A stretch of 64,000 nt of DNA from Bacteroidota bacterium (lineage in GTDB: Bacteria; Bacteroidota; Bacteroidia; Chitinophagales; Saprospiraceae), in contig WGNL01000011.1 in NCBI GenBank assembly GCA_016124585.1, forward strand, positions 1 to 64,000. Reading direction: 5' to 3'. Both the position numbers and the translations under genes were made by a program. Shown piece by piece: positions 1 through 64,000 of this stretch (the stretch's first letter is position 1; every line of letters starts with the position of its first letter). The notes below the pieces were generated by a model. It did not search any database, was not told the DNA's origin, and saw only the letters and a program-made list of their open reading frames with translations.

Positions 1-204
1 CGATTCAGGATATTGTCCGATAGGTTGAGAATGCACGACATAAATCAATACCATGAAATAATCGGGCTTTGTGCTGGCCTTTGGAACCACAGCCTAATTT
101 GTCCAAATGATTGATTATCATGTCAAAACAACTCTATTATTTACTCCTCAACAAACAGCATTCTTTCCCATTCACCAAAGTACTAATCCTTTTTTCTTCC
201 AACT

Positions 205-855
205 TCAACTCCCCACCTTCCCTTTCTTCTCCTTCCTCCTTTTCCCCCCAATGATAAACGGGACGATGAGAAAAATGGGTATTTTGAAGAAGAGCAGGAA
301 GAAGGCCAGTACGGGCTGGAAAAAAGAGAAGGCGATGGCCACCAGCCCGTTGAGCATGTCGAGGTTCAACATGGTCCGCATATTATAGATTTCCTGGCTG
401 GATAGGCTTTCCTTGTCCACGAAGTCTGTTCGGGAGTCGGCATAGTCCCAGATGAAATTCTGGAAGATGGAGAGGAGGAGTATATTTAGGCTGTAAAGGA
501 AGATGGCGGCGGTGTCCCCGAAATGGTCGCTCAGCACGGAAGTGGTAAAGGGCAGCACGATGATGAAGAACAGCCAACTGATGTTCAGGTAGAGTAGCTT
601 TTCGTCCTGCTTTTTGATATGGATAAAAAAGTCGTGGTGGGTGCGCCAGAACCCCGCTATATTGATATAGGACAGTATGAATGCGATATACTGGTGCCAA
701 GGCGATAGCAGGTGCTTGAAGGTGAGGTGTTCGCCTTCCGGGATTTCAATTTTAAGCTCCAAGGCCAGCAGGGTAATGGCGATGGCCACCACCGCATCGC
801 TAAAGAACAAGACCCGCTCGAAGGCGATTTCTTTTTTGTTGTAGCCTTTCTTCAT
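205..855 (-). CDS. TMEM175 (DUF1211) family membrane protein
   Basis: Membrane protein of the TMEM175 family, whose characterised members are potassium-selective or proton-leak channels. The signature RxxxFSD is present at residues 14-20 (R14, F18, S19, D20) and leads straight into the first hydrophobic helix (about residues 18-34). Four to five more hydrophobic segments follow, and the protein ends in a basic tail rich in Lys and Arg. Its 216 aa match bacterial single-repeat members, which assemble as tetramers. It stands alone: the next gene upstream on the same strand (DUF2200) is separated by a palindromic repeat. Family membership is clear from the motif; ion conduction in this organism is inference. 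Confidence 0.82.
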   Translation of the reverse strand: MKKGYNKKEIAFERVLFFSDAVVAIAITLLALELKIEIPEGEHLTFKHLLSPWHQYIAFILSYINIAGFWRTHHDFFIHIKKQDEKLLYLNISWLFFIIVLPFTTSVLSDHFGDTAAIFLYSLNILLLSIFQNFIWDYADSRTDFVDKESLSSQEIYNMRTMLNLDMLNGLVAIAFSFFQPVLAFFLLFFKIPIFLIVPFIIGGKRRKEKKGKVGS

Positions 856-908
856 CAGATATGAATTGTCCGCTAAAGTAATATTGCTAATCCAAGTTGC
901 GGATGTTG

Positions 909-992
909 GTTGATAACGGTTGATTTTTGCCTACTAATGCGTAAAAATCAACCGTTATCAACTGTTATCAACCATTATCAACCTCATCAACC
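909..992. repeat. 20-bp inverted repeat running into 10-bp tandem repeats
   Basis: Arms at 909-928 and 943-962 are perfect complements (20 bp) around a 14-nt loop. The right arm runs into 10-bp tandem units of the form TATCAACNNN at 956-965, 966-975 and 976-985, ending with ATCAACC at 986-992. The same 10-bp unit recurs four times at 47387-47425 before hisF. The element lies between the start of the TMEM175 gene and the end of the DUF2200 gene, so it could act as a terminator for DUF2200, but it has no T-run in that direction and looks more like a dispersed repeat. Confidence 0.85.
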
Positions 993-1015
993 AAGTTATC
1001 CGCAACTTGAGTTAC

Positions 1016-1381
1016 CTATGCTTCCCGCAGTATCTTTTCCATTTTCTTGCCTTTGGCCAGTTCGTCTACCAGTTTGTCGAGGTACCGTATCTGCTGCGTC
1101 AGTGGGTTTTTGATGTCCTCCACCCGGTAGCCACAGATGACGCCCGTGATGAGCTGGGCTTTAGGATTTAGCGTAGCTTGTTGGAAGAAGGTTTCGAAGC
1201 TCACTTTTTCGTCCATCAGGGATTGCAGTTTGGCTTCGTCGAAGCCGGTGAGCCAGGTAATGACTTGGTGCAGTTCTTCTTTTGTCCGGCCTTTCTTCTC
1301 CACTTTGGTGAGGTAGTGTGGGTAAACGCCAAAGAATTTCAGCTTGGCGATTTTTTCGTCGTGTTCAGCAGAATTGGTCAT
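1016..1381 (-). CDS. DUF2200 domain-containing protein
   Basis: Small soluble protein of 121 aa that matches the DUF2200 family over its whole length. Recognisable conserved stretches are FGVYPHYLTKVEKKGRT near the N-terminus, ITWLTGFDE in the middle, and LITGVICGYRVE followed by NPLTQQIRYLDKLVDEL near the C-terminus. There is no signal peptide, membrane helix or known catalytic motif. The family is widespread and usually monocistronic, and its function is unknown. A GAACTTTG sequence on the minus strand (1403-1396) just upstream resembles a Bacteroidota -7 box, and a palindrome at 1421-1437 lies where an operator would be expected. Confidence 0.82.
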   Translation of the reverse strand: MTNSAEHDEKIAKLKFFGVYPHYLTKVEKKGRTKEELHQVITWLTGFDEAKLQSLMDEKVSFETFFQQATLNPKAQLITGVICGYRVEDIKNPLTQQIRYLDKLVDELAKGKKMEKILREA

Positions 1382-1420
1382 AAGCTATGTTTTTTGGCAA
1401 AGTTCGGGAATTGGTTTAAT

Positions 1421-1437
1421 ATGTTCACTCTGAACAT
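1421..1437. promoter_or_regulatory. 17-bp palindrome upstream of DUF2200 (possible operator)
   Basis: ATGTTCA and TGAACAT are perfect 7-bp arms around a CTC centre. It sits 40 nt upstream of the DUF2200 start codon, just above a -7-like GAACTTTG (minus strand, 1403-1396). The position suits an operator; it could equally be a short hairpin behind the PhyH-type gene remnant. Low confidence in function. Confidence 0.35.
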
Positions 1438-1459
1438 CGGCGAGGTTTTGCGTTTTTAT

Positions 1460-2245
1460 TCAGCTATTTATGCCCTTTGCAATTGCCTGCTCCACTGGGC
1501 AACAAGTTTCTATTGGCTTTGAAATATCAAATTCCCTTTTTGCCAACAAAGCTGGCTGCGCCATGAATTTCGGGTTTTTCCCCCGATGCTCCTGCGCAGC
1601 ATGGACGATAAAGGGATGGCATAAATAGACTGTTCCAGCCCGCCCAGTTGCCATCACTTCCTTTCGTTTGGGCAAGCTATCCAGTTTTTGTGCTAGTTCC
1701 ATGAATGACAACCCATGTTCCCCTTCTTTGCTCAATAATTTTGCAACGTCCTGGTGCGAAGCTTCCCGGATAAGGGTCGGTGCATCGCTCTCGGTTACAT
1801 CTGAAAACAGGAACAACATCAATAGAGCCCGGCCTTTTGAGCGGATATTGATACGCCATTTTAAGTAATCATGCGGGTCGTCGTATGGAAAACTGGCATC
1901 CACATGCCAGCCCGTATCACCTGCTGGCTCCTTGCTTGGAAAGCGGATGGGGAACGTGCCCAAGCTGGTTTTGGGAAGCCAATTGTCTCCCGCCAATTGT
2001 TCAAATGCTCGGAGTAGAACGGGCGTATTTGCTGCCGTCTGAAAAGGTTCCAGCCCAATTTCACCAAGCCTGACAACGGGTTGCGTCCAAGTCTCCGGCT
2101 TATGGGGATCCAATTGAATGGCTTTCCAGAGTATGGAGCGGCAAGCTGCGGCGAGTTCTTCGGGAAATGCGTTTTCGATTTTTACATAGCCTAATTCAAT
2201 GAATTAGTTGATGTCTTTGGCATTCAATTTATCCATGTCTTTCAT
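1460..2245 (-). pseudogene. PhyH-type Fe(II)/2-oxoglutarate dioxygenase with an early stop codon
   Basis: The long open part (1460-2113) encodes a phytanoyl-CoA dioxygenase-like protein. It has the facial-triad pattern HxD in TGWHVDASF, a distal His in CHPFIVHAA, and the downstream Arg of HRGKNPKF expected for 2-oxoglutarate binding. The same frame continues upstream with convincing family-like sequence (FIELGYVKIENAFPEELAAA, then CRSILWKAIQLDPHK) to an ATG at 2245, but a TAA at 2204-2206 interrupts it after 13 codons (MKDMDKLNAKDIN-stop-FIELG). A single C-to-T change (CAA Gln to TAA) would explain it. Translation from an internal non-ATG codon might still give a near-complete enzyme, because the catalytic core is intact. 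It may therefore be a recent pseudogene, a polymorphism or a base error. Substrate unknown. Confidence 0.72.
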
Positions 2246-2329
2246 GTAGCGCTTGCAAGATGCGGTTTGAGATTTTTGCCAAATATGCAATAAATCCGCA
2301 CTAACCTCGTAGCCAATTATCCAATGGAA

Positions 2330-2743
2330 TCAAGCAACTTCATTGAGCAGCATCCACGAAACCCCGAACTTGTCCCGTAGCTGGGCAAAACGATTGGCGA
2401 AAAAGGTCTTTTCCATTTTCATGAAGACAGTTCCTCCTTCCGAAAGGATTTGATAAACCTCCTCTGCTTTTTCAGGAGTGTTCAAGACCAAGGTCAGGTA
2501 GGCGCTGCGCATCGGTTCTGCATTGGGAATGTCTGCTCCCCTTACTGTCATGCCACCAATTTCCATGACGGCGTGCAGGATTGGCTTTTTCCATTCCTTC
2601 GGGAAGTTTTCAGGGATTTTCTGTTGAGGCATCATCATTTTTATGCTGCCACCAAGTTGTGCTTCATAGAATTTGAAGGCTGCTTCGCAATGACCGGGGA
2701 AGTTCAGGTAGATTTCAAGTTTTGAAGATGGTTCGTTGCTCAT
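2330..2743 (-). CDS. VOC family protein, PhnB-like
   Basis: A 137-aa cytosolic protein of the vicinal-oxygen-chelate superfamily, PhnB/YjdN-like subgroup. The typical opening (LNFPGHCEAAFKFYEAQLGG), the central LHAVMEIGGMTVRGADIP and the closing WG-type strand (DKFGVSWMLLNE) are visible. This subgroup often lacks the full set of metal ligands and its reaction is mostly unknown; annotations as a 3-demethylubiquinone methyltransferase domain are historical. The ATG at 2743 is preferred over the in-frame GTG nine bases upstream. It is flanked by unrelated genes, so context does not help. Confidence 0.8.
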   Translation of the reverse strand: MSNEPSSKLEIYLNFPGHCEAAFKFYEAQLGGSIKMMMPQQKIPENFPKEWKKPILHAVMEIGGMTVRGADIPNAEPMRSAYLTLVLNTPEKAEEVYQILSEGGTVFMKMEKTFFANRFAQLRDKFGVSWMLLNEVA

Positions 2744-2889
2744 GCTTTTCACGTTTTAGTGCGGCAAAGTTGTCCATGAATTTTCTAATGAAATGGGGGG
2801 ATTTGCGACAGAACGGAGGCGGATTGAGTCAAAAAAATCAAAACGATAAGTTAGGAGCTATGTTTTTATTGAAGATATGGCTCAAGTGT

Positions 2890-4068
2890 TCATGTCCTCC
2901 TACCTGTAAAAGCAATCAATAGGCTAATTATTCCCACAACAAAAAAGCTTGTGATAAGCGCTGAGACACCCTTGTTCATAAAATGGCTGATGATGGCACC
3001 TAAAAAACCGCCAATAAAAAAGAATATGGTGCCATATACAGAGGATGCCAATCCGGCTTTGTCACCCATTGGCTCCATCGCAAGGGCGCTGCTGTTGGGT
3101 TCTATGGCGAGGTTTAAAGCCAGTAATATAACGACAGGTATGAAAAAGTATATCATTGGCGGCGGGTCGCCCATTATGAAATTAATTAAAAGCAATAAGG
3201 AGGCAACTATCGTATAAATAATGAGCGAACGGCGCATGGTCTTTTTTGCACCATATTTTATGGATAAACGGGAGTTCAGCAACGAACTGCCAGACATAAT
3301 CAACCCCATTCCCCCGAATATCCATGCGAAATAATTGGGCTTGCCATATATCTCACCAATTATACGCTCAGCCCCTGCCACATAAGAACTCAATGCGGAA
3401 AAGAGTAGGGTAGTGATGGTGGTATATCGCAAGAATATGGGATCGCTCAACACAGATTTTATGGATTGCCCGATGGTTTTCCAATTTAATTTGCTGCGCT
3501 TGTCCGGTGGCAGGGATTCCTCCAGTCGCAATGACCATATTAGCACCAATAAGGCGAAAAGCGGCGGGGTCAGGAAGACCATTTTCCAGGATGTATATTG
3601 AAGCAATATAACGCCCAAAAATGGCGCAATAACAGGTGTAAATAAAAAGATGGTGAATATGAGCGACATGATGCGGGCCATTTGGTCGCCAACGTACCTG
3701 TCTCGTACCCCAGCGATGGTGCTCATGAATACGGCGGAGGCACCCATACCCATCACGAACCTTGCAACGAACATCAATGTCAAGCTCGGTGCAAATGCGG
3801 CAACCAAACCGCTGATGATGTAGAGCGGAAACCCAACCCGAAGAATGGCGAGCCGTCCATAGCGGTCGGAGAGGATGCCGAAGACAATTTGCGCAACCTG
3901 CCCCATGAAGAAATAGGAGACGATATTGGCTGTGGCCGTGGAGTTGGAAGGAAGTCCGAATGTATGCCTAATCTCTGCAAAAGCTGGCAGCATGATGTCG
4001 ATGCCCAATGCCGTCAGTGCCATTGTGCAGGCAGAGAGGGCGATGAATTCCCCCGATTTCATTTTCAT
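2890..4068 (-). CDS. MFS transporter, Bcr/CflA-type multidrug exporter
   Basis: Twelve-helix inner-membrane exporter of the major facilitator superfamily. The first helix carries the DIMLPAF signature typical of Bcr/CflA proteins, and motif A of the loop between helices 2 and 3 reads GILSDRYGR (residues 64-72). The 392 aa fit the family (390-410). Bcr/CflA proteins export bicyclomycin, chloramphenicol, sulfonamides or other small compounds by proton antiport; the substrate here cannot be told. There is no adjacent regulator. The start has two in-frame ATGs (4068 and 4062). Confidence 0.85.
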   Translation of the reverse strand: MKMKSGEFIALSACTMALTALGIDIMLPAFAEIRHTFGLPSNSTATANIVSYFFMGQVAQIVFGILSDRYGRLAILRVGFPLYIISGLVAAFAPSLTLMFVARFVMGMGASAVFMSTIAGVRDRYVGDQMARIMSLIFTIFLFTPVIAPFLGVILLQYTSWKMVFLTPPLFALLVLIWSLRLEESLPPDKRSKLNWKTIGQSIKSVLSDPIFLRYTTITTLLFSALSSYVAGAERIIGEIYGKPNYFAWIFGGMGLIMSGSSLLNSRLSIKYGAKKTMRRSLIIYTIVASLLLLINFIMGDPPPMIYFFIPVVILLALNLAIEPNSSALAMEPMGDKAGLASSVYGTIFFFIGGFLGAIISHFMNKGVSALITSFFVVGIISLLIAFTGRRT

Positions 4069-4129
4069 TTAAACAGTCGTTTTGGTCGGTGACATTTGGC
4101 GGGGGAAAGGTAGGGGATTTTGGGAATAG

Positions 4130-4157
4130 ACTTTCCAAGTTTTAAAACTTGGAAAGT
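4130..4157. repeat. 28-bp perfect palindrome
   Basis: ACTTTCCAAGTTTT at 4130-4143 is followed directly by its exact reverse complement at 4144-4157, with no loop. It lies upstream of the MFS gene start and before the small gene remnant at 4205. A loopless, AT-rich palindrome like this looks like a dispersed chromosomal repeat rather than a terminator, as there is no T-run. Confidence 0.8.
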
Positions 4158-4204
4158 ATGTAATATTATGCATTCATTCACAGACAAAACAATTATTTAA
4201 AGCA

Positions 4205-4391
4205 ATGTACCAAGTCAAAAACGATATTAACACAGAAGAGATACTCAAAGGATTGACAAAGGATTGAAACCAATCCTTCAAAATATTAATGCTGAAAAGT
4301 TATCAAATGCTGATAAAAAGCGATTCTAACTAAACTGGAACAATTGGAACAACTTGCACTTCAAGTCAAAAAGGAACTGATGAAGCCTTGA
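4205..4391 (+). pseudogene. remnant of a small gene broken by two frameshifts
   Basis: Three short segments in successive frames read as one continuous protein of about 62 aa: MYQVKNDINTEEILKGLTKD (4205-4264), LKPILQNINAEKLSNADKK (from 4264), then AILTKLEQLEQLALQVKKEL and MKP-stop (to 4391). Each break is explained by one missing base in a short homopolymer: a T in GATTG near 4264 and an A in the A-run at 4315-4319. The predicted protein is mostly helical and Lys/Glu/Leu-rich with a possible coiled coil in the last 25 residues. I do not recognise the family. It is either a decayed small gene or an intact gene with sequence errors. Confidence 0.5.
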
Positions 4392-4431
4392 TGCAGCCCC
4401 TTAATTCCTCATCCCTCGGCCCTCATCCTTA

Positions 4432-6828
4432 TCAAAGTTCCACTAGCGTAACCCCATCTCCCCCCTCCTCACTTGCCGGGTGGTACGACCGCTTCACTTC
4501 CCGGTATTCCCGGATTTTAGTGCGCACCAGATTCTTTAACACCCCTGTGCCCCGTCCATGAATGATGGTGAGCAGGCTGGCATTGTTCACTAGGCCACGG
4601 TCCATGAATTCCTCAAAGCGTTTCAATGCTTCATCAGGGGTGAGGCCACGGATGTCCAGCTTGTTCTCAAAAGCGGCCATTTGGTGGAGGGTATCCACAC
4701 TGATGCTTTTTTGCTTCTGGACGTTGAGTTCTTCACGGGCATGTTCGAGGTCACGCAGTTTCACGGTGAGACGCATTGGGCCCATTTGCACGATGGCTTT
4801 GTTCTTGTCAATGGCTTCAATCGTGCCAGCAGAACCGCCGCTTTTCATGCGCACTAAATCGCCAATTTGCAGTTCGCCTGTCTTGGCTTTTTTATAGATA
4901 GTGGTGGGGGCTTCGTTGTAAATCTGTTCTTCAAGTTGGATGACGGCTTTCTCCGCTTCTTCCCGCTCCACACGGGCTTTTTCCGCTAGCACCTTGGCCA
5001 TTTCGAGGTTTTGCTGCTCCCTGATTTCCCGCACCAGTTTTTCCATTTCCCGGTTGTCCTTTACCACTACTTGCAGTTTCTTTTCCTTTGCTTCCAATTG
5101 GAATTTCTTGCGACGGTATTCGAGGTCACGGTGCAGTTCATCGTAGCTTTTAATCAATTTTTCGAGCTGCTTTTCTTTCAAAGTGATTTCCAGCAGTTTG
5201 TCCTCTGCCTCTTTTTTTTCCCGCTGCAGATTGATGAGCAAATCATCCACAGCGACCTCGTTCTTGCCCGTTCGCTGACGGGCGTAGCTGAGTATTTTTT
5301 TGTTCAACCCGCTTTTCTGCGCAATCTCGAAAGCATAGCTGCTGCCGGGCCGTCCTGCCTTGAACATGTACGTCGGGGCCAGGTGTTCTTGGTCGAAAAG
5401 CATGGAGCCGTTGATGATACCCTGCGTCTTGAAGGCGAACATTTTCAGGTTGGAATAGTGCGTGGTGATGACACCGTACACCTTGCGTTCATTGAGTTCC
5501 TTTAGAATTGCTTCCGCAATGGCTCCGCCCATTTTAGGGTCAGTTCCAGAGCCAAATTCATCAATGAGGACAAGGGTTTTGCCATCAGCGTGTTCGAGGA
5601 ATTTACGCATATAAACCAATCGGCTAGAGTAGGTCGAAAGGTCGTCCTCCAGCGATTGCGAGTCGCCGATGTCTGCGAAAATGTTCTCGAAGATGCCCAT
5701 TTCACTGATTTCGTCCATCGGCACGAGCATCCCGCTCTGTACCATCAGTTGCTGAAGTCCCACCGACTTCATCAGGATGGATTTGCCCCCAGCGTTGGGG
5801 CCGGAAAGCACGACGATGCGGTTGTCGCCATGCAGTTTCAGGTCGAAGGGCACGGTCTCCCTTCCGATTTTTTTATTCTTCAAATATAAAAGGGGATGCT
5901 TGCCCATCTCTGTTCCGAAGGACGGGTTTTGCGTCAGCTTCGGCATGATGCCGTTCATTTGGGCGGCCAGTCGGGCTTTTACCATGATGACATCGAACTG
6001 CACGATGAGCGTCAGGTATTGCCGCATGGCTGGGGTGTAAGGGCGAAGCGAGTCGCTGAGTTCTTTTAAAATGCGCCAGATTTCCCGCTTTTCGTCCTGC
6101 TCCAAGTCGAAGATGTCATTGTTGATTTCGATGACAGGCTCTGGCTCAATAAAGGCCGTGCGTCCTGTGGCAGATTCGTCGTGGATAATGCCCCGTATTT
6201 TGCGCTTGTGCTCTACTGGCACGGACAGCACCCGGCGATTGTTGCGGATGGATTCCACGTTGTCAGCTAGCCAGCCGGAGTTGCGGTAATTGTTGATGAG
6301 GGTGCGGAATACTTTGTCGAGTTCCCGCTGCTTGCTGCCGATTTCCCGGCGGATGGCCTGCAGGGCAGGGGAGGCGTCGGGCCTGATGTCTCCGTTTTCA
6401 TCAAAGACTTTACCGATGGCGGTGTGAAGAGCCGGGTCAAAGTTGATTGGGCGGATGATGTCGTATAGGCTGGGGTAAATCTTCTGGCGGTCGGGACTGA
6501 AAAAGCGGAACACGCCGCCCATGATGACCAGCACAGCATTGATTCGAACAAAGCCATCTTGCGGCAGCACATAGCCTTCGATGTCCAGCATTTTCAGGTC
6601 TTCAGCGAGGTCTTCGTATTGTGAGAGCGGAAAGTGGTCATTCTTTTCGATAGAAAGTTTGTACTCTGAAACTTCCCTCAGGCTCCGCTCGATTTCTTTC
6701 AAATCCGTCATAAAAGGAAGACGGTGGACGGCTTGGCGGCCCAGTTCGCCGAGGCATTCACGGTCGAGCAGGGCGATTATCTTGTCGTATTCGAGTTTTT
6801 CTAGCAGGTTGTTCGGCTCAAGGCGCAT
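4432..6828 (-). CDS. mutS2: MutS2 family ATPase/endonuclease with Smr domain
   Basis: A 798-aa MutS2 protein. The MutS core and clamp region occupy the first about 330 residues, then the ABC-type ATPase with Walker A GPNAGGKS near residue 346 and Walker B/D-loop LIDEFGSGTDP. A long charged coiled coil (about residues 520-630) follows, then a KOW-like segment (GDLVRMKSGGSAGTIEA) and the C-terminal Smr nuclease domain (LDIRGLTPDEAL, then IIHGRGTGVLKNLV). It lacks the mismatch-recognition domain of MutS1. Known roles are suppression of recombination and, in Firmicutes, rescue of collided ribosomes (RqcU). A TATTTTTG -7-like box lies at 6880-6873 on the minus strand. All motifs are intact. Confidence 0.95.
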   Translation of the reverse strand: MRLEPNNLLEKLEYDKIIALLDRECLGELGRQAVHRLPFMTDLKEIERSLREVSEYKLSIEKNDHFPLSQYEDLAEDLKMLDIEGYVLPQDGFVRINAVLVIMGGVFRFFSPDRQKIYPSLYDIIRPINFDPALHTAIGKVFDENGDIRPDASPALQAIRREIGSKQRELDKVFRTLINNYRNSGWLADNVESIRNNRRVLSVPVEHKRKIRGIIHDESATGRTAFIEPEPVIEINNDIFDLEQDEKREIWRILKELSDSLRPYTPAMRQYLTLIVQFDVIMVKARLAAQMNGIMPKLTQNPSFGTEMGKHPLLYLKNKKIGRETVPFDLKLHGDNRIVVLSGPNAGGKSILMKSVGLQQLMVQSGMLVPMDEISEMGIFENIFADIGDSQSLEDDLSTYSSRLVYMRKFLEHADGKTLVLIDEFGSGTDPKMGGAIAEAILKELNERKVYGVITTHYSNLKMFAFKTQGIINGSMLFDQEHLAPTYMFKAGRPGSSYAFEIAQKSGLNKKILSYARQRTGKNEVAVDDLLINLQREKKEAEDKLLEITLKEKQLEKLIKSYDELHRDLEYRRKKFQLEAKEKKLQVVVKDNREMEKLVREIREQQNLEMAKVLAEKARVEREEAEKAVIQLEEQIYNEAPTTIYKKAKTGELQIGDLVRMKSGGSAGTIEAIDKNKAIVQMGPMRLTVKLRDLEHAREELNVQKQKSISVDTLHQMAAFENKLDIRGLTPDEALKRFEEFMDRGLVNNASLLTIIHGRGTGVLKNLVRTKIREYREVKRSYHPASEEGGDGVTLVEL

Positions 6829-6972
6829 TCTACAATGATGAATGGTGAAAAGTAGGTGGCAAATTGGGGCTGCAAAAATACGGGGAATGGAACAAATAGC
6901 GGAAGAGAAGGTTCCCGGTGTGGAGGAAGAAAATTGTTGGCTTGAATGAGGAGCTACTAAGTGCTATCTAAT

Positions 6973-8184
6973 CTACGATTGCACCTTCACCAAACCATCC
7001 CGTACTTTCTCCCACCGCCTGAAAAATGCTGCAATGCATTTCCCAGCCATCGGGGATGGTGCATTGAAAAGCACGCAGATGCCGATGCCGTCTCGTCGGT
7101 TCATGGCTATTTCACTATGAAAATTATTGACGAAACCAGCGTGGTACACCAGGGTATCTGTCCCATGTTCCAGAATCCGCCAACCTTTGGCATAGTAAGC
7201 GGAATCCCTGTCAATGAAGCCTCGAAGCACGGGCCGCTCCAAGCCGGTAGCGATGACGGGGGTAAAAGCGTCTTTCAACACACTGGAAGAAATGATGGAG
7301 GGCTTCTGGCCCAGTAGCGCTTTGAGCCATTCACCCATGTCTGAGATGCTGGCATTCACGCCACCTGCTGCGGCAAAATTGTAGTAGCGATGGGTAATGG
7401 AATCCGCCTCCCAGCCCAAGCCACGGTATCTGTGCGGTAGGGCATGGTTCAAACTGTTCACCATGTCGTCGTAATCGGAAGAGGCATTGGCCATGTGAAG
7501 GGGTTTGAAAATTTTTTCAGCTAACAATTCATTGAAAGGCTTGCCTGAAACTTGTTCCAAAATTGGCTCAATCAGACTGAATGCTGCATTTTGATAGCTG
7601 AAATATACGCCTTCCTTGCCGGCCAATTTCGCCAGAGGGTATTGCTGCATCACGAAATTTTGGCTAAACCCTTTTTCAATATAATTTGAAAATGAATGAT
7701 ATGGCAGCCCCGTTGTTTGCGTGAGCAAATGCCGGACTTCAAGCCGCTGGGCCTGTTCGGGGTCACTCATGTTGAAATCTGGCAGGTATTTTTGGACCTT
7801 GTCTGTCCATTCCAGTTTGTTCTCCTCTACCTCCATCGCCGTTAGTATCCCTGTAAACCCTTTTGAAAGGGAGCCAACTCGAAAAATAGTGTGCTCATCT
7901 ACCCGTTCAGGTCGCCCCTCAGCCCGCAATCCATAACCCCTGATGAACACGATTTGGCTGTCTTTTACGATTACAACTGCTGCACCAGGTGTCTGCGTCA
8001 AAATCATGGAATCCTCGAAATAACGGTTGTAATCCTTCAGGAAAACTTCTAGCCGTGGGTCGAGTGGGGGTGGGGTAGGCCGAAGAAAGGCGCCCATCGG
8101 AACCACTGGCTGTTCAGGCTGTGAGCAGGATATTAAAACAAACAAGGCAAAAAGTATTGGGGCAATGATTCGGGTGTTCTTCAT
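6973..8184 (-). CDS. serine hydrolase, class C beta-lactamase/esterase fold, lipoprotein
   Basis: Secreted lipoprotein of 403 aa in the beta-lactamase-related (PF00144) family. The signal peptide ends in a lipobox LISC with Cys20. The active-site motifs of the serine-penicillin-recognising fold are present: SLSK at residues 105-108 (Ser105 nucleophile, Lys108), YQN (in YFSYQNAAF, about residue 200) and a HAG triad (LVYHAGFVNNF, about residue 347) in place of KTG. Proteins with HxG are mostly esterases, D-aminopeptidases or peptidoglycan-modifying enzymes rather than true lactamases, so drug resistance should not be assumed. No neighbouring cell-wall gene gives further context. Confidence 0.86.
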   Translation of the reverse strand: MKNTRIIAPILFALFVLISCSQPEQPVVPMGAFLRPTPPPLDPRLEVFLKDYNRYFEDSMILTQTPGAAVVIVKDSQIVFIRGYGLRAEGRPERVDEHTIFRVGSLSKGFTGILTAMEVEENKLEWTDKVQKYLPDFNMSDPEQAQRLEVRHLLTQTTGLPYHSFSNYIEKGFSQNFVMQQYPLAKLAGKEGVYFSYQNAAFSLIEPILEQVSGKPFNELLAEKIFKPLHMANASSDYDDMVNSLNHALPHRYRGLGWEADSITHRYYNFAAAGGVNASISDMGEWLKALLGQKPSIISSSVLKDAFTPVIATGLERPVLRGFIDRDSAYYAKGWRILEHGTDTLVYHAGFVNNFHSEIAMNRRDGIGICVLFNAPSPMAGKCIAAFFRRWEKVRDGLVKVQS

Positions 8185-8282
8185 GTTCGCAAAAAAATAA
8201 AAATTGAAATGGGCGGTCTATTGGGTCTTACTGGGGCTTTTTGAAACGAATAGCTTGGATGTTTCGTGTTTTTGCTTCGCAA

Positions 8283-9953
8283 CTAATCATGTTTCAGGAT
8301 GTAGATACTGTCCACACTCGGGGGGAGCCAGCGTTCGTACGGAAATCCTTTTTGCTTCGTAAAAACTCGGATATCGCCAAAAGCAACCACGTAGTCGTCT
8401 TTATCTACCCACCACCAGCTCTTCCACTTTCCGTTGAACTTTGGTCCCGGTTTGTACCAGCCGTTGAATTCAAAACCGCCGTCAATCTGGTTGCGCTTTA
8501 CGCCCATTTCATCGGTCAAATAATGCAATGCTTGCCACCTAGCTCTGTTCCAGCTGAAATAATCATGGGTGGCAGTGATGGCGTATCCAGCCATGATGGC
8601 AAGAAAAAAGCCAGCTGCAAGCAATTGTTTTTTATCAAATAAAATATTCTGCCCTTGCAGAAGGACAGCAGTCAGAAACGGCACTAAGACTAGATGGTAA
8701 CGGTCGAGAAAATATAATTCCGTGAGCAAAAAACCAGTATAGGACAACAAGAAAGCCCATAAAAATACCGATTGCTGCCGTGGTTTGCCAGCGGTAGCAA
8801 AGCCATGATAAATACTGGGAATCAAAGTTAGCAGGAAAATGATGCCCAAGGATGCACCCACTGCTTTCACGGCAATCAGGGCAGTTTTGCCCAGTGCAGG
8901 GTTTACATTGACCCAAAATGCAGCATCCTTCAAGGTCTTAGGGCCAATGCCAAGGTTGTAGATCATGTTGCCCAGCGGATAGTCTTTCCAAGCATAAATA
9001 AAGCAAATGGACAGAAGCATTGTGATTCCAAATGTCCACCAGCGTAGTTTTCGATTGGCCTTCCGCAATTGAGGCACCACGAAAGGGACTGTGACGGGAG
9101 ACAGAAAAAAGCCAAGGAAAAAAAGTAGCAATCCGATGCGGCGCAAACACTCAAGGTAATAGCCTTCTCCGCCAAAACGGTTCAGCAATTTATCGAGGCT
9201 GCCGTATGCTTCGGGCAGGCCTTGAGTTGCTTCATACCATTTTGTGAAGCCCAAATAAGCAGCTGCACAAAGTGCCAGCGGTGTCATTGCCACTAGCAAT
9301 GACCGCCAATTGAATCCCTGGCGGTATAGCCACAAGACGGCAAAAGCCAGTGGCCCAGCCATGCCCAGTTGCCGTACCATAGTTGCCAGCAATGCAAAAA
9401 CGGTGGCCCAAATGACTTGCTTCAGCTCTCCAGAATTTGCTGATTTTAAATAAAAATAGGTACTCCAAAGGAACAAGGAAAGGAACGGCACATCCGTCAT
9501 AAAAGTCGCCGAAAGAGAAAAGTAAATTGGGTTGAACATCAGCACCAAGGTGCCGAGGCTGGCCAATCGACGACTTGCTCCCATCTCGATGAAAATGTGC
9601 CAAGCTGCCACCAGTCCTCCAAACCCGAGCAACATGGTGGAAAAGCGTAAAACTTCATGTGAAAACCCAAATACCTTGCAAAACCCTGCGCCCCAAAAAA
9701 TTTGGGTGAGGCGGGTCATGGCCGGCCAATCATCAAGTTTTAGCCGACCTTCTTGGGAGAGGTACCAGACATCCTTCGCATAGGCCCAGTCGTCGTTAAG
9801 TGGGAAATTGCCTGCTGGGTGGATAACAAACAAGACCGCCAACCAAGTCAAGGCCAGTAAAGCGAGGTGTTGGAAGTCTGTTTTTTGTAAACTCAAAGTA
9901 AATTCGATTGGATGAAGGGCCACTAAAGTGGCTAGACAAATTCTTGCCGCCAA
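8283..9953 (-). CDS. GT39-like (ArnT/PMT type) membrane glycosyltransferase
   Basis: Polytopic membrane protein with about ten to twelve hydrophobic helices and the layout of GT-C glycosyltransferases. The first periplasmic loop carries an acidic pair (LNDDWAYAK; D54 and D55 counting from the TTG start), where the catalytic Asp/Glu sits in this fold, and a short soluble C-terminal domain rich in Trp follows the last helix. Such enzymes move a sugar from a polyprenyl-phosphate donor to a lipid, glycan or protein in the periplasm; donor and acceptor are unknown. The only start in frame near the expected N-terminus is TTG (9953) or a TTG 19 codons later (9896); no ATG precedes the first helix, so the start is uncertain. 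Confidence 0.75.
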   Translation of the reverse strand: MAARICLATLVALHPIEFTLSLQKTDFQHLALLALTWLAVLFVIHPAGNFPLNDDWAYAKDVWYLSQEGRLKLDDWPAMTRLTQIFWGAGFCKVFGFSHEVLRFSTMLLGFGGLVAAWHIFIEMGASRRLASLGTLVLMFNPIYFSLSATFMTDVPFLSLFLWSTYFYLKSANSGELKQVIWATVFALLATMVRQLGMAGPLAFAVLWLYRQGFNWRSLLVAMTPLALCAAAYLGFTKWYEATQGLPEAYGSLDKLLNRFGGEGYYLECLRRIGLLLFFLGFFLSPVTVPFVVPQLRKANRKLRWWTFGITMLLSICFIYAWKDYPLGNMIYNLGIGPKTLKDAAFWVNVNPALGKTALIAVKAVGASLGIIFLLTLIPSIYHGFATAGKPRQQSVFLWAFLLSYTGFLLTELYFLDRYHLVLVPFLTAVLLQGQNILFDKKQLLAAGFFLAIMAGYAITATHDYFSWNRARWQALHYLTDEMGVKRNQIDGGFEFNGWYKPGPKFNGKWKSWWWVDKDDYVVAFGDIRVFTKQKGFPYERWLPPSVDSIYILKHD

Positions 9954-10307
9954 AATAGGAGAAAATTTGGAGGGAGCCCCATTTCACCTTTCTGATGAAG
10001 TGTGAATGCGAATGACGGTTTTAGCAAATTGGGCAGTTTTTTGTTCTTTCTTAAAATTTTCTTAAAAAAAGTTTCTTTCATGTTGTCAAAAGAACGTTAA
10101 TTTGCCAATCGAAATAAAGCAAAGCGAAAAACAACTTTGAGCAATAATATTTGCGCAAGGTTTTCAAAAAAACTTTACGAAAATTTGGAAATCCACTCGG
10201 CAGCAAATCAGTCTTTGGGTAAAATGGTTTAAGAATAAATGGTAGTACAATCTTTTATACTGTGAGGGCACCTAAGCCTTCATAATAACAGTCGGGTGAT
10301 TTCTTAC
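9954..10307. other. intergenic region with a possible short transcript before lolD
   Basis: No protein-coding gene seen. The region is AT-rich and separates the divergent glycosyltransferase and lolD genes. Its right-hand end (about 10214-10307) contains TTTG and TA-rich segments and a short GGGC/GCC hairpin at about 10265-10279, and leads straight into the intrinsic terminator at 10308-10343. A terminator here ends a transcript made inside this region and not that of any visible gene, so a small RNA or a regulated leader of lolD is possible. Confidence 0.35.
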
Positions 10308-10343
10308 AAGAGCGAGGCATCAAATGCCGTCGCTCTTTTTTTT
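10308..10343 (+). terminator. intrinsic terminator upstream of lolD
   Basis: Arm AAGAGCGAGGCA at 10308-10319 pairs with TGCCGTCGCTCTT at 10325-10337 (one bulged base), followed by T residues to 10343. It lies 75 nt before the lolD start codon and points along the plus strand, with no plus-strand gene upstream of it for at least 10 kb in the window. Confidence 0.75.
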
Positions 10344-10418
10344 GTGATTACTTTTGCGACCCTTGTTTATTGGTCCTTGTATTACTCTTACACTCAATAT
10401 CCAAATCATTCAATTTTA

Positions 10419-11078
10419 ATGATAAAAGCTACCAACATCCACAAGTCATATGGAAAGCTACAGGTGCTCAAGGGAGTTGACCTAGAGATACGAAAAGGAG
10501 AAATCGTAAGCATCGTCGGCAAATCAGGTGCAGGAAAGAGTACGCTTTTGCATATCCTTGGCACCCTCGACCGAGCAGACCAAGGCGAGGTGATTTTTGA
10601 TGGCATCAATGTTAATTCCCTGAAGAACAACGAGTTGGCTAAATTTCGAAATACTCGAATTGGTTTTGTTTTTCAGTTCCACCACTTGTTGCCTGAGTTC
10701 ACAGCTGTGGAGAATGTCTGCATACCAGCCTTCATCAATGGTATGGCCGAAGCTCCTGCCCAAGCCCGTGCCAAGGAACTGCTGGATTACTTGGGCCTTT
10801 CATCCCGCCTGACACACAAGCCTACACAGCTTTCTGGTGGGGAACAGCAGCGTGTGGCTGTGGCTAGGGCCTTGATGAACCAACCCACCGTCATCTTTGC
10901 CGACGAGCCTACCGGTAACCTCGATACGGCATCCTCCCAAGAACTTCACCAACTTATTTTTCAGCTTCGAAAAGACTTTAGCCAAACCTTCCTCATCGTC
11001 ACACATAACATGGAACTGGCTGCTATGAGCGACCGGACAGTGGAAATGCAGGATGGGAACCTGAAAATGAATGATTGA
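10419..11078 (+). CDS. lolD: ABC transporter ATP-binding protein LolD
   Basis: ATPase of the LolCDE/MacB class, which powers release of lipoproteins from the inner membrane to the periplasmic carrier. Residues 34-41 are the Walker A GKSGAGKS; further on are the ABC signature [15 protein letters not shown] and Walker [13 protein letters not shown], and a His switch in VTHN. The 219 aa fit LolD. The ATG at 10419 ([12 protein letters not shown]) is chosen because the open frame upstream runs through the terminator at 10308-10343 and gives no homologous sequence. No LolC/E permease is adjacent, which is common in Bacteroidota, so MacB-like or FtsE-like partners are not excluded. Confidence 0.87.
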
Positions 11079-11098
11079 AGGGGTAGCTGACCGATATT

Positions 11099-11773
11099 TC
11101 AATCATCGATTTTCCAATCTATTGTTGCTTGACCGTTTGCGGCCAAAAACTCATTGGCTTTGCTGAAATGTGCACAGCCATTAAAGGCACCACCAGCAAG
11201 TGGGGAGGGATGTGCAGCTTCCAGGACTAAGTGCTTGAAGGGATCAATTAAAGCGGCTTTTTGCTTCGCAAAATTGCCCCAAAGCATGAAGACCAGCCCA
11301 TTGCGGCCTTCGGAAAGCTTACTGATAACGGCATCCGTGAAACGATGCCATCCAATTTTGGCATGGGAATTCGATGTGCCTTTCTCAACCGTGAGTGCTG
11401 CATTTAAGAGGAAAACACCTTGTTCTGCCCATTTGGTCAAGTCGCCGTGCTTTGGAACAGGGCAGCCAAGGTCAGCTTCCAATTCTTTGTAAATATTGCG
11501 AAGCGAAGGAGGTATGGCAACGCCACGAGGCACTGAAAAAGAAAGGCCCATCGCCTCTCCAGGCTTGATGTAGGGGTCTTGTCCAAGAATGACCACTTTT
11601 ACTTTTTCAAATGGGGTGGTATTGAAAGCATTAAAAATCAGCGGGCCCGGTGGGTAAACAGTTTTGCCAGCACCAATTTCTTTTTTCAAAAATGCGGTGA
11701 TAGCTTGAAAATATGGTTGCTCAAACTCTGAAGTCAATGCTTCTTTCCAGCTTTCCTCAATTTTTACGCTCAT
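11099..11773 (-). CDS. ung: uracil-DNA glycosylase
   Basis: Family 1 uracil-DNA glycosylase, which cuts uracil from DNA as the first step of base-excision repair. Motif A GQDPY (with catalytic Asp66 of VILGQDPYIK) is followed by the GLSFSV segment, and the DNA-intercalation loop HPSPLAGG lies near the C-terminus, so both halves of the active site are present. The 224 aa match the bacterial enzyme. It converges with lolD, the two stop codons lying about 20 nt apart, so they probably share a transcription end region. Confidence 0.95.
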   Translation of the reverse strand: MSVKIEESWKEALTSEFEQPYFQAITAFLKKEIGAGKTVYPPGPLIFNAFNTTPFEKVKVVILGQDPYIKPGEAMGLSFSVPRGVAIPPSLRNIYKELEADLGCPVPKHGDLTKWAEQGVFLLNAALTVEKGTSNSHAKIGWHRFTDAVISKLSEGRNGLVFMLWGNFAKQKAALIDPFKHLVLEAAHPSPLAGGAFNGCAHFSKANEFLAANGQATIDWKIDD

Positions 11774-11912
11774 GTTGTTGGGTGAGTTTTCATTATTTCG
11801 TTGGTCATTGTGACATGGCGTACAAGGTAAGGATTTGATGGGAAAACGAAACTTAGAAACGGATTTTCGAGTTTTCGGTATGCTGCTAGGTGAAAGCTTT
11901 GGAGTAAAAAAC

Positions 11913-11920
11913 TACCTTTG
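11913..11920 (+). promoter_or_regulatory. -7 box (TACCTTTG) of the tRNA-Arg gene
   Basis: Exact match to the Bacteroidota -7 consensus TAnnTTTG, 30 nt before the mature tRNA 5' end. No clear TTG was found at the usual 19-20 nt upstream. Confidence 0.55.
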
Positions 11921-11950
11921 CCGCCGAAAAAAAAAGTTCTTTGTACAATT

Positions 11951-12023
11951 GGCCCCGTAGCTCAGTGGATAGAGCATCTGCCTTCTAAGCAGAGGGTCCC
12001 TGGTTCGAATCCAGGCGGGGTCA
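11951..12023 (+). tRNA. tRNA-Arg (anticodon UCU)
   Basis: Full cloverleaf of 73 nt. The acceptor stem GGCCCCG pairs with CGGGGTC (one G-T pair), the D arm is GCTCAGTGGATAGAGC, the anticodon stem TCTGC/GCAGA encloses the loop CTTCTAA with anticodon TCT, and the T arm CCTGG-TTCGAAT-CCAGG is standard. The discriminator base is A. CCA is not encoded. It decodes AGA (and AGG by wobble). Confidence 0.97.
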
Positions 12024-12072
12024 CAACCTGCATTTGCAATTTATTGCAAAACAGTTCGTCAAAACAAAAAAC

Positions 12073-12106
12073 GGGAGCAGTCAAAAGGCTGGCTCCCATT
12101 TTTGTT
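12073..12106. terminator. bidirectional terminator between tRNA-Arg and the LptF/G gene
   Basis: GGGAGC (12073-12078) pairs with GCTCCC (12092-12097), with further partial pairing inside the loop, and is flanked by an A-run on the left and ATTTTTGTTTT on the right. It can end the tRNA transcript on the plus strand and the permease transcript, whose stop codon is at 12107-12109, on the minus strand. Confidence 0.75.
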
Positions 12107-13843
12107 TTAAACCTTTTGGTTCCTTTTCCACCATCTAAACAGCCATTTAAAGCTGAAAAATTCGCCAATCTGCCCGATTCCAATATCCCGCATGGCCCAA
12201 TAAGTCAGTGCCAAACCCATCGGAAATACTACAATAGTGTTCATCCAGGCAGCCCAAACGGCATCTATTACGAAGCGCTCCGCAATGTTTTTGCTGAAAA
12301 TGCTGGTAACAATAAACAGCATGAAGAAAACAATGGAAATCAGCAATGGCCATCCGAACCCACCCTTCCGTACGATAGCGCCCATTGGCGCTCCCACAAA
12401 CAAGAAAATCAGGCATGCTAGTGCCAAACTGAACTTTGAGTGGAATTCAAAAACGTGCTTTACCCTAGATTCTTTGGTGTTTTGCAAAGAACGAAGGGTC
12501 GTGGCAGCCTGGTCTTGGATGACGTGGATGGGGCTTTTGGCTTTTTCCAGCAACTCGCTTTGGCGACTCGCTTCAAAGGTCTCAAGGAAAGACCCATACT
12601 GATTGAGGGGTTTGTCTAGTACCTGCTTAAAGCCTATTTCTTCTTGTGGCTTAGCTGGTTCGGGCTTTTTGGGTGGTTGTGTTTCTTTGGCTTTTGGCTT
12701 GGTTATTTTGGGAGTGGCCGGCTTTGCCTGCTTAACAGGCGGAACTGCTGGTTTTTTTTCGATTGTTTTGACAACTGTTTTTTTTGCTGCTGCCGAGTCT
12801 ATTTTCTGAGGCTTGGGTTTAGCGATGGCAGTGTCTGGATGTAACTTTTTTGCAGCATTGATAGAGTCCATTTGAGCCCTTTTTGCTGCTGCTTCTTGTC
12901 TTTGGCGTTCCTTGTTTTTTTCCTGAAGCTGTTTGTTGAGAAAGAAAAAATGGCGGCTGTTGCTTTCGGACATCCTACTGCCTTTTTCCTTAATTTCTCG
13001 ATCAATCGAATCAATAGCCACCAAGAGTTGGCGGTTGCTGAGCATGGTGTGGTGCGATTTAAAAAGGCTCTCATCAGTACGGTCCAGTTCGAATTGGTCG
13101 AGGTCAAAGACTTTTGTCCATGACTCGAATTTGGAACGCATAAGCGGGTAGTTGCGCTTGCCATTTACAGTGATTGGCTTTGGCTCCGAAATCTGCTGAC
13201 CGTTGTACAGCTGCATCACAAAATATTTGTGGTCTTCTGACCCGAACATTTTGCCGCTATCCGCAGCAACCATCGAGAGGCGGGCCTGGCTTGCCTCGTT
13301 ATTGTCGTATAGAAGCACATCCTTGATGGTGCTGTTGTCAGGTAGTTTGTCGCCAATTCTGATGGAAAAGCCTTGGAAATCTTGGTTAAACAAACTTTCC
13401 TCCAAGCTCAAGGCAGGCTTCTGCTGCCTGATATCGTACAGTCGGGATTTGAATTTTAGATTGGAAACAGGGATGAAATAATTGGAACAAAAAAATGAAA
13501 AAAGGCCAATCATGCTTGTGATGACCATTAGGGGAAGCATGGTACGCCAGAGCGAGACCCCTGCCGATTTCATGCTGGAAAGCTCGTATCTCTCCGCTAA
13601 ATTGCCCAGAACCATTACCGAAGAAATCAATACCGCAACAGGCAACGACAGTGGGATCATGCTGATGGACAAATAACCGACCAACTCGGTTAGCAAGAAA
13701 AAACCAACCCCTTTCCCTGCAATATCATCAATGTACAGCCAAAGCGTCTGCATCACAAACACGAAGAGTGCAATGAAAAACGTCACGATGAACGGAGGAA
13801 TAAATGACGTGATTAGGAGCCTATCTAATTTTTTCAGTTCCAA
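12107..13843 (-). CDS. LptF/LptG family permease with a long Lys/Pro-rich insertion
   Basis: Inner-membrane permease of the YjgP/YjgQ (LptF/LptG) family, which extracts lipopolysaccharide with LptB. Three N-terminal helices follow LDRLLITSFIPPF, then a large periplasmic region and three C-terminal helices (ending with LTYWAMRDIG). Between about 12630 and 12990 the periplasmic part carries a charged coiled-coil-like stretch and a low-complexity segment rich in Lys, Pro, Ala and Thr, so the protein (578 aa) is longer than LptF/G of Proteobacteria (about 360). The start is set at TTG 13843 because a TACCTTTG -7 box lies at 13875-13868 and would put the transcription start just upstream; the longer open frame overlaps fabG antisense and is not credible. 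Diverges from fabG. Confidence 0.85.
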   Translation of the reverse strand: MELKKLDRLLITSFIPPFIVTFFIALFVFVMQTLWLYIDDIAGKGVGFFLLTELVGYLSISMIPLSLPVAVLISSVMVLGNLAERYELSSMKSAGVSLWRTMLPLMVITSMIGLFSFFCSNYFIPVSNLKFKSRLYDIRQQKPALSLEESLFNQDFQGFSIRIGDKLPDNSTIKDVLLYDNNEASQARLSMVAADSGKMFGSEDHKYFVMQLYNGQQISEPKPITVNGKRNYPLMRSKFESWTKVFDLDQFELDRTDESLFKSHHTMLSNRQLLVAIDSIDREIKEKGSRMSESNSRHFFFLNKQLQEKNKERQRQEAAAKRAQMDSINAAKKLHPDTAIAKPKPQKIDSAAAKKTVVKTIEKKPAVPPVKQAKPATPKITKPKAKETQPPKKPEPAKPQEEIGFKQVLDKPLNQYGSFLETFEASRQSELLEKAKSPIHVIQDQAATTLRSLQNTKESRVKHVFEFHSKFSLALACLIFLFVGAPMGAIVRKGGFGWPLLISIVFFMLFIVTSIFSKNIAERFVIDAVWAAWMNTIVVFPMGLALTYWAMRDIGIGQIGEFFSFKWLFRWWKRNQKV

Positions 13844-14024
13844 AAACGGTTGTTTTATAACAAAACGCAAAGGTAAGGGAAGCGTTGCATGGATTTGCTT
13901 TCTGTTAAGGATTGCTCTATTGTTGAACGTTAATGGAGCTGGCGTTAGATTTTGAAGGATAAGCCAGAGGTCAGGCTTGCGGTTTTTTTTACCTTCACGC
14001 CGGAATTTTAAAACTACAAACAAC

Positions 14025-14774
14025 ATGAATTTACTTACGGGAAAAGTGGCCCTAGTTACGGGCGGTTCAAGAGGCATTGGTGCAGCTATCGTCCGCAGAA
14101 TGGTGGAAGAAGGCGCTGACGTGGCATTCACCTATCTTTCATCGGCTGAAAAAGCCAATGCCTTGGCTGCGGAACTGACCAATAACCACGGTGTGCAAGT
14201 ACGGGCCTATGCATCGAATGCTGCCGATTTTGCACAAGCGGAGACACTGGTGAGTGACGTACTCCGTGATTTTGGAAAAATCGACATCCTGGTCAACAAT
14301 GCAGGCATTACCCGTGACAACCTCATGCTCCGAATGAGTGAGGACCAGTGGGATGAAGTAATAAATACAAACCTCAAGTCTGTTTTCAACCTGACTAAAC
14401 ACGCCATGAAGCCGATGCTGAAAGCCAAATCTGGCAGCATTATCAACATGAGCAGCATTGTGGGCGTAACTGGCAATGCAGGACAAGCCAATTATGCCGC
14501 CTCAAAAGCAGGCATTTTTGGTTTCACAAAATCAATTGCAAAGGAGGTAGGCTCCCGCAGTATCCGTTGCAATGCAATCGCTCCAGGTTTCATTGAAACG
14601 GAAATGACAGAGGCTTTGGATGAAAAGACTAAGGAAGCCTATTTTGCCAGTATCCCAATGAAGCGTTTTGGAAAAGGGGAGGAAGTCGCCAATGTCTGCG
14701 TCTTTCTAGGTTCCGATATGTCAGCATATGTCTCTGGACAAACCATCAGTGTTTGTGGTGCGCTGAATTGCTAA
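14025..14774 (+). CDS. fabG: 3-oxoacyl-[acyl-carrier-protein] reductase FabG
   Basis: Short-chain dehydrogenase that reduces 3-oxoacyl-ACP with NADPH in fatty-acid elongation. It shows the cofactor motif TGGSRGIG near the N-terminus, the structural NNAG, the catalytic Ser in NMSSIVG and the YxxxK pair in NYAASKAG, and closes with SGQTISVCGALNC, close to the usual VNGGMYM-type ending. The 249 aa match FabG. The ATG at 14025 is preferred to the longer open frame, which starts 48 nt upstream in the likely promoter region. It diverges from the LptF/G gene. Confidence 0.93.
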   Translation: MNLLTGKVALVTGGSRGIGAAIVRRMVEEGADVAFTYLSSAEKANALAAELTNNHGVQVRAYASNAADFAQAETLVSDVLRDFGKIDILVNNAGITRDNLMLRMSEDQWDEVINTNLKSVFNLTKHAMKPMLKAKSGSIINMSSIVGVTGNAGQANYAASKAGIFGFTKSIAKEVGSRSIRCNAIAPGFIETEMTEALDEKTKEAYFASIPMKRFGKGEEVANVCVFLGSDMSAYVSGQTISVCGALNC

Positions 14775-14938
14775 TTGTTTTTGAAAACAAGCATTTCGTC
14801 CACTAGAGTTTGGCTAAAAACAAGTTGTGGATTGCAATGGCAAACTATTTGCATTGTGGCTTTTCGTCAATCGAAATTGACATTAGGAACACCTCCCGTT
14901 CCAGCATTAAGCCACTAATTTTGCTAAGCACATTCACC

Positions 14939-15163
14939 ATGGGACGCCAAGCACCTAAAACAAAGCAAACGGTAGAACACCAGTGCATAGGCCACAAGGA
15001 AGGCGATTGGGTCATTTTTATTTGCCCTGTTTGTCGTGACTACCAACGTCACATCAACTGTGTGACAAAGGAGGTTAAAGTCCAAAAAGGGAGTTCCAAT
15101 GCCGTGCATGTGGGCTCACATGCGCCAGTAACGACGAACTCAGCGACTTTTAGCTTCAACTAA
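14939..15163 (+). CDS. small Cys-rich (zinc-ribbon-like) hypothetical protein
   Basis: Encodes 74 aa beginning MGRQAPKTKQTVEHQC. It holds Cys and His residues in the arrangement C-x2-H ... C-x2-C ... H-x2-C (QCIGHKEG, ICPVCRDYQ, HINCV), which suggests one zinc-binding knuckle. The tail is Ser/Thr/Val-rich. A TAATTTTG sequence at 14916-14923 fits the -7 consensus and would start transcription only a few bases before this ATG. I do not recognise the family. The upstream extension of the frame (from 14810) is not supported. Confidence 0.5.
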   Translation: MGRQAPKTKQTVEHQCIGHKEGDWVIFICPVCRDYQRHINCVTKEVKVQKGSSNAVHVGSHAPVTTNSATFSFN

Positions 15164-15258
15164 AAGCTAGTTCCAACAAGGATATGCCGCCTTGCTGTGA
15201 TTTATAAGTCGCCAAATTTTTACCAAAATAGAAGTAGGGAAAGAAAGGAAAGCCAAGT

Positions 15259-15567
15259 TTAATTTTGCGAGAAGCTACGCACGGCGTTGTTTACCTTGCT
15301 AATAGCTCTTTTGTTGGCTACGAACTTAATGCCATCCAGCATGTCAATGGAACTGACGATGCCTGTCTGTTGCAATACTTGCAGATGCTCTAAGATGTAA
15401 GATTCTTGCAATCGCAAAGAAGCTGCTAACCTAGATGTATCCATGCCACCTTTGTCAAGCAATTTATTGACGATCGCAAATCGGTGCTTGTGGTTAAAGA
15501 CCCGTAGCAGATTCATGGCCAATTCGACTTTTTCGCCGTTTAGGCAAGGGGGATTCTTCGTGTTCAT
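15259..15567 (-). CDS. winged-helix (ArsR-like) transcriptional regulator
   Basis: A 102-aa DNA-binding protein with an ArsR-like winged helix: the helix-turn-helix part reads LRVFNHKHRFAIVNKLLDKG, then TSRLAASLRLQESYILEHLQ with the recognition helix, and the wing is the GIVSSIDMLDGIKFVAN segment. It has no obvious metal-binding Cys pair in the recognition helix, only one Cys near the N-terminus. The ATG at 15567 is chosen because a good promoter ends just upstream of it (15600-15629). An inverted repeat upstream of the -33 box suggests autoregulation. Target genes unknown. Confidence 0.75.
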   Translation of the reverse strand: MNTKNPPCLNGEKVELAMNLLRVFNHKHRFAIVNKLLDKGGMDTSRLAASLRLQESYILEHLQVLQQTGIVSSIDMLDGIKFVANKRAISKVNNAVRSFSQN

Positions 15568-15599
15568 TAAATGTGGTAACTGGTTAAAGGTAGAAGCGC

Positions 15600-15672
15600 C
15601 AAAGATAGGAGGACACATTGATTTAACAATAGCGTTCAGATTTTTTTTAGAATAATAATTAAATAACGCTAT
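15600..15672 (-). promoter_or_regulatory. promoter with upstream inverted repeat for the winged-helix gene
   Basis: On the minus strand TTG (15629-15627) is separated by 19 nt from TATCTTTG (15607-15600), an exact match to the Bacteroidota -33/-7 pattern. An 8-bp inverted repeat, ATAGCGTT at 15629-15636 and AACGCTAT at 15665-15672, begins at the -33 box, a plausible site for an activator or for the gene's own product. Confidence 0.6.
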
Positions 15673-15923
15673 CCCCAAATTGCATTTTATGAGGGCAGTA
15701 CATAGTGCAACTGTTTGCAACTACAAGTTTTTTGAGGAAAACTGTGGACTAGACTAATCCTGTAAATAGCTGTTTTTCAGTAATACACATAAGGCTTTTT
15801 TGTGGCAACTCATCGGCTGGCGCGCTGAAATGGCAATGAATGCTAATTTGACAATCATTTTTTTTTCTAAAAATCTGTCGTCCCCTTAAATTGATGCTTG
15901 TTTGTTGAAATAAAGCTTGAAAA
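15673..15923. other. intergenic stretch without recognised features
   Basis: This is the part of the 15568-15923 gap not covered by the promoter. It is AT-rich with several T-runs (e.g. 15860-15869), and no open frame, strong hairpin or consensus promoter was found. It lies downstream of the minus-strand DUF983 gene and may simply be that gene's 3' region. Confidence 0.5.
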
Positions 15924-16325
15924 TCACTTACTCACTGCCACCGCTTCTGAGGCTTTTGGGTCAAACTTCACATTCATGTTGATCCAAATCGCCCGTGCCA
16001 CCCGAAAGAACCACACGAACAAGAATGAGATGACGATAAGCAACACCACGAAGCTTGCATTGACTGACAAGTCGGTCAACCACAGCAACGCTCCCACAAA
16101 ACCCAAACAGAAAAAGGCAGTAATGATGTAGGAGATGAACATGGCACCATAGTAAAACCCTGGGCCGAGGAAATATTTTTGTCCACATTTTGGACAAGTT
16201 TCGGGCATATCGAAGGGCTTGTTAAAAGAAAACGAGCCGGTAAGGAAAAGATCGCCTTCGTGGCAGCGAGGACATTTTAGGTTCAGGATGCTGTATGCTT
16301 TTGTGCCTTTTTTTAGTACGCTCAT
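15924..16325 (-). CDS. DUF983 domain-containing membrane protein
   Basis: A 133-aa protein of the DUF983 family. The N-terminal half has two zinc-ribbon-type pairs, CPRCHEGDLF and CPKCGQKYFLGPGFYYGAM, followed by two transmembrane helices (about residues 63-85 and 92-112). The family is common in Bacteroidota and Alphaproteobacteria and its function is unknown. Three consecutive ATGs open the frame (16331-16325); the last is chosen. A consensus promoter lies at 16350-16378. Confidence 0.87.
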   Translation of the reverse strand: MSVLKKGTKAYSILNLKCPRCHEGDLFLTGSFSFNKPFDMPETCPKCGQKYFLGPGFYYGAMFISYIITAFFCLGFVGALLWLTDLSVNASFVVLLIVISFLFVWFFRVARAIWINMNVKFDPKASEAVAVSK

Positions 16326-16349
16326 CATCAATTTTTATCTGGTGCGCCG

Positions 16350-16378
16350 CAAAGGTAGCCAGAATGCCAGCCCTTCAA
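16350..16378 (-). promoter_or_regulatory. promoter of the DUF983 gene
   Basis: Minus-strand TTG at 16378-16376, an 18-nt spacer, then TACCTTTG at 16357-16350, matching the Bacteroidota sigma consensus. The start codon follows about 25 nt after the -7 box. Confidence 0.65.
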
Positions 16379-16457
16379 GGTGATTTTCGTCACAAGTGTT
16401 TTCAAAATTATTTTATGAAAATGTAAAACCAGTTTGGAAATTCCAAATGCTAAGCTT

Positions 16458-16476
16458 TACTTTGTAATTCAAAGTT
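16458..16476. promoter_or_regulatory. palindromic operator before the membrane protein-regulator pair
   Basis: TACTTTGTAATTCAAAGTT (19 nt) is the near-twin of the site at 17487-17505 before creD and has the same symmetric design (CTTTG...CAAAG). It ends 20 nt before the GTG start of the next gene. Its left arm overlaps a -7-like TTACTTTG (16457-16464), with a TTG at 16434-16436, 20 nt upstream. A protein bound here would block the promoter. The natural candidate is the winged-helix protein encoded at 17168. Confidence 0.65.
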
Positions 16477-16496
16477 CTTTTTGAAATAAACATACC

Positions 16497-17135
16497 GTGG
16501 CAAATCATAACGAACATCTTGAAACCTTGAGTGAAATACGCTCGATGATGGAGCGGAGCAGCCGCTTCATTTCCTTGAGTGGATTGTCAGGCGTAGCAGC
16601 GGGCAGCTTTGCCTTGCTGGGTGCTGCGATGGTCTATATTTACCTAGGTCTGCAGCCATTTTCCAACTACAAAATATTTTACGCAGAAGCACTTAGAAAT
16701 GGCAAATGGGGCATTGATTATGTGACTTTTTTCCTTTTGGATGCGGCACTGGTATTCGTATTGGCGGTGGCATCAGGCATCTATTTCACTACTCGAAAGG
16801 CAAAGCGGAAGGGACAGAAAGTCTGGGACCAATCGGCGCTTCGAATGCTCTCAAACCTAGCCATACCGCTTATCGTTGGAGGTATTTTCTGTTTGGTGCT
16901 ATACCGGGAGCGACAGATTCTGCTCATCGCACCAGCCACGTTGGTTTTTTATGGACTTGCACTTGTGAACGGAAGCAAGTTTACCCTGAATGACATCCGC
17001 TACCTTGGCCTTTGTGAAATTGGTCTAGGCATCATTGGCCTGTTTTTCCCCGGATATGGTCTGGAACTTTGGGCAATAGGCTTTGGCCTGTTGCATATCG
17101 CTTACGGATTGGTGATGTACCGAAAATATGAATAA
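16497..17135 (+). CDS. conserved membrane protein of the creD-regulator cluster
   Basis: A 212-aa integral membrane protein with a short charged N-terminus (NEHLETLSEIRSMMERSSRF) and about six hydrophobic segments. I know no function for it. It is the first gene of a three-gene unit (membrane protein, winged-helix regulator, CreD). The start is GTG at 16497, chosen because MANHNEH follows directly and the operator/promoter ends at 16476. The regulator gene begins 32 nt after its stop, so the two are surely cotranscribed. A role in the same envelope-stress response as CreD is inference. Confidence 0.72.
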   Translation: MANHNEHLETLSEIRSMMERSSRFISLSGLSGVAAGSFALLGAAMVYIYLGLQPFSNYKIFYAEALRNGKWGIDYVTFFLLDAALVFVLAVASGIYFTTRKAKRKGQKVWDQSALRMLSNLAIPLIVGGIFCLVLYRERQILLIAPATLVFYGLALVNGSKFTLNDIRYLGLCEIGLGIIGLFFPGYGLELWAIGFGLLHIAYGLVMYRKYE

Positions 17136-17167
17136 CCCAACCAATTGCTGCTAACTGCAAAATAATA

Positions 17168-17470
17168 ATGAAGCACCTGCTTGAAAAGTTGGAAACCACG
17201 AAACTCGACAACCGTATCCGGTTGGGCATTATGTCCATCCTGATGGTGAACGATTGGGTGGATTTTGGCACTTTCAAGGAGATGCTGGGCCTTACGGACG
17301 GCAACCTTGCCAGTCATATGAAGGTGTTGGAAAGTGAAAGTTATGTGGAGATGCGAAAGCTCTTCGTGGGCCGAAAACCTCAAACTTCCTATACTGCCAC
17401 GGTGCTTGGACGTAAGGCATTCAATGACCACCTAGCAGCATTGGAAGAACTGTTAAAATCTGGGAGTTAA
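17168..17470 (+). CDS. winged-helix transcriptional regulator (PF13601-like)
   Basis: A 100-aa regulator of the winged-helix type often annotated HTH_34 or MarR-like. The helix-turn-helix is RIRLGIMSILMVNDWVDFGT followed by KEMLGLTDGNLASHMKVLE, and the wing SYVEMRKLFVGRKPQTSYTATVLG ends in the typical TxxGRKAFNDHL helix. Proteins of this kind are found next to creD in many Bacteroidota. Two copies of a 19-bp palindrome flank it, one before the operon's first gene and one between this gene and creD, so it probably represses or activates both. No ligand-binding domain is present. Confidence 0.82.
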   Translation: MKHLLEKLETTKLDNRIRLGIMSILMVNDWVDFGTFKEMLGLTDGNLASHMKVLESESYVEMRKLFVGRKPQTSYTATVLGRKAFNDHLAALEELLKSGS

Positions 17471-17486
17471 ATTTTTTTTGAAAATA

Positions 17487-17505
17487 AACTTTGAATTTCA
17501 AAGTT
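17487..17505. promoter_or_regulatory. palindromic operator before creD
   Basis: AACTTTGAATTTCAAAGTT: perfect 9-bp arms (AACTTTGAA and TTCAAAGTT) around one T. It ends 25 nt before the creD start codon, almost the same distance as its partner site (16458-16476) from the 16497 gene. The shared flank also includes the next four bases (CTTT), so 13 bases from the second half onward are nearly identical between the sites. Confidence 0.7.
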
Positions 17506-17530
17506 CTTTCTAAATTCTAAATCAATCAAA

Positions 17531-18892
17531 ATGAATGCATCAGAATCCAACAGTATCAACAACGGCGGGGGATTTCAACGGTTCAGTCAATGGCTTAAGG
17601 AGTCCTTGGCCGTAAAACTCCTTTCCATTGGCTTTCTAGTGCTGCTGCTTATTATCCCAAATGTCATGATAAAAGAACTTATCCGGGAGCGGCAAAGCCG
17701 CCAAAAGGAAGTAAAAAATGAAGTTAGTCTTTCGTGGGGCGGCAGCCAGGCAATCCAGGGACCTGTGCTTGCCGTCCCCTACACTTCGTGGACCACTTTC
17801 AATGATGGCAAACGTTCTGAAAGCCGTCACATTGCCTATTTTTTGCCCCAAAACCTGATAGTGGACGGTGACCTAAAGCACCAATTGCGCAAGCGAAGTA
17901 TTTTCGATGTAGTGTTGTACCAAGCGGGCATCACCTTGTCTGGTGAGTTTCAGCAACCTGATTTTAAAGCACTCAACGTTAATCCAGAAGATGTGAAATG
18001 GAACGAAGCACGCTTAGCCGTTGGCATTCAAGGCATGACCGGCATCAAGGAAGTGGTAAAGGCAGACTGGGCAGGTGAGCAGCAGCGCATGGAACCAGGC
18101 ACTCAGATGACAGGACTATTGGCCACAGGTGTTAGTGCCCCAATTGCCCTCTCTGCTGATGGAAAAAATTACAGTTTTAACATTCCTATCAAACTCAACG
18201 GCAGCGAGTACCTCAGTTTTGAACCTATGGGAAAAGCGACCACGGTCAACCTCCGTTCTGATTGGAATTCCCCAAGCTTCGAGGGTGCCTTCCTACCTGA
18301 CCAACGGGAAATCACAGCGACAGGCTTCAAAGCCCAATGGCAGGTACTCGATTTGAATCGCCCGTATCCGCAGCAGTGGTCTGACGAGGGTGTCTCTTTC
18401 GGGAGTTCCACCATGGCGCTGCGGCTTATCAAGCCTGTAGATGAATACCTCAAAAACACCCGCTCGGCGAAATACGCTATTCTCATTATCGGCCTTACGT
18501 TCATGCTTTTCTTTTTTTTCGAGGTGCTCCGCAAGCTATTCATTCACCCTTTTCAGTATCTGCTTGTTGGACTAGCGCTCACTATTTTTTATTTGTTACT
18601 GCTCTCTCTTTCGGAGCATTTGGGCTTCAATATTGCCTATTTAGTTTCATCCACAGCTACCATTGGACTTATCACAGGTTACAGTTACTCAGTACTTGGT
18701 ATCAAGCGATTGGTATTCCAACTCTTGGGCATGTTGATAGCCATCTATGGCTTCATTTTCGTACTGCTCCAATTGGAAGATTTTGCCCTGCTAGCAGGCA
18801 GTATCGGCGTTTTTGTAGCACTTGCAGCAGTGATGTACAGTTCTAGAAAAGTGGATTGGTATCATTTAAAAGTTGATGCTCCTGTATCTTAA
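17531..18892 (+). CDS. creD: CreD family inner-membrane protein
   Basis: Inner-membrane protein of the CreD (CET) family, 453 aa. One N-terminal helix (SLAVKLLSIGFLVLLLIIPN) is followed by a long periplasmic domain starting with the conserved RQSRQKEVKNEVSLSWGG segment, then four to five helices and a short cytoplasmic end. In Enterobacteria CreD belongs to the CreBC regulon and affects envelope integrity and colicin and beta-lactam tolerance; its biochemical role is not known. Here there is no CreBC two-component system; control more likely comes from the adjacent winged-helix protein through the operator at 17487-17505. Confidence 0.88.
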   Translation: MNASESNSINNGGGFQRFSQWLKESLAVKLLSIGFLVLLLIIPNVMIKELIRERQSRQKEVKNEVSLSWGGSQAIQGPVLAVPYTSWTTFNDGKRSESRHIAYFLPQNLIVDGDLKHQLRKRSIFDVVLYQAGITLSGEFQQPDFKALNVNPEDVKWNEARLAVGIQGMTGIKEVVKADWAGEQQRMEPGTQMTGLLATGVSAPIALSADGKNYSFNIPIKLNGSEYLSFEPMGKATTVNLRSDWNSPSFEGAFLPDQREITATGFKAQWQVLDLNRPYPQQWSDEGVSFGSSTMALRLIKPVDEYLKNTRSAKYAILIIGLTFMLFFFFEVLRKLFIHPFQYLLVGLALTIFYLLLLSLSEHLGFNIAYLVSSTATIGLITGYSYSVLGIKRLVFQLLGMLIAIYGFIFVLLQLEDFALLAGSIGVFVALAAVMYSSRKVDWYHLKVDAPVS

Positions 18893-19084
18893 ATTAATAA
18901 CGGGGCTTTGAGTATTAGTGGGAACTCAACAATCAAGCTCATTGACCAATAGTAATTTCAAAACGACAACAATCAGGCAATAGCAGCGGGAGGCGAAAGC
19001 GGAAAACATTGGATAACAATGGACTATGCAAAAGCCTCCTACTTTTTGCCTTAATTTCTACATTCCCAAACCTATTTATCACGT

Positions 19085-19786
19085 ATGGTAAAATCATTTT
19101 TTTCAACCGAAAAGCAGTATCGTATATTCCTTTTGCTTTGCCTTGGCACCCTGATGGACTTCGCACTGGTTGGCTTCCGTCTCATCCAAACGGATTTTGA
19201 TTTTTCGCAGATCAACGAGTTCTATGACCTCGCCATGACTCGAAGCACTACATTCTTGTTTTTGATTTGGAACCTGTTCCTAGCCTGGGTGCCATTTGTG
19301 TTGTCCAGTTTGCTACCAAAATTGCCAAGACGCTGGCTTGCAGTGCCATTGCTAGTTGTCTGGCTGGTATTCCTGCCAAATGCACCTTATATCATTACTG
19401 ACTTAATGCACGTACATTATCGCGCTGGCATCCCGCTTTGGTACGACATGATGATGCTGTTTTCCTTTGCCTTGACTGGTTTGCTACTTGGATTTATCTC
19501 CCTACTTGATGTTCAGGCTTATTTGGAAAGAAACATCGGGAAACGACCTGCTGCTGCCATCATTTCAGGCGTCATTGCCCTATGTGCATTTGGCGTTTAT
19601 CTGGGCCGTTACCAGCGTTGGAACACCTGGGATTTGCTGAAAGCACCCTACCAGCTTTTCTGGGATGTTGTTGGCGTGTTGATTCATCCAATTGAAAACA
19701 TGGGTACACTTGGTCTCGCTTTCGTGATGGGTGGGGTTCTTGGGATTGGCTACCTCACACTGCGGACATTGGTGAGCGAGCATTGA
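19085..19786 (+). CDS. DUF1361 domain-containing membrane protein
   Basis: Inner-membrane protein of 233 aa with six predicted helices. Family hallmarks are the N-terminal LFLAWVPFVLSSLL, then FLPNAPYIITDLMHV, a WYDMMMLFSFALTGLLLG segment, and GVYLGRYQRWNTWDLL near the C-terminus. DUF1361 is found in Firmicutes and Bacteroidota; its function is unknown. The ATG at 19085 is chosen from the frame start MVKSFFSTEKQ. The next gene (19864) lies 77 nt downstream on the same strand. Confidence 0.85.
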   Translation: MVKSFFSTEKQYRIFLLLCLGTLMDFALVGFRLIQTDFDFSQINEFYDLAMTRSTTFLFLIWNLFLAWVPFVLSSLLPKLPRRWLAVPLLVVWLVFLPNAPYIITDLMHVHYRAGIPLWYDMMMLFSFALTGLLLGFISLLDVQAYLERNIGKRPAAAIISGVIALCAFGVYLGRYQRWNTWDLLKAPYQLFWDVVGVLIHPIENMGTLGLAFVMGGVLGIGYLTLRTLVSEH

Positions 19787-19863
19787 ATGTGAAATGTCTG
19801 CCAACTTTCAAGAGTGTCAAAAATCACTTTATTAGTTCAATTGGTTGGCTACATTTGCCCCGA

Positions 19864-20253
19864 ATGAAAAAAGCACTTGTCATATTCATTGCAGGTATCA
19901 TTTTCATCAGTTCGATGAGCAATGTGCTGTTATTAGCTGAGTTCAAATTGAACCAAGCAGAGATCGAACGGCTGTATTGTGTGAACAAAGCACAACCTCA
20001 AAAACATTGCAACGGCAAGTGCCACTTACGTAAACAATTGATTGAAAACAATTCCAGAAATAATAAGCCAAGCCCGTTGTCAGAGCTAGAGCAGACTTTC
20101 AAAATTAATTTCTTCCACCAATTAGCCTGGTCGGTCCCCCAGGTTTTTTCCGAAGATAAATCAGTGCAAACACCAGTTTGTACTACTCATTTTCATTCCC
20201 GCCTTTTTGGCAAATGCCTTTTCCAACCACCTGATTATCAGCCTACAGCTTAG
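19864..20253 (+). CDS. small exported protein with a CNGKCHL motif
   Basis: A 129-aa protein with an N-terminal hydrophobic export/anchor segment (ALVIFIAGIIFISSMSNVLLL) and a conserved Cys cluster, RLYCVNKAQPQKHCNGKCHL, in the periplasmic part. The C-terminal quarter is rich in His, Phe, Cys and Pro. Proteins with this CxNK...CNGKC pattern occur in Bacteroidota near metal-handling or TonB-receptor genes, and I take the Cys and His residues as possible metal ligands. I know no tested function. The ATG at 19864 is chosen because the upstream part of the frame lacks a signal peptide. Confidence 0.62.
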   Translation: MKKALVIFIAGIIFISSMSNVLLLAEFKLNQAEIERLYCVNKAQPQKHCNGKCHLRKQLIENNSRNNKPSPLSELEQTFKINFFHQLAWSVPQVFSEDKSVQTPVCTTHFHSRLFGKCLFQPPDYQPTA

Positions 20254-20266
20254 TTTGGAATCTTTG

Positions 20267-20293
20267 TTTCAACTCATTTTGCATGAGTTGAAA
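20267..20293 (+). terminator. hairpin after the small Cys-motif gene
   Basis: TTTCAACTCA (20267-20276) pairs with TGAGTTGAAA (20284-20293), with one further A-T pair inside. It lies 14 nt after the stop codon but has no T-run, so it may be a processing or stability hairpin rather than a strong terminator. Confidence 0.5.
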
Positions 20294-20381
20294 TAACTAC
20301 CCGTGTGGACTTGTCCTAATTGTCCTAATCTGGCTTTTCCAAACCCATTTCAAACTTTTATTTTTCAAAAACAAATTGAAA

Positions 20382-21284
20382 ATGGCAAAGCATTTTTGGG
20401 TGCTTTTGCTCGTTTCGTTGCCGTTTGCCACGTCATTTGGACAATCATGCTGCAATGCGGGAGGACTTTCATCCTGTGGTAGCACAGGCTTGCTTACTAA
20501 TCTTCGCAATAATAGCATCGGCCTGCGATTCATGGCTGTTCCTTTTGAGACAACTGCTTCGGGCGAGGAAAGTTACCGAGATAATTTCTTAGTGGCGGAA
20601 TTTGTTGGGCGGTACCAAGTGAGTTCGAGGATTCGGGTTGGTATCCAACAGCCATACCGTTGGAATTATCGCCAACAGACTGGTCAAGACGAGCTTCTGC
20701 ATGGCCTAGCCGATACCCGGCTCATGGGAAATTATACGCTGCTTGACAATAAACAGTTTGCGCATACTTCCTTGATTTATTTGGAAATGGGGGCAGGCCT
20801 TAAACTGCCAACAGGCAAATACGACCAGTCGATTTATTTCCGTGACCTACCTGGTAACCTCAATCTTGGTATGGGCAACTTTGGTTACCTACTGCAATCC
20901 AACCTTGTTGTTTTCCACAAAAAAATGGGGGTGGCCCATACGTTAGGTGTCCAGTTAAATGGAAAAAGCCGTGATGACTACCATTTTGGGCATCAATTTT
21001 CATCAAGTCTACTGCTCTTCCGGGAACTGGCACTCAATGAAAAAAACAAACTAGTGCCAATGGCTGGTATTTCAACGGAGTATTTTGGCAAGAACCACTT
21101 TCCAAGCGGCAATTTCGCTGAAGGCTCAGGGGGCCATGGATGGTTGGCCCAAGCTGGGTTGAATGCCCGTTTTCGTGTTTTCCAAGTCAGTGCATTGACT
21201 TCTTTGCCAATTGAACAAGATTATTCACAGCGAGCCATTGTTGCGAAACAACGATACTCGCTTGAGTTGACTTATTTTTTATAA
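20382..21284 (+). CDS. predicted outer-membrane beta-barrel protein (transporter-like)
   Basis: A 300-aa exported protein. The signal peptide (FWVLLLVSLPFATSFG) ends before QSCCNAGGLSSCG, so the mature N-terminus is Cys-rich. The remainder alternates polar and hydrophobic residues with aromatic girdle residues and ends in LELTYFL (terminal aromatic-x-hydrophobic pattern), the signature of an outer-membrane barrel. It recalls the Phenol_MetA_deg-type barrels near metal and solvent-resistance genes. The ATG at 20382 is preferred over a TTG six bases upstream. Neighbours (small Cys protein, His-rich lipoprotein) suggest a shared envelope task, perhaps metal traffic; this is inference. Confidence 0.6.
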   Translation: MAKHFWVLLLVSLPFATSFGQSCCNAGGLSSCGSTGLLTNLRNNSIGLRFMAVPFETTASGEESYRDNFLVAEFVGRYQVSSRIRVGIQQPYRWNYRQQTGQDELLHGLADTRLMGNYTLLDNKQFAHTSLIYLEMGAGLKLPTGKYDQSIYFRDLPGNLNLGMGNFGYLLQSNLVVFHKKMGVAHTLGVQLNGKSRDDYHFGHQFSSSLLLFRELALNEKNKLVPMAGISTEYFGKNHFPSGNFAEGSGGHGWLAQAGLNARFRVFQVSALTSLPIEQDYSQRAIVAKQRYSLELTYFL

Positions 21285-21363
21285 TCAAAAAACTGATTTA
21301 GCGAGCTTAACGAAAATTAACGAGAAGCTTTGCTAATCTTAATCGCTTAACAATCAATTCATT

Positions 21364-21765
21364 ATGAAAAAGTTCTTTTTCCTGAGCCTCTTGGCTGCAC
21401 TTTTCACATTCAACGCCTGCAAAGACGACGATACATCCACAAGTGAACCTGATTACCAAATCAGCATTGAATCGCCAGATGACACTGCCAAGGCAGTGGG
21501 TGACGATTTGGATATCCACATCCATTTTTCTGATAAAAATGGCGGTACTGTCCATCATATCAACGTCCGTATTTATGAAAAAGATAGCGGTACCGAGATT
21601 TACAACAAGCCAGACGAAGAGCACGTACACGCTGAAGGCGAATACAGCTTTGAGGATAATATCACATTGACCACAGCCGGCCACTACGTCTTGGAAGCCA
21701 AAGTTTGGGGCCACGACGACGGTGTTTCAGAAGTGGTTAAATCTGTGGAGTTTCACGTAAATTAA
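21364..21765 (+). CDS. His/Asp-rich lipoprotein
   Basis: A 133-aa lipoprotein. The signal peptide ends in the lipobox FNAC (Cys19), followed by an acidic KDDDTSTSEPD linker and one Ig-like beta domain. The domain is rich in His and acidic residues, notably DIHIHFSD, VHHINVRIYEKDS and EEHVHAEGEYSFEDN, then GHYVLEAKVWGHDDG. This pattern resembles small periplasmic metal-binding Ig-like domains (DUF4625-like). A strong terminator follows at 21801. The three-gene run from 19864 may form one transcription unit. Confidence 0.68.
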   Translation: MKKFFFLSLLAALFTFNACKDDDTSTSEPDYQISIESPDDTAKAVGDDLDIHIHFSDKNGGTVHHINVRIYEKDSGTEIYNKPDEEHVHAEGEYSFEDNITLTTAGHYVLEAKVWGHDDGVSEVVKSVEFHVN

Positions 21766-21800
21766 TTTACTTCGCAAATATTTGGTTTTCAATAAATTAA

Positions 21801-21834
21801 AAGCCCCGATGGCAATTGCCGTCGGGGCTTTTTT
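21801..21834 (+). terminator. intrinsic terminator after the lipoprotein gene
   Basis: AAGCCCCGATGGC (21801-21813) pairs with GCCGTCGGGGCTT (21818-21830) with one G-T pair and a four-base loop, followed by TTTT. It lies 36 nt after the stop codon; on the other strand it could also end the L,D-transpeptidase transcript. Confidence 0.9.
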
Positions 21835-21854
21835 GTTTGACAAAAACGGCTTTT

Positions 21855-22583
21855 CTATTTTGGCAGACCGAACTCCTTTCTAAATTTGGGATATTCAGCC
21901 TCGGTCACCTGTAAAAGTTTTGGTGATTTTTCAGAGTCAAGCCAGTGGAGTAGGGTGAGTAGATTTTCCTCTGTCATAGCCGTGCAACCAGAGGTGGCCT
22001 TGCCTGGCTCATACCAAATATGAAAAAATATGCAGGAACCACCCTGCGCTATGGCAGGGGTATTGTGGTTCACCATGATGCCCCATTTGTACTGATGGTC
22101 GGACCGGTGCATCAACTCGCTGCTGTTCCAATCCTTTTTTACTAACTTGTTGTACACCAGTTGATTGTAAAACTTTGAATGGCTATCGTCCACGCATTCC
22201 AGCGCATCGTCGGCTTGGAGGTAAGGCATTTTGAAATGGACTTCCGAGGCTGCGGCATAGCCGAATATTTTACCAAAATCGTAAATCCCACTCGGTGATT
22301 TGCCGTCGCCTTCCCGCTTTTGTAGGCCGGGCTGTGGTACATGTTCACCTTTTCCCCAAGCCAGACCAGTTCGACCAAGTGTCACATCCACTTGTTTGCC
22401 GATAGGCTTCCATTTTTTTCCATTTTTTTCAAACCGTAAAAGATAGCCATCAGTACTGGAATCAGATGGGCTGCGAACCACGACAAGTTGTCGGCAATCT
22501 GTGAAATCATTTGATAGGAGCAATGGATGATGGTTGCAAGCCGTTGCGGTGCAAAAAAGCAAAAAAAGTAGTAACCTGTTCAT
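21855..22583 (-). CDS. L,D-transpeptidase (YkuD-like) lipoprotein
   Basis: A 242-aa lipoprotein (lipobox ATAC, Cys16) with a YkuD-type catalytic domain. The active site has His in CIFFHIWYEPGKATSGCTAM and the catalytic Cys in SGCTAM, matching the HxxY...GC pattern of the family, and an upstream GDGKSPSGIYDFGKIFGYA stretch like the YafK/YkuD substrate strand. These enzymes form 3-3 cross-links in peptidoglycan, attach lipoproteins to it, or trim them. The gene lies downstream of the giant T9SS gene on the same strand, behind a palindrome at 22610-22666. Confidence 0.85.
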   Translation of the reverse strand: MNRLLLFLLFCTATACNHHPLLLSNDFTDCRQLVVVRSPSDSSTDGYLLRFEKNGKKWKPIGKQVDVTLGRTGLAWGKGEHVPQPGLQKREGDGKSPSGIYDFGKIFGYAAASEVHFKMPYLQADDALECVDDSHSKFYNQLVYNKLVKKDWNSSELMHRSDHQYKWGIMVNHNTPAIAQGGSCIFFHIWYEPGKATSGCTAMTEENLLTLLHWLDSEKSPKLLQVTEAEYPKFRKEFGLPK

Positions 22584-22609
22584 AACCAGTGAGTTGTCGA
22601 AAACAAAAT

Positions 22610-22666
22610 ATGGGTTTTATCCTGCCAAATAACCTAAAATAAATCATTTGGCAGAATAAATCCCAT
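22610..22666. repeat. 21-bp inverted repeat between the T9SS giant and the L,D-transpeptidase gene
   Basis: Arms at 22610-22630 and 22646-22666 match in 19 of 21 positions around a 15-nt loop. It starts 13 nt after the stop codon of the giant gene (minus strand) and 27 nt before the next start. It may serve as a terminator or be another member of the palindromic repeat population of this genome. Confidence 0.6.
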
Positions 22667-22678
22667 GCAATATCGACA

Positions 22679-25600
22679 TCACCGCACCAAGGTCACATTG
22701 CCCCGAACTACTACTTTATCGTCAGTGCAACTCATTTCCAATAAATAGATATATACGTCAGAAGCAGCGGGTTTGCCGTTGAGGTTGCCATCCCATTGCA
22801 CATCAGGGCCATCCCCCTCGAAGACCAACTTACCCCATCGGTCGAAGATTCTCAAGTTCGCAGACTCCACAATTTTTTTAACGCCTGGGGCAAAGGCTGG
22901 CCTGAAAAAATCGTTTGTGCCGTCCTTATTTGGGCTGAAAGTGTTGGGCATTTCCATGCCCCCTACGCCACAGCCCAGCAGTACCAACACCGTTACTTCA
23001 CCACTCACCGAACAACCCCCGCTGTCCGTGATGGTAACATGGTAATTCTGTGTGATACCAGGTGCAGTTGGTTGTGGACAGTTGTTACAGCTCAGGCCGC
23101 TGCCAGACCACAGATAACCCGCAAAGCCACCTGGAGCTGTGTTGATGACCACTGGTATACCGTCGAAAGTGCAGACAGTGTCAAGCGGAAAGTCAATCTC
23201 GAAGCCGTCACTGGCCCGGTAGTAGTTGCAATGGACGATTTCACAGCCCGAACTAGAATATGTGGTGTCACAAACTGAAACTGCATCAAAATATGGAATG
23301 CCGTCAATGATAATGGAGTCGCCGTTGCAAAGGCCGACAGTATCCACAGTGTAGGCATCTGAAAATGAAACCGTCAATTCAAAACCAGTAGCACAGCCAA
23401 AGGAGTCTATTACGGATTGGGAATAAGAACCAGGCTCGTAGAAGGTGAGAATGTAATTCATCATATCATTCTCAAAACTGGAGCTTGATGACCAACTCTG
23501 AGAACCGCCTGGGGGTGGTGGGCCGTAATTGTAGGTTCCCCCTTCGCATGTTGGGTAGGTACCCCAGGCATTAAGCGCCTCTCCCCCTACTTTTATGGTG
23601 AAAACATTTGAAATTACACATCCCATTCCATTTTCGTCGAGCAAGGTCAGGTTGATAGTAATGCCTTCGATTGGTGCATTCAGTTCATAGGCGTGAAAAT
23701 TGGTAGTTGGGCAAGTTGGGCATTCCAATAAATCGGCGGGCTGCCATTGGTAGGTATGGCCCTGCTGCTGTGGAATCCCAATTTCTACCGAACTACTTCC
23801 GCAAACTTTTTGTGGAGGTAGCACATTCATAATCGCCGCCCCAGACAACTCCACGTCCTCAGAGCAGGTGCAATTATCATCGGCACTCACCACGGCGATG
23901 AGGTGGCAGAGCTGGTCTGGTGTCAAATTCAGGCTGCCGACCAGCATTTGTGAAGCACCCGAAGGAAGGCCACCTTGCCAGTTTTGAGTGTCCAGCAATT
24001 GGTCGCCTGAAGTGAAGCTGCCACTGCCGTCTGCATCAAAGTATAGGTGAACAATGATGGGGTCGGTAGCATTTCCGCCATTGTTTTCCAGTAAAACCGA
24101 ATACTCTGTCATGCCGTTTGACTGAGTAAGCTGCAAATTGTTGAGGGACAATGCTGGCAAAACGATACCAATGGGGAGTATTTCACTTCCCGTTTGCGCT
24201 AGCACCGAACAGGGTTGCCCGGTGATGGTGCATACCGCCGTTTGCAATTGGAAGGTCGCTATTTCCAAGGCCAAACTATCACAGCCCCCACCAGGCAGCA
24301 CGGAGAGTTCGAGGCTAAAATTGATGGAGGTAAATGGTGCCAAACCAGCTTGCAACGGCCATTTCAGGCGGAAATCCCCGTTGGAAAAATCTACGATAGG
24401 CGCATTTAACGACGCATTGTTGCCCGGTAAGTAGCTGCCCGGCACATAGGCCAGCCCCGGAGGCAATATCACGAAAACACTGTCTGTGGTGGCAATAGTG
24501 GCATCGGCTTGCATGGTCACATCCACCAAAATGCTTGACCCGCAGGATACGACTGGCGGAGCGGTAGCACCAATTTGGATAGTGGTTTGGTAAAGTGGCG
24601 TGACGCCCTCGATAAACAGTGGTGCACCAGGTTTGCTGAGTTCGTTGGTTTCCACCCCACAGCCTTGCAGTGCAGTGGTATTGAAAATGATTTGCGAAGG
24701 TGAAACAAACCCACAATCTGTGCCCGATTTGAAGCGTACACTGACGGAGTGGGTTGGTGGTTGGTCAAATCCAGTTAGGCCCGTGCTTCCCAGCAGAGCA
24801 TTCAGGGCGGATAGGTTCCATTCGAGTAGGCCATTACCGATGATAACTGGGTCTGGGAGTGGCAGCCAGTTAGTGCCAGTGGGGTAAGCGATTTGACAAG
24901 AACCTGGCAGGATGGACATTCCTGCTGGCATTTTCAAATGCAGCACCACATTGGTCACCGTTCCAATTTGTGCATTGAAAATCTCGACTTCGTGGTAGGG
25001 GATAGTGTCGCACAGCTCGAACTCGGCGGGAGAGGGGCTAGTGATGTCCATCTCCAACTCGCCAATAATGGGGTGAACGGTGAAAATCGCCTGTGCATTG
25101 ACGCAAGTATCCAAGTTGCTGGGTGTGAATGGTTCGCAGCTCCAGCCATAATTCAGCATGACCTCATCCGGGGCACATCCATTGATGGTAGCTTGAAGCT
25201 GAAAGTCATTCTGCCAGCCTTGTGGTAAATTTCCCAATTGGTAAATGCCATCGGTGGGCGAAATGGTCGCTCCTGTTGTGGTATTTACCAGCACAAAGTC
25301 GGTCAGCAAACCAGTCATTGAACTGATGGTTATCCAACTGTTGTTGGCTGGCACGTTATCGGCGGTATTGTTTGCTAGCGCAAAATCCCAGACTGCCGTG
25401 TTGCTGAAACCTGTAAAATCAGGGTTTACGGGGATTACCGTTAAATCGGGGCGGATGGGGTACAGCATGCCTACACCGTTCACGTTGAGCACAAGGGGGT
25501 TGCTGGCCACGGGCAAGCTTGGGGCAAAATCTATCACTGCGTTGATGCCCACGGTTACAGGCTTATCTTCTGAACAGGCCAAGTCCCATTCATGGCCAAA

Positions 25601-28483
25601 TTCCATCAAAAAGCCCTCATCCACCCGTGGCGTTTGGAGGTTGGCCACATCAAATTCGTAAATATTTCCTGATTGCGTCCAAGAGACAGGCACGTTGGAA
25701 GCAGCGATGATGCCAGTTTGGATTTCCAGTTTTTTCATGACTGCGCTCAGAAGTGTGGCTGATGATGGCACATTATATCGCCACTCGGCGAGGTGAGCAA
25801 AGCTTCTAAATTCAAAAGGGAAGAAGTTGTCCTTGCCAATTCTGAAAGTAAAATAAGTGCCACCGGGTGTGCTGGAAGTTTCGCATGGCGGCATGTTGTA
25901 CTGTCCCGACCCGATAGTATACCGATAGCCGGAGTATTGCCATTGTTCGAAATTTCCATAGCAAATAAACGGCTGGACTTGATGAGGCCCAGGCGGGTTC
26001 CATGCAAATACGCCAGAGGTAGTGCGCAAATTGGCCACGTAAGGTCCAATGTTGAAGAGGGTTTTGTGATAAACATCCATCACCACGCTGTCACCTTGGT
26101 CAAACTCAAAATTGGCAGGGATGGGGCAGCCCTGTTGTGCCAGCAATGCAGGGGTGATATTGTATTGGTACTGCAGATAGGTCCATTTGTCCACTACATC
26201 CAATGGGCGGGTATTTACCACCGATATTTCTCCTTCAAGCGTATCGAAAGAAGTGGGTGCTGGCAATTGACAATCAAAAGTTTGCCCAGTGGAAACATCC
26301 ACGATGTGCACCTCGCCCCCAAGGTTTTTGAACCCAATATCGTTCATCAACAATTTGTAGTCGTTTTGAACATGCAAAGTGTCGCCTCCATCCCATCCAA
26401 AGTCCATCGTGTGCGCCTCGAAGTTCACAACTCCGGCGGCGGCAGGGATGGTAGCCCCCGGCACGTCGATGATCATCGCTGAAGCCATGTGCGTGTGAAC
26501 TGTGTCGCCAGCCAACGCTCGGTCACGTCGGATGAGGTTTTCGTTAAGTGAGCCAGAGGCATCCTCAAAACGGTCGTTGTTGTTGTCAGGAGTGCCAACA
26601 TTTTCCCGATGGAAATCCATTTGAGGCAAGAAGTAACCTAGAATCGTGTCGTAACAAATGTCGTTTGTGTTTGCTTCGCAAAACCAAGTTAGGTCGAACT
26701 CTTCGCAATCTTTGGGGCCACATTGTGATTGGTCAAGCAGCAAGGTCGTACTGACAGCCACTGTGGACTCGCCAATTTTACCTTCCGAAGGTGGTAGCGG
26801 GCAGCTCGTTACGAAAATCGTTTTGCAGGGTGGCAATGGGCCCGTGCATTCCTCGTAGCAATTGTATTTTAGGTAAAAATTGGAGGACACGGTGTCCACC
26901 CCGAACGGCAGGGTGAAGTATAAAGTGACATCGTCACCGGCAGTTGGGTAAGTGATGACATCCACACTGTCGGGGGAATTGCCCGCTAATTCGAAGCCAC
27001 TGTTGTAATCCCAACCAACACCGCAAGGCAGGTCAAGGTCGATACGGAGCACCCCCACGGAGTCCACCATCAATGGCGATTTGAGTGTGTAAGTCAGTTG
27101 GTAAACACCGTCATTTTCCAGAAACTGCCCGATGTAATAGGTCACGAATTGGTTCACAGGAACAGTGCCGCCTGAGCCTGAGTTGGTGCCACTTCCTTGC
27201 CCGGAGAGGTCTTCGGGACAGGTTTTGTCATACCGGAATTCATATCCCCAACTTGCCGCATCGTCCCCGCATTCCACATCGCAGAGATAGGATTCCCAGG
27301 TAATGATGGCGGTTTGCCCCGGCAAAATGGTCGGGATGACGAATTCAGCGTCGTCGAAAATATTCCCGTTGTTGGCACAGCCCATGAATTCTACCTCATT
27401 CGTCCATGTAGGCATTACCGTTACGGGCGAGCCGTTTATTGTGACTGCAATAGTCGTTGGGGCAAGCCCCATTCTGTTCATTCCGAAATGGTCGAGGTGT
27501 ACCCAAACGTCAGTGGCGGGAACATTACCATCATTTTTCAACTCGAGAATTTGTTCGTTCCCTGATGTGGCGCAGTAGTCGCTTGGAAAATTTGAGGTCA
27601 CGGTTGCCGTAATATTCGGGTTCATCGTTGGAGGCATGATGACGATGAACGATGTTGCTGTGATAGCTTGGCAAACTTCACCGTGGCACCCCCATGCTGC
27701 GGTTAGGTTGCTCAAGGAGGAATTGGGTGTGCCGCAGGCAGTGATGAGAATCGATTCCGTGATGACGATTTGTTCGTTCAGTTCAAACAGTCCGTCACCA
27801 TCCCCAAATGCTTGAAAATCAGCGGGCCCAAGTTCCACTTCGAGCAAGCCTGGAGTGTTGGTTATCGTCGTTCCTTGTGTTGTTGACGGGCTGATGCCTG
27901 GCCCATAAACATCCCTAAAAGTAAGTTTGCTGAGTGCACCAAGGCGGGTGTTTGTCAGCGTCCAAGTCCTCGTGAGTACGTCGCCAGAGGTGCCTGACAT
28001 ATTGGCTGCGTTCAGTGCAATGGGTTGAAGCAGTGCTGTTTCAATGACGTATGGCATGGTGGTGACAGTCTTGGTGCCGCCCGTATAGCTCAGGTTGTAG
28101 GTATTTGTGAAAAGGTCTCCCGCATTGATGGGCCCGATGATGTCGCACTGCGTTCTAGCCCGAAAAATGAGGGTGTGCGAGTCGCCGCTAAGTACAGAAG
28201 GCAGTCCAAATTTTGGAGCACTTAGGTTCCCGATGTTCGCCTCCGTGCCATTGGTGATACTACCCTGAACGTAGGCAATTCCAGGGGGCATTACTGCCGT
28301 AAGTTCTACAGCTTGTAAAGGCGTGGCGAGCGTATTGGAAACTGTCACTTCGAACTGCAAAGTGTCACACACAGTCATGTCAGGCGGGTTGACGTAGGTG
28401 ATAGTCACGTTTTGCGAGAAGAGTGGTAATCCGAAAAAAATGAAAAATACGAGGGTGAAAAGGTGGTAAAGAGCGAATTTCAT
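22679..28483 (-). CDS. giant secreted protein with T9SS type B (gliding-motility-associated) C-terminal domain
   Basis: A 1934-aa surface protein. The signal peptide (FALYHLFTLVFFIFFGLPLFSQ) is followed by many Ig-like/DUF11-type beta domains with repeated short patterns such as MPPGIAYVQGS, MPAGMSILPGS and LPPGLAYVPGS, each preceded by a TVCD/ELCD/VSCG motif. Cys residues are frequent and probably paired. The last about 90 residues form a type B sorting domain: NTFSPNKDGTNDFFRPAF, then LRIFDRWGKLVFEGDGPD, WDG(N)LNGKPA and a terminal VRGNVTLVR. It is exported through the type IX system and fixed to the cell surface. The ATG at 28483 is used; the upstream frame lacks export features. Likely adhesin or matrix component. 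Confidence 0.9.
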   Translation of the reverse strand: MKFALYHLFTLVFFIFFGLPLFSQNVTITYVNPPDMTVCDTLQFEVTVSNTLATPLQAVELTAVMPPGIAYVQGSITNGTEANIGNLSAPKFGLPSVLSGDSHTLIFRARTQCDIIGPINAGDLFTNTYNLSYTGGTKTVTTMPYVIETALLQPIALNAANMSGTSGDVLTRTWTLTNTRLGALSKLTFRDVYGPGISPSTTQGTTITNTPGLLEVELGPADFQAFGDGDGLFELNEQIVITESILITACGTPNSSLSNLTAAWGCHGEVCQAITATSFIVIMPPTMNPNITATVTSNFPSDYCATSGNEQILELKNDGNVPATDVWVHLDHFGMNRMGLAPTTIAVTINGSPVTVMPTWTNEVEFMGCANNGNIFDDAEFVIPTILPGQTAIITWESYLCDVECGDDAASWGYEFRYDKTCPEDLSGQGSGTNSGSGGTVPVNQFVTYYIGQFLENDGVYQLTYTLKSPLMVDSVGVLRIDLDLPCGVGWDYNSGFELAGNSPDSVDVITYPTAGDDVTLYFTLPFGVDTVSSNFYLKYNCYEECTGPLPPCKTIFVTSCPLPPSEGKIGESTVAVSTTLLLDQSQCGPKDCEEFDLTWFCEANTNDICYDTILGYFLPQMDFHRENVGTPDNNNDRFEDASGSLNENLIRRDRALAGDTVHTHMASAMIIDVPGATIPAAAGVVNFEAHTMDFGWDGGDTLHVQNDYKLLMNDIGFKNLGGEVHIVDVSTGQTFDCQLPAPTSFDTLEGEISVVNTRPLDVVDKWTYLQYQYNITPALLAQQGCPIPANFEFDQGDSVVMDVYHKTLFNIGPYVANLRTTSGVFAWNPPGPHQVQPFICYGNFEQWQYSGYRYTIGSGQYNMPPCETSSTPGGTYFTFRIGKDNFFPFEFRSFAHLAEWRYNVPSSATLLSAVMKKLEIQTGIIAASNVPVSWTQSGNIYEFDVANLQTPRVDEGFLMEFGHEWDLACSEDKPVTVGINAVIDFAPSLPVASNPLVLNVNGVGMLYPIRPDLTVIPVNPDFTGFSNTAVWDFALANNTADNVPANNSWITISSMTGLLTDFVLVNTTTGATISPTDGIYQLGNLPQGWQNDFQLQATINGCAPDEVMLNYGWSCEPFTPSNLDTCVNAQAIFTVHPIIGELEMDITSPSPAEFELCDTIPYHEVEIFNAQIGTVTNVVLHLKMPAGMSILPGSCQIAYPTGTNWLPLPDPVIIGNGLLEWNLSALNALLGSTGLTGFDQPPTHSVSVRFKSGTDCGFVSPSQIIFNTTALQGCGVETNELSKPGAPLFIEGVTPLYQTTIQIGATAPPVVSCGSSILVDVTMQADATIATTDSVFVILPPGLAYVPGSYLPGNNASLNAPIVDFSNGDFRLKWPLQAGLAPFTSINFSLELSVLPGGGCDSLALEIATFQLQTAVCTITGQPCSVLAQTGSEILPIGIVLPALSLNNLQLTQSNGMTEYSVLLENNGGNATDPIIVHLYFDADGSGSFTSGDQLLDTQNWQGGLPSGASQMLVGSLNLTPDQLCHLIAVVSADDNCTCSEDVELSGAAIMNVLPPQKVCGSSSVEIGIPQQQGHTYQWQPADLLECPTCPTTNFHAYELNAPIEGITINLTLLDENGMGCVISNVFTIKVGGEALNAWGTYPTCEGGTYNYGPPPPGGSQSWSSSSSFENDMMNYILTFYEPGSYSQSVIDSFGCATGFELTVSFSDAYTVDTVGLCNGDSIIIDGIPYFDAVSVCDTTYSSSGCEIVHCNYYRASDGFEIDFPLDTVCTFDGIPVVINTAPGGFAGYLWSGSGLSCNNCPQPTAPGITQNYHVTITDSGGCSVSGEVTVLVLLGCGVGGMEMPNTFSPNKDGTNDFFRPAFAPGVKKIVESANLRIFDRWGKLVFEGDGPDVQWDGNLNGKPAASDVYIYLLEMSCTDDKVVVRGNVTLVR

Positions 28484-28644
28484 GAGTAGAGTGGGTTTTA
28501 GGTGTTTGCGATGATGTAATGTTTTGCACTGGAGTTCCAAGTACTTAACGGCTCAAATTACGGTTTTTGTACTGAAATAGTTAGGTTAACTTTTGGTTTT
28601 TGATGTTAAGTGTCGGGCTTGCGGCATTTTAATAATGTCTAATA

Positions 28645-28680
28645 AAAACGCCGCTGCGGCATCGCTCGCAGCGGCGTTTT
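28645..28680 (-). terminator. intrinsic terminator of the SSS symporter gene
   Basis: Perfect 14-bp stem (28645-28658 with 28667-28680), GC-rich with an 8-nt loop. On the minus strand it ends in TTTTTATT and lies 23 nt after the symporter stop codon. It separates that gene from the giant T9SS gene. Confidence 0.9.
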
Positions 28681-28702
28681 GAATTAAAGATGGGTGGCTT
28701 TT

Positions 28703-30370
28703 TTACCAAAACACAATATAAAGCCCTGCAAGCAAGCACATGATAATCAAAGTGCCAACAGCAAACGAGCCCCCAATCTTGAAGTCTTCGATATCCACTT
28801 TCATGGCTTTTGGGTTGTCTTTGCTCTTTGGGTCAGCCAAGCTGATGACCACCATTAGCGCTACAAGGATGACAAAGACCCAGCCCATACGGTCCAGGAA
28901 AGGAATATCCGGCGCCATGAACTTGAATGCAGTGGACAACGGAATGGTCAGTAGTGCTGCCACCAACGCTGCCAGTGAGTTGGTGCGTTTCCAGAAGAAA
29001 CCCAAAATGAAAATGGCTACCACACCCGGAGAAATGAAGCCCGTGTATTCTTGAATATATTGGAAGGCTTGGTCGAGATTGCGTAGCAATGGTGCAACGA
29101 GGATTGCAATGACCATCGCCGCTACGATGGTCGCCCTGCCAATGTTTACGAGTTGTTTTTCAGAGGCATTTTTACCAAAAAACTTCTTGTAAATATCCAA
29201 GGTGAAAATAGTTGAAATCGAGTTGGCTTTACCAGCCAATGAGGCCACAATGGCTGCCGTCAATGCAGCAAAGGAAAGCCCCTTCAGGCCGATTGGCAAC
29301 AAGTTGATCAGCAGACCATAGCTTTTGTCTGGTTTGACAACCATATTTGAAACGCCGTCAACGACTGCTGATCCAAGTATGCCAGACTCGAAGGTTCCAT
29401 TTCCATTTTTGTATAAAACATAAGCGGCAATGCCCGGAAGCACTACTATCACTGGCATCAACAATTTCAAAAAAGCGGCGAAAAGAATGCCTTTCCGAGC
29501 CGTTGGCAGGGTAGCGCCAAGTGCCCGCTGAGTGATGTATTGGTTGCATCCCCAATAGTTCAAATTGGCTATCCACATGCCCCCGATGAGGACGGTAAGG
29601 CCTGGAAGATCCATGTAGGCATCCCGGGTTCCGCCAAGCCCGTCAGGCATGTCCATTTGTCCTCGTGAAAAAATCATGTGGAAATGCTCTGGGGCTTTTT
29701 CCTTCAACAAACCAAGCCCAGCCCAGGCACCGCTTCCCCCAAATTGCGTAGCAACTAAGTCCAAGGCCAAATAAGTGGTAGCCAAGCCGCCGAGTACCAG
29801 TACAAAGACTTGAATCACGTCCGTATATCCGATTACTTTCATGCCGCCCAAGGTTATGATGACAGCAAAAATGGCACAGAACAGGGCGCAGGCCATGAAA
29901 CTAAAACCTGAGATTGTGCTAATGGCCAAGGCCCCGAGGTATAGAATAGCCGAGAGGTTTACGAAGACGTACACAAAGAGCCAGAACACTGCCATGAGGG
30001 TGGCCACCGTGCCGCTGTAACGTTGTTGGAGGAACTGCGGCATGGTAAAGATTTTGTTCTTAAGGTAGCCGGGCATGAGGAAAATGGCTACGAAAAGCAA
30101 GGTCAGCGCCGCCATCCATTCGTAAGTTGAAATGGCCAAGCCCATTGCGAAACCAGAGCCGGACATGCCGATAAACTGCTCGGCGGATATGTTGGAGGCG
30201 ATTAGTGAAGCACCAATGGCCCACCAAGTCAGCGCTCCTTCTGCTAGAAAGTAATCAGCAGAGGAGGCTTCTTTCGCCTTTTTTTTTCGGTAAATGTAGT
30301 AGCCGTAGCCAGCCACCACGAAGAAGTAAATCAGAAAGACTAGGTAGTCTAAAGTTTTTAGCTCGTTCAT
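28703..30370 (-). CDS. sodium/solute symporter (SSS family, SGLT-like)
   Basis: A 555-aa inner-membrane sodium symporter with about 14 helices, close to the vSGLT galactose-transporter type. It has the first-helix signature ALTWWAIGASLIASNISAEQ with FIGMSGSG, and in the middle MWIANLNYWGCNQYITQRALGA, the substrate-binding stretch equivalent to vSGLT NLYYWGxNQYIxQR. Sugars (galactose or glucose class) or related polyols are the likely substrates, but specificity cannot be read from sequence. It is single, with no sugar-catabolism gene near. A strong terminator follows at 28645-28680. Confidence 0.86.
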   Translation of the reverse strand: MNELKTLDYLVFLIYFFVVAGYGYYIYRKKKAKEASSADYFLAEGALTWWAIGASLIASNISAEQFIGMSGSGFAMGLAISTYEWMAALTLLFVAIFLMPGYLKNKIFTMPQFLQQRYSGTVATLMAVFWLFVYVFVNLSAILYLGALAISTISGFSFMACALFCAIFAVIITLGGMKVIGYTDVIQVFVLVLGGLATTYLALDLVATQFGGSGAWAGLGLLKEKAPEHFHMIFSRGQMDMPDGLGGTRDAYMDLPGLTVLIGGMWIANLNYWGCNQYITQRALGATLPTARKGILFAAFLKLLMPVIVVLPGIAAYVLYKNGNGTFESGILGSAVVDGVSNMVVKPDKSYGLLINLLPIGLKGLSFAALTAAIVASLAGKANSISTIFTLDIYKKFFGKNASEKQLVNIGRATIVAAMVIAILVAPLLRNLDQAFQYIQEYTGFISPGVVAIFILGFFWKRTNSLAALVAALLTIPLSTAFKFMAPDIPFLDRMGWVFVILVALMVVISLADPKSKDNPKAMKVDIEDFKIGGSFAVGTLIIMCLLAGLYIVFW

Positions 30371-30633
30371 TCGTTTAATTTTGGCCGAAAGAAAGGGAAA
30401 AGGAGGGGATATGAAAAATTTATTTTTAAATGGAATAGTATGTTGTGTAAAATGAAATTGGGTGTTCTAGTCAGTATTCGAAATGACCTATTTGTCTTCC
30501 ACTAGTATTTGTTGGGTTTTCTTTTGATGAGCCTGCATTTTATTGTGGACAAAACAATCATGCTTGCCCCGTGTTTCCCCCAAAGTCCCCAAATTTGCCA
30601 ATTCACAGCAGGTGCTGAAAAACTTAATATTTT

Positions 30634-32109
30634 ATGAACAAAGCAAAAACATTAGGCGAGCTTAAAGCTACTGGCTACCGCCCACGCTCCGTTAAGGATG
30701 AACTCCGACAGAACCTCATTCAAAAACTTAAAAAGAAACAGACTGTCTTTGAAGGCATTTTTGGTTTCGAGGATACTGTATTGCCAGACATTGAACGGGC
30801 AGTTCTCAGCCGCCACAATATTGTACTACTTGGTCTACGGGGACAAGCTAAAACCCGGATTGCCCGGATGCTCGTGCAACTTCTGGACGAGTGGATGCCC
30901 ATTGTGGAGGGCAGCGAGGTGAACGATGACCCGTTGGCTCCCATTTCACGTTATGCTTTTGATTTGATTGCTGAAAAAGGAGATGCAACCCCTATCGAAT
31001 GGGTACACCGTAATGACCGCTACGTAGAAAAATTGGCTACCCCTGATGTGAGCATCGCTGACCTCGTTGGGGATGTTGACCCTATCAAGGCTGCCACACT
31101 CAAGCTACCATACTCTGATGAAAGAGTTATACACTTTGGCTTAATTCCACGGTCGCACCGAAGCATTTTTGTCATCAACGAACTTCCTGACTTGCAGGCC
31201 CGTATTCAAGTGGCCTTGTTCAACATGTTGCAGGAAGGTGATATGCAAATCCGGGGTTTCAAGTTGCGATTGCCACTAGAAATCCAGTTTGTTTTCACTG
31301 CAAATCCCGAAGATTACACCAACCGGGGCAGCATCATCACCCCATTGAAAGACCGGATTGAAAGCCAGATTCTGACTCATTACCCCCGTACCATCGAGGT
31401 GGCGCAACGCATCACACAGCAAGAAGCAAAGCTTTCTCCAGAGCAGCTCAAATCAATTCATGTTCCTTCCACATTGCAGGTTTTGTTGGAACAAATCAGC
31501 TTTACTGCACGGGAAAGCGAGTTGGTGGATGAAAAAAGTGGGGTGTCGGCTCGCCTAAGCATCAGCGGCTACGAAAACCTTGTGAGTACGGCCGAGCGCA
31601 GGATGCTGATAAATGGCGAAAAATCAGCAACAGCCCGTATTTCCGATTTTTGGGGTGTCATACCTGCCATCACGGGTAAGGTAGAGCTTGTTTACGAAGG
31701 CGAACAAGAAGGCCCATACGCTGTGGCGCTGGAATTAATCGGCGACTCCATTGAGGCAGTTTTTTTGAAGCATTTTCCCAATCCCGATAAGCTTCGAAAA
31801 GGCCGTGAGAGTGACCCCTACGGTATCATAAAGGCTTGGTTTTCAGGTGGTAATGCTGTGAATATCCTCAACGATGCTACTGAAAAAGACTTTCGCAGCG
31901 AACTCGATAAAGTGGCTGGATTGAAGCGCCTGGTCGAAAGCCAAGATTTACCCAAAGACCAGCTTTACACGTTTATGGAACTTGTTTTGCATGGGCTTTC
32001 TGAGATGAACGTCATCAACAAGAGCTTCGTCGAGGCAACCCTGACGTTCAATGATTCGCTGGCAGACATGCTGAATGAGGAAGATGATGACGATGATGAA
32101 GGATATTGA
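30634..32109 (+). CDS. MoxR/magnesium-chelatase-like AAA+ ATPase
   Basis: A 491-aa AAA+ protein. The P-loop is the variant GLRGQAKT (typically GxxGxGKS/T), the sensor region includes SIFVINELPDLQARIQVAL-FNMLQ, in which the usual Walker B DE reads NE, and ANPEDYTNRGSIITPLKDRI gives sensor 1 and the Arg-finger region. The C-terminal part is a helical lid and an unusual tail ending in a run of acidic residues (NEEDDDDDEGY). Such ATPases usually work with a von Willebrand factor A (VWA) protein encoded next door; none is present here. It is likely a chaperone-like remodeller, substrate unknown. Confidence 0.78.
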   Translation: MNKAKTLGELKATGYRPRSVKDELRQNLIQKLKKKQTVFEGIFGFEDTVLPDIERAVLSRHNIVLLGLRGQAKTRIARMLVQLLDEWMPIVEGSEVNDDPLAPISRYAFDLIAEKGDATPIEWVHRNDRYVEKLATPDVSIADLVGDVDPIKAATLKLPYSDERVIHFGLIPRSHRSIFVINELPDLQARIQVALFNMLQEGDMQIRGFKLRLPLEIQFVFTANPEDYTNRGSIITPLKDRIESQILTHYPRTIEVAQRITQQEAKLSPEQLKSIHVPSTLQVLLEQISFTARESELVDEKSGVSARLSISGYENLVSTAERRMLINGEKSATARISDFWGVIPAITGKVELVYEGEQEGPYAVALELIGDSIEAVFLKHFPNPDKLRKGRESDPYGIIKAWFSGGNAVNILNDATEKDFRSELDKVAGLKRLVESQDLPKDQLYTFMELVLHGLSEMNVINKSFVEATLTFNDSLADMLNEEDDDDDEGY

Positions 32110-32164
32110 TTATTGACTGTTCCTAAAATTAGAAACGATGCAAAATGCTAATAATCTGAGCTTT

Positions 32165-32788
32165 ATGAAATTTTCAGTAGTAGCTTTCCTGCTTAGCTTT
32201 TCATTTGGTTTGGCCTTCGGCCAAGTTTCGCCAGCTGCTATCTATGCTAAGGAAATCTTGAAATTTCGGGATGATTATAAGCAAAGCTTTTTGCACAATG
32301 CCCGCTCTCCGCTCAAACTCGAAGATATCAACAGCCTACGTTTTTTTGATGCGAACCTTAAATACAAGGTAGCCTGTACCTTCAAGCGTACCCCCAACGA
32401 AAAGCAGTTTGAGCTACCTACCTCAAATGGTAAAACAAAGCCCTTCGTCAAATACGGCGTATTGAGTTTTGAATTGGATGGCAAGAAAATGCAACTTGCT
32501 GTTTATCAAAATCTTACAGTGACGAGCCAACCCAAATATGCCCAACATTTGTTCCTTCCATTTCGGGATGAGACCAATGGTGACACGACTTATGGCGGTG
32601 GCCGCTTCATTGACATGACCATTCCTGAGGTGGAAGCGGCGAACCCCATCATCGATTTCAACAAGTGCTACAATCCTTGGTGCCATTACTCAGATGGTTT
32701 CAGTTGCCCGATCCCGCCTGTTGCGAATACTTTAAAAGTGGAAATTCCTGCTGGAGAAAAGAATTGGGTTGGCCAGAAAAAGCATTAA
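32165..32788 (+). CDS. DUF1684 domain-containing exported protein
   Basis: A 207-aa exported protein. Its cleavable signal peptide (FSVVAFLLSFSFGLAFG) precedes a DUF1684 domain, recognisable by YAQHLFLPFRDETNGDTTYG, GGRFIDM, and DFNKCYNPWCHYSDGFSCP with IPPVANTLKVEIPAGEK near the end. The Cys and His residues of that block are conserved in the family. The function is unknown. The ATG at 32165 is used; the in-frame ATG at 32138 adds residues before the signal peptide. It follows the MoxR-like gene by 55 nt and may share its transcript. Confidence 0.83.
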   Translation: MKFSVVAFLLSFSFGLAFGQVSPAAIYAKEILKFRDDYKQSFLHNARSPLKLEDINSLRFFDANLKYKVACTFKRTPNEKQFELPTSNGKTKPFVKYGVLSFELDGKKMQLAVYQNLTVTSQPKYAQHLFLPFRDETNGDTTYGGGRFIDMTIPEVEAANPIIDFNKCYNPWCHYSDGFSCPIPPVANTLKVEIPAGEKNWVGQKKH

Positions 32789-32994
32789 ATGCTAAGCAGC
32801 CCATTTTTTAAGATTGCTCTGCCTTCAAATGCCTCCACGCCAGTGGTTTGTACCCGATTTTGTCTTCTAAGCAACCTAAGTTTCTTCCCAGCTATCATTT
32901 GCGCTAGCGGTTCATTAGCTTTGCCGCAGGCAACCTGACCTTGCTTAGCTGAGCATTGGCTGCCGCCATCTTCCAACAAAACATCTATTTCAGC

Positions 32995-35900
32995 ATGAAA
33001 AAATTCTTAACTACTTGTGCCGCACTGCTGACTGTGCTCACGCTTTTTTCGCAGTCTTCGGCAAGTTTTTGGAGTGAAAGCGACCGCTCCGATTTCACCC
33101 AACCAGCATTTATGCCGCAAGCATGGCGGGCACTTTCGCTCAATCTCGATGCTATGCGCAACCACCTTCGTCAAGCGCCCATGGAGTCAACTCCAACTGC
33201 CCTGAGCGCTCCATTGGAATTGGAATTGCCGATGCCCGATGGCTCAATGGCAGCGTTTCATATTTGGGAGTCGCCCATCATGGAACCAGCTTTGGCCGCT
33301 AAATACCCGATGATAAAAACCTATGCTGGTAAAAGTGTTTTGCATCCGGAAACTACCATCCGTCTCGATTTTTCGCCACAAGGATTCAATGCCATCATCC
33401 ATGAAAACGACAATACCACGCTCATCGTCCCGAACTCCCCGGAGGAGCAGGTTTACCTAAGTTTTTGGTTGAAAAATGTGGACCTGGCCACAGCAGATGC
33501 ACAGCAGTTCCATTGCGAAGTAGAACACACCCAAGCCGATATTGAGTCTTTCACTGAGAATTTTGCCTTGACGACAGATCGTGCCGCTGTGCCAGTTGAC
33601 CTGTTCACCTATCGCCTTGCGGTGGCCACTTCCGTTGAATATTCGACGAGCGAAGGAAATACACCAGCTTCCGTCATGGCTGCCGTTACTACGGTCGTGA
33701 ACAATATCAACAGTGTGTTTGAGCGGGATGCAGCAGTACGGCTTTTGCTCATTGCCAATACCGATGAAGCTTTCAACTTCACGAATCCAGACCCATATAC
33801 CAATGGAAATACGGAAATGATGATTAGCCAAAACCCGGCTTTTTTGAACGAAAAATTTACAGTCAATGGCTATGATATTGGCCATGTCTTCGGTACCAAC
33901 GGTGGCGGATTGGCACAGTTGGGTGGTGTGTGTAACGGGGAAGCGGGCATTTCCAACTACCCCAAGGCACGGGCAGCTTCTTGTAAGTTTGGGCCATATA
34001 CAGGGCCACTTTTCTACATCGTGGCTGGCCACGAAATGGGGCACCAATTCAATGCTACGCATACCTTCAACAAATGCGACAACGAAAACGAGACACCTGC
34101 CACGGCCTATGAACCTGGCAGTGGTTCTACCATCATGTGCTACAATGGCAATGGCGTTTGTACCGTGAACCATTTGCAACCAACCACTGACGACTATTTT
34201 CACAATAACTCAATGGTGCGGATTGAAGAATTTACCCGGACGGGGGCTGGCTTGCAATGTCGGCAAGTCGTTCCTGGTGGCAACAACAAACCAGAGGCTA
34301 GCATCCCGATGCAGGGCGGATTTTATATTCCAAAATCAACACCGTTTTTGCTCACGGGTACTGCTACTGATACCGAAGACCCGAACACTTTAACATATTG
34401 CTGGGAACAATATGACCTTGGTCCGCCTAGCACTTTGGGAATGCCAACGGGTACTGCCCCACTTTTCCGCTCCTACCCGCCAAAGACGACTCCAACCCGG
34501 ATTTTCCCCAAAATCGAAACAATCATCGCTGGTACTTCGGATATTCAGGAAATCTTGCCGACCACTGACCGGGTACTTACTTTCCGCTTCACAGTGAGGG
34601 ACAACCACCCGAACGCTGGGGCTTTCAACTATGATGAAATTCAGTTCAACTGCGCCTCCAGCGCTGGCCCATTCGTGGAAACTTACCCGAACGGTGGCGA
34701 GACTTTGACTGTAGGTGAATATGTTGAAGTGACTTGGGATGTGGCAAATACAAACTTAGCTCCCGTTAATTGCAAAAAAGTCAATCTGTACTTGAGCACT
34801 GACGGCGGTATGACTTACCCTACTTTGTTGCTTTCGCAAGGCGACAACGACGGAATGGCTTTTGTCGTAATGCCCAACTTGCCAACGACCACTGCTCGCA
34901 TCAAAGTGGAAGCTGCCGACAATATCTTCTTCGATATTTCCAACCAAGATTTCACCATTGAGGCAGCTACACAGCCTGGTTACATTTTGACCACAGACCC
35001 AGTTGAGGGAGGCTTGTCCTGCAATGAATTTACCGTAAATCTTCAAACATCTGCATTGCTTGGCTTCGCCGACAATATCAGTTTTGCTGTAAATGGATTG
35101 CCAAACGGTGCCACTGCTGATTTTTCAGCCAACCCAATTGCGGCAGGGCAATCTTCTACCTTGACCATCAACACCAGTGCCTCTGCAGCCACTGGCAGCA
35201 TCGTTTTCGACATCGTTGCTACTTCACCTGGCCAGCCAGACCAGACTCGGACTTTGACCATCAATATTGTGGACACGGATTTGAGCGGCATTGCCGCTAC
35301 CGCTCCAACTGATGGTGCAGCCGGGCAGGAGACATTGCCTGTTTTTGGTTGGACCGCACTGCCAAATGCACAGACCTACGAAATCGAAATCGCTACCGAC
35401 CCTGGTTTTACTAATATCGTGGACAGCGGCACTGGGCTGACTTCTGCACAGTTTACGCCAAGTATTACCTTGGACGACAACCAAGTTTACTACTGGCGAG
35501 TGCGTGCCAGCAATCTTTGTGGCACAGGTGATTTCGGCGACCCATTCAGTTTCCGCACCGTTTCACAAGCTTGTCTCCAAACCACTAGCTCAGGTAGTCA
35601 AAACAACATCAATATACCTGCTACTGGCTTGCCGCTGATCAGTTCAAAAATTAATATCCCGCAGGGCGGCGCTATTTCGGATGTCAACGTGAAAAACGTG
35701 ACGGCTACGCATTCTGCATTGCGGCATATTCAGCTGCGTTTGAAAAGCCCAAGTGGCACGCCTGTCGTGCTAATGTCTGAGCCAAACTGCAATAGCAACA
35801 GCCTGAACACCGGCTTCGACGACCAATCGGCTAACACCCTGACCAATTGTCCGTCACTGCTCAGCTACAAGCCAGTGGATCCACTTTCCGTCCTCAACGG

Positions 35901-36627
35901 CCAAAACTCACAGGGGGACTGGACTTTGGAATTGGAGGTTGTTAACACGGCGGGTGAGGGCGGCAATTTTGCGAACTGGACATTGGAGGTATGTGGTGCA
36001 GTTACCTCGGCAAGCCCTGTAGTTGTCAAAAATGATACATTGGCGGTGCCACCTGGTGGTACTAACCGCATTTACACGACCAATTTGGTGGCAAATGATG
36101 CCGACAATACTTGGGGAGAGCTCCAGTTTACAATAGTAAAAAACACGGCATTCGGGCAAGTGAAGCTCAATGGCCAAACGCTTGGTGTGGGAGGTCATTT
36201 CACAATGGATGATGTTTTCAACCAATATCTCACCTACACTAACACCAACACTACCGCATTGTACGATTATTTTACTTTTTCGGTAAACGATGGTGAGGGT
36301 GGTTATACTGGCACACCCCGTTTCAATTTCAAAATGGATGCAGGTGCTGACATCATTGGCGGAACGGACAGCAAGCTGGACAATGCCCAGTTCCAAATCT
36401 TCCCAAATCCAGCTACTAACGAGGCGACCATTTTGTTTGCGAAGCAAGTAGACAAAACCATCGCCGTCCAAATGCTGGATGTGCGAGGACGTTTGATTCC
36501 AGTTGCAGTTGAAGGCTTAGGTACTGGACTAGTGAAATTAAATACATCTACGGTACTACCAGGTTTGTACTTCGTACAGGTACGTACCTTGGCAGGTGTA
36601 TTTGTTGAAAAATTAGTGATAGAATAA
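32995..36627 (+). CDS. secreted reprolysin-like metalloprotease with P-domain and T9SS type A tail
   Basis: A 1210-aa secreted zinc protease. Signal peptide (FLTTCAALLTVLTLFSQ), a propeptide-like region with a GDNF-like EXXPM pattern, then a reprolysin (M12B) catalytic domain with the zinc motif HEMGHQFNATH (His346, Glu347, His350, His356). Downstream are Ig-like and fibronectin-type III domains, a proprotein-convertase P domain (residues about 870-1000, HIQLRLKSPSGTPVVLMSE to GDWTLELEV), a short cadherin-like part, and a C-terminal type A sorting domain beginning FQIFPNPATNEATI. It is exported and probably digests environmental proteins. The ATG at 32995 is chosen because the frame upstream lacks export features. 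Confidence 0.9.
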   Translation: MKKFLTTCAALLTVLTLFSQSSASFWSESDRSDFTQPAFMPQAWRALSLNLDAMRNHLRQAPMESTPTALSAPLELELPMPDGSMAAFHIWESPIMEPALAAKYPMIKTYAGKSVLHPETTIRLDFSPQGFNAIIHENDNTTLIVPNSPEEQVYLSFWLKNVDLATADAQQFHCEVEHTQADIESFTENFALTTDRAAVPVDLFTYRLAVATSVEYSTSEGNTPASVMAAVTTVVNNINSVFERDAAVRLLLIANTDEAFNFTNPDPYTNGNTEMMISQNPAFLNEKFTVNGYDIGHVFGTNGGGLAQLGGVCNGEAGISNYPKARAASCKFGPYTGPLFYIVAGHEMGHQFNATHTFNKCDNENETPATAYEPGSGSTIMCYNGNGVCTVNHLQPTTDDYFHNNSMVRIEEFTRTGAGLQCRQVVPGGNNKPEASIPMQGGFYIPKSTPFLLTGTATDTEDPNTLTYCWEQYDLGPPSTLGMPTGTAPLFRSYPPKTTPTRIFPKIETIIAGTSDIQEILPTTDRVLTFRFTVRDNHPNAGAFNYDEIQFNCASSAGPFVETYPNGGETLTVGEYVEVTWDVANTNLAPVNCKKVNLYLSTDGGMTYPTLLLSQGDNDGMAFVVMPNLPTTTARIKVEAADNIFFDISNQDFTIEAATQPGYILTTDPVEGGLSCNEFTVNLQTSALLGFADNISFAVNGLPNGATADFSANPIAAGQSSTLTINTSASAATGSIVFDIVATSPGQPDQTRTLTINIVDTDLSGIAATAPTDGAAGQETLPVFGWTALPNAQTYEIEIATDPGFTNIVDSGTGLTSAQFTPSITLDDNQVYYWRVRASNLCGTGDFGDPFSFRTVSQACLQTTSSGSQNNINIPATGLPLISSKINIPQGGAISDVNVKNVTATHSALRHIQLRLKSPSGTPVVLMSEPNCNSNSLNTGFDDQSANTLTNCPSLLSYKPVDPLSVLNGQNSQGDWTLELEVVNTAGEGGNFANWTLEVCGAVTSASPVVVKNDTLAVPPGGTNRIYTTNLVANDADNTWGELQFTIVKNTAFGQVKLNGQTLGVGGHFTMDDVFNQYLTYTNTNTTALYDYFTFSVNDGEGGYTGTPRFNFKMDAGADIIGGTDSKLDNAQFQIFPNPATNEATILFAKQVDKTIAVQMLDVRGRLIPVAVEGLGTGLVKLNTSTVLPGLYFVQVRTLAGVFVEKLVIE

Positions 36628-36637
36628 AACAAAATCA

Positions 36638-36665
36638 AACGGCTTGCCTAACTGGGCAAGCCGTT
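36638..36665 (+). terminator. hairpin between the metalloprotease and epimerase genes
   Basis: AACGGCTTGCC (36638-36648) pairs exactly with GGCAAGCCGTT (36655-36665), 11 bp with a 6-nt loop, 10 nt after the protease stop codon. The following sequence has only short T-runs, so termination may be partial; the next gene starts 19 nt later. Confidence 0.65.
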
Positions 36666-36683
36666 CTGGTTTGAAATAGTGGA

Positions 36684-37670
36684 ATGAAGTATTTAATCAC
36701 AGGGGCGACAGGATACATTGGCACACAGCTTACCAAGCGACTCGTTGCCGAAGGCCATATTGTTCATGCCTTGTACCGCAGCGAAGGCAAAGCGGCGGAA
36801 TTAAAGGAGTTGCCCAATACAAATCTGAAAAAAGGAGATTTACTGGATAAGCCAAGCTTATTGGCAGCAGCAGAGGGTTGTGATGCCGTTTTCCATGTGG
36901 CAGCTTTCGCAAAACCTTGGGACAAAAATCCCAAAACATTTTATGACTACAATCTTGATGGTGCGGTGAATGTATTCGAAGCTGCCAAACAAGCTGGTGT
37001 GAAGCGGGTCATTTTTACCTCCACTGCAGGCACTATGAGCCCAAACCAAGGTGGCAAAAGCAATGAATCCACTGCACGGTCTAATGATTTTTTCACGGAT
37101 TATGACCGTTCAAAGGGGCAGGCTGAGGCTATCGCCAAGCAGATGTCCAGCCCAGATTTGGAAATCGTGACGGTAAATCCCAGTCGGGTGTATGGCCCCG
37201 GCCTCCTAAGCGATAGTAACGGGGTAACAAGAATGGTGAAAATGTACCTCGAAGGCAAGTTCCGGCTTCTTCCAGGCGATGGGAATAGCTTGGGCAACTA
37301 TGTTTTTATCGACGACGTAGTGGAAGGTCATTTGGCAGCCATGCGGCAGGGTAGGGCAGGTGAGCGCTATATTTTGGGTGGCGCAAATGCTTCTTTCAAT
37401 GGCTTTTTTGAAACATTGGCCAAATTGTCTGGCAAGCAAGTCAGGATGGTGAAAGTGCCTCTCCCAGTGATGAAACTGGTATCCCACGTCATGGAGGCAC
37501 ATGCAAATTTGACGGGTAAGCCACCGGTTTTGACACCACCTTGGGTGAAACGTTTCCACTACAATTGGGAATTATCAATCGAAAAAGCCCAAAAAGAATT
37601 GGGCTATCAGCCACTTGGTCTTGAACAGGGCCTATCGAAGACTTTAGATTGGCTAAGAGCAGTGAAATAG
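36684..37670 (+). CDS. NAD(P)-dependent epimerase/dehydratase (extended SDR)
   Basis: A 328-aa extended short-chain dehydrogenase of the dihydroflavonol-reductase or hydroxysteroid-dehydrogenase-like branch. It begins with the Rossmann motif ITGATGYIG (residues 5-13) and carries the catalytic Ser/Thr in FTSTAGTMSPN and the YxxxK pair in DYDRSKGQAE. These proteins act on sugars, flavonoids or sterols; bacterial members mostly have unknown substrates. It is followed 50 nt downstream by a DUF1569 gene on the same strand. Confidence 0.82.
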   Translation: MKYLITGATGYIGTQLTKRLVAEGHIVHALYRSEGKAAELKELPNTNLKKGDLLDKPSLLAAAEGCDAVFHVAAFAKPWDKNPKTFYDYNLDGAVNVFEAAKQAGVKRVIFTSTAGTMSPNQGGKSNESTARSNDFFTDYDRSKGQAEAIAKQMSSPDLEIVTVNPSRVYGPGLLSDSNGVTRMVKMYLEGKFRLLPGDGNSLGNYVFIDDVVEGHLAAMRQGRAGERYILGGANASFNGFFETLAKLSGKQVRMVKVPLPVMKLVSHVMEAHANLTGKPPVLTPPWVKRFHYNWELSIEKAQKELGYQPLGLEQGLSKTLDWLRAVK

Positions 37671-37720
37671 GCTGTGTTTTTGGTTTAAAAAATTGATTTT
37701 TAAACAATAATGATTTTGAT

Positions 37721-38170
37721 ATGAAATCTTTTTTTGATGCAGAGGCCCAAAAGGAACTCCTTGAAAGACTGGGGAAACTGACACCTGAAACCAAACCGCA
37801 GTGGGGAAAAATGAACGCTGCGCAGATGTTGGAGCACTGTGGCGTTGCATTCCAAACAGCCACGGGCGAAATTCAATTGAAGCCTGTCCCGTTTCTTTTG
37901 CGATTGATTGGGCCGATGATCAAAAAATCAGTTTTAAGCGAAAAACCTTACAAGAAAAACTCACCCACCGCACCGGAATTTTTGATTCCAGCAGACATAG
38001 ATTTCGCTGTAGCTAAAATGAATTTTGAAGAAAATTTCAGGAAATTGGCCGTTGGGCCACAGGTAGTAAAGACTTTGAAGCACCCATTTTTTGGTAATAT
38101 GACCGCTGAGGAATGGGGGCGACACATGTTTAAACACACCGACTACCATTTTGGACAGTTTGGAATTTAA
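37721..38170 (+). CDS. DUF1569 domain-containing protein
   Basis: A 149-aa cytosolic protein of the DUF1569 family, related to the DinB four-helix fold. The conserved opening (DAEAQKELLERLGKLTPETK then WGKMNAAQMLEHC) and the ending HPFFGNMTAEEWGRHMFKHT with DYHFGQFG contain the three His residues (His of EHC, His of FKH, His of YH) that form the metal site of the fold. No function is known. It follows the epimerase gene and converges with the methyltransferase (stop codons 6 nt apart). Confidence 0.82.
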   Translation: MKSFFDAEAQKELLERLGKLTPETKPQWGKMNAAQMLEHCGVAFQTATGEIQLKPVPFLLRLIGPMIKKSVLSEKPYKKNSPTAPEFLIPADIDFAVAKMNFEENFRKLAVGPQVVKTLKHPFFGNMTAEEWGRHMFKHTDYHFGQFGI

Positions 38171-38176
38171 CTTGAA

Positions 38177-39082
38177 TTAAGAGGTTTGCTTCTGGGCTGC
38201 AGCGATTCGCTTCTTAGCCAATTTTACATATTCCTCAACGATTTCGTAACCCACGAATTTTCTGCCGCTCCGCAATGCTGCCATCGCCGTCGTGCCGCTG
38301 CCCATGAACGGGTCAAGCACTACATCCGTTTCAAATGAATACAATTGGATGAGGCGATGAGGTAGTTCCAACGGAAAAGGCGCCGGGTGTCCTACTCGTT
38401 TTGCCGATTCCGCATTCATTTGCCAAATGGTTTTTGTCCAATCCAGAAACTCGTCCCGGCTAATGGTACTTTTCTTTGCCAGCTTTTCTTCCTTCGTCAA
38501 ATGCCGCTTGTAGTCACCCTTCGAAAAAATCAGGATGTACTCATGGACGTCCCTCAAAATGGGATTTGAGGCACTTTGCCAACTGCCCCATGCGGTGCTG
38601 GAAGTTGAACTGGCTCCTTTGTCCCAAATAATTTCGCCCCGCATGATGAAGCCGATTTCTTGCATCAACAAGGCAAGATGCGAGGTGAGCGGGATGTATG
38701 GTTTGCGGCCTAAGTTGGCGAGATTAATGCAGGCACGGCCACCTGGCACCAGCACTCGGTAAGTTTCCGTGAAGACATTTTTCAAAAAATCAAGGTATTC
38801 TAGCAGGGAAAGGTCTTCGTCGTAGTCCTTGTTGGCATTGTAGGGAGGGGAGGTAATCATCAGGTGAACCGAGCCATCTGGAATGACGGACATAGATTCG
38901 GAACTAGCAGTAAATACTTGATTTTCAAGTGATTTTGGGAAGTCGTTTACCTCTGATTCCAGCACATCACCACCATCCAATTCCGTGTAAAGTCGGGAAT
39001 TGTAAAATTTGGATGCGTCGTGGTTGATCCTGCCGCTGGTGCCAAATGAACTGGTGGAAGTGCCTTCTCTGCTTTTTGCCAT
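38177..39082 (-). CDS. site-specific DNA methyltransferase, probably N4-cytosine (orphan)
   Basis: A 301-aa DNA methyltransferase of the beta order: the catalytic motif IV ITSPPYN comes before the AdoMet-binding motif I DPFMGSGTTAMAALRSGR. The Ser in SPPY points to N4-cytosine modification; DPPY would suggest N6-adenine. The N-terminal part (GTSTSSFGTSGRINHDASKF) precedes motif IV by about 80 residues. No restriction endonuclease or other defence gene is next to it (neighbours are DUF1569 and a SulP transporter), so it is either a solitary regulator or a modification gene left without its nuclease. The recognition sequence is not predictable. Confidence 0.85.
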   Translation of the reverse strand: MAKSREGTSTSSFGTSGRINHDASKFYNSRLYTELDGGDVLESEVNDFPKSLENQVFTASSESMSVIPDGSVHLMITSPPYNANKDYDEDLSLLEYLDFLKNVFTETYRVLVPGGRACINLANLGRKPYIPLTSHLALLMQEIGFIMRGEIIWDKGASSTSSTAWGSWQSASNPILRDVHEYILIFSKGDYKRHLTKEEKLAKKSTISRDEFLDWTKTIWQMNAESAKRVGHPAPFPLELPHRLIQLYSFETDVVLDPFMGSGTTAMAALRSGRKFVGYEIVEEYVKLAKKRIAAAQKQTS

Positions 39083-39150
39083 TGATTTGAAAATGGGGTC
39101 AAAAGTGGGCAGTTTATCTTAGACTGACAAAAAAAAGTAGCAGATAGAGG

Positions 39151-40953
39151 TTAGTTGGAAGCAATTGTGGTGGCTTTATTCGCTTTGATAAGTGCATTTG
39201 CACCAGCCTTTCCTTCACATTCATTAAAAATACGAAACTTGCAGGTTGCGCAAATGGAGTCTTGCAAGGTGGGGACGATACTCGCCAAGGCCGATTCCTT
39301 TGAGACAAAAAAATGGTCTTCACCAATTTCTTTTTTAAAGCCCCCCCTGATGAGGCTGTCTTGGGCAATAAGCTTAAGGCCCGCAAAATAGAGCCCGCCC
39401 CCAGCCTCTTTCCAGCGTCTTGCTTCCAATGCCAGCCACTCCGCTCCAGCCACATCCACGAAATTGATTCCTTTGGCGAGAATCAGCAGGTTCTTAACTT
39501 CCGGTGCCTCCTCGTCCACTAGCCGCCTGATTTCTTGGGCAATGTGCATCACCGACCCAAAAAAGATGGAACCGTCAATGCGCAAAACCTTCAACTGCGG
39601 GCATTCCAGCAGCGCTTTTCTCTCCAAATAAATAAAACGACGATGGGCATCGGGGTCAACCGACATCACTGCCACGTTCGGTGTGGAAGAGCGTTGGAGG
39701 TAAAAAATCAGCGAGAAAAGTACACCGATGTACACTGCATTTTCCAAATCAAGGAAAAGCGTGGAAAGGAAAGTGATGAACAATACGACACTCTGCCGCT
39801 TGCTCGCCTTCAAAACCGTTTTTAAAAAATGGAAATCAATCAGGTTGTAAGCCACCAGCAAAATAGCCGCCGCCATGCCTGCGATGGGCAAATAGGCAAT
39901 CAGCGGAGCGATGAACAACACAATCAGCATCAAAATCAGTGAGGCAAAAATGGCTGACACAGGCGTTTTTGCACCCACTTCGTAATTCAGGCCTGAACGG
40001 GTAAACGACCCTGCCCCAGCGTAGCAGGAGAAAAAACTGCCGATGATGTTTGAAACACCCTGACCGATGAATTCTTGGTTGGCATCTATCATTTGCTGCG
40101 ACTTTGTCGCAATGGAGCGGGCAATCGCCACCGATTGAATCAACCCCAAAAGTGCGATGGCGAAGGCACTTTGCGCCAGCTCCGACATGGCATGAAAACT
40201 AAAATCAGGCATCGAAGGCATGGGCAATCGACCGGGCACTTCGCCCACCATTTTAAGCCCTACTGTTTCGCCTCCCAAGACGAAAGCCAGCAGCGCCCCA
40301 CCTACCAAGGCAACGAGCATATTGGGCAATCGGGGATAATATTTTTTTGATAGAATGGACAACAACAGCGTAAAAACTCCAACCCCGACCGCATACAAAT
40401 TGGTGTGGCTGATATTTTCACCAATGGCTTCCAGCGTTTGCAGGAAAGATTTTCCAGAAGGGATAGTCAGACCCAAAAAATGTTTCGCTTGGCTTTCCAT
40501 GATGAGGATGGCCGCTCCTGCCGTGAAGCCGACCACCACCACATGCGATACGAAATTGACCAGCGTGCCCATCCGTCCTGCTCCCAATGCCAACTGAATC
40601 AGCCCCGCCAACAACGTGATAGTGAGCGCTTTGGCAATGAACTCGGGTGAACCGGGTGTCGCTCCCAATTGGCTCACGGCTGCAAAAACCACCAGTGAAA
40701 TTGGGGTGTTCGGCCCAGAAACCATATGTTTCGAAGAACCAAAAATCGCTGCCACAATGGGAACGACCATCGCTGTGTATAGACCGTAAATCGGGGGCAA
40801 CCCGGCAATCATCGCAAACGCCACCCCCTGAGGAAGTACAATTACAGCACCAGTCAGCCCCGCCAACAAATCCGCCCGAAGCGTGCTGCGGCTCACCTCT
40901 GGCCACCAAGAAAGAATGGGAAAAATTTTAGGAAGAATATTTGAAAATTGCAC
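39151..40953 (-). CDS. SulP family anion permease with STAS domain
   Basis: A 600-aa inner-membrane transporter of the SulP (SLC26-like) family. The N-terminal helices follow the family pattern (LRADLLAGLTGAVIVLPQGV then AFAMIAGLPPIYGLYTAMV), about twelve helices follow, and the C-terminal STAS domain has ILAKGINFVDVAGAEWL in the usual place. The extra C-terminal tail contains two Cys pairs (SICATCKFRIFNECEG). Bacterial SulP proteins take up sulfate, bicarbonate, dicarboxylates or nitrate; the substrate is not evident and no carbonic anhydrase or cys gene is near. GTG at 40953 is chosen (LPKIFPILSWW follows), though TTG codons further upstream are in frame. Confidence 0.86.
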   Translation of the reverse strand: MQFSNILPKIFPILSWWPEVSRSTLRADLLAGLTGAVIVLPQGVAFAMIAGLPPIYGLYTAMVVPIVAAIFGSSKHMVSGPNTPISLVVFAAVSQLGATPGSPEFIAKALTITLLAGLIQLALGAGRMGTLVNFVSHVVVVGFTAGAAILIMESQAKHFLGLTIPSGKSFLQTLEAIGENISHTNLYAVGVGVFTLLLSILSKKYYPRLPNMLVALVGGALLAFVLGGETVGLKMVGEVPGRLPMPSMPDFSFHAMSELAQSAFAIALLGLIQSVAIARSIATKSQQMIDANQEFIGQGVSNIIGSFFSCYAGAGSFTRSGLNYEVGAKTPVSAIFASLILMLIVLFIAPLIAYLPIAGMAAAILLVAYNLIDFHFLKTVLKASKRQSVVLFITFLSTLFLDLENAVYIGVLFSLIFYLQRSSTPNVAVMSVDPDAHRRFIYLERKALLECPQLKVLRIDGSIFFGSVMHIAQEIRRLVDEEAPEVKNLLILAKGINFVDVAGAEWLALEARRWKEAGGGLYFAGLKLIAQDSLIRGGFKKEIGEDHFFVSKESALASIVPTLQDSICATCKFRIFNECEGKAGANALIKANKATTIASN

Positions 40954-41129
40954 TTTTTGCACGGCAGTCTTAAAATTTGCGAAGCTACTCAGGCCAAGTC
41001 TTATGAAATAATCGTGCAAATTAAGACAGTGAGGCCATTTTGCTAAGTAACCAAGGTCACTTTCGCTTCCATCGGCGAATTTTATTCGGTCAAAACTCGG
41101 TCATTAGAACCTAATTTTTCAGCCACATA

Positions 41130-41160
41130 TTGTTTTCTGATAAAAACACGCTTAGCTTTG
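41130..41160 (+). promoter_or_regulatory. promoter of the his operon
   Basis: TTG at 41130-41132, a 20-nt spacer, then TAGCTTTG at 41153-41160, an exact match to TAnnTTTG. Transcription would start at about 41166-41168, directly in front of the leader-peptide ATG at 41169, so the leader mRNA may be nearly leaderless. Confidence 0.75.
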
Positions 41161-41168
41161 CCGCCATC

Positions 41169-41240
41169 ATGAAAAATTTCATTCACATACATCATCATCA
41201 TTTCTTCTCACCGCAGCCCGGCGAGCAGTCTTGTTTTTGA
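41169..41240 (+). CDS. hisL: his operon leader peptide
   Basis: A 23-residue open frame: MKNFIHIHHHHFFSPQPGEQ then SCF and a TGA. Codon 6 and codons 8-11 are His (CAC at 41184-41186, CAT x4 at 41190-41201). It lies between the his promoter and an intrinsic terminator. The codons for Pro-Gly-Glu (41217-41225) contain the RNA segment that can pair with the terminator's 5' arm, so ribosome position on the His codons would decide whether the terminator forms, the classic arrangement of amino-acid biosynthesis attenuators. Too short to be seen by usual gene calling. Confidence 0.88.
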   Translation: MKNFIHIHHHHFFSPQPGEQSCF

Positions 41241-41309
41241 TGTAAAAACGGAAGTTTTTCAAAGTCAAAAAAGGCTTGTCGGCACACCCGGCAAGCCTTT
41301 TTTGTTTTT
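41218..41309 (+). promoter_or_regulatory. his operon attenuator (antiterminator and intrinsic terminator)
   Basis: The terminator is a 16-bp stem (41267-41282 with 41288-41303, one G-T pair, loop CACAC) followed by a T-rich run to 41309. The alternative structure pairs CCGGCGAGC (41218-41226), inside the leader reading frame, with GCTTGTCGG (41274-41282), the inner part of the terminator's 5' arm: nine consecutive pairs, two of them G-T. A ribosome stalled at the His codons (41190-41201) would leave 41218 onward free for the antiterminator; one that reads to the TGA at 41238-41240 would cover it and let the terminator form. Confidence 0.85.
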
Positions 41310-41314
41310 ACCAA

Positions 41315-41340
41315 TTTTGTCATTGCCGTAGGCAACCTGC
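41315..41340. repeat. half copy of the 48200-48283 repeat
   Basis: 26 nt (starting TTTTGTCATTGC, ending AGGCAACCTGC) that match 48201-48226 in 23 of 26 positions. Only one arm is present, between the attenuator and hisG. A 17-nt part (TTGCCGTAGGCAACCTG) also occurs at 32921-32937 with one mismatch. Confidence 0.6.
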
Positions 41341-41374
41341 AACACCAACAATATAGCAATATAACAATTCAACA

Positions 41375-42226
41375 ATGCTTAAACTCGCCATCCAAAAATC
41401 CGGTCGCCTCTACGAAGACTCCGTCGGCCTGCTCAAATCCTGCTCCATTGGTGTCAGCACCGGCGGCGGGCGGTTACGAACCGTTGCGTCGAATTTTCCA
41501 CTAGAGGTGTTCTTCCTTCGTGACGACGACATCCCGCAATACGTCGAGGACGGCGTGGCCGACTGTGGTATCGTCGGAGAGAATGTCGTTTTTGAAAAAA
41601 ACAAGGAAGTCAAGGTTATCGAACCGCTCGGATTTGGTCGCTGCCGACTCTCGCTTGCTGTCCCAAAATCTGCTAACTACGATGGGGTAGCCAGTTTGCA
41701 GGGTGCTCGCATCGCCACATCCTACCCGCAGATTTTAGGGGATTTTCTTCTTAAAAACGGCGTCACTGCCGACCTCCACGAAATCAGCGGCAGTGTCGAA
41801 ATAGCCCCGAGCATTGGTCTCGCCGACTGCATCTGCGACCTCGTCAGCACAGGTAGTACGTTGATTTCCAATGGTTTACGGGAAGTAGAAACCGTTTTGG
41901 AATCACAGGCGGTTTTGGTTGCTTCGCAAAATCTGCCTTCGGAAAAACAGGTATTGCTCGAAAAGCTGCTCTTCCGAATCCGGGCCGTCAAGCAGTCCAA
42001 AAACAACAAGTACATCCTGCTCAATGCCCCCAACGACCGCCTGTCCGACATCATCCGCATCCTGCCTGGCATGAAAAGCCCAACCGTGCTGCCCCTCGCC
42101 GATGCGGGTTGGAGCAGTGTCCATTCCGTCGTGCAGGAAGACCGTTTTTGGGATATCATCGAAGACCTGAAGGTGAACGGCGCACAAGGGATTCTGGTGG
42201 TGCCAATTGAAAAAATGATTTTATGA
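41375..42226 (+). CDS. hisG: ATP phosphoribosyltransferase (long form)
   Basis: First enzyme of histidine synthesis, condensing ATP and PRPP. It is the long, hexameric form (283 aa): two periplasmic-binding-protein-like catalytic lobes (LKLAIQKSGRLYEDSVGLL at the start; ISGSVEIAPSIGLADCICDL with the PRPP loop VSTGSTL at about residue 158) and a C-terminal ACT-like regulatory domain (from about residue 208) for histidine feedback. No HisZ is needed by this form. It opens the his operon after the attenuator. The next gene, hisD, is separated by 88 nt holding a palindrome. Confidence 0.95.
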   Translation: MLKLAIQKSGRLYEDSVGLLKSCSIGVSTGGGRLRTVASNFPLEVFFLRDDDIPQYVEDGVADCGIVGENVVFEKNKEVKVIEPLGFGRCRLSLAVPKSANYDGVASLQGARIATSYPQILGDFLLKNGVTADLHEISGSVEIAPSIGLADCICDLVSTGSTLISNGLREVETVLESQAVLVASQNLPSEKQVLLEKLLFRIRAVKQSKNNKYILLNAPNDRLSDIIRILPGMKSPTVLPLADAGWSSVHSVVQEDRFWDIIEDLKVNGAQGILVVPIEKMIL

Positions 42227-42267
42227 TATAGCAAAGGATTGAAAAGCACGACCGATTTTGTTCTTCC

Positions 42268-42300
42268 GGGCTTGAAAATCCCTGCGGGCTTTTCAAGCCC
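42268..42300. repeat. palindrome between hisG and hisD
   Basis: GGGCTTGAAAA (42268-42278) and TTTTCAAGCCC (42290-42300) are perfect 11-bp arms around an 11-nt loop. It ends 14 nt before the hisD ATG. Without a T-run it is not a terminator; it fits the series of palindromes at his gene junctions. Confidence 0.8.
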
Positions 42301-42314
42301 TAAATTCAAATCAC

Positions 42315-43601
42315 ATGCGAATTTCAAAATATCCTGACAATCAACAACTTGCGCAACTTCTCCAACGCCCAGCAATTGACCAAGAAGACCTGTCGGCCAC
42401 GGTTGCTCAAGTGTTGCGGAGCGTAAAAAACAGTGGCGATGAGGCGCTTCGTGGCTTCGCTGCCCGATTTGATGGGGTCGAACTTGACCAGTTTGAGGTG
42501 ACTGCTGAGGAACTGGCCACAGCCGAGCGACTATTGACCGATGGACTGAAAGCCGCCATTCGCCTCGCCGCCAAAAACATCGAAACCTTCCACGCTGCAC
42601 AACGGGAACCTGTCCGTCAAATCGAGACCATTCCCGGCGTCGTCTGTTGGCGCAAAAGCGTGGGCATCGAACGGGTAGGGCTTTACATTCCCGGCGGTAC
42701 AGCGCCACTTTTTTCAACCGTGCTGATGCTAGGCATTCCTGCGCAATTGGCTGGCTGTCAGGAAATTGTGATGTGTACACCTCCAGCGAAAGACGGCTCC
42801 GTTCACCCAGCCATTTTGTTCGCTGCGCAAACGGCAGGAATCAATCGAATCTTCAAAGTAGGGGGAGCACAAGCCATTGGAGCTATGGCCTACGGCACGG
42901 AAACCATTCCGCAGGTCTATAAAATCTTCGGACCCGGCAATCGATATGTAACCGCCGCCAAGCTGCTCGTGCAGCAATCCGGTACTCCAATCGACATGCC
43001 TGCCGGGCCGAGCGAGGTGTTGGTTTTTGCGGATGAAACTTGCGTTCCCGCCTTCGTCGCCGCTGACCTGCTTTCCCAAGCAGAGCACGACGTGGATTCG
43101 CAGGTCGTGTTTTTGACTACTTCCGAAACTATCTTGGAGAAGGTGATTGATGAAGTGGAAAAACAAGTGGCCACCTTGCCCCGTCAGCAAATGCTCCAAG
43201 CAGCACTCGACCACAGCGTTTTCTTATTGCTTGAAAATCAGCAAGTTGTACTCAAAGCTATCAATTTTTACGCCCCTGAACACTTGATTTTAGCTTGTGA
43301 AAACGCCGAGGCATTGGCCGAAAAAGTGGTCAATGCTGGTTCCGTCTTCCTCGGCAACTACACCCCAGAAGCGGCTGGCGATTATGCCAGCGGTACGAAC
43401 CACACTTTGCCCACCAGCGGCTTCGCCCGCAGCTATTCCGGCGTTTCGTTGGATAGTTTTGTGAAAAAAATTACGTTTCAGCGCATCAGCCGTGAGGGAA
43501 TGGCAGGCATCGGGCCGAGCATCGTCGAACTGGCGAGGGCAGAGGAATTGGAGGCACATGCGAGGGCGGTGGCGGTTCGTCTGGTCGGCCCACCCCGTTA
43601 G
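42315..43601 (+). CDS. hisD: histidinol dehydrogenase
   Basis: Last enzyme of histidine synthesis, a zinc-dependent oxidation of L-histidinol to L-histidine in two NAD steps. The 428-aa protein shows the family blocks GLYIPGGTAPLFSTVLMLGI, GPGNRYVTAAKLLVQQ, MPAGPSEVLVFAD, DLLSQAEHDVDSQ and the catalytic Glu-His in YAPEHLILACENAE. Its last nine codons and stop (from 43572: AVRLVGPPR) are formed by the left arm of a 34-bp inverted repeat; the native end was probably just after AHARAV. The body of the enzyme is unaffected. Confidence 0.95.
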   Translation: MRISKYPDNQQLAQLLQRPAIDQEDLSATVAQVLRSVKNSGDEALRGFAARFDGVELDQFEVTAEELATAERLLTDGLKAAIRLAAKNIETFHAAQREPVRQIETIPGVVCWRKSVGIERVGLYIPGGTAPLFSTVLMLGIPAQLAGCQEIVMCTPPAKDGSVHPAILFAAQTAGINRIFKVGGAQAIGAMAYGTETIPQVYKIFGPGNRYVTAAKLLVQQSGTPIDMPAGPSEVLVFADETCVPAFVAADLLSQAEHDVDSQVVFLTTSETILEKVIDEVEKQVATLPRQQMLQAALDHSVFLLLENQQVVLKAINFYAPEHLILACENAEALAEKVVNAGSVFLGNYTPEAAGDYASGTNHTLPTSGFARSYSGVSLDSFVKKITFQRISREGMAGIGPSIVELARAEELEAHARAVAVRLVGPPR

Positions 43602-43643
43602 GGTTCAAAAACCCTAACGGGGTGGGCCGACCAGACGAACCGC
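43572..43643. repeat. 34-bp perfect inverted repeat overlapping the 3' end of hisD
   Basis: Arms 43572-43605 and 43610-43643 are exact reverse complements with a 4-nt loop (CAAA). The left arm codes for the last nine residues of HisD and supplies its TAG stop (43599-43601). The hairpin is GC-rich and very stable, and stands 22 nt before hisC. It lacks a T-run, so read-through is expected and it may instead protect mRNA 3' ends or tune relative expression. Confidence 0.9.
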
Positions 43644-43665
43644 TAGAACTCAATTTCAACTAGTT

Positions 43666-44727
43666 ATGTATAATCTTATAAGAAAAAACATCCGAAATCT
43701 CAAGCCGTACTCCTCCGCTCGCAGCGAGTTCAGTGGCATGGCCTCCGTCTTTTTGGATGCCAACGAAAACGGCCACGACCTGCTCGGGGAGGGGCTTAAC
43801 CGCTACCCCGACCCGCTGCAACTGGCTGTAAAACAACGCATTGCGAAGTTAAAGGGAGTTCCAATTGAGTCCATTTTTCTAGGAAATGGCAGTGACGAAG
43901 CCATTGACCTGCTCTTCCGCATCTTCTGCGAGCCAGGCGAGGATGAGGCCATTATTTGCCCACCCACTTACGGCATGTATCGGGTGCAGGCTGATATTCA
44001 CGGAACCCCAATTCGACAGGTTCTGTTAGCGAAAGACTTCCAACTTCGCCCCGAGGAAGTGCTCGAAGTGTCCACTCCCAACACCAAATTGTTGTTTTTG
44101 TGCTCTCCAAATAATCCCACGGGCAACCTCCTCGACCCCGCTGCCGTGGAGTTTTTGCTCCGCAACTTCCAAGGCATCGTGGTGGTAGACGAGGCCTACA
44201 TTGACTTTGCCGAAGGCTCAAAATCTTGGTCACAACGGCTAACTGAATTCCCGAACTTGGTAGTACTTCAAACACTCTCCAAGGCGTGGGCGCTGGCTGG
44301 AGCGAGATTGGGAATGGCCTTCGCTAGCCCCGAAATCATCCACTACTTGAACGCCGTGAAGTATCCGTACAATGTCGGGGCACCCACACAACGGGTGGTT
44401 TTATCAGCGTTGGAACAGGGCCTGGAAGGCACGGTTTCAGCCATTATTGCGGAGCGAAAAAAACTGGAAAAGGCGCTGGCAGAATTTGAGTTTGTTGAAA
44501 AAATCTATCCCAGTGATGCTAATTTCCTCTTGGTAAAAATGAAAGGTAGTGCCTTGATTTTCAATTACTTAAAACAGAATGGCGTAGTGGTCAGGGATAG
44601 GTCACGGGAACCACTTTGTGAGGGATGTCTGAGGATTACGGTGGGCACTCCTGACGAAAATAACGTACTGCTTGAGCTACTGGCTGCATTCAAACCTTCT
44701 CTCATTCAAACCTTCAATCCTTCATGA
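43666..44727 (+). CDS. hisC: histidinol-phosphate aminotransferase
   Basis: PLP enzyme of fold type I that aminates imidazole-acetol phosphate with glutamate. The 353-aa protein has the substrate/cofactor motifs LDANENGHD, NRYPDP, LGNGSDEAIDLLFR, CSPNNPTGN, VVDEAYIDFA and the Schiff-base Lys206 in LQTLSKAWALAGARLG, and ends with the Arg-containing LRITVGTPDEN. The start is the ATG at 43666. Its stop overlaps the hisB start by four bases (ATGA), so the two are translationally coupled. Confidence 0.95.
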   Translation: MYNLIRKNIRNLKPYSSARSEFSGMASVFLDANENGHDLLGEGLNRYPDPLQLAVKQRIAKLKGVPIESIFLGNGSDEAIDLLFRIFCEPGEDEAIICPPTYGMYRVQADIHGTPIRQVLLAKDFQLRPEEVLEVSTPNTKLLFLCSPNNPTGNLLDPAAVEFLLRNFQGIVVVDEAYIDFAEGSKSWSQRLTEFPNLVVLQTLSKAWALAGARLGMAFASPEIIHYLNAVKYPYNVGAPTQRVVLSALEQGLEGTVSAIIAERKKLEKALAEFEFVEKIYPSDANFLLVKMKGSALIFNYLKQNGVVVRDRSREPLCEGCLRITVGTPDENNVLLELLAAFKPSLIQTFNPS

Positions 44728-45827
44728 AAAAGATACTCTTCCTCGACCGGGACGGCGTACTCATCGATGAAGTGCCCGAAACCTTCCAGATTGACACCTT
44801 GGAACAAATGGTGCTGCTTCCCGGCCTCATCCGCAACCTGCACAAAATCAGAATGCAAACTGATTACCTGCTGGTGATGGTCACCAACCAAGACGGCCTT
44901 GGCACGAAGGTTTATCCGCAGGAAAACTTCGACCGGGTGCAGGGCAAACTGTTGCAAATCCTTGAAAACGAGGGGATTGTATTCGATGCCATCCATGTGG
45001 ACAAGAGTTTTGAACACGAGAACCTACCTACCCGAAAACCCGGCATAGCCATGCTCACAGAGTATCTGAACGGCGACTATGACCTCGCCAACAGCTACGT
45101 CGTCGGCGACCGCCGCACGGACATCATGTTGGCCAAGAACCTCGGTGCTCGGGCCATCGGTATTCGAGGCCTTTTGCCTTTTGGGGAATGGGAACAGCAG
45201 GCAGAACTTGTTGTGGATGCTTGGGATGAGATAGGAGACTACCTGCTGCGACCAAAGCGTACTGCAAGTGTGCATCGCAAGACCAAAGAGACCGATATTT
45301 TCATCGAAGTCAATTTGGACGGTAATGGTCTAGTTGAAATTTCTACTGGCCTCGGTTTCTTCGACCACATGTTGGAGCAGGTTGCTCGACATGGCAGTAT
45401 CGACCTGAAAACCAAGGCGTTAGGCGACCTTCACATTGACGAACACCATACAATCGAGGACACAGGCCTGGCACTAGGCGAGGCATTTTTGAATGCACTA
45501 GGCGACAAGCGGGGCATCGAACGCTACGGTTTCTGCCTACCTATGGATGACTGCTTGGCGCAGGTGGCGCTCGATTTTGGAGGGCGTCCGTGGCTGGTTT
45601 GGGAAGCCGATTTTAAAAGGGAAAAAGTCGGTGATATGCCTACCGAAATGTTCTTCCACTTCTTCAAATCCTTCAGCGACACGGCCAAGTGCAACCTGAA
45701 CATTAAGGCCGAAGGTCAGAACGAACACCATAAAATCGAGGCGATTTTCAAGGCGTTTGCGAAGGCAATTAAAATGGCGGTGCGGAAGGAAGGGAATGCG
45801 CTGCCGAGTACGAAGGGCGTATTGTAG
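44724..45827 (+). CDS. hisB: bifunctional histidinol-phosphatase / imidazoleglycerol-phosphate dehydratase
   Basis: Fusion of two enzymes. Residues 1-165 form a HAD-type phosphatase (LFLDRDGVLIDE with Asp8 and Asp10; the zinc-loop region and YVVGDRRTDIMLAKNLG near residue 130). From about residue 175 the dehydratase follows, with its metal-binding repeats LGFFDHMLEQVARHG, DEHHTIEDTGLALGEAF, DFGGRPWLVW and EGQNEHHKIEAIFKAFA. It catalyses the sixth and eighth steps of the pathway. It overlaps hisC by 4 nt. The TAG stop (45825-45827) lies inside the left arm of the repeat at 45824-45994. Confidence 0.95.
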   Translation: MKKILFLDRDGVLIDEVPETFQIDTLEQMVLLPGLIRNLHKIRMQTDYLLVMVTNQDGLGTKVYPQENFDRVQGKLLQILENEGIVFDAIHVDKSFEHENLPTRKPGIAMLTEYLNGDYDLANSYVVGDRRTDIMLAKNLGARAIGIRGLLPFGEWEQQAELVVDAWDEIGDYLLRPKRTASVHRKTKETDIFIEVNLDGNGLVEISTGLGFFDHMLEQVARHGSIDLKTKALGDLHIDEHHTIEDTGLALGEAFLNALGDKRGIERYGFCLPMDDCLAQVALDFGGRPWLVWEADFKREKVGDMPTEMFFHFFKSFSDTAKCNLNIKAEGQNEHHKIEAIFKAFAKAIKMAVRKEGNALPSTKGVL

Positions 45828-45994
45828 CGTCGACTTTAGCCGGCGAAGTACAACAACCTTCAGGTTGTAGCCCAAAGAAAAATTGCGCAAAAAAAATTTT
45901 CCAAAATATTGATAATCAATTGATTAAATGAAATATTGGTCGGCTGTCAACAAACTAAAGTTTGTTGTACTACGCCGGCTAAAACCGACGCTAC
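45824..45994. repeat. inverted pair of REP-like units between hisB and hisH
   Basis: Left arm 45824-45856 and right arm 45962-45994 are inverted copies, 30 of 33 positions matching. Each arm is followed on the inside by a small hairpin (CAACCTTCAGGTTG near 45854 and CAAACTAAAGTTTG near 45951-45964), so the whole looks like two inverted copies of a about 47-nt unit with an AT-rich centre of about 75 nt. It fills the space from the hisB stop codon to 3 nt before the hisH ATG. REPIN-like or MITE-like; no transposase is in the window. Confidence 0.8.
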
Positions 45995-45996
45995 TT

Positions 45997-47361
45997 ATGA
46001 AAACAGCCATTATTAAATACAACGCAGGCAATATCCAGTCCGTGCTGAACGCCTTGGAGCGGCTCGGTGTGGAGGCAATTTTGACGGACGACCCGGCGGA
46101 GATTCGGGCGGCAGAGCGGGTCATCTTCCCCGGCGTGGGTGAGGCGAGCACAGCCATGAAATACCTTCGGGAACGGGGGGTGGACGAGGTCATCCGCAGC
46201 CTGACTCAGCCTGTTTTAGGCATCTGTTTGGGCATGCAATTACTAGGCGAACACTCGGAAGAGAATGACACGGAATGTCTCGGCATCGTGCCAGCTAGGG
46301 TGCAGAAACTTCCAAACGGCCTTGGCTTGAAAGTACCGCATATGGGCTGGAATTCGGTTCAATCTATTGATAATAAATTATTTATAAACCTTCCAGAAAA
46401 CCCCTTTTTCTACTTCGTACATTCCTACGCAATGGAGCTGAACGAGGCGACAATCGCCAAAACCGAGTACGGCATCCCGTTCACAAGTGCAGTGCAATGG
46501 CAGAATTTCTACGGGGTGCAGTTCCACCCTGAGAAAAGCGCAGAGGCGGGTGAGCAGTTGCTTCGCAATTTTTTGAACTTGCAAACCCCAGAGGTGACAC
46601 CTTTTAAAAAGGTGTCACCTCTGGTCGCCTTCAACACCATACCTGCAATGGACCTGATGAACGGCCACTGCGTCCGCCTGCGCCAAGGCGATTTTGCGCA
46701 ACAAACAAAGTACTCCTCCGACCCACTTGAGGTCGCCAAGCAGTTCGAGGAGGCAGGCTTCCAACGCCTGCACATGGTGGACTTGGACGGGGCAAAAACG
46801 GGCAAGCCGCAACACCTGCACATCCTCCAAAAAGTAGCGGCGGAAACCTCGCTCACCATTGATTTCAGCGGCGGCATCAAAACGGATGCGGACATCAAGG
46901 CCGTATTCGAAGCAGGGGCGGCCATAGCAGCCATCGGAAGTGTCGCAGTAAAGAATAAACCGCTGTTTTTCAAGTGGTTGCAACAATACGGCGCTGAAAA
47001 AATCCTGCTCGGGGTGGATGTTCGGGACGAAAGACTGGCTATCAGCGGCTGGCTGGAGCAGACGGAAATCGGGCTTTTCGAGTTCCTGGAGGAAATGACC
47101 AGGGCGGGTGTACGGCAGGTTTTCTGTACGGACATCGGACGGGATGGGCTGCTCACCGGGCCTTCCACCCAGCTTTATCGGCGGGTGCTTGCGCAATTTC
47201 CGGGGCTGCGGCTGATTGCCAGCGGTGGGGCCAGCAGGCCAAGTGATTTGGCGGAATTAGCAGAGATTGGCTGCGCTGGAGCGATTGTGGGGAAGGCAAT
47301 TTATGAGGACATAGACAACTTAGCGGCGTGGACAGGTTCCCTTCGAGAATTACAAACGTGA
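45997..47361 (+). CDS. hisHA: HisH-HisA fusion: glutamine amidotransferase subunit of IGP synthase joined to ProFAR isomerase
   Basis: One 454-aa frame carries two enzymes. Residues 1 to about 197 are HisH, the glutaminase that feeds ammonia to HisF, with triad Cys77 ([13 protein letters not shown]), His177 and Glu179 (QFHPEKS). From about residue 210 HisA follows ([62 protein letters not shown]). The junction is a 37-nt palindrome (46588-46624) read through in frame as [12 protein letters not shown]. HisH has no stop before it and HisA no ATG of its own before IPAMDL, so the fused product is unavoidable unless cleaved later. ATG at 45997 chosen; the upstream frame lies in the repeat. Confidence 0.92.
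46588..46624. repeat. 37-nt palindrome joining hisH and hisA
   Basis: Arms 46588-46605 and 46607-46624 (18 nt each) are exact complements around a single A. The element is wholly translated and bridges the end of HisH and the beginning of HisA. Confidence 0.92.
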
Positions 47362-47386
47362 CGTAGATGGATTGAAAAACGGACTA

Positions 47387-47425
47387 TATCAACCCTTATC
47401 AACTGTTATCAACCTTTATCAACCC
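47387..47425. repeat. 10-bp tandem repeat before hisF
   Basis: Four units TATCAACNNT: TATCAACCCT, TATCAACTGT, TATCAACCTT and a final TATCAACCC. The same unit, with the same spacing, occurs at 956-992. It lies between the hisA stop (47361) and the hisF ATG (47432) and is not translated. Confidence 0.8.
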
Positions 47426-47431
47426 AAAAAA

Positions 47432-48187
47432 ATGCTTGCAAAACGTATAATTCCCTGCCTCGACATCAAGGACGGGCGCACGGTGAAAGGGGTTAATTTC
47501 ATCAACTTGCGGGACGCTGGCGATCCGGTGGAACTGGCCGCACGGTACGCTGCTGAAGGTGCCGATGAACTCGTTTTCCTTGACATCACGGCAACGGTGG
47601 AGGGGCGCAAAACCTTTGCAGAATTGGTGCGCCGCATTGCGAAGGCTATCAACATCCCGTTCACAGTGGGTGGTGGCATCGGTTCGGTAGCCGATGTGTC
47701 GGTGCTGCTGGATGCCGGTGCGGACAAGGTGTCAGTGAATTCAGCTGCGGTACGTAATCCTTTGCTAATCAACGATTTGACCAGGGAATTTGGGAGCCAA
47801 TGCATCGTCGTGGCCATTGATGCAAAATGGGATGAAGGCGATTGGTGGGTCTTTCTGAATGGCGGTCGTTTGCGTACGGCGGTTCGGGCGTTGGCTTGGG
47901 CAGTCGAGGCGCAGGAACGTGGCGCTGGTGAAATTCTTCTCACCTCGATGGATCACGACGGCAGCAAAAACGGTTTTGCCATTGAACTGACGAGGGCCAT
48001 ATCGGAACGGCTGCACCTCCCAGTTATCGCCAGCGGTGGGGCGGGCAGCATGGAGCATTTTACCGAAGTTTTTACCGAGGGAAAAGCCGATGCGGCACTG
48101 GCGGCGAGCATCTTCCATTTTGGGGAGATACCGGTGCCGGAGTTGAAAACCTATTTGCGAAGCAAAAAAATTCTTGTTCGAATGTAA
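47432..48187 (+). CDS. hisF: imidazole glycerol phosphate synthase cyclase subunit
   Basis: Cyclase half of IGP synthase, a TIM barrel of 251 aa that joins ammonia from HisH to PRFAR, giving IGP and AICAR. Catalytic Asp11 ([10 protein letters not shown]) and Asp130 (VVAIDAKWD) are in place, as are the phosphate-binding loops (FTVGGGIGS and ASGGAGSM) and the C-terminal [11 protein letters not shown] segment. ATG 47432 is preferred over an upstream in-frame ATG that would translate the tandem repeat at 47387-47425. Its partner HisH is fused to HisA here. Confidence 0.95.
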
Positions 48188-48199
48188 TGGTCAATGTCA

Positions 48200-48283
48200 C
48201 TTTTGTCATTGCGGAAGGCAAACTGCGAAGTCATGTGTGACTGCTCTGATGACTTTGTGGGTCGCCTGCGGCGATGACAAAAG
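48200..48283. repeat. 84-nt imperfect palindrome between hisF and hisI
   Basis: CTTTTGTCAT (48200-48209) pairs with ATGACAAAAG (48274-48283), and the complementarity continues inward (GCGGAAGGCA with TCGCCTGCGGC, and GAAGTCAT with ATGACTTT) with a few mismatches, forming a long branched hairpin. It fills most of the hisF-hisI gap. One arm recurs alone at 41315-41340. Confidence 0.72.
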
Positions 48284-48308
48284 CGGCGTAGTTAATCATT
48301 GGAAAATC

Positions 48309-48938
48309 ATGCAAATCAATTTCAAAAAATACCCCGACGGCCTCGCCCCGGCCATCATTCAGGATGCTCAAACGGGTGTGGTGCTCATGCTTGGCTTCAT
48401 GGACGAGGCGGCTTTTGTGAAGACGTTGGAGGAGCAACGGGTCACGTTTTTCAGCCGAAGCAAGCAACGGCTCTGGATGAAAGGTGAGATGAGTGGCAAT
48501 TTCCTTGATGTGGTGGAAGTACTGCCGGATTGCGATGCAGATACGATTTTAATCAAAGCAAAACCTCATGGGCCAGTCTGTCACACGGGAAGTGACACTT
48601 GTTTTGGGGAGAAAAATGATGTGAGAACTGACCGGGTGACTCAAAGTCACCCGGTCAGTGAAATGTTCCTTCCTGAATTGGAAACTATCATTAATGGCCG
48701 CTTCAAAAATCTTGATGAAAACAGCTACGTAGCGAGCCTTGCGAAAAAAGGGGTGAAAAAAATTGCGCAAAAAGTAGGGGAAGAGGCGGTGGAGCTTGTC
48801 TTGGAAGCACAGGATGACAAACCGGATTTGTTTTTGGGGGAAGCAGCGGATTTGGTGTTCCACCTGTTAGTGTTGTTGCGGGCGAAGGGCTTTTCATTGG
48901 CGGACGTGGAGGCAGTTTTACGTAGCCGGAAAAAATAA
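48309..48938 (+). CDS. hisIE: bifunctional phosphoribosyl-AMP cyclohydrolase / phosphoribosyl-ATP pyrophosphatase
   Basis: Fusion of steps two and three of the pathway, 209 aa. The HisI domain (1 to about 100) has its zinc Cys residues Cys75, Cys91 and Cys98 (VLPDCDADT, GPVCHTGSDTCFG) and the SRSKQRLWMKGE and GFMDEAAF motifs. The HisE domain (from FLPELETIING) has EEAVELVLEAQ and the acidic GEAADLVFHLLVLLRAKG helix. Between them, residues 107-117 are coded by a 33-nt palindrome (48627-48659), 11 codons long and in frame. ATG 48309 is used; longer in-frame starts would run through the 48200-48283 repeat. Last his gene. Confidence 0.94.
   Translation: MQINFKKYPDGLAPAIIQDAQTGVVLMLGFMDEAAFVKTLEEQRVTFFSRSKQRLWMKGEMSGNFLDVVEVLPDCDADTILIKAKPHGPVCHTGSDTCFGEKNDVRTDRVTQSHPVSEMFLPELETIINGRFKNLDENSYVASLAKKGVKKIAQKVGEEAVELVLEAQDDKPDLFLGEAADLVFHLLVLLRAKGFSLADVEAVLRSRKK
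48627..48659. repeat. 33-nt palindrome inserted in frame in hisIE
   Basis: Arms 48627-48641 and 48645-48659 are exact 15-nt complements around CAA. The length (33 nt, 11 codons) preserves the frame. It encodes TDRVTQSHPVS in the linker between the HisI and HisE domains. Confidence 0.9.
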
Positions 48939-49030
48939 TTTTTGCAGGGCAAAATGCAACACGAAGCCAATGATTGAAGTTTCAAGCCTGTCTTGCTGAC
49001 ACGCTAAATTTTCCAACTAAAACCCTTTTT

Positions 49031-51415
49031 ATGCTACACGTTTTCAGGGCAGCTAGCTTGCTGGTATTCAGCATTTTATCCTTCCAACTTGCTGCGCAAA
49101 AATTCACCATCAGCGGGTATATCGAAGATGCTGACACAGGAGAAAAGCTGATCTCTGCCAATGCCTTCGACCTTCGCACGGGTTCCGGCGCAGTCTCCAA
49201 CACCTACGGATTTTACAGCCTCACCTTGCCGAAGGACTCTGTCCACTTGGAAATCTCCTACATCGGCTATGAAACAAAGGCGTTCGATATTTTTCTCGAT
49301 AAAAACACGACGCTGAACATCAAGCTGGGTTCAAGCGTCGAGCTGGCTGTGGTGGAAGTGAGTGCCACCCGACAGGCCCGGATTGAGGAGGATGTGCAGA
49401 TGAGTCAAGTGGATGTCCCCATCGAGCAAATCAAGAAAATACCTGCCCTACTCGGGGAGGTAGATGTGCTGAAATCGCTACAGCTTTTACCCGGTGTCCA
49501 ATCGGGCGGCGAGGGACAAAATGGCCTCTATGTCCGTGGTGGAAGCCCCGACCAGAACTTGATTCTGTTGGATGGCGTGCCTGTTTATAATGTGTCCCAC
49601 GTCCTTGGCATCTTCTCCGTTTTCAACGCTGATGCCATCAAAAACGTGACGCTAACCAAGGGCGGCTTCCCGGCTCGGTACGGCGGCAGGCTTTCAAGTG
49701 TGCTGGAAATCAACATGAAAGAAGGGAACATGAACGAGTTCCACGGAGAGGGCAGTGTGGGGCTGATTTCTTCCAAACTGACATTGGAAGGGCCGATTTG
49801 GAAGGACAAGACTTCCTTTCTAATTTCAGGAAGACGAACTTATATTGACCTTTTGACACGCCCGCTCATCAGGGCTGCGGCAGCATCCGAAGGTGTAGAT
49901 GTGAAATTGAAGCTGTTTTTTTATGATTTAAATGCCAAAATCAACCACAAATTCAACGACAAGCACCGCTTATTTTTGAGTGCCTACTCAGGTTCCGACA
50001 TTTTCTCCAATAGATTTAGTGAGGACGGCGACACTTTCGAAGGGGGCATAGATTGGGGGAATATCATTTCCTCTGCCCGCTGGAATTGGCAGATCAACCC
50101 AAAACTTTTTGCCAACACAACAGCGACCTATTCCAATTACCAACTGGATATTTTCGCTGCTTTCGAAGAAAAAGAACCGGGAGAGCCAACTGATAAGTTT
50201 TCCGCCAAATACATTTCCGGCATCGAAGATTTGGGCTTGAAAATGGATTTTGATTTTATCCCAAGCCCCAAGCATTACCTGCGTTTTGGTGGTGCAGCCA
50301 CGCACCATACCTACAAACCGGGTGCGCTGGCCCTGAAATCCAATGACCCCGATGACCAACTGGACACGCTCATCGGCTCGCAAAATGCTTACAGCATGGA
50401 GTTCGCCCTGTACGCTGAGGATGATATTTCGCTGGGTGCTTTTAAAGCAAATATTGGGCTTCATGCTTCTGGTTTTGCTGTGAACAATAAGTTTTACCAT
50501 TCCATCCAACCCCGTATCGGTCTGCGGTATCTGCTCTCCAACGATGTAGCGCTGAAAGCCAGCTTCGCAACAATGACCCAGTACATCAACCTGCTCACGA
50601 GTGAGGCGCTCAGTTTGCCGACTGATTTGTGGGTGCCGAGCACCAAACTGGTGAAGCCACAGCAATCGTGGCAGGTGGCGGCCGGGGTGGCGAAAACGCT
50701 TTGGGACGAATACGAATTCAGTGTGGAGGGCTACTACAAGGATCTGAAGAATGTGCTTTCGTTCAAAGAAGGTGCTTCGTTCCTTTTTGGCCTCGAAAAC
50801 GACTGGCAGGACAAGGTGACGCAAGGTCATGGCCAGACCTACGGCGCTGAGTTTTTTGTGCAAAAGAAAAAAGGCCGCACGACGGGCTGGATTGGTTACA
50901 CGCTTTCATGGAACTGGCGGCAGTTCGATGACGTGAACGGCGGCAAACGCTATCCGTTCCGATATGATCGCAGGCATGATATTTCAGTGGTCGTTTCACA
51001 TGATTTTACGAAGAAAATAAGCGGTAGCCTTGCCTGGGTTTACGGCACCGGGAATGCGGTCACCTTGGAAGTATTTGGGTATGAGAGTTGGCAAAAATAT
51101 TACGATGCTAATGGCAATACTTACTTCGACTATTCAAATATCGTAGGCACAAATGGTGAAAAAAACAGTTTCAGAATGACGGATTATCACCGATTGGATG
51201 CCAGTTTAGAATTCAAAAAGGACAAAAAATGGGGGCAAGCGACTTGGGTAGTGGGTGTTTACAATGCCTACTGGCACCGTAATCCCTATTATTTAGTTTC
51301 CACAACGAAAAATGTTTACGACCAGAACGGCAATCAAATCGGGCGAAAAACGGTGTTCAAGGAAATCAGCATTTTGCCGATTATCCCATCCATTGCCTAT
51401 AATTTCAAATTTTAA
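49031..51415 (+). CDS. TonB-dependent receptor with carboxypeptidase-like N-terminal domain
   Basis: Outer-membrane receptor of 794 aa. A signal peptide (VFRAASLLVFSILSFQLAAQ) is followed by a carboxypeptidase-regulatory-like domain (about residues 22-105: ISGYIEDADTGEKLISANAF), then the plug (LPGVQSGGEGQNGLYVRGGS and PDQNLILLDGVPVYNVSHVL) and a 22-strand barrel ending in SIAYNFKF, with the terminal aromatic expected for barrel assembly. Many Trp and Tyr occur in the strands. Bacteroidota members of this subgroup import large or scarce ligands (oligosaccharides, peptides, metal complexes); the cargo is not evident. The partner lipoprotein follows 12 nt downstream. ATG 49031 is chosen for the signal peptide. 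Confidence 0.9.
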   Translation: MLHVFRAASLLVFSILSFQLAAQKFTISGYIEDADTGEKLISANAFDLRTGSGAVSNTYGFYSLTLPKDSVHLEISYIGYETKAFDIFLDKNTTLNIKLGSSVELAVVEVSATRQARIEEDVQMSQVDVPIEQIKKIPALLGEVDVLKSLQLLPGVQSGGEGQNGLYVRGGSPDQNLILLDGVPVYNVSHVLGIFSVFNADAIKNVTLTKGGFPARYGGRLSSVLEINMKEGNMNEFHGEGSVGLISSKLTLEGPIWKDKTSFLISGRRTYIDLLTRPLIRAAAASEGVDVKLKLFFYDLNAKINHKFNDKHRLFLSAYSGSDIFSNRFSEDGDTFEGGIDWGNIISSARWNWQINPKLFANTTATYSNYQLDIFAAFEEKEPGEPTDKFSAKYISGIEDLGLKMDFDFIPSPKHYLRFGGAATHHTYKPGALALKSNDPDDQLDTLIGSQNAYSMEFALYAEDDISLGAFKANIGLHASGFAVNNKFYHSIQPRIGLRYLLSNDVALKASFATMTQYINLLTSEALSLPTDLWVPSTKLVKPQQSWQVAAGVAKTLWDEYEFSVEGYYKDLKNVLSFKEGASFLFGLENDWQDKVTQGHGQTYGAEFFVQKKKGRTTGWIGYTLSWNWRQFDDVNGGKRYPFRYDRRHDISVVVSHDFTKKISGSLAWVYGTGNAVTLEVFGYESWQKYYDANGNTYFDYSNIVGTNGEKNSFRMTDYHRLDASLEFKKDKKWGQATWVVGVYNAYWHRNPYYLVSTTKNVYDQNGNQIGRKTVFKEISILPIIPSIAYNFKF

Positions 51416-51427
51416 AAAACCAGTCAG

Positions 51428-52336
51428 ATGCTACGCAATATTTTCTTCTTTTTTTGCTTCGCAAATATCATTTCAATACTCAGCTCTTGCAGCGGTGACA
51501 AGTTCTCACAAGTGGTTGAGGTTGACTTGCCTGAACACAAACCGCTGCTTTCCATCTCAGCGGAACTGAGCAATCTGGATTCCAGCCGAACCATCATTGT
51601 GGGTCGAACTTGGCCAACGACAGAGCGGCCCAACAACCCTGCTGTCACAGATGCAGTAGTGAAAATTTACAAAAATGGCAGCCTGTTTTGGAACTATAAT
51701 CCTTCACCGCCAAACGAATTTTACTACACGCAGGACGCTGGCATATTGGAAGCCGGAACCACCTATCGTCTGGAAGTGTCGGCACCGGGATTTGAACCTG
51801 TGTTTTCGGAACAAACAATGCCAAGCTTGGTAACCATTACGAAGGCTAACTTGAAAATGGATGGGGTCATTACACCCGACGGCGACAAGGCCACTGAACT
51901 CACCATCGAATTTGATGACCCAACTGGAGAGGGCGATTACTACGGAATCCGGAGTTTCTCTCATTGGTTGTACTTTGATTCAATCAACATGGATACATTT
52001 GAGGGGGATTTCGATTTATCACTTGATACATTTGACCCACTTTTGGAGTATGGCCCAAACGGTCTTTTGCTGATTAGCGATAAATCTTTTGATGGCAAGA
52101 AAGTGAAGCTGAAGACCTTTTTTTACGGCTATTATCCAGCGGAGGAGGGATATGATATTGTTGTTCATCTGGTACACATCACACGTGAGCAGTACCTATA
52201 CACACTTTCTCTGGTGCAATACCAAGATACACACGACAACCCCTTTGCCGAACCTGTGAATGTGCTCAGCAATATTGAGGGTGGGGTGGGACATTTTAAC
52301 TTGGAAATGGTGGATACCGTGCATGTGAGGTTTTGA
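51428..52336 (+). CDS. DUF4249 domain-containing lipoprotein
   Basis: A 302-aa lipoprotein with the lipobox LSSC (in NIISILSSCSGDK) and a DUF4249 domain opening with QVVEVDLPEHKPLLSISAEL and TVGR-like TIIVGRTWPTTERPNNPAVT. These proteins occur next to TonB-dependent receptors in Bacteroidota and are thought to be their surface-exposed partners, comparable to SusD in position but not in fold. It is only 12 nt from the receptor gene, so the two form one operon. No substrate can be deduced. Confidence 0.85.
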   Translation: MLRNIFFFFCFANIISILSSCSGDKFSQVVEVDLPEHKPLLSISAELSNLDSSRTIIVGRTWPTTERPNNPAVTDAVVKIYKNGSLFWNYNPSPPNEFYYTQDAGILEAGTTYRLEVSAPGFEPVFSEQTMPSLVTITKANLKMDGVITPDGDKATELTIEFDDPTGEGDYYGIRSFSHWLYFDSINMDTFEGDFDLSLDTFDPLLEYGPNGLLLISDKSFDGKKVKLKTFFYGYYPAEEGYDIVVHLVHITREQYLYTLSLVQYQDTHDNPFAEPVNVLSNIEGGVGHFNLEMVDTVHVRF

Positions 52337-52346
52337 GGAAATTGGT

Positions 52347-52443
52347 TGAATTAGTTAAACTGGTTGAATTTGTAAATTGGTAGGGAAACCCGAACTTCGT
52401 GGCACGCCTCGATTCAACAGATTCAACCATTTTAACTAGTTCA
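52347..52443. repeat. inverted repeat before the sterol-desaturase gene
   Basis: TGAATTAGTTAAACTGGTTG plus AAT (52347-52369) and its near-complement at 52421-52443 match in 21 of 23 positions, separated by 51 nt that include short further repeats of GATTCAAC. It spans the space between the DUF4249 stop and the next ATG at 52450. Probably another dispersed repeat, possibly also the 3' hairpin of the receptor operon. Confidence 0.6.
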
Positions 52444-52449
52444 CATAAA

Positions 52450-53721
52450 ATGGAAGCTTACGCCCAAGCCTTAAACATCGCCGTCCCGTTTTTTGTACTC
52501 CTCATCATCATTGAAGAAGTGGCCGCCCGACTCATGGGAAAATCCGTGAACCGTGGCATGGACGCCATCAGCAGCCTCAGCAGCGGCATCACCAACGTGG
52601 TGAAAGACGTGCTCGGCCTCAGCATAGGCATCATCAGCTATGCCTGGATGGTGGAGCACCTTGCCATTTTTGAAATAAAAGCTACTTGGCTCGTGTTCGT
52701 ACTTGCCTTTATCGCCAAGGATTTTGCGGGTTACTGGACGCACCGGATGGAGCATACCGTCAATTTTCTTTGGAACCGCCATATCATCCACCACAGCAGT
52801 GAGGAGTTCAATCTAAGTTGTGCTTTGCGGCAAAGCATCAGCGAAATTTTCCGGCTATTTACTTTTTTGTTACTGCCTGCGGCAATATTGGGCATTCCCA
52901 CTGAGGTCATCGCCATCATTGCACCCATCCAACTTTTCGCACAATTCTGGTACCACACGAGGCTCATCGGCAAGATGGGTTTTTTGGAAAAAATCATCGT
53001 CACGCCCAGTCATCATCGGGTACACCACGCCATGAACAAGGAGTATTTGGACAAAAATTATGGGCAGATTTTCATCGTCTGGGACAAGTGGTTCGGGACT
53101 TTTCAGCCTGAGCTGGCGGCGGTGCCACCTGTTTATGGTGTGAAACGACCCGTCAAAACTTGGAACCCACTGCTCATTGGCTGGCAACATTTCTGGCTGC
53201 TGTTCAAGGATGCATGGCGTACCCACTCGTGGCGGGACAAGCTTCGCCTCTGGTTCATGCCCACAGGCTGGCGCCCTGCCGATGTGGCTGAGAAATACCC
53301 GGTTGCGATTTTGGAGGATTTTAATGGTTTTGAAAAATACGATTCCCAAGCTTCGAAGCCGCTCATCGCATGGTCATGGGTGCAGCTGACGGTCACGCTG
53401 GTACTGATGTTTTGGCTCTTCAACCAAATCGCCAAAATCGGGGTGCCGGGCATTTTTATCTACGGTGCATTTCTCTTCCTGAGCGTTTTCAGTTACACGA
53501 CTTTGATGGACAAAAGCCGCTGGGCAGTTTTCACAGAAGGACTCAGGGCAGTTTTCGGCATTGGGTTGTTGTGGTGGCAGGGCTGGGATTGGTTTGGGAT
53601 GGGAACGATCGGCAGCATGGCTGTTCTTGCTTTTTGCCTGTTGTCATTTTTGGTTACTATTTATTTCCAATTTGATAAAATTGGCGGGAAAGGCACCGTT
53701 GCAAAGACTGTCAGCATTTAG
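52450..53721 (+). CDS. sterol desaturase/fatty acid hydroxylase superfamily membrane protein
   Basis: Integral membrane di-iron enzyme of 423 aa. The His boxes are in the canonical order and spacing: HRMEH (His98, His102), HIIHH (His111, His114, His115) and HHRVHH (His188, His189, His192, His193), in a loop facing the cytoplasm between membrane segments. Bacterial relatives include alkylglycerol-monooxygenase-like and carotenoid or lipid hydroxylases; some cleave ether lipids. The C-terminal third (from about residue 290) adds four further helices, as in the alkylglycerol monooxygenase type. ATG 52450 is used; the frame upstream of it lies inside the repeat. Confidence 0.85.
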   Translation: MEAYAQALNIAVPFFVLLIIIEEVAARLMGKSVNRGMDAISSLSSGITNVVKDVLGLSIGIISYAWMVEHLAIFEIKATWLVFVLAFIAKDFAGYWTHRMEHTVNFLWNRHIIHHSSEEFNLSCALRQSISEIFRLFTFLLLPAAILGIPTEVIAIIAPIQLFAQFWYHTRLIGKMGFLEKIIVTPSHHRVHHAMNKEYLDKNYGQIFIVWDKWFGTFQPELAAVPPVYGVKRPVKTWNPLLIGWQHFWLLFKDAWRTHSWRDKLRLWFMPTGWRPADVAEKYPVAILEDFNGFEKYDSQASKPLIAWSWVQLTVTLVLMFWLFNQIAKIGVPGIFIYGAFLFLSVFSYTTLMDKSRWAVFTEGLRAVFGIGLLWWQGWDWFGMGTIGSMAVLAFCLLSFLVTIYFQFDKIGGKGTVAKTVSI

Positions 53722-54083
53722 GCAAATTAGGCAATAATGCCCCAACTGGCTTTTTAAAACTCTACCCATTAAGTGTTTGCAAACGTTTTCGGATTTTGAT
53801 TGCAACAAATTTGATGCTCTGACCGAATACAATAATTATTCCCTAGGTTGCGTGAATTGGAAGCTTAGTTCCAAATCAAAATAAAGAAGCCACAGCAGTC
53901 ACATAATTTTTCTCAAACCGACAACATGGCATCCAACAGCTTCCATTTCGACAAGCAGGTAAATCGGCTTCACTGGATGGGTAGCGTCTGGTTAAACTCC
54001 TGTTTTTCTGGCTCAAGTTTTTTCAGAAAATATCTTCAAAACTGTAATTTTTCCAATCTCCGCTGGTTGCGTTTTTTCTTTTA
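53722..54083. other. intergenic region before the hybrid sensor gene
   Basis: No confident gene. It contains a 52-codon open frame (53925-54084) with no recognisable product but whose last codons, joined to the sensor frame by one extra T, give a good signal peptide (see the sensor entry). No consensus promoter or strong hairpin was found. Confidence 0.45.
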
Positions 54084-57000
54084 GTGACTTTACTAGGCAG
54101 CAAAGCTTTCCTGCTCCCAGCCCAAAACAGTCAATTGAATTTTGAAAGGGTAAGTGTCAACGAAGGGCTTCCCAATAGCTATATCTATGACATCAAAGAA
54201 GATAGATTTGGCTTTTTGTGGTTTGCGGTAGATGAGGGGTTGTTCAGGTACGATGGCTATGAGTTCAAAGCCTACCGACACAATGTACATGACAGCACTT
54301 CTTTGTCAAGTACCAACGTCCATTGGGTTTGCGAAGCACGAGATGGTGAGCTTTGGATTGGGACAGGCCACGGGTTGAACCTACTAGATCGCAGAACCGG
54401 CAAAGTCCAGCGCTATTTGCCTGGAGCCAGAAATGACACGAAGACCAAAATCAACAATTACATCAGACGGGTATTTGAAGATAGCCGAGGAAATTTTTGG
54501 TTGGCCTCTGTTTCCACAAAAAACATGTTGCGCTTCGATGGGCAGACCAAGGCTTTTATTCCCACCAAAGAAGCAGATAATCCCGAATCTAGACATTTTA
54601 TCAGGGCATTCTTGGAAGACCAACTTGGAAAAGTATGGGCAAGCACTAATTATGGTTTGCTAAAATTAAATGAGGGCGATTCCACTTTTGTGCATATTCT
54701 ACCTCACCCCGACAGCACTAGCGACTTCAACAAACTCATCACCGGGATATGCGAAGCCACTGATGGGTCATTTTGGCTCGCCACCACTGGCGGATTGGCG
54801 AACTGGAACCCTGAAACAAATACCATACTAACAGACTTCCTCCCAAAAGAACTCAAGGGAATTCAACTCAGCTATTTGATTTTGGACCATAAAGGAAACC
54901 CATGGTTCGGCCTCGTCGACAACGGCTTGGGGTTTTACGACATTGGTCAAAAACGTTTCACCCATTTCAAATACCGTCCAAACTGGACCAACAGCCTCAA
55001 CAATGACAACGTGACCTGCATTTATGAGGATAGGTTCCAGCAAATTTGGGTCGGCACAAAGAATGGATTTTGCAAGGTACGCCTGGATGACTCAGGTTTC
55101 GAATGGTTCATGAATGAGGGCGGGGAAGGCAATATCGCCAACAATATCACCGGGGTCTTCCGGGACAGTGAAGGCACCATCTGGACCAAAACACCGGAAG
55201 GTGTTTACGCCATCGAATCAGGTCATACGTATGGTAAAAAAATCGAGGAGTTGCCATATCCCATTTTTGGTGTGGGTTACGATTGGTTTCTTGAAGACTA
55301 CGAAGGCGGCAAATGGTTCAGTGTGAGTGGTGACGGCATTTACAGGAGGCCACCCAACGAAAAGGTATTTCATAAAATCCCATTGGACTCGACTTTTGAG
55401 AAGGTCGGCATCATCAGGATGGTCATTGACAACAGAGACAAAAATGTTTTTTGGCTCGGCACAACAGATGGACTTTGCAAATTCAACTGGAAAACTCACC
55501 AAATGGATTGGTACCGCCCGTTGGATGATCTGACCGAAATTGCCAATAACCGCATTGTCATTTTTGAGCAGTTCGGCGAAGATGAAATCTGGGTGTACTA
55601 CACTATCTCAAACAGTCTAGGCCGTTTCGACAAAAAAACTGGGAAATTCAATCTCTACTTACCTAGCCCAGAAGAAGGGGCCGTGCTGGAGGGTGTGATT
55701 AAGGACATGGAAATCGGGAAAGACGGAAATATTTGGATACCTACCACCTTCGGGCTTACCAATTTCAACATTAACACAAAGAAATTTTCAATGTTTGGCC
55801 AGCGGGAAGGCTTGCTGGAAAATGAACTGCAAAGCGTGGTGATTGACAAGAAAGACCAGATTTGGGTATGTGGGAACCGTTTTTTCGCCCAGTTCGACGA
55901 AGCTAGCCATACGTTCCATAATTACACGATATCCAAAAAAGTCCTTCAATTTCAGGCTAAATCAAAACATTTGGCCAAAGATGGAACGATTTGCTTCGGT
56001 ACGCTTAATGGTGTAATTTCCTTTCACCCTGACCACATCAAAAAAAACCAGATTACCCCTGACATCGTACTGACAGATTTTAAGGTCAGGAACGAATCTT
56101 TTCTGTTGGAACAACCCTTTGAAACTACAAGGGAAATCCTGCTATCGCACGACGAGAATGACGTATCCTTTGAATTTTCAGGGCTTCATTTCATCAACCC
56201 CAAAGCCAACGAATACAAGTGTAGGCTGGTGGGTTTTGATAAAAACTGGCGTACGTTGGGCAACGAGCACAAGGTAAGCTATACCAATCTGAACCCCGGC
56301 CAGTACACTTTTCTAGTCGTTGCCGCCAACAGCGATGGCGTCTGGAACGAGACTGGCTTGAATGTCAAACTCACCATCACACCAGCATTTTGGCAAACAC
56401 TATGGTTTGAATCGCTGATAGTTCTCATGATTCTTTCAATTGGATATGCCTTGCTAAAAAATAGGCAAAACCAACTCCTGTTGAAAAGGCAAAAGGAAAT
56501 GGCGGAACAGTCAGCCGAATACAAAACCCGTTTCCTCGCTGATGTCAGCCATGAAATTCGAACTCCGATGAACGCCATCATTGGCCTCAGCAAACTCACG
56601 CTCGACACCCCGCTGGATGCAAAGCAGACCAAATTCATCCAGGCCATTCGGCAGTCTTCCCAAAACCTGTTGACCATCATCAACGACCTGTTGGACCACA
56701 CCAAGCTGGAAAGCGGCAAGTTTACTTTTGTGAAAAAGCCATTCTCATTACAAGAGCTGATTGACCAACTGAACGACACCCTGCAGTTCAAAGCGGCAGA
56801 AAAGGGGCTGACTTTTTTGGTAAAAACTTCATCTGCATTGCCCTCTGAGTTGATTGGTGACCCACTCCGGCTAAACCAGATTTTGACCAACCTTCTAGGC
56901 AATTCCATCAAATTCACAGAAACGGGCAAAGTTTGGCTCAACATTCAAAAGGCGGATGAAAAGGAAAACAGCGTCCGACTCCGCTTTGAAGTTGGCGACA

Positions 57001-57956
57001 CTGGCATTGGCATCGCCAATGACCAGTTGGAGCATATTTTTGAAAGCTTCGGTCAAGCCCACCAAGCGGAAACACGGGAAAGTACAGGTCTTGGGTTGGG
57101 CATTGCCCGTCAGTTGGTTGAGCGGCAGGGTGGGCAGCTTTTCATTGAAAGCGAGCTGGGAAAAGGTACGAGGCTTTGGTTTGAACTTGGATTTGAAAAA
57201 AACAAAACAGAACCCGAAAGCAAAGCCGCTGTAAAGACACTGCATCCGTTGTCTGGCTTGAAAATCTTGGTCGTGGAGGACAACCAATTTAACCAGATGC
57301 TCATGGTAGAAATTCTGGAAAAGTACGTGTCAGGTGTGGAAACCGACATTGCTGAAAATGGGAAAATAGCATTGGAGAAACTCGACGGTCGTCAATTCGA
57401 CCTCATCATCATGGACGTTAAAATGCCCGTGATGGACGGTTACACTGCGGCTTCTGCCATACGCCGTTTGGAAAATGATAGGGCAGGCATCCCCATCCTT
57501 GCGGTAACAGCTAACGCACTGCCGGAACAATTGCAAAAATGCAAGGAAGCAGGTATGAACGACCACGTGACCAAGCCGATTGATGAGGCTGAGTTGTTGG
57601 AAAAGATTTTCCAACTCACCCAAAAAGGCCCTCAAATCGACAGGCAAAAACTCAAGTCGCTAATGGCCAACGAGGAGAAAATGGTGGACAAATACCTAAG
57701 CATTTTCAAAGCTCAAATCCCGGAACTTCTGGTGCAATTGGATGGCTTTTTGGCGAAACAAGATTGGGAGCAAGCATCTATAACTGCGCATACCATCAAG
57801 AGCCATTGCAGGTTTCTTACGCTGGAAAAACAGGCGGAAATGGCCTACCGGATTGAAGCGATAACCGAGGCTGGAACTCAAATGGAGGAACTTCCAAATT
57901 TGGTGGAGGACTTGAAAAAGGAACTGATGAGGATTATTGAAAATGAACTGACCTAG
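54084..57956 (+). CDS. hybrid two-component sensor: reg_prop propellers, Y_Y_Y, kinase, REC and Hpt
   Basis: A 1290-aa sensor. Periplasmic part: two-component-regulator propeller repeats (WIGTGHGLNLLDR, WVGTKNGFCKV, WLGTTDGLCKF) up to about residue 650, then a Y_Y_Y domain ending at TPAFWQTLWFE. One membrane helix (about 777-797) leads to HisKA (FLADVSHEIRTPMNAIIGL, phospho-His about residue 823), HATPase_c (NQILTNLLGNSIKFT, DTGIGI, STGLGLGIA), a receiver domain with Asp about 1109 (LIIMDVKMPVMDG) and a C-terminal Hpt (AHTIKSHCRF, His about 1235). Unlike classic HTCS proteins it has no AraC domain. No ATG exists near the start; GTG 54084 leaves a signal peptide without its basic end. One extra T in the T-run 54072-54082 would restore RWLRFFFLVTLLG. 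Confidence 0.85.
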   Translation: MTLLGSKAFLLPAQNSQLNFERVSVNEGLPNSYIYDIKEDRFGFLWFAVDEGLFRYDGYEFKAYRHNVHDSTSLSSTNVHWVCEARDGELWIGTGHGLNLLDRRTGKVQRYLPGARNDTKTKINNYIRRVFEDSRGNFWLASVSTKNMLRFDGQTKAFIPTKEADNPESRHFIRAFLEDQLGKVWASTNYGLLKLNEGDSTFVHILPHPDSTSDFNKLITGICEATDGSFWLATTGGLANWNPETNTILTDFLPKELKGIQLSYLILDHKGNPWFGLVDNGLGFYDIGQKRFTHFKYRPNWTNSLNNDNVTCIYEDRFQQIWVGTKNGFCKVRLDDSGFEWFMNEGGEGNIANNITGVFRDSEGTIWTKTPEGVYAIESGHTYGKKIEELPYPIFGVGYDWFLEDYEGGKWFSVSGDGIYRRPPNEKVFHKIPLDSTFEKVGIIRMVIDNRDKNVFWLGTTDGLCKFNWKTHQMDWYRPLDDLTEIANNRIVIFEQFGEDEIWVYYTISNSLGRFDKKTGKFNLYLPSPEEGAVLEGVIKDMEIGKDGNIWIPTTFGLTNFNINTKKFSMFGQREGLLENELQSVVIDKKDQIWVCGNRFFAQFDEASHTFHNYTISKKVLQFQAKSKHLAKDGTICFGTLNGVISFHPDHIKKNQITPDIVLTDFKVRNESFLLEQPFETTREILLSHDENDVSFEFSGLHFINPKANEYKCRLVGFDKNWRTLGNEHKVSYTNLNPGQYTFLVVAANSDGVWNETGLNVKLTITPAFWQTLWFESLIVLMILSIGYALLKNRQNQLLLKRQKEMAEQSAEYKTRFLADVSHEIRTPMNAIIGLSKLTLDTPLDAKQTKFIQAIRQSSQNLLTIINDLLDHTKLESGKFTFVKKPFSLQELIDQLNDTLQFKAAEKGLTFLVKTSSALPSELIGDPLRLNQILTNLLGNSIKFTETGKVWLNIQKADEKENSVRLRFEVGDTGIGIANDQLEHIFESFGQAHQAETRESTGLGLGIARQLVERQGGQLFIESELGKGTRLWFELGFEKNKTEPESKAAVKTLHPLSGLKILVVEDNQFNQMLMVEILEKYVSGVETDIAENGKIALEKLDGRQFDLIIMDVKMPVMDGYTAASAIRRLENDRAGIPILAVTANALPEQLQKCKEAGMNDHVTKPIDEAELLEKIFQLTQKGPQIDRQKLKSLMANEEKMVDKYLSIFKAQIPELLVQLDGFLAKQDWEQASITAHTIKSHCRFLTLEKQAEMAYRIEAITEAGTQMEELPNLVEDLKKELMRIIENELT

Positions 57957-57991
57957 GACTGCCAACTGCGAACTGTAGACTGCCGACTAAT

Positions 57992-58675
57992 TTACGCTTT
58001 CACCACCATTTTATACCCTTCTCCGTGCACATTTAAGATTTCAATGCGATTGTCTTTCTCCAGCAAGGAACGCAGTTTACTGACATAGACGTTCATGCTG
58101 TGGCTTTTCAGTTGGTCTTCGTCCTGCCAGATTTGCGACAGCGCATAATCACGTGGCAGGAGGCTGTTTTTCTTTTCGCAAAACAGTTTCAGCAGCTTCG
58201 TTTCTATGGCGGAGAGCTTCGTTATTTCCCCCTCAAAAACCAACTCCTGCGAAATTGGGTCGAAGGCATAACGGCCCAATTCATAATGTTCCGATGGCTT
58301 TTTCACTTGCGCTCTCGTCCTTTTCAAGATGGCCTTGATGCGCAGGTAAAGCTCCTCCATACTAAAAGGCTTGGTGACATAATCGTCTGCGCCGATGGTA
58401 AGACCTTTGATACGATCTTCCTTGTTAGACTGTCCAGTCAGAAAAACGATGGGAATGTTGTCATCCAATGACCTGATATCCCCAGCCAGGGCGAAGCCGT
58501 CCTTGATTGGCATCCTAACATCTAAAATGCAGCAGTCGAACTGGCCAGAGCGGAATGCCGCCATCGCATCGTCTGCACTGTGCCTCAAAGTAACATCGAA
58601 TCCCTTCGCCTGAAGGTATTCAGCAGTCATGGCACTGAATTGCTGTTCATCATCAACAAATAGAATATGTGGCAT
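57992..58675 (-). CDS. OmpR-family response regulator
   Basis: A 227-aa regulator: receiver domain (1 to about 120) with the acidic pair in FVDDE, phosphoacceptor Asp52 (ILDVRMPIKDG) and the Lys of DDYVTKPFS, and a winged-helix DNA-binding domain (about 130-227, with SAIETKLLKLFCEKK, ALSQIW, MNVYVSKLRSLL and VHGEGYKMVV). No histidine kinase is adjacent on the same strand, but it converges with the hybrid sensor at 54084, whose Hpt could feed it. A TAATTTTG -7-like box is at 58718-58711 on the minus strand. Confidence 0.9.
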   Translation of the reverse strand: MPHILFVDDEQQFSAMTAEYLQAKGFDVTLRHSADDAMAAFRSGQFDCCILDVRMPIKDGFALAGDIRSLDDNIPIVFLTGQSNKEDRIKGLTIGADDYVTKPFSMEELYLRIKAILKRTRAQVKKPSEHYELGRYAFDPISQELVFEGEITKLSAIETKLLKLFCEKKNSLLPRDYALSQIWQDEDQLKSHSMNVYVSKLRSLLEKDNRIEILNVHGEGYKMVVKA

Positions 58676-58841
58676 CTAGGCAGTTGTTTGAAATGGTTCG
58701 ATGAAGTTAGCAAAATTAGAGCCTTTTCCATTTACGGGCTTTCATTGCATTGCTTTTGAAGCTTTTTGATACTTTTTAAAATTTGTTGATTCATTCCCCT
58801 CCATACAAGGTCCACCTTTGACCATGTATGAAGTCAGGGCA

Positions 58842-59441
58842 ATGAATACAATCATAGATACAACCATAAGAAAGACAGTCACTATCACCAATACCTTGCT
58901 AATCGGTGCATTATGGTTGGTGATGAGCCTATTTGTCATGCCAGAAGCCATGCGCCAAAACAGCCTATATGCCAAAGGAGCCGAAAGGATTGGTAGCCCG
59001 CTCCGTATTACACAGGAGGAATTTTATGGAATCATTGGTCAATATGGCGAAAATGGACGCCAACATTTCGTGGCCATCGAGCTTACAGCCGATGTGTTTT
59101 TTGATGTCGTATCTTCCTTGTTCTTGTGTTTCCTCATGGTGTGGTCTTTTCATCTTTCAAAAAACAAACACCTGAATCACAGCTATCTCATCCGACTTGC
59201 ATCCTTCATTCTAATTGTCTTTTTACTGGAAAATGCGGGCATGGTTTCCATGATTTTGACATTTCCAGATTCCCACAAAGTGCTTTATTACCTGACGGCA
59301 GCTTTTTCAATATTGAAGATAGCACTGGTAACTATTTCATTGGGAATAATCGGTTGGAATCTAGCTATTTCTAAAATTAGAAAACAGCCTTTTGAATGGT
59401 CATCCACTAACCGGAAAAGCACCATCGTGGACGAAACCTGA
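58842..59441 (+). CDS. hypothetical membrane protein with four helices
   Basis: A 199-aa protein with four hydrophobic segments: TNTLLIGALWLVMSLFV, FFDVVSSLFLCFLMVWSF, LIRLASFILIVFLLENAG and a long last one (ILKIALVTISLGIIGWNL). There is a soluble loop after the first (about residues 35-80). It recalls small DUF2975-like membrane proteins, but the match is not firm. Starts at 58824 and 58842 are both possible; the latter is chosen because CACCTTTG at 58813-58820, close to the -7 consensus, would place the transcript start near 58827. It diverges from the OmpR regulator gene. Confidence 0.6.
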   Translation: MNTIIDTTIRKTVTITNTLLIGALWLVMSLFVMPEAMRQNSLYAKGAERIGSPLRITQEEFYGIIGQYGENGRQHFVAIELTADVFFDVVSSLFLCFLMVWSFHLSKNKHLNHSYLIRLASFILIVFLLENAGMVSMILTFPDSHKVLYYLTAAFSILKIALVTISLGIIGWNLAISKIRKQPFEWSSTNRKSTIVDET

Positions 59442-59621
59442 CCCCGTTTTTATACTTTTTTACACTTTTTGAAGAGCGTTAATCGGCTTTGCCGACGGCT
59501 GCCGGGAACTTTGCCCTCATAATCCCAACCGAATGAAAGCAAGCAATATAGCTAGTAAAACAACATAATAACACCCACCCTTTTCCCCTACTAATTTTTC
59601 AAACAACTAATAAATTCTGCC

Positions 59622-62177
59622 ATGAGCTTCCTTAAATCTTTACCTCACAGTTTGAAACTAACCCTCCTGATTTTGACGGTTATGGCTGGTAAGGCCATAA
59701 AATCCAATGCACAGGCAAGTGTCGGTATCAACGAAGACGGCTCTTCACCTAATGTTGGGGCTATTCTTGACTTGAAATCCTCAGACAAGGGCTTGCTTAT
59801 TCCCCGCATGACCAGCGTCCAACGGACCGCCATCAGTGGAGGCAGCCCTGCTAATGGTATGATGGTTTTTGACACCGATACCGGCACTTTTTGGTATTAC
59901 GACGGGACCAAATGGCTGGATATGTCCAAACTCGCATTGGAGGATGCAGATTCTGATACCAAAATACAAGTGGAAGAAAGCCCCGACGAAGATGTCATCC
60001 GCTTTGATGTGGCAGGGGTAGAAGTGATGCGCCACGATGGTAAAACGCTGCACGCCGAGGCGCCCGGAGAAAGCCTATTTATTGGTACGGATGCTGGCCT
60101 GAATGATGATGGCATCAACGACGGACTTGGCAATCAGAACACATTTATTGGTTATTCAGCAGGATATTCCAACAACACGGCTATTCAAAATACCTTCCTT
60201 GGTTCTTATGCTGGGGCTTTCAATGTGATTGGTTTGGGTAACACGTTTTTGGGAAGAGCCGCTGGATTTAAGACAACTTCAAGTGGAAACACATTCGTAG
60301 GTGCAAATGCTGGAATCAACAACACTTCGGGCAGTAATAATATTATGCAGGGTTTGTTCAGTGGATACAGCAATACCACCGGTAGTGAAAACTATTTCAC
60401 TGGTTACCAGTCCGGCTACTCCAACACCACTGCTGGTAAAAATTACTTTTCAGGTTATGAAGCAGGTTACTCTAACACCACCATCGGAGCCAACCATTTC
60501 GCAGGATACAGGGCCGGGTATAGCAACACTACCGGGGTCGCCAACCAGTTCATAGGCTATCAGGCTGGTTATGCCAACACATTTGGGAGCAGGAATCTGT
60601 TCGTAGGGCGGGAGGCCGGAACGGGCAATACAACTGGTAGCGACAACCTTTTCATCGGATATCTTGCAGGAAAAGTTAACTCAACTGCAAGTGGCAACCA
60701 TTTCGTCGGCGTTCAGGCTGGTGAAAACAATTCATCCGGAACATTGAACCAATTCGATGGCTATAAAGCAGGAACTACGAATACAACTGGCAGCAAAAAC
60801 TATTTTTCGGGGTACGAGGCTGGCACATCCAATACTACCGGAATTGAAAATGTCTTTATAGGAACTCAAGCAGGGAAGTCAAATACTTTCGGAAATTACA
60901 ATTTATTCTCAGGGTACAATGTTGGATTTTACAATACTTCCGGCTCTTGGAATGTATTTTTAGGCTACCAATCTGGCAAGTCCAACGGCACAGGATACAG
61001 CAATGCATTTATGGGGTATAGAGCAGGCGGTGGAAACCTTACTGGAAATTTTAATGCATTTGTTGGTTACTTGGCAGGAGAGAAAAATGAAAGCGGCGAT
61101 GGCAATGCGTTTTACGGGAGCTCAGCGGGGCATGAAAATCTAACAGGAGATTATAACGTCTTTGTTGGCACTTCGGCAGGATTAGACAATCAGTCGGGGT
61201 CGGACAACACTTTCATTGGCTATGAAGCTGGAAAGGATAACCTTGCAAGCGACAATACTTTCATCGGAAAAGGGGCTGGCCGGACCTTTACTCTCGGCAC
61301 TTTAAATACCATGGTCGGAATGGGAGCAGGTGAGTCGTTTTCTGGCAGTGCTGACAACTGCACTTTTTTGGGTGCCTATGCAGGCAAAAGTGCTACCAGC
61401 AGCGACAATACCCTCATCGGATATAACGCAGGAAAGGCCGTCACCAACATCAAGAATACTATTATTGGTAGTGACGCCGGTGCCGCAGGTACTTTTACAG
61501 GGCATAGCAATACCATCGTCGGACAAAGTGCGGCATCTGGGCTTACTAGTGGATCTCAAAATGTGGTTATCGGAGCAAGTACTGCCTCATCTTTAGGTTC
61601 TAGCAGTTCAAATACTTTGATTGGTTATAGTTCACGGTCACTACTCAATCAAAACAATTGCATCGCCATAGGATACGACACCTATGTAACTGCTGCTAGT
61701 ACGGCCCTGATAGGTAAAAACATCACTAAAGTCGGTTTCGGAAAAGAAGCAGGTGCCAGCGAGGCCATGGCATTTTATGTCAATACTGCCTATTTGTCTT
61801 CGGGCGGTACATGGACCAATGCCTCTGACCGTAATGTAAAGGAAAACATTACATCTGTGAATGGTAGTGAGGTGTTGGAAAAGATAGCGCAACTCCCCAT
61901 CACTCAATGGAACTACATCAAGGAAGATGACTCCATTAAGCACATCGGGCCAATGGCACAGGATTTTTATGCAGCCTTTGGATTGGGTAGGGATGAAAAA
62001 ACTATATCCACCATTGACCCTGCTGGAGTGGCACTTGTTTCCATCCAAGAATTGTATAAAAAGCAATTGGAATTGGACGATAAAATCAACGAAATAGCCA
62101 ATTTGAAAAGTGTGGTGGAGCGGCTCGTTTCAGAAGTTGAATCTTTGAAAGCGAAAGCGGACAACAAAAGCAATTGA
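59622..62177 (+). CDS. surface protein with about 30 17-residue repeats and a peptidase S74 chaperone domain
   Basis: An 851-aa secreted protein. After the signal peptide (TLLILTVMAG...SNAQ) comes a head segment common in Bacteroidota fibres (SVGINEDGSSPNVGAILDLK, LLIPRMTSVQRTAISG, NGMMVFDTDTGTFWYYDGTKW). Residues about 165-690 are repeats of the form SGYSNTTGSENYFTGYQ (G-x-N-T-T-G-x-x-N-x-F-x-G), like a beta-solenoid or YadA-type head. The end is an endosialidase-type intramolecular chaperone (S74): SDRNVKENI with the Ser/Lys pair and the helix ELDDKINEIANLKSVVERLV. Such domains trimerise fibres and cut themselves off. No T9SS signal. Next gene 34 nt downstream. Confidence 0.86.
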   Translation: MSFLKSLPHSLKLTLLILTVMAGKAIKSNAQASVGINEDGSSPNVGAILDLKSSDKGLLIPRMTSVQRTAISGGSPANGMMVFDTDTGTFWYYDGTKWLDMSKLALEDADSDTKIQVEESPDEDVIRFDVAGVEVMRHDGKTLHAEAPGESLFIGTDAGLNDDGINDGLGNQNTFIGYSAGYSNNTAIQNTFLGSYAGAFNVIGLGNTFLGRAAGFKTTSSGNTFVGANAGINNTSGSNNIMQGLFSGYSNTTGSENYFTGYQSGYSNTTAGKNYFSGYEAGYSNTTIGANHFAGYRAGYSNTTGVANQFIGYQAGYANTFGSRNLFVGREAGTGNTTGSDNLFIGYLAGKVNSTASGNHFVGVQAGENNSSGTLNQFDGYKAGTTNTTGSKNYFSGYEAGTSNTTGIENVFIGTQAGKSNTFGNYNLFSGYNVGFYNTSGSWNVFLGYQSGKSNGTGYSNAFMGYRAGGGNLTGNFNAFVGYLAGEKNESGDGNAFYGSSAGHENLTGDYNVFVGTSAGLDNQSGSDNTFIGYEAGKDNLASDNTFIGKGAGRTFTLGTLNTMVGMGAGESFSGSADNCTFLGAYAGKSATSSDNTLIGYNAGKAVTNIKNTIIGSDAGAAGTFTGHSNTIVGQSAASGLTSGSQNVVIGASTASSLGSSSSNTLIGYSSRSLLNQNNCIAIGYDTYVTAASTALIGKNITKVGFGKEAGASEAMAFYVNTAYLSSGGTWTNASDRNVKENITSVNGSEVLEKIAQLPITQWNYIKEDDSIKHIGPMAQDFYAAFGLGRDEKTISTIDPAGVALVSIQELYKKQLELDDKINEIANLKSVVERLVSEVESLKAKADNKSN

Positions 62178-62211
62178 TATTTTGCACCAAAAAGCAAAAA
62201 ATCGATATCAT

Positions 62212-63726
62212 ATGCGAAAACTGATTTGGGTAATTCTCCTATGGCAACCTCTTTTCTTGTTTGGCCAGACGATGGAAAGCGGGGATGTTTTCACCAAAAT
62301 TTCTACCATCATTTCAAACATGCCATTGGAAAATGGAGATGATTACTCCGAGCCTACAAACGGTGAAATTCTGGATTGGATAGATATGCTGGACGACCTG
62401 TTCACCGCCAACTATGCCAGTGCTGACGCCAAAGCCGATGCCCTTGGCTACGATGTGGTAGAGTTCTCTGACAACACCACCAGCGAGACTTATTATGTCT
62501 TGGAAAAATTGGGGAACGGGGCTAATTATTGGGGCACCTATGTATTAAATCCAAATGCCGACAGGGAGGAAGTCATATTGATGTCGCCACATCCTAGATT
62601 CGACTTCAATACCGCCAAAGAAGGAATATATTGTTTCAAAGCAATAGATGCCGGTTTTTTCATGATGGCGGGGACACACCGATGCAACCATACGGACGAG
62701 TCAACTTGTTCGGGTACAACGGATGCTTGCGGTTCTTCCGCTCCCTACCGGATTTCAGATTTGGCACATTCCGTCAATTCAATCTGGCAAGCGACCACAG
62801 AATATTTGTTCACCCTGACTTCCGACAGCTATTTCATCCAATTGCACGGGTTTACCAAAACAGGCAGCGACCCCTATGTCATCATGAGCAACGGCACCCG
62901 GCAAACACCTGGGCCAGACCCCATCACTGCCATCCGTGATGAACTTTTGATTGCTGACCCGGTGCTGACCTTCAAGATAGCCCATATTGACCTCGATTGG
63001 GACAGGTTGATTGGATTCACCAACACCAATGGCCGCTTGATTAATTCAAGTGCCAACCATTGCACAACTAATGCCACCTCAACAAGTGGCAGGTTTGTTC
63101 ATATCGAACAGGAAAAAACGAGGCTACGGGACAATTCGACTGGCTGGCAAAAAATGGCCACGGCATTGACCGAAAGTTTTCCTCTCCAGCCGCTCACAGT
63201 CGAACTTGTATCATTTGATGCAGAGATGGTAGGGGAAAAAGTCATGTTGTCGTGGGTGGTAGCATCAGAAACGGACAATGATTTTTTTGCCATCGAAAAA
63301 TCCGCCGATGGGATAAAATTCCAAACAATTGGAAATATCACAGGACGAGGACAAGCCACCACCCCGAAAACTTACCAATACTTGGATACCCCCAGCATCG
63401 GCGATAATTATTACCGCCTACGCCAAGTTGATTTTGATGGGAAAATGGAATTGTCCCCCATCGTTTCCATCCAATATTCCGATAATTCAAAAATTGAGAT
63501 TCGAGTTTTTGCCTCAGATAGCCAAATTATCGCATTAATGGAAAATCCTGAACCCGATGGGATTCAGATTCAACTGTTCGATTCTCTGGGTAGGCTTTTG
63601 GTGAAGCGCACACTATTTTTGGGTGAAAATTCAATCCCTGTTGAAAATATCCAAAAGGGCATCTATCACTTTAGGGCAACAGGTAACGGGCAATTGTTCT
63701 CCGCTGGCTCTTTATTGATAAATTGA
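62212..63726 (+). CDS. secreted protein with metallohydrolase-like motifs and a T9SS-like C-terminus
   Basis: A 504-aa secreted protein. The signal peptide (LIWVILLWQPLFLFGQ) is followed by a domain (about 25-330) with conserved polar motifs: MSPHPRFDFN (His127), AGTHRCNH (His156), SDLAHS, YFIQLHGF (His212), IMSNGTRQTPGP and RFVHIEQEK (His297, Glu299). The pattern recalls N-formylglutamate-amidohydrolase-like or gamma-PGA-hydrolase-like zinc enzymes, but I cannot assign a family. Then an Ig-like/FN3 segment (LVSFDAEMVGEKVMLSWVVA, TDNDFFAIEKSADG) and a C-terminal beta domain like T9SS type A tails (FDSLGRLLVKRTL...FSAGSLLIN). It follows the S74 gene by 34 nt. Confidence 0.6.
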   Translation: MRKLIWVILLWQPLFLFGQTMESGDVFTKISTIISNMPLENGDDYSEPTNGEILDWIDMLDDLFTANYASADAKADALGYDVVEFSDNTTSETYYVLEKLGNGANYWGTYVLNPNADREEVILMSPHPRFDFNTAKEGIYCFKAIDAGFFMMAGTHRCNHTDESTCSGTTDACGSSAPYRISDLAHSVNSIWQATTEYLFTLTSDSYFIQLHGFTKTGSDPYVIMSNGTRQTPGPDPITAIRDELLIADPVLTFKIAHIDLDWDRLIGFTNTNGRLINSSANHCTTNATSTSGRFVHIEQEKTRLRDNSTGWQKMATALTESFPLQPLTVELVSFDAEMVGEKVMLSWVVASETDNDFFAIEKSADGIKFQTIGNITGRGQATTPKTYQYLDTPSIGDNYYRLRQVDFDGKMELSPIVSIQYSDNSKIEIRVFASDSQIIALMENPEPDGIQIQLFDSLGRLLVKRTLFLGENSIPVENIQKGIYHFRATGNGQLFSAGSLLIN

Positions 63727-63771
63727 ATCAATCTGATGGGTAATCCATCTTTACTACCAACAATTTATATC

Positions 63772-64000
63772 ATGAAATACGTATCCGCCATTCTGTTTTT
63801 ATTGCTGCCATTTTTCCTCCAAGCCCAAGGCGGCCTATTCATCGGTAGCGGCATCAATATGGTTGCTTCCGGCCAGCCACACATCATCGTTGAAAATGGG
63901 AAATTCAGCAATGACGGCGATTTTTCAGCTGACGCAAGCACAGTACATATCACTGGTACTGCAGCTACTGGTTACTCCACCATCGGTGGCACTTCGGTAA
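63772..64000 (+). CDS. partial gene: secreted protein, cut by the window end
   Basis: The open frame starts with ATG 63772 and is still open at the last base. It begins with a signal peptide (YVSAILFLLLPFFLQAQ), then GGLFIGSGINMVASGQPHIIV and ENGKFSNDGDFSADASTVHI, the pattern of Bacteroidota surface proteins made of short beta repeats, often followed by a T9SS tail. It lies 45 nt after the preceding gene and is likely part of the same run of secreted proteins. The end of the gene is not visible. Confidence 0.7.
   Translation, partial: MKYVSAILFLLLPFFLQAQGGLFIGSGINMVASGQPHIIVENGKFSNDGDFSADASTVHITGTAATGYSTIGGTSV

Follow-up and report, generated by a model that had tools for sequence, protein, structure and literature searches.

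In the histidine attenuator of Escherichia coli a hairpin involving the His codons is formed, as is predicted for the locus described here, and both systems possess a run of His codons before hisG together with an intrinsic terminator. The two differ in layout: in E. coli hisL (RF00514) the partner of the terminator arm begins 40 nt past the last His codon and beyond the leader stop, whereas at the present locus it begins 16 nt past the last His codon and inside the leader ORF. A comparative study of attenuation in bacteria by Lopatovskaya et al. from 2010 may hold prior art. Concerning the Bacteroidota themselves, the portions of the literature available describe a tryptophan peptide leader, Rfam family RF01692 or Bacteroid-trp (PMC2864571), which is likewise a leader-peptide RNA of this phylum but relates to Trp and not to His, and a structured 5′ element without Rfam match that precedes hisG in Flavobacterium psychrophilum and other Flavobacteriaceae (PMC9723704). 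The latter report also presents strong clues for leader-peptide attenuation before amino-acid operons of F. psychrophilum. Its hisG element shares gene and phylum with ours, although the hisG section of that report, in the part available, gives no leader sequence, pairing or mechanism and does not name the Saprospiraceae. Among the literature matches listed, as far as their accessible text goes, no detailed his attenuator of the Bacteroidota was found, PMC9723704 being the nearest.

In the current study, a 64,000-nt stretch of DNA from a member of the Saprospiraceae (64 kb, hereafter the window) was analysed, and the elements located around its hisG gene are collected in Table 1. A preliminary description of this DNA had listed a promoter (TTG, a 20-nt spacer and then TAGCTTTG), a 23-aa leader peptide with His at codon 6 and at codons 8-11, a terminator at 41267-41303 with its T-run and a 9-bp alternative pairing between the segments here termed arms B and C; each of these parts was found where it had been placed, while a predicted protector hairpin (41170-41194 with 41238-41261) had been missed. 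The leader contains five His codons in 23 and is the only ATG-started ORF shorter than 160 nt with four consecutive His codons on either strand of the window. The names of the genes from hisD to hisIE were assigned from Pfam domains and gene order. In this operon HisH and HisA are encoded, according to Pfam, by a single 477-aa ORF at 45928-47361; the fusion is also present in two genomes of the same genus (G005 and G011), the two genes being separate in others such as G006 and G007.

Table 1. Elements of the his leader region and operon, in positions of the window.
Element	Position	Strand	Basis or pairing partner
-33 promoter element, TTG	41130..41132	+	located by sequence
-7 promoter box TAGCTTTG, Bacteroidota sigma-A type TAnnTTTG	41153..41160	+	located by sequence
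his leader peptide ORF, 23 aa, MKNFIHIHHHHFFSPQPGEQSCF then stop	41169..41240	+	ORF located; His-rich leaders in relatives
Protector hairpin, outer 5′ arm	41170..41180	+	pairs with 41251-41261; minimum-energy fold
His codon 6 of leader	41184..41186	+	located by sequence
Protector hairpin, inner 5′ arm in His codons	41188..41194	+	pairs with 41238-41244; minimum-energy fold
His codons 8-11 of leader, regulatory codons	41190..41201	+	located by sequence
Antiterminator arm B, CCGGCGAGC, in Pro-Gly-Glu-Gln codons	41218..41226	+	pairs with 41274-41282
Protector hairpin 3′ arms: 41238-41244 over stop codon, 41251-41261	41238..41261	+	minimum-energy fold
Terminator 5′ arm (contains arm C)	41267..41282	+	sequence; minimum-energy fold
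Arm C, GCTTGTCGG, common to antiterminator and terminator	41274..41282	+	located by sequence; fold
Terminator 3′ arm (41288-41303) and T-rich tail (GTTTTT)	41288..41309	+	sequence; fold
hisG, first gene of controlled operon	41375..42226	+	Pfam HisG and HisG_C
hisD, hisC, hisB, fused hisH-hisA, hisF, hisIE (remainder of operon)	42315..48938	+	ORFs; Pfam

The segment 41165-41310 folds at -52.8 kcal/mol (z = -8.2), a value equalled by none of 200 shuffles, and much of this excess is contributed by the terminator, which when folded alone reaches -25.2 kcal/mol (-25.3 kcal/mol with a ribosome on the stop codon). Arms B and C form nine pairs with an energy of -13.8 kcal/mol. In a folding model of the window, a ribosome placed on the last His codon leaves the RNA free from about position 41206, with a B:C pairing of about 1 and a fold of -22.9 kcal/mol. 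With the ribosome on the stop codon, arm C is engaged in a weak local fold of -3.7 kcal/mol and the terminator forms, and it also forms when no ribosome is present, arm B then being held by the protector hairpin and the B:C pairing being 0.00. A codon-by-codon sweep of the ribosome, which counts any upstream partner of arm C, gave an upstream pairing of this arm of 1.00 at codons 4-12 and 0.19-0.24 over the Pro-Gly-Glu codons; once the ribosome had reached the stop codon it was still 0.56, the partner being weak local sequence. The equilibrium fold still favours the terminator over the antiterminator when a ribosome is stalled (-35.4 kcal/mol); the switch must therefore operate kinetically, with the decision taken during transcription. 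An H-type pseudoknot of the protector hairpin with the B:C pairing was considered, arm B sitting in the protector loop; the fold programs used do not model structures of this type.

We conclude that the window element is very probably a histidine-sensing, ribosome-mediated transcription attenuator of the his operon (hisG-hisIE). It combines a leader with His codons before this operon and an intrinsic terminator between leader and hisG with an antiterminator that, in the folding model, is mutually exclusive with the terminator and dependent on the position of the ribosome. The preliminary description had spoken of a translational attenuator; the attenuation mechanism is supported, and it is best read as one that acts on transcription through the ribosome. 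Computation and comparison show the parts and their conservation, as well as pairings that exclude one another and that depend on where the ribosome is placed in the model; where transcription starts, that charged tRNA-His is sensed and that the operon is regulated are inferred. RNA polymerase would start a few nt 5′ of 41169 and a ribosome would enter the leader with almost no 5′ UTR. When charged tRNA-His is scarce, the ribosome would stall on His codons 8-11, breaking the protector hairpin and leaving arm B free to pair with the emerging arm C, so that the terminator could not form in time and the operon would be transcribed. With plentiful histidine the ribosome would pass the Pro-Gly-Glu codons towards the stop codon and cover arm B, whereupon the terminator would form and transcription would end before hisG. 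In the absence of a ribosome, the protector hairpin would hold arm B and the terminator would likewise be formed.

A search for hisG gave matches in 26 of 60 relatives, in 171 of 395 genomes of the class and in 171 of 198 of the phylum, and a scan of named genomes supplied a further 80 loci, kept from 210 that matched. In all, 300 upstream regions were compared: the searches of relatives and class supplied 134 and the class another 40, the named loci account for 80, and the remaining 46 were picked from other classes so as to represent a range of families. They represent part of all matches, and since some named loci repeat unnamed ones and rows share ancestry, the counts are not independent; L038 and L228, which have almost no upstream DNA, are included. 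A His-rich leader is present in 259 of the 300 regions. In the first batch a His-rich short ORF (at least three His in six codons, within 450 nt) was found in 122 of 134 regions; the reverse strand gave 3 of 134 and each of ten shuffled sets gave 4-11, and when at least four His were demanded the corresponding figures were 103, 0 and 0-1. The further batches had a His leader in 33 of 40 class regions, 76 of 80 named loci and 27 of 46 other-class regions, some of these last 27 being possibly due to chance. Chitinophaga pinensis is among the species in which a leader was seen (L202 and L219). Among the 19 other-class misses, 11 (L273-L283) have another type of HisG start and eight have a window-type start, so that the leader is not universal in the phylum. 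A match to hisG was absent from seven of 13 same-genus genomes, some of which are incomplete, and histidine synthesis may often have been lost in this genus.

A terminator was recognised in 214 of the 259 leader regions. Outside these are 11 regions of the HHSS type described below, which were set aside, and 34 without a recognised terminator; as a terminator-like hairpin is visible by eye in six of the 34 (L033, L042, L048, L199, L200 and L261) and a strong hairpin without a T-run in two (L008 and L015), the figure of 214 is a lower bound. The comparison of relatives' hisG upstream DNA that the preliminary description had proposed reveals conservation of the leader frame, the promoter, the terminator and the alternative pairing.

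An exact TAnnTTTG box lies at most 90 nt 5′ of the His run in 190 of the 259 leader regions, compared to a mean of 20 in shuffles, and TTG precedes these 190 boxes 143 times at a spacing of 18-21 nt, other spacings occurring 0-17 times each (mostly fewer than seven). An in-frame leader start codon is located 3′ of the box in 186 of the 190 regions. The gap between box and start has a sharp floor, being 2 nt in one region, 3 nt in none and exactly 4 nt in 23, which suggests leaderless starts in those regions. At the window locus the gap between the TAGCTTTG box and the ATG is 8 nt, and the leaderless initiation previously proposed for it agrees with the promoter spacing, from which, however, a leader that is near-leaderless at most would be predicted. 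According to the accessible parts of the respective reports, about 3.7% of 5′ UTRs in B. thetaiotaomicron are shorter than 10 nt (PMC7366714) and leaderless mRNAs amount to 5.5% in F. psychrophilum (PMC9723704).

When the stall model was applied to the 214 regions, the mean upstream pairing of arm C was 0.82 with the ribosome on the last His codon versus 0.25 at the stop codon. The rise from stop to stall exceeded 0.2 in 203 of the 214 regions, as opposed to 48-57 in each of ten linker-shuffled sets, while a strict criterion (above 0.7 stalled, below 0.3 at stop) retained 127 regions versus 4-12 in shuffled sets. Without a ribosome the mean was 0.49, with values above 0.5 in 88 of 214 regions, and the protector pairing (the His-codon region with the stretch past arm B) ranked in the top 5% against its shuffles for 52 regions out of 100; default termination is thus clear in the window but not general. 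These 100 regions, on which several tests were performed, derive from 123 leader regions of the first batch, of which 103 have a terminator and 100 were kept. The pairing segment begins in them at a median of 13 nt past the last His codon, approximately the distance covered by the leading edge of a ribosome.

In 68 of the 100 regions the region's own arms paired well enough to reach the top 5% when compared with 100 linker shuffles, the group of L085, L088, L091 and L096 showing arm pairing no better than such shuffles. When set against the arms of other genomes, own pairing ranked in the top 5% for 21 of the 100 regions and first for seven, a weak contrast because most arms belong to one type, and the comparison was redone by terminator type. 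Among the 214 regions, 113 terminators are of the GCTTRCC type, 33 of the CCGTYTGA type and 68 of others, with own-arm pairings of -13.8, -13.0 and -12.6 kcal/mol, respectively. Linkers pair with arms of another type at -7.3 to -10.2 kcal/mol over all types (-9.0 for GCTTRCC-type linkers with CCGTYTGA-type arms and -7.3 for the converse), and with other genomes' arms of their own type at -13.0 (GCTTRCC), -11.4 (CCGTYTGA) and -9.0 (others) kcal/mol. In a table of 200 distinct arm pairs, which counts paired positions only, each position from -8 to +2 relative to the arm's loop end shows five or six pair types. The sequences compared indicate that the arms covary between lineages, the pairing persisting as the bases change. 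Both arms are identical in all but one of the seven hisG-bearing genomes of the genus, and these six are uninformative in this respect; two-sided changes occur within the genus in L008 and, beyond it, in further cases, and the pairing is kept through these compensatory changes, for which the preliminary description had asked.

It had also been claimed that the Pro-Gly-Glu codons downstream of the His run are the very bases forming the antiterminator, which is borne out by the position of arm B, and that this would explain the conservation of a PQPGE-type tail. Of the seven genomes of the genus that possess hisG, six have a PxGE tail (PQPGE twice, PPAGE, SHPGE, PQSGE and PKPGE), and the codons GGC GAG are identical in all six, synonymous sites included. 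In the seventh, L008, the leader ends in ...RHTGRQWRW and the tail is lost, and the arms CCGGCAGGC and GCTTGCCGG form nine pairs (-16.5 kcal/mol), also 16 nt past the last His codon. Most other genera are without PxGE, the position reading, for example, LPxG, QAR or VGHD, and in some of them the arm lies partly or wholly 3′ of the leader stop codon. Since PxGE is lost in L008 and other genera while the pairing is kept, it is the RNA pairing rather than the peptide that seems to be under selection, and the tail would be a by-product of the pairing, as had been guessed, albeit one that is conserved only locally. A peptide-level cause of the tail was rejected on the same grounds.

One could also suppose that the nascent peptide acts by itself, its PxGE tail arresting the ribosome from within the exit tunnel and the RNA pairing playing a secondary role, with which the PxGEQ-type tails of six of the seven hisG-bearing genomes of the genus would agree. 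This reading is extremely unlikely given that L008 and other genera retain the pairing without the tail, that GGC GAG is invariant at synonymous sites and that in 30 of 100 regions at least part of the arm's first 8 nt falls outside the ORF. It is also very unlikely that a constitutive terminator merely adjoins a chance His-rich ORF, with the promoter of hisG then lying 3′ of 41303. His leaders are too frequent for this (122 of 134 regions as against three on the reverse strand), and conservation extends to the pairing of the arms and to where it lies with respect to the His codons, although the terminator is strong (-25.2 kcal/mol) and, with 34 of 259 leaders lacking a recognised one, leader and terminator are not always found together.

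A T-box, another known riboswitch or a protein-binding leader might occupy the same region, T-boxes being in control of his genes in other phyla according to the available part of one report (PMC9413887). An Rfam scan, however, returned no family at gathering score in the window leader or in the loci of 13 relatives, the T-box family not being among the matches listed for the window leader, and a run of His codons is characteristic of ribosome-sensing devices, all of which makes such a regulator highly improbable. Ribosome-mediated transcription attenuation remains the preferred explanation of the window element.

Leaders for other amino acids were found in the window's genome. The one before ilvD (L330) is an Ile/Val leader, MPNLTNIIAIIIIVVSPPG, followed by a terminator and with arms that pair at -18.8 kcal/mol; the one before trpE (L332) has three Trp codons, a terminator and a weak arm pairing of -8.9 kcal/mol. 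Attenuation thus seems to serve more than one pathway in this genome. An Ile/Val leader with a terminator was present in four of eight ilvD-family loci (arm pairing -12.7 to -18.8 kcal/mol) and a Trp-run leader with a terminator in six of six trpE-family loci, L338 being left out (weaker arm pairing, -8.9 to -11.9 kcal/mol), while homoserine dehydrogenase loci mostly have too little upstream DNA for a thr leader to be judged. Under stricter filters RF01692 was detected in four of 119 class genomes; the window's genome has no match to it, despite the Trp-run leader before trpE.

Variation was also evident in what follows the His codons. The 12 leaders designated HHSS-type because their peptides end in HHSS or something similar (L017, L072, L073, L078, L080, L082, L084, L100, L120, L123, L128 and L129) all have a conserved hairpin that straddles the stop codon (ATTCCTC-stop-GAGGAAT or a near variant), with a mean score of 17.5 versus 5.9 in shuffles, and perhaps embody a second output design. 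The terminator scan found none in nine of these 12; in the other three it took the stop-codon hairpin itself (L084 and L128) or a short GC-rich one (L129). Family f60 (six regions, L284-L289), in which the scan found no terminator, has leaders whose last part forms a hairpin of the kind ATCGCC...GGCGAT (score 16.3 versus 6.7 in shuffles) that spans the leader stop in four of the six. In family f109 (ten regions, L263-L272) neither a terminator nor a stop hairpin beyond the level of shuffles was found. Its leaders are rich in His codons (eleven in L266, four in L264), and the gap before hisG has a C content of 0.22-0.33 and a G content of 0.06-0.11, the means in the 214 regions being 0.17 and 0.18; one might guess from this C-rich, G-poor gap at Rho-dependent attenuation.

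In six of the 300 regions, all from the window's family (L009, L010, L013, L014, L016 and L105), a tRNA-Phe(GAA) ends 0-25 nt before the leader start, and it may be, as a guess, that the leader is co-transcribed with the tRNA and acquires its 5′ end from tRNA processing. A joint reading of these observations is offered tentatively, as one that is possible yet rather doubtful. His leaders would be the usual control of hisG in much of the Bacteroidota, many of them beginning right at the 5′ end or only a few nt from it, and the output device would have been swapped more than once, for a stop-codon hairpin in the HHSS type and f60 and for Rho in f109. Some leaders of the Saprospiraceae would lie behind tRNA-Phe, with a 5′ end made by tRNA 3′ processing and with the his terminator also ending the tRNA transcript.

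The findings of this study point to classical ribosome-mediated attenuation of histidine synthesis as a widespread feature of a phylum for which the literature found in our searches had only hinted at it, and the window element provides a clear and testable anatomy in which the promoter spacing implies almost no 5′ UTR. The Bacteroidota do without Shine-Dalgarno sites, and because initiation on these leaders must occur without such a site and very near the 5′ end, they would serve as natural reporters of how ribosomes of this phylum start. The His leaders would also report how closely these ribosomes follow RNA polymerase, and the terminator-less variants would show one sensor joined to different outputs.

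In comparison with known systems, E. coli thrL (RF00506) shares with the window a compact two-state design, in which the regulatory codons are followed by an antiterminator arm in the last codons of the leader and this arm copies the 3′ arm of the terminator. The two are unlike in amino acid, gene and phylum, and the window leader starts close to a TAnnTTTG promoter. Employing the same script, thrL gave -23.4 kcal/mol and values of 0.65 stalled and 0.00 at stop, while for E. coli hisL the sign was reversed (0.41 with the ribosome stalled, 0.76 at stop), from which it follows that the simple stall model does not describe every attenuator, the hairpin set of hisL not being captured by it. A weak match to Thr_leader (RF00506) extends over 41167-41305 (26.6 bits, E 0.0036), and membership of this family was ruled out against its 55-bit cut-off, as was that of Bacteroid-trp (RF01692; 19.5 bits against a 49-bit cut-off) and of His_leader (RF00514), which had no match in the window leader. 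The start of the leader at or near the 5′ end is a trait shared with trpL of Sinorhizobium meliloti (PMC7298713) and the ilvBNC leader of Corynebacterium glutamicum (PMC11857589), as described in the available parts of these reports, both of which concern other phyla and other amino acids. As for the novelty of the layout, on which the preliminary description had been unsure, an antiterminator within the leader already exists in E. coli thrL, and for the present phylum such a device is only hinted at in the accessible part of PMC9723704. The kind of switch is an established one, and the window represents a further case of it, widespread in the class and hardly described in the Bacteroidota.
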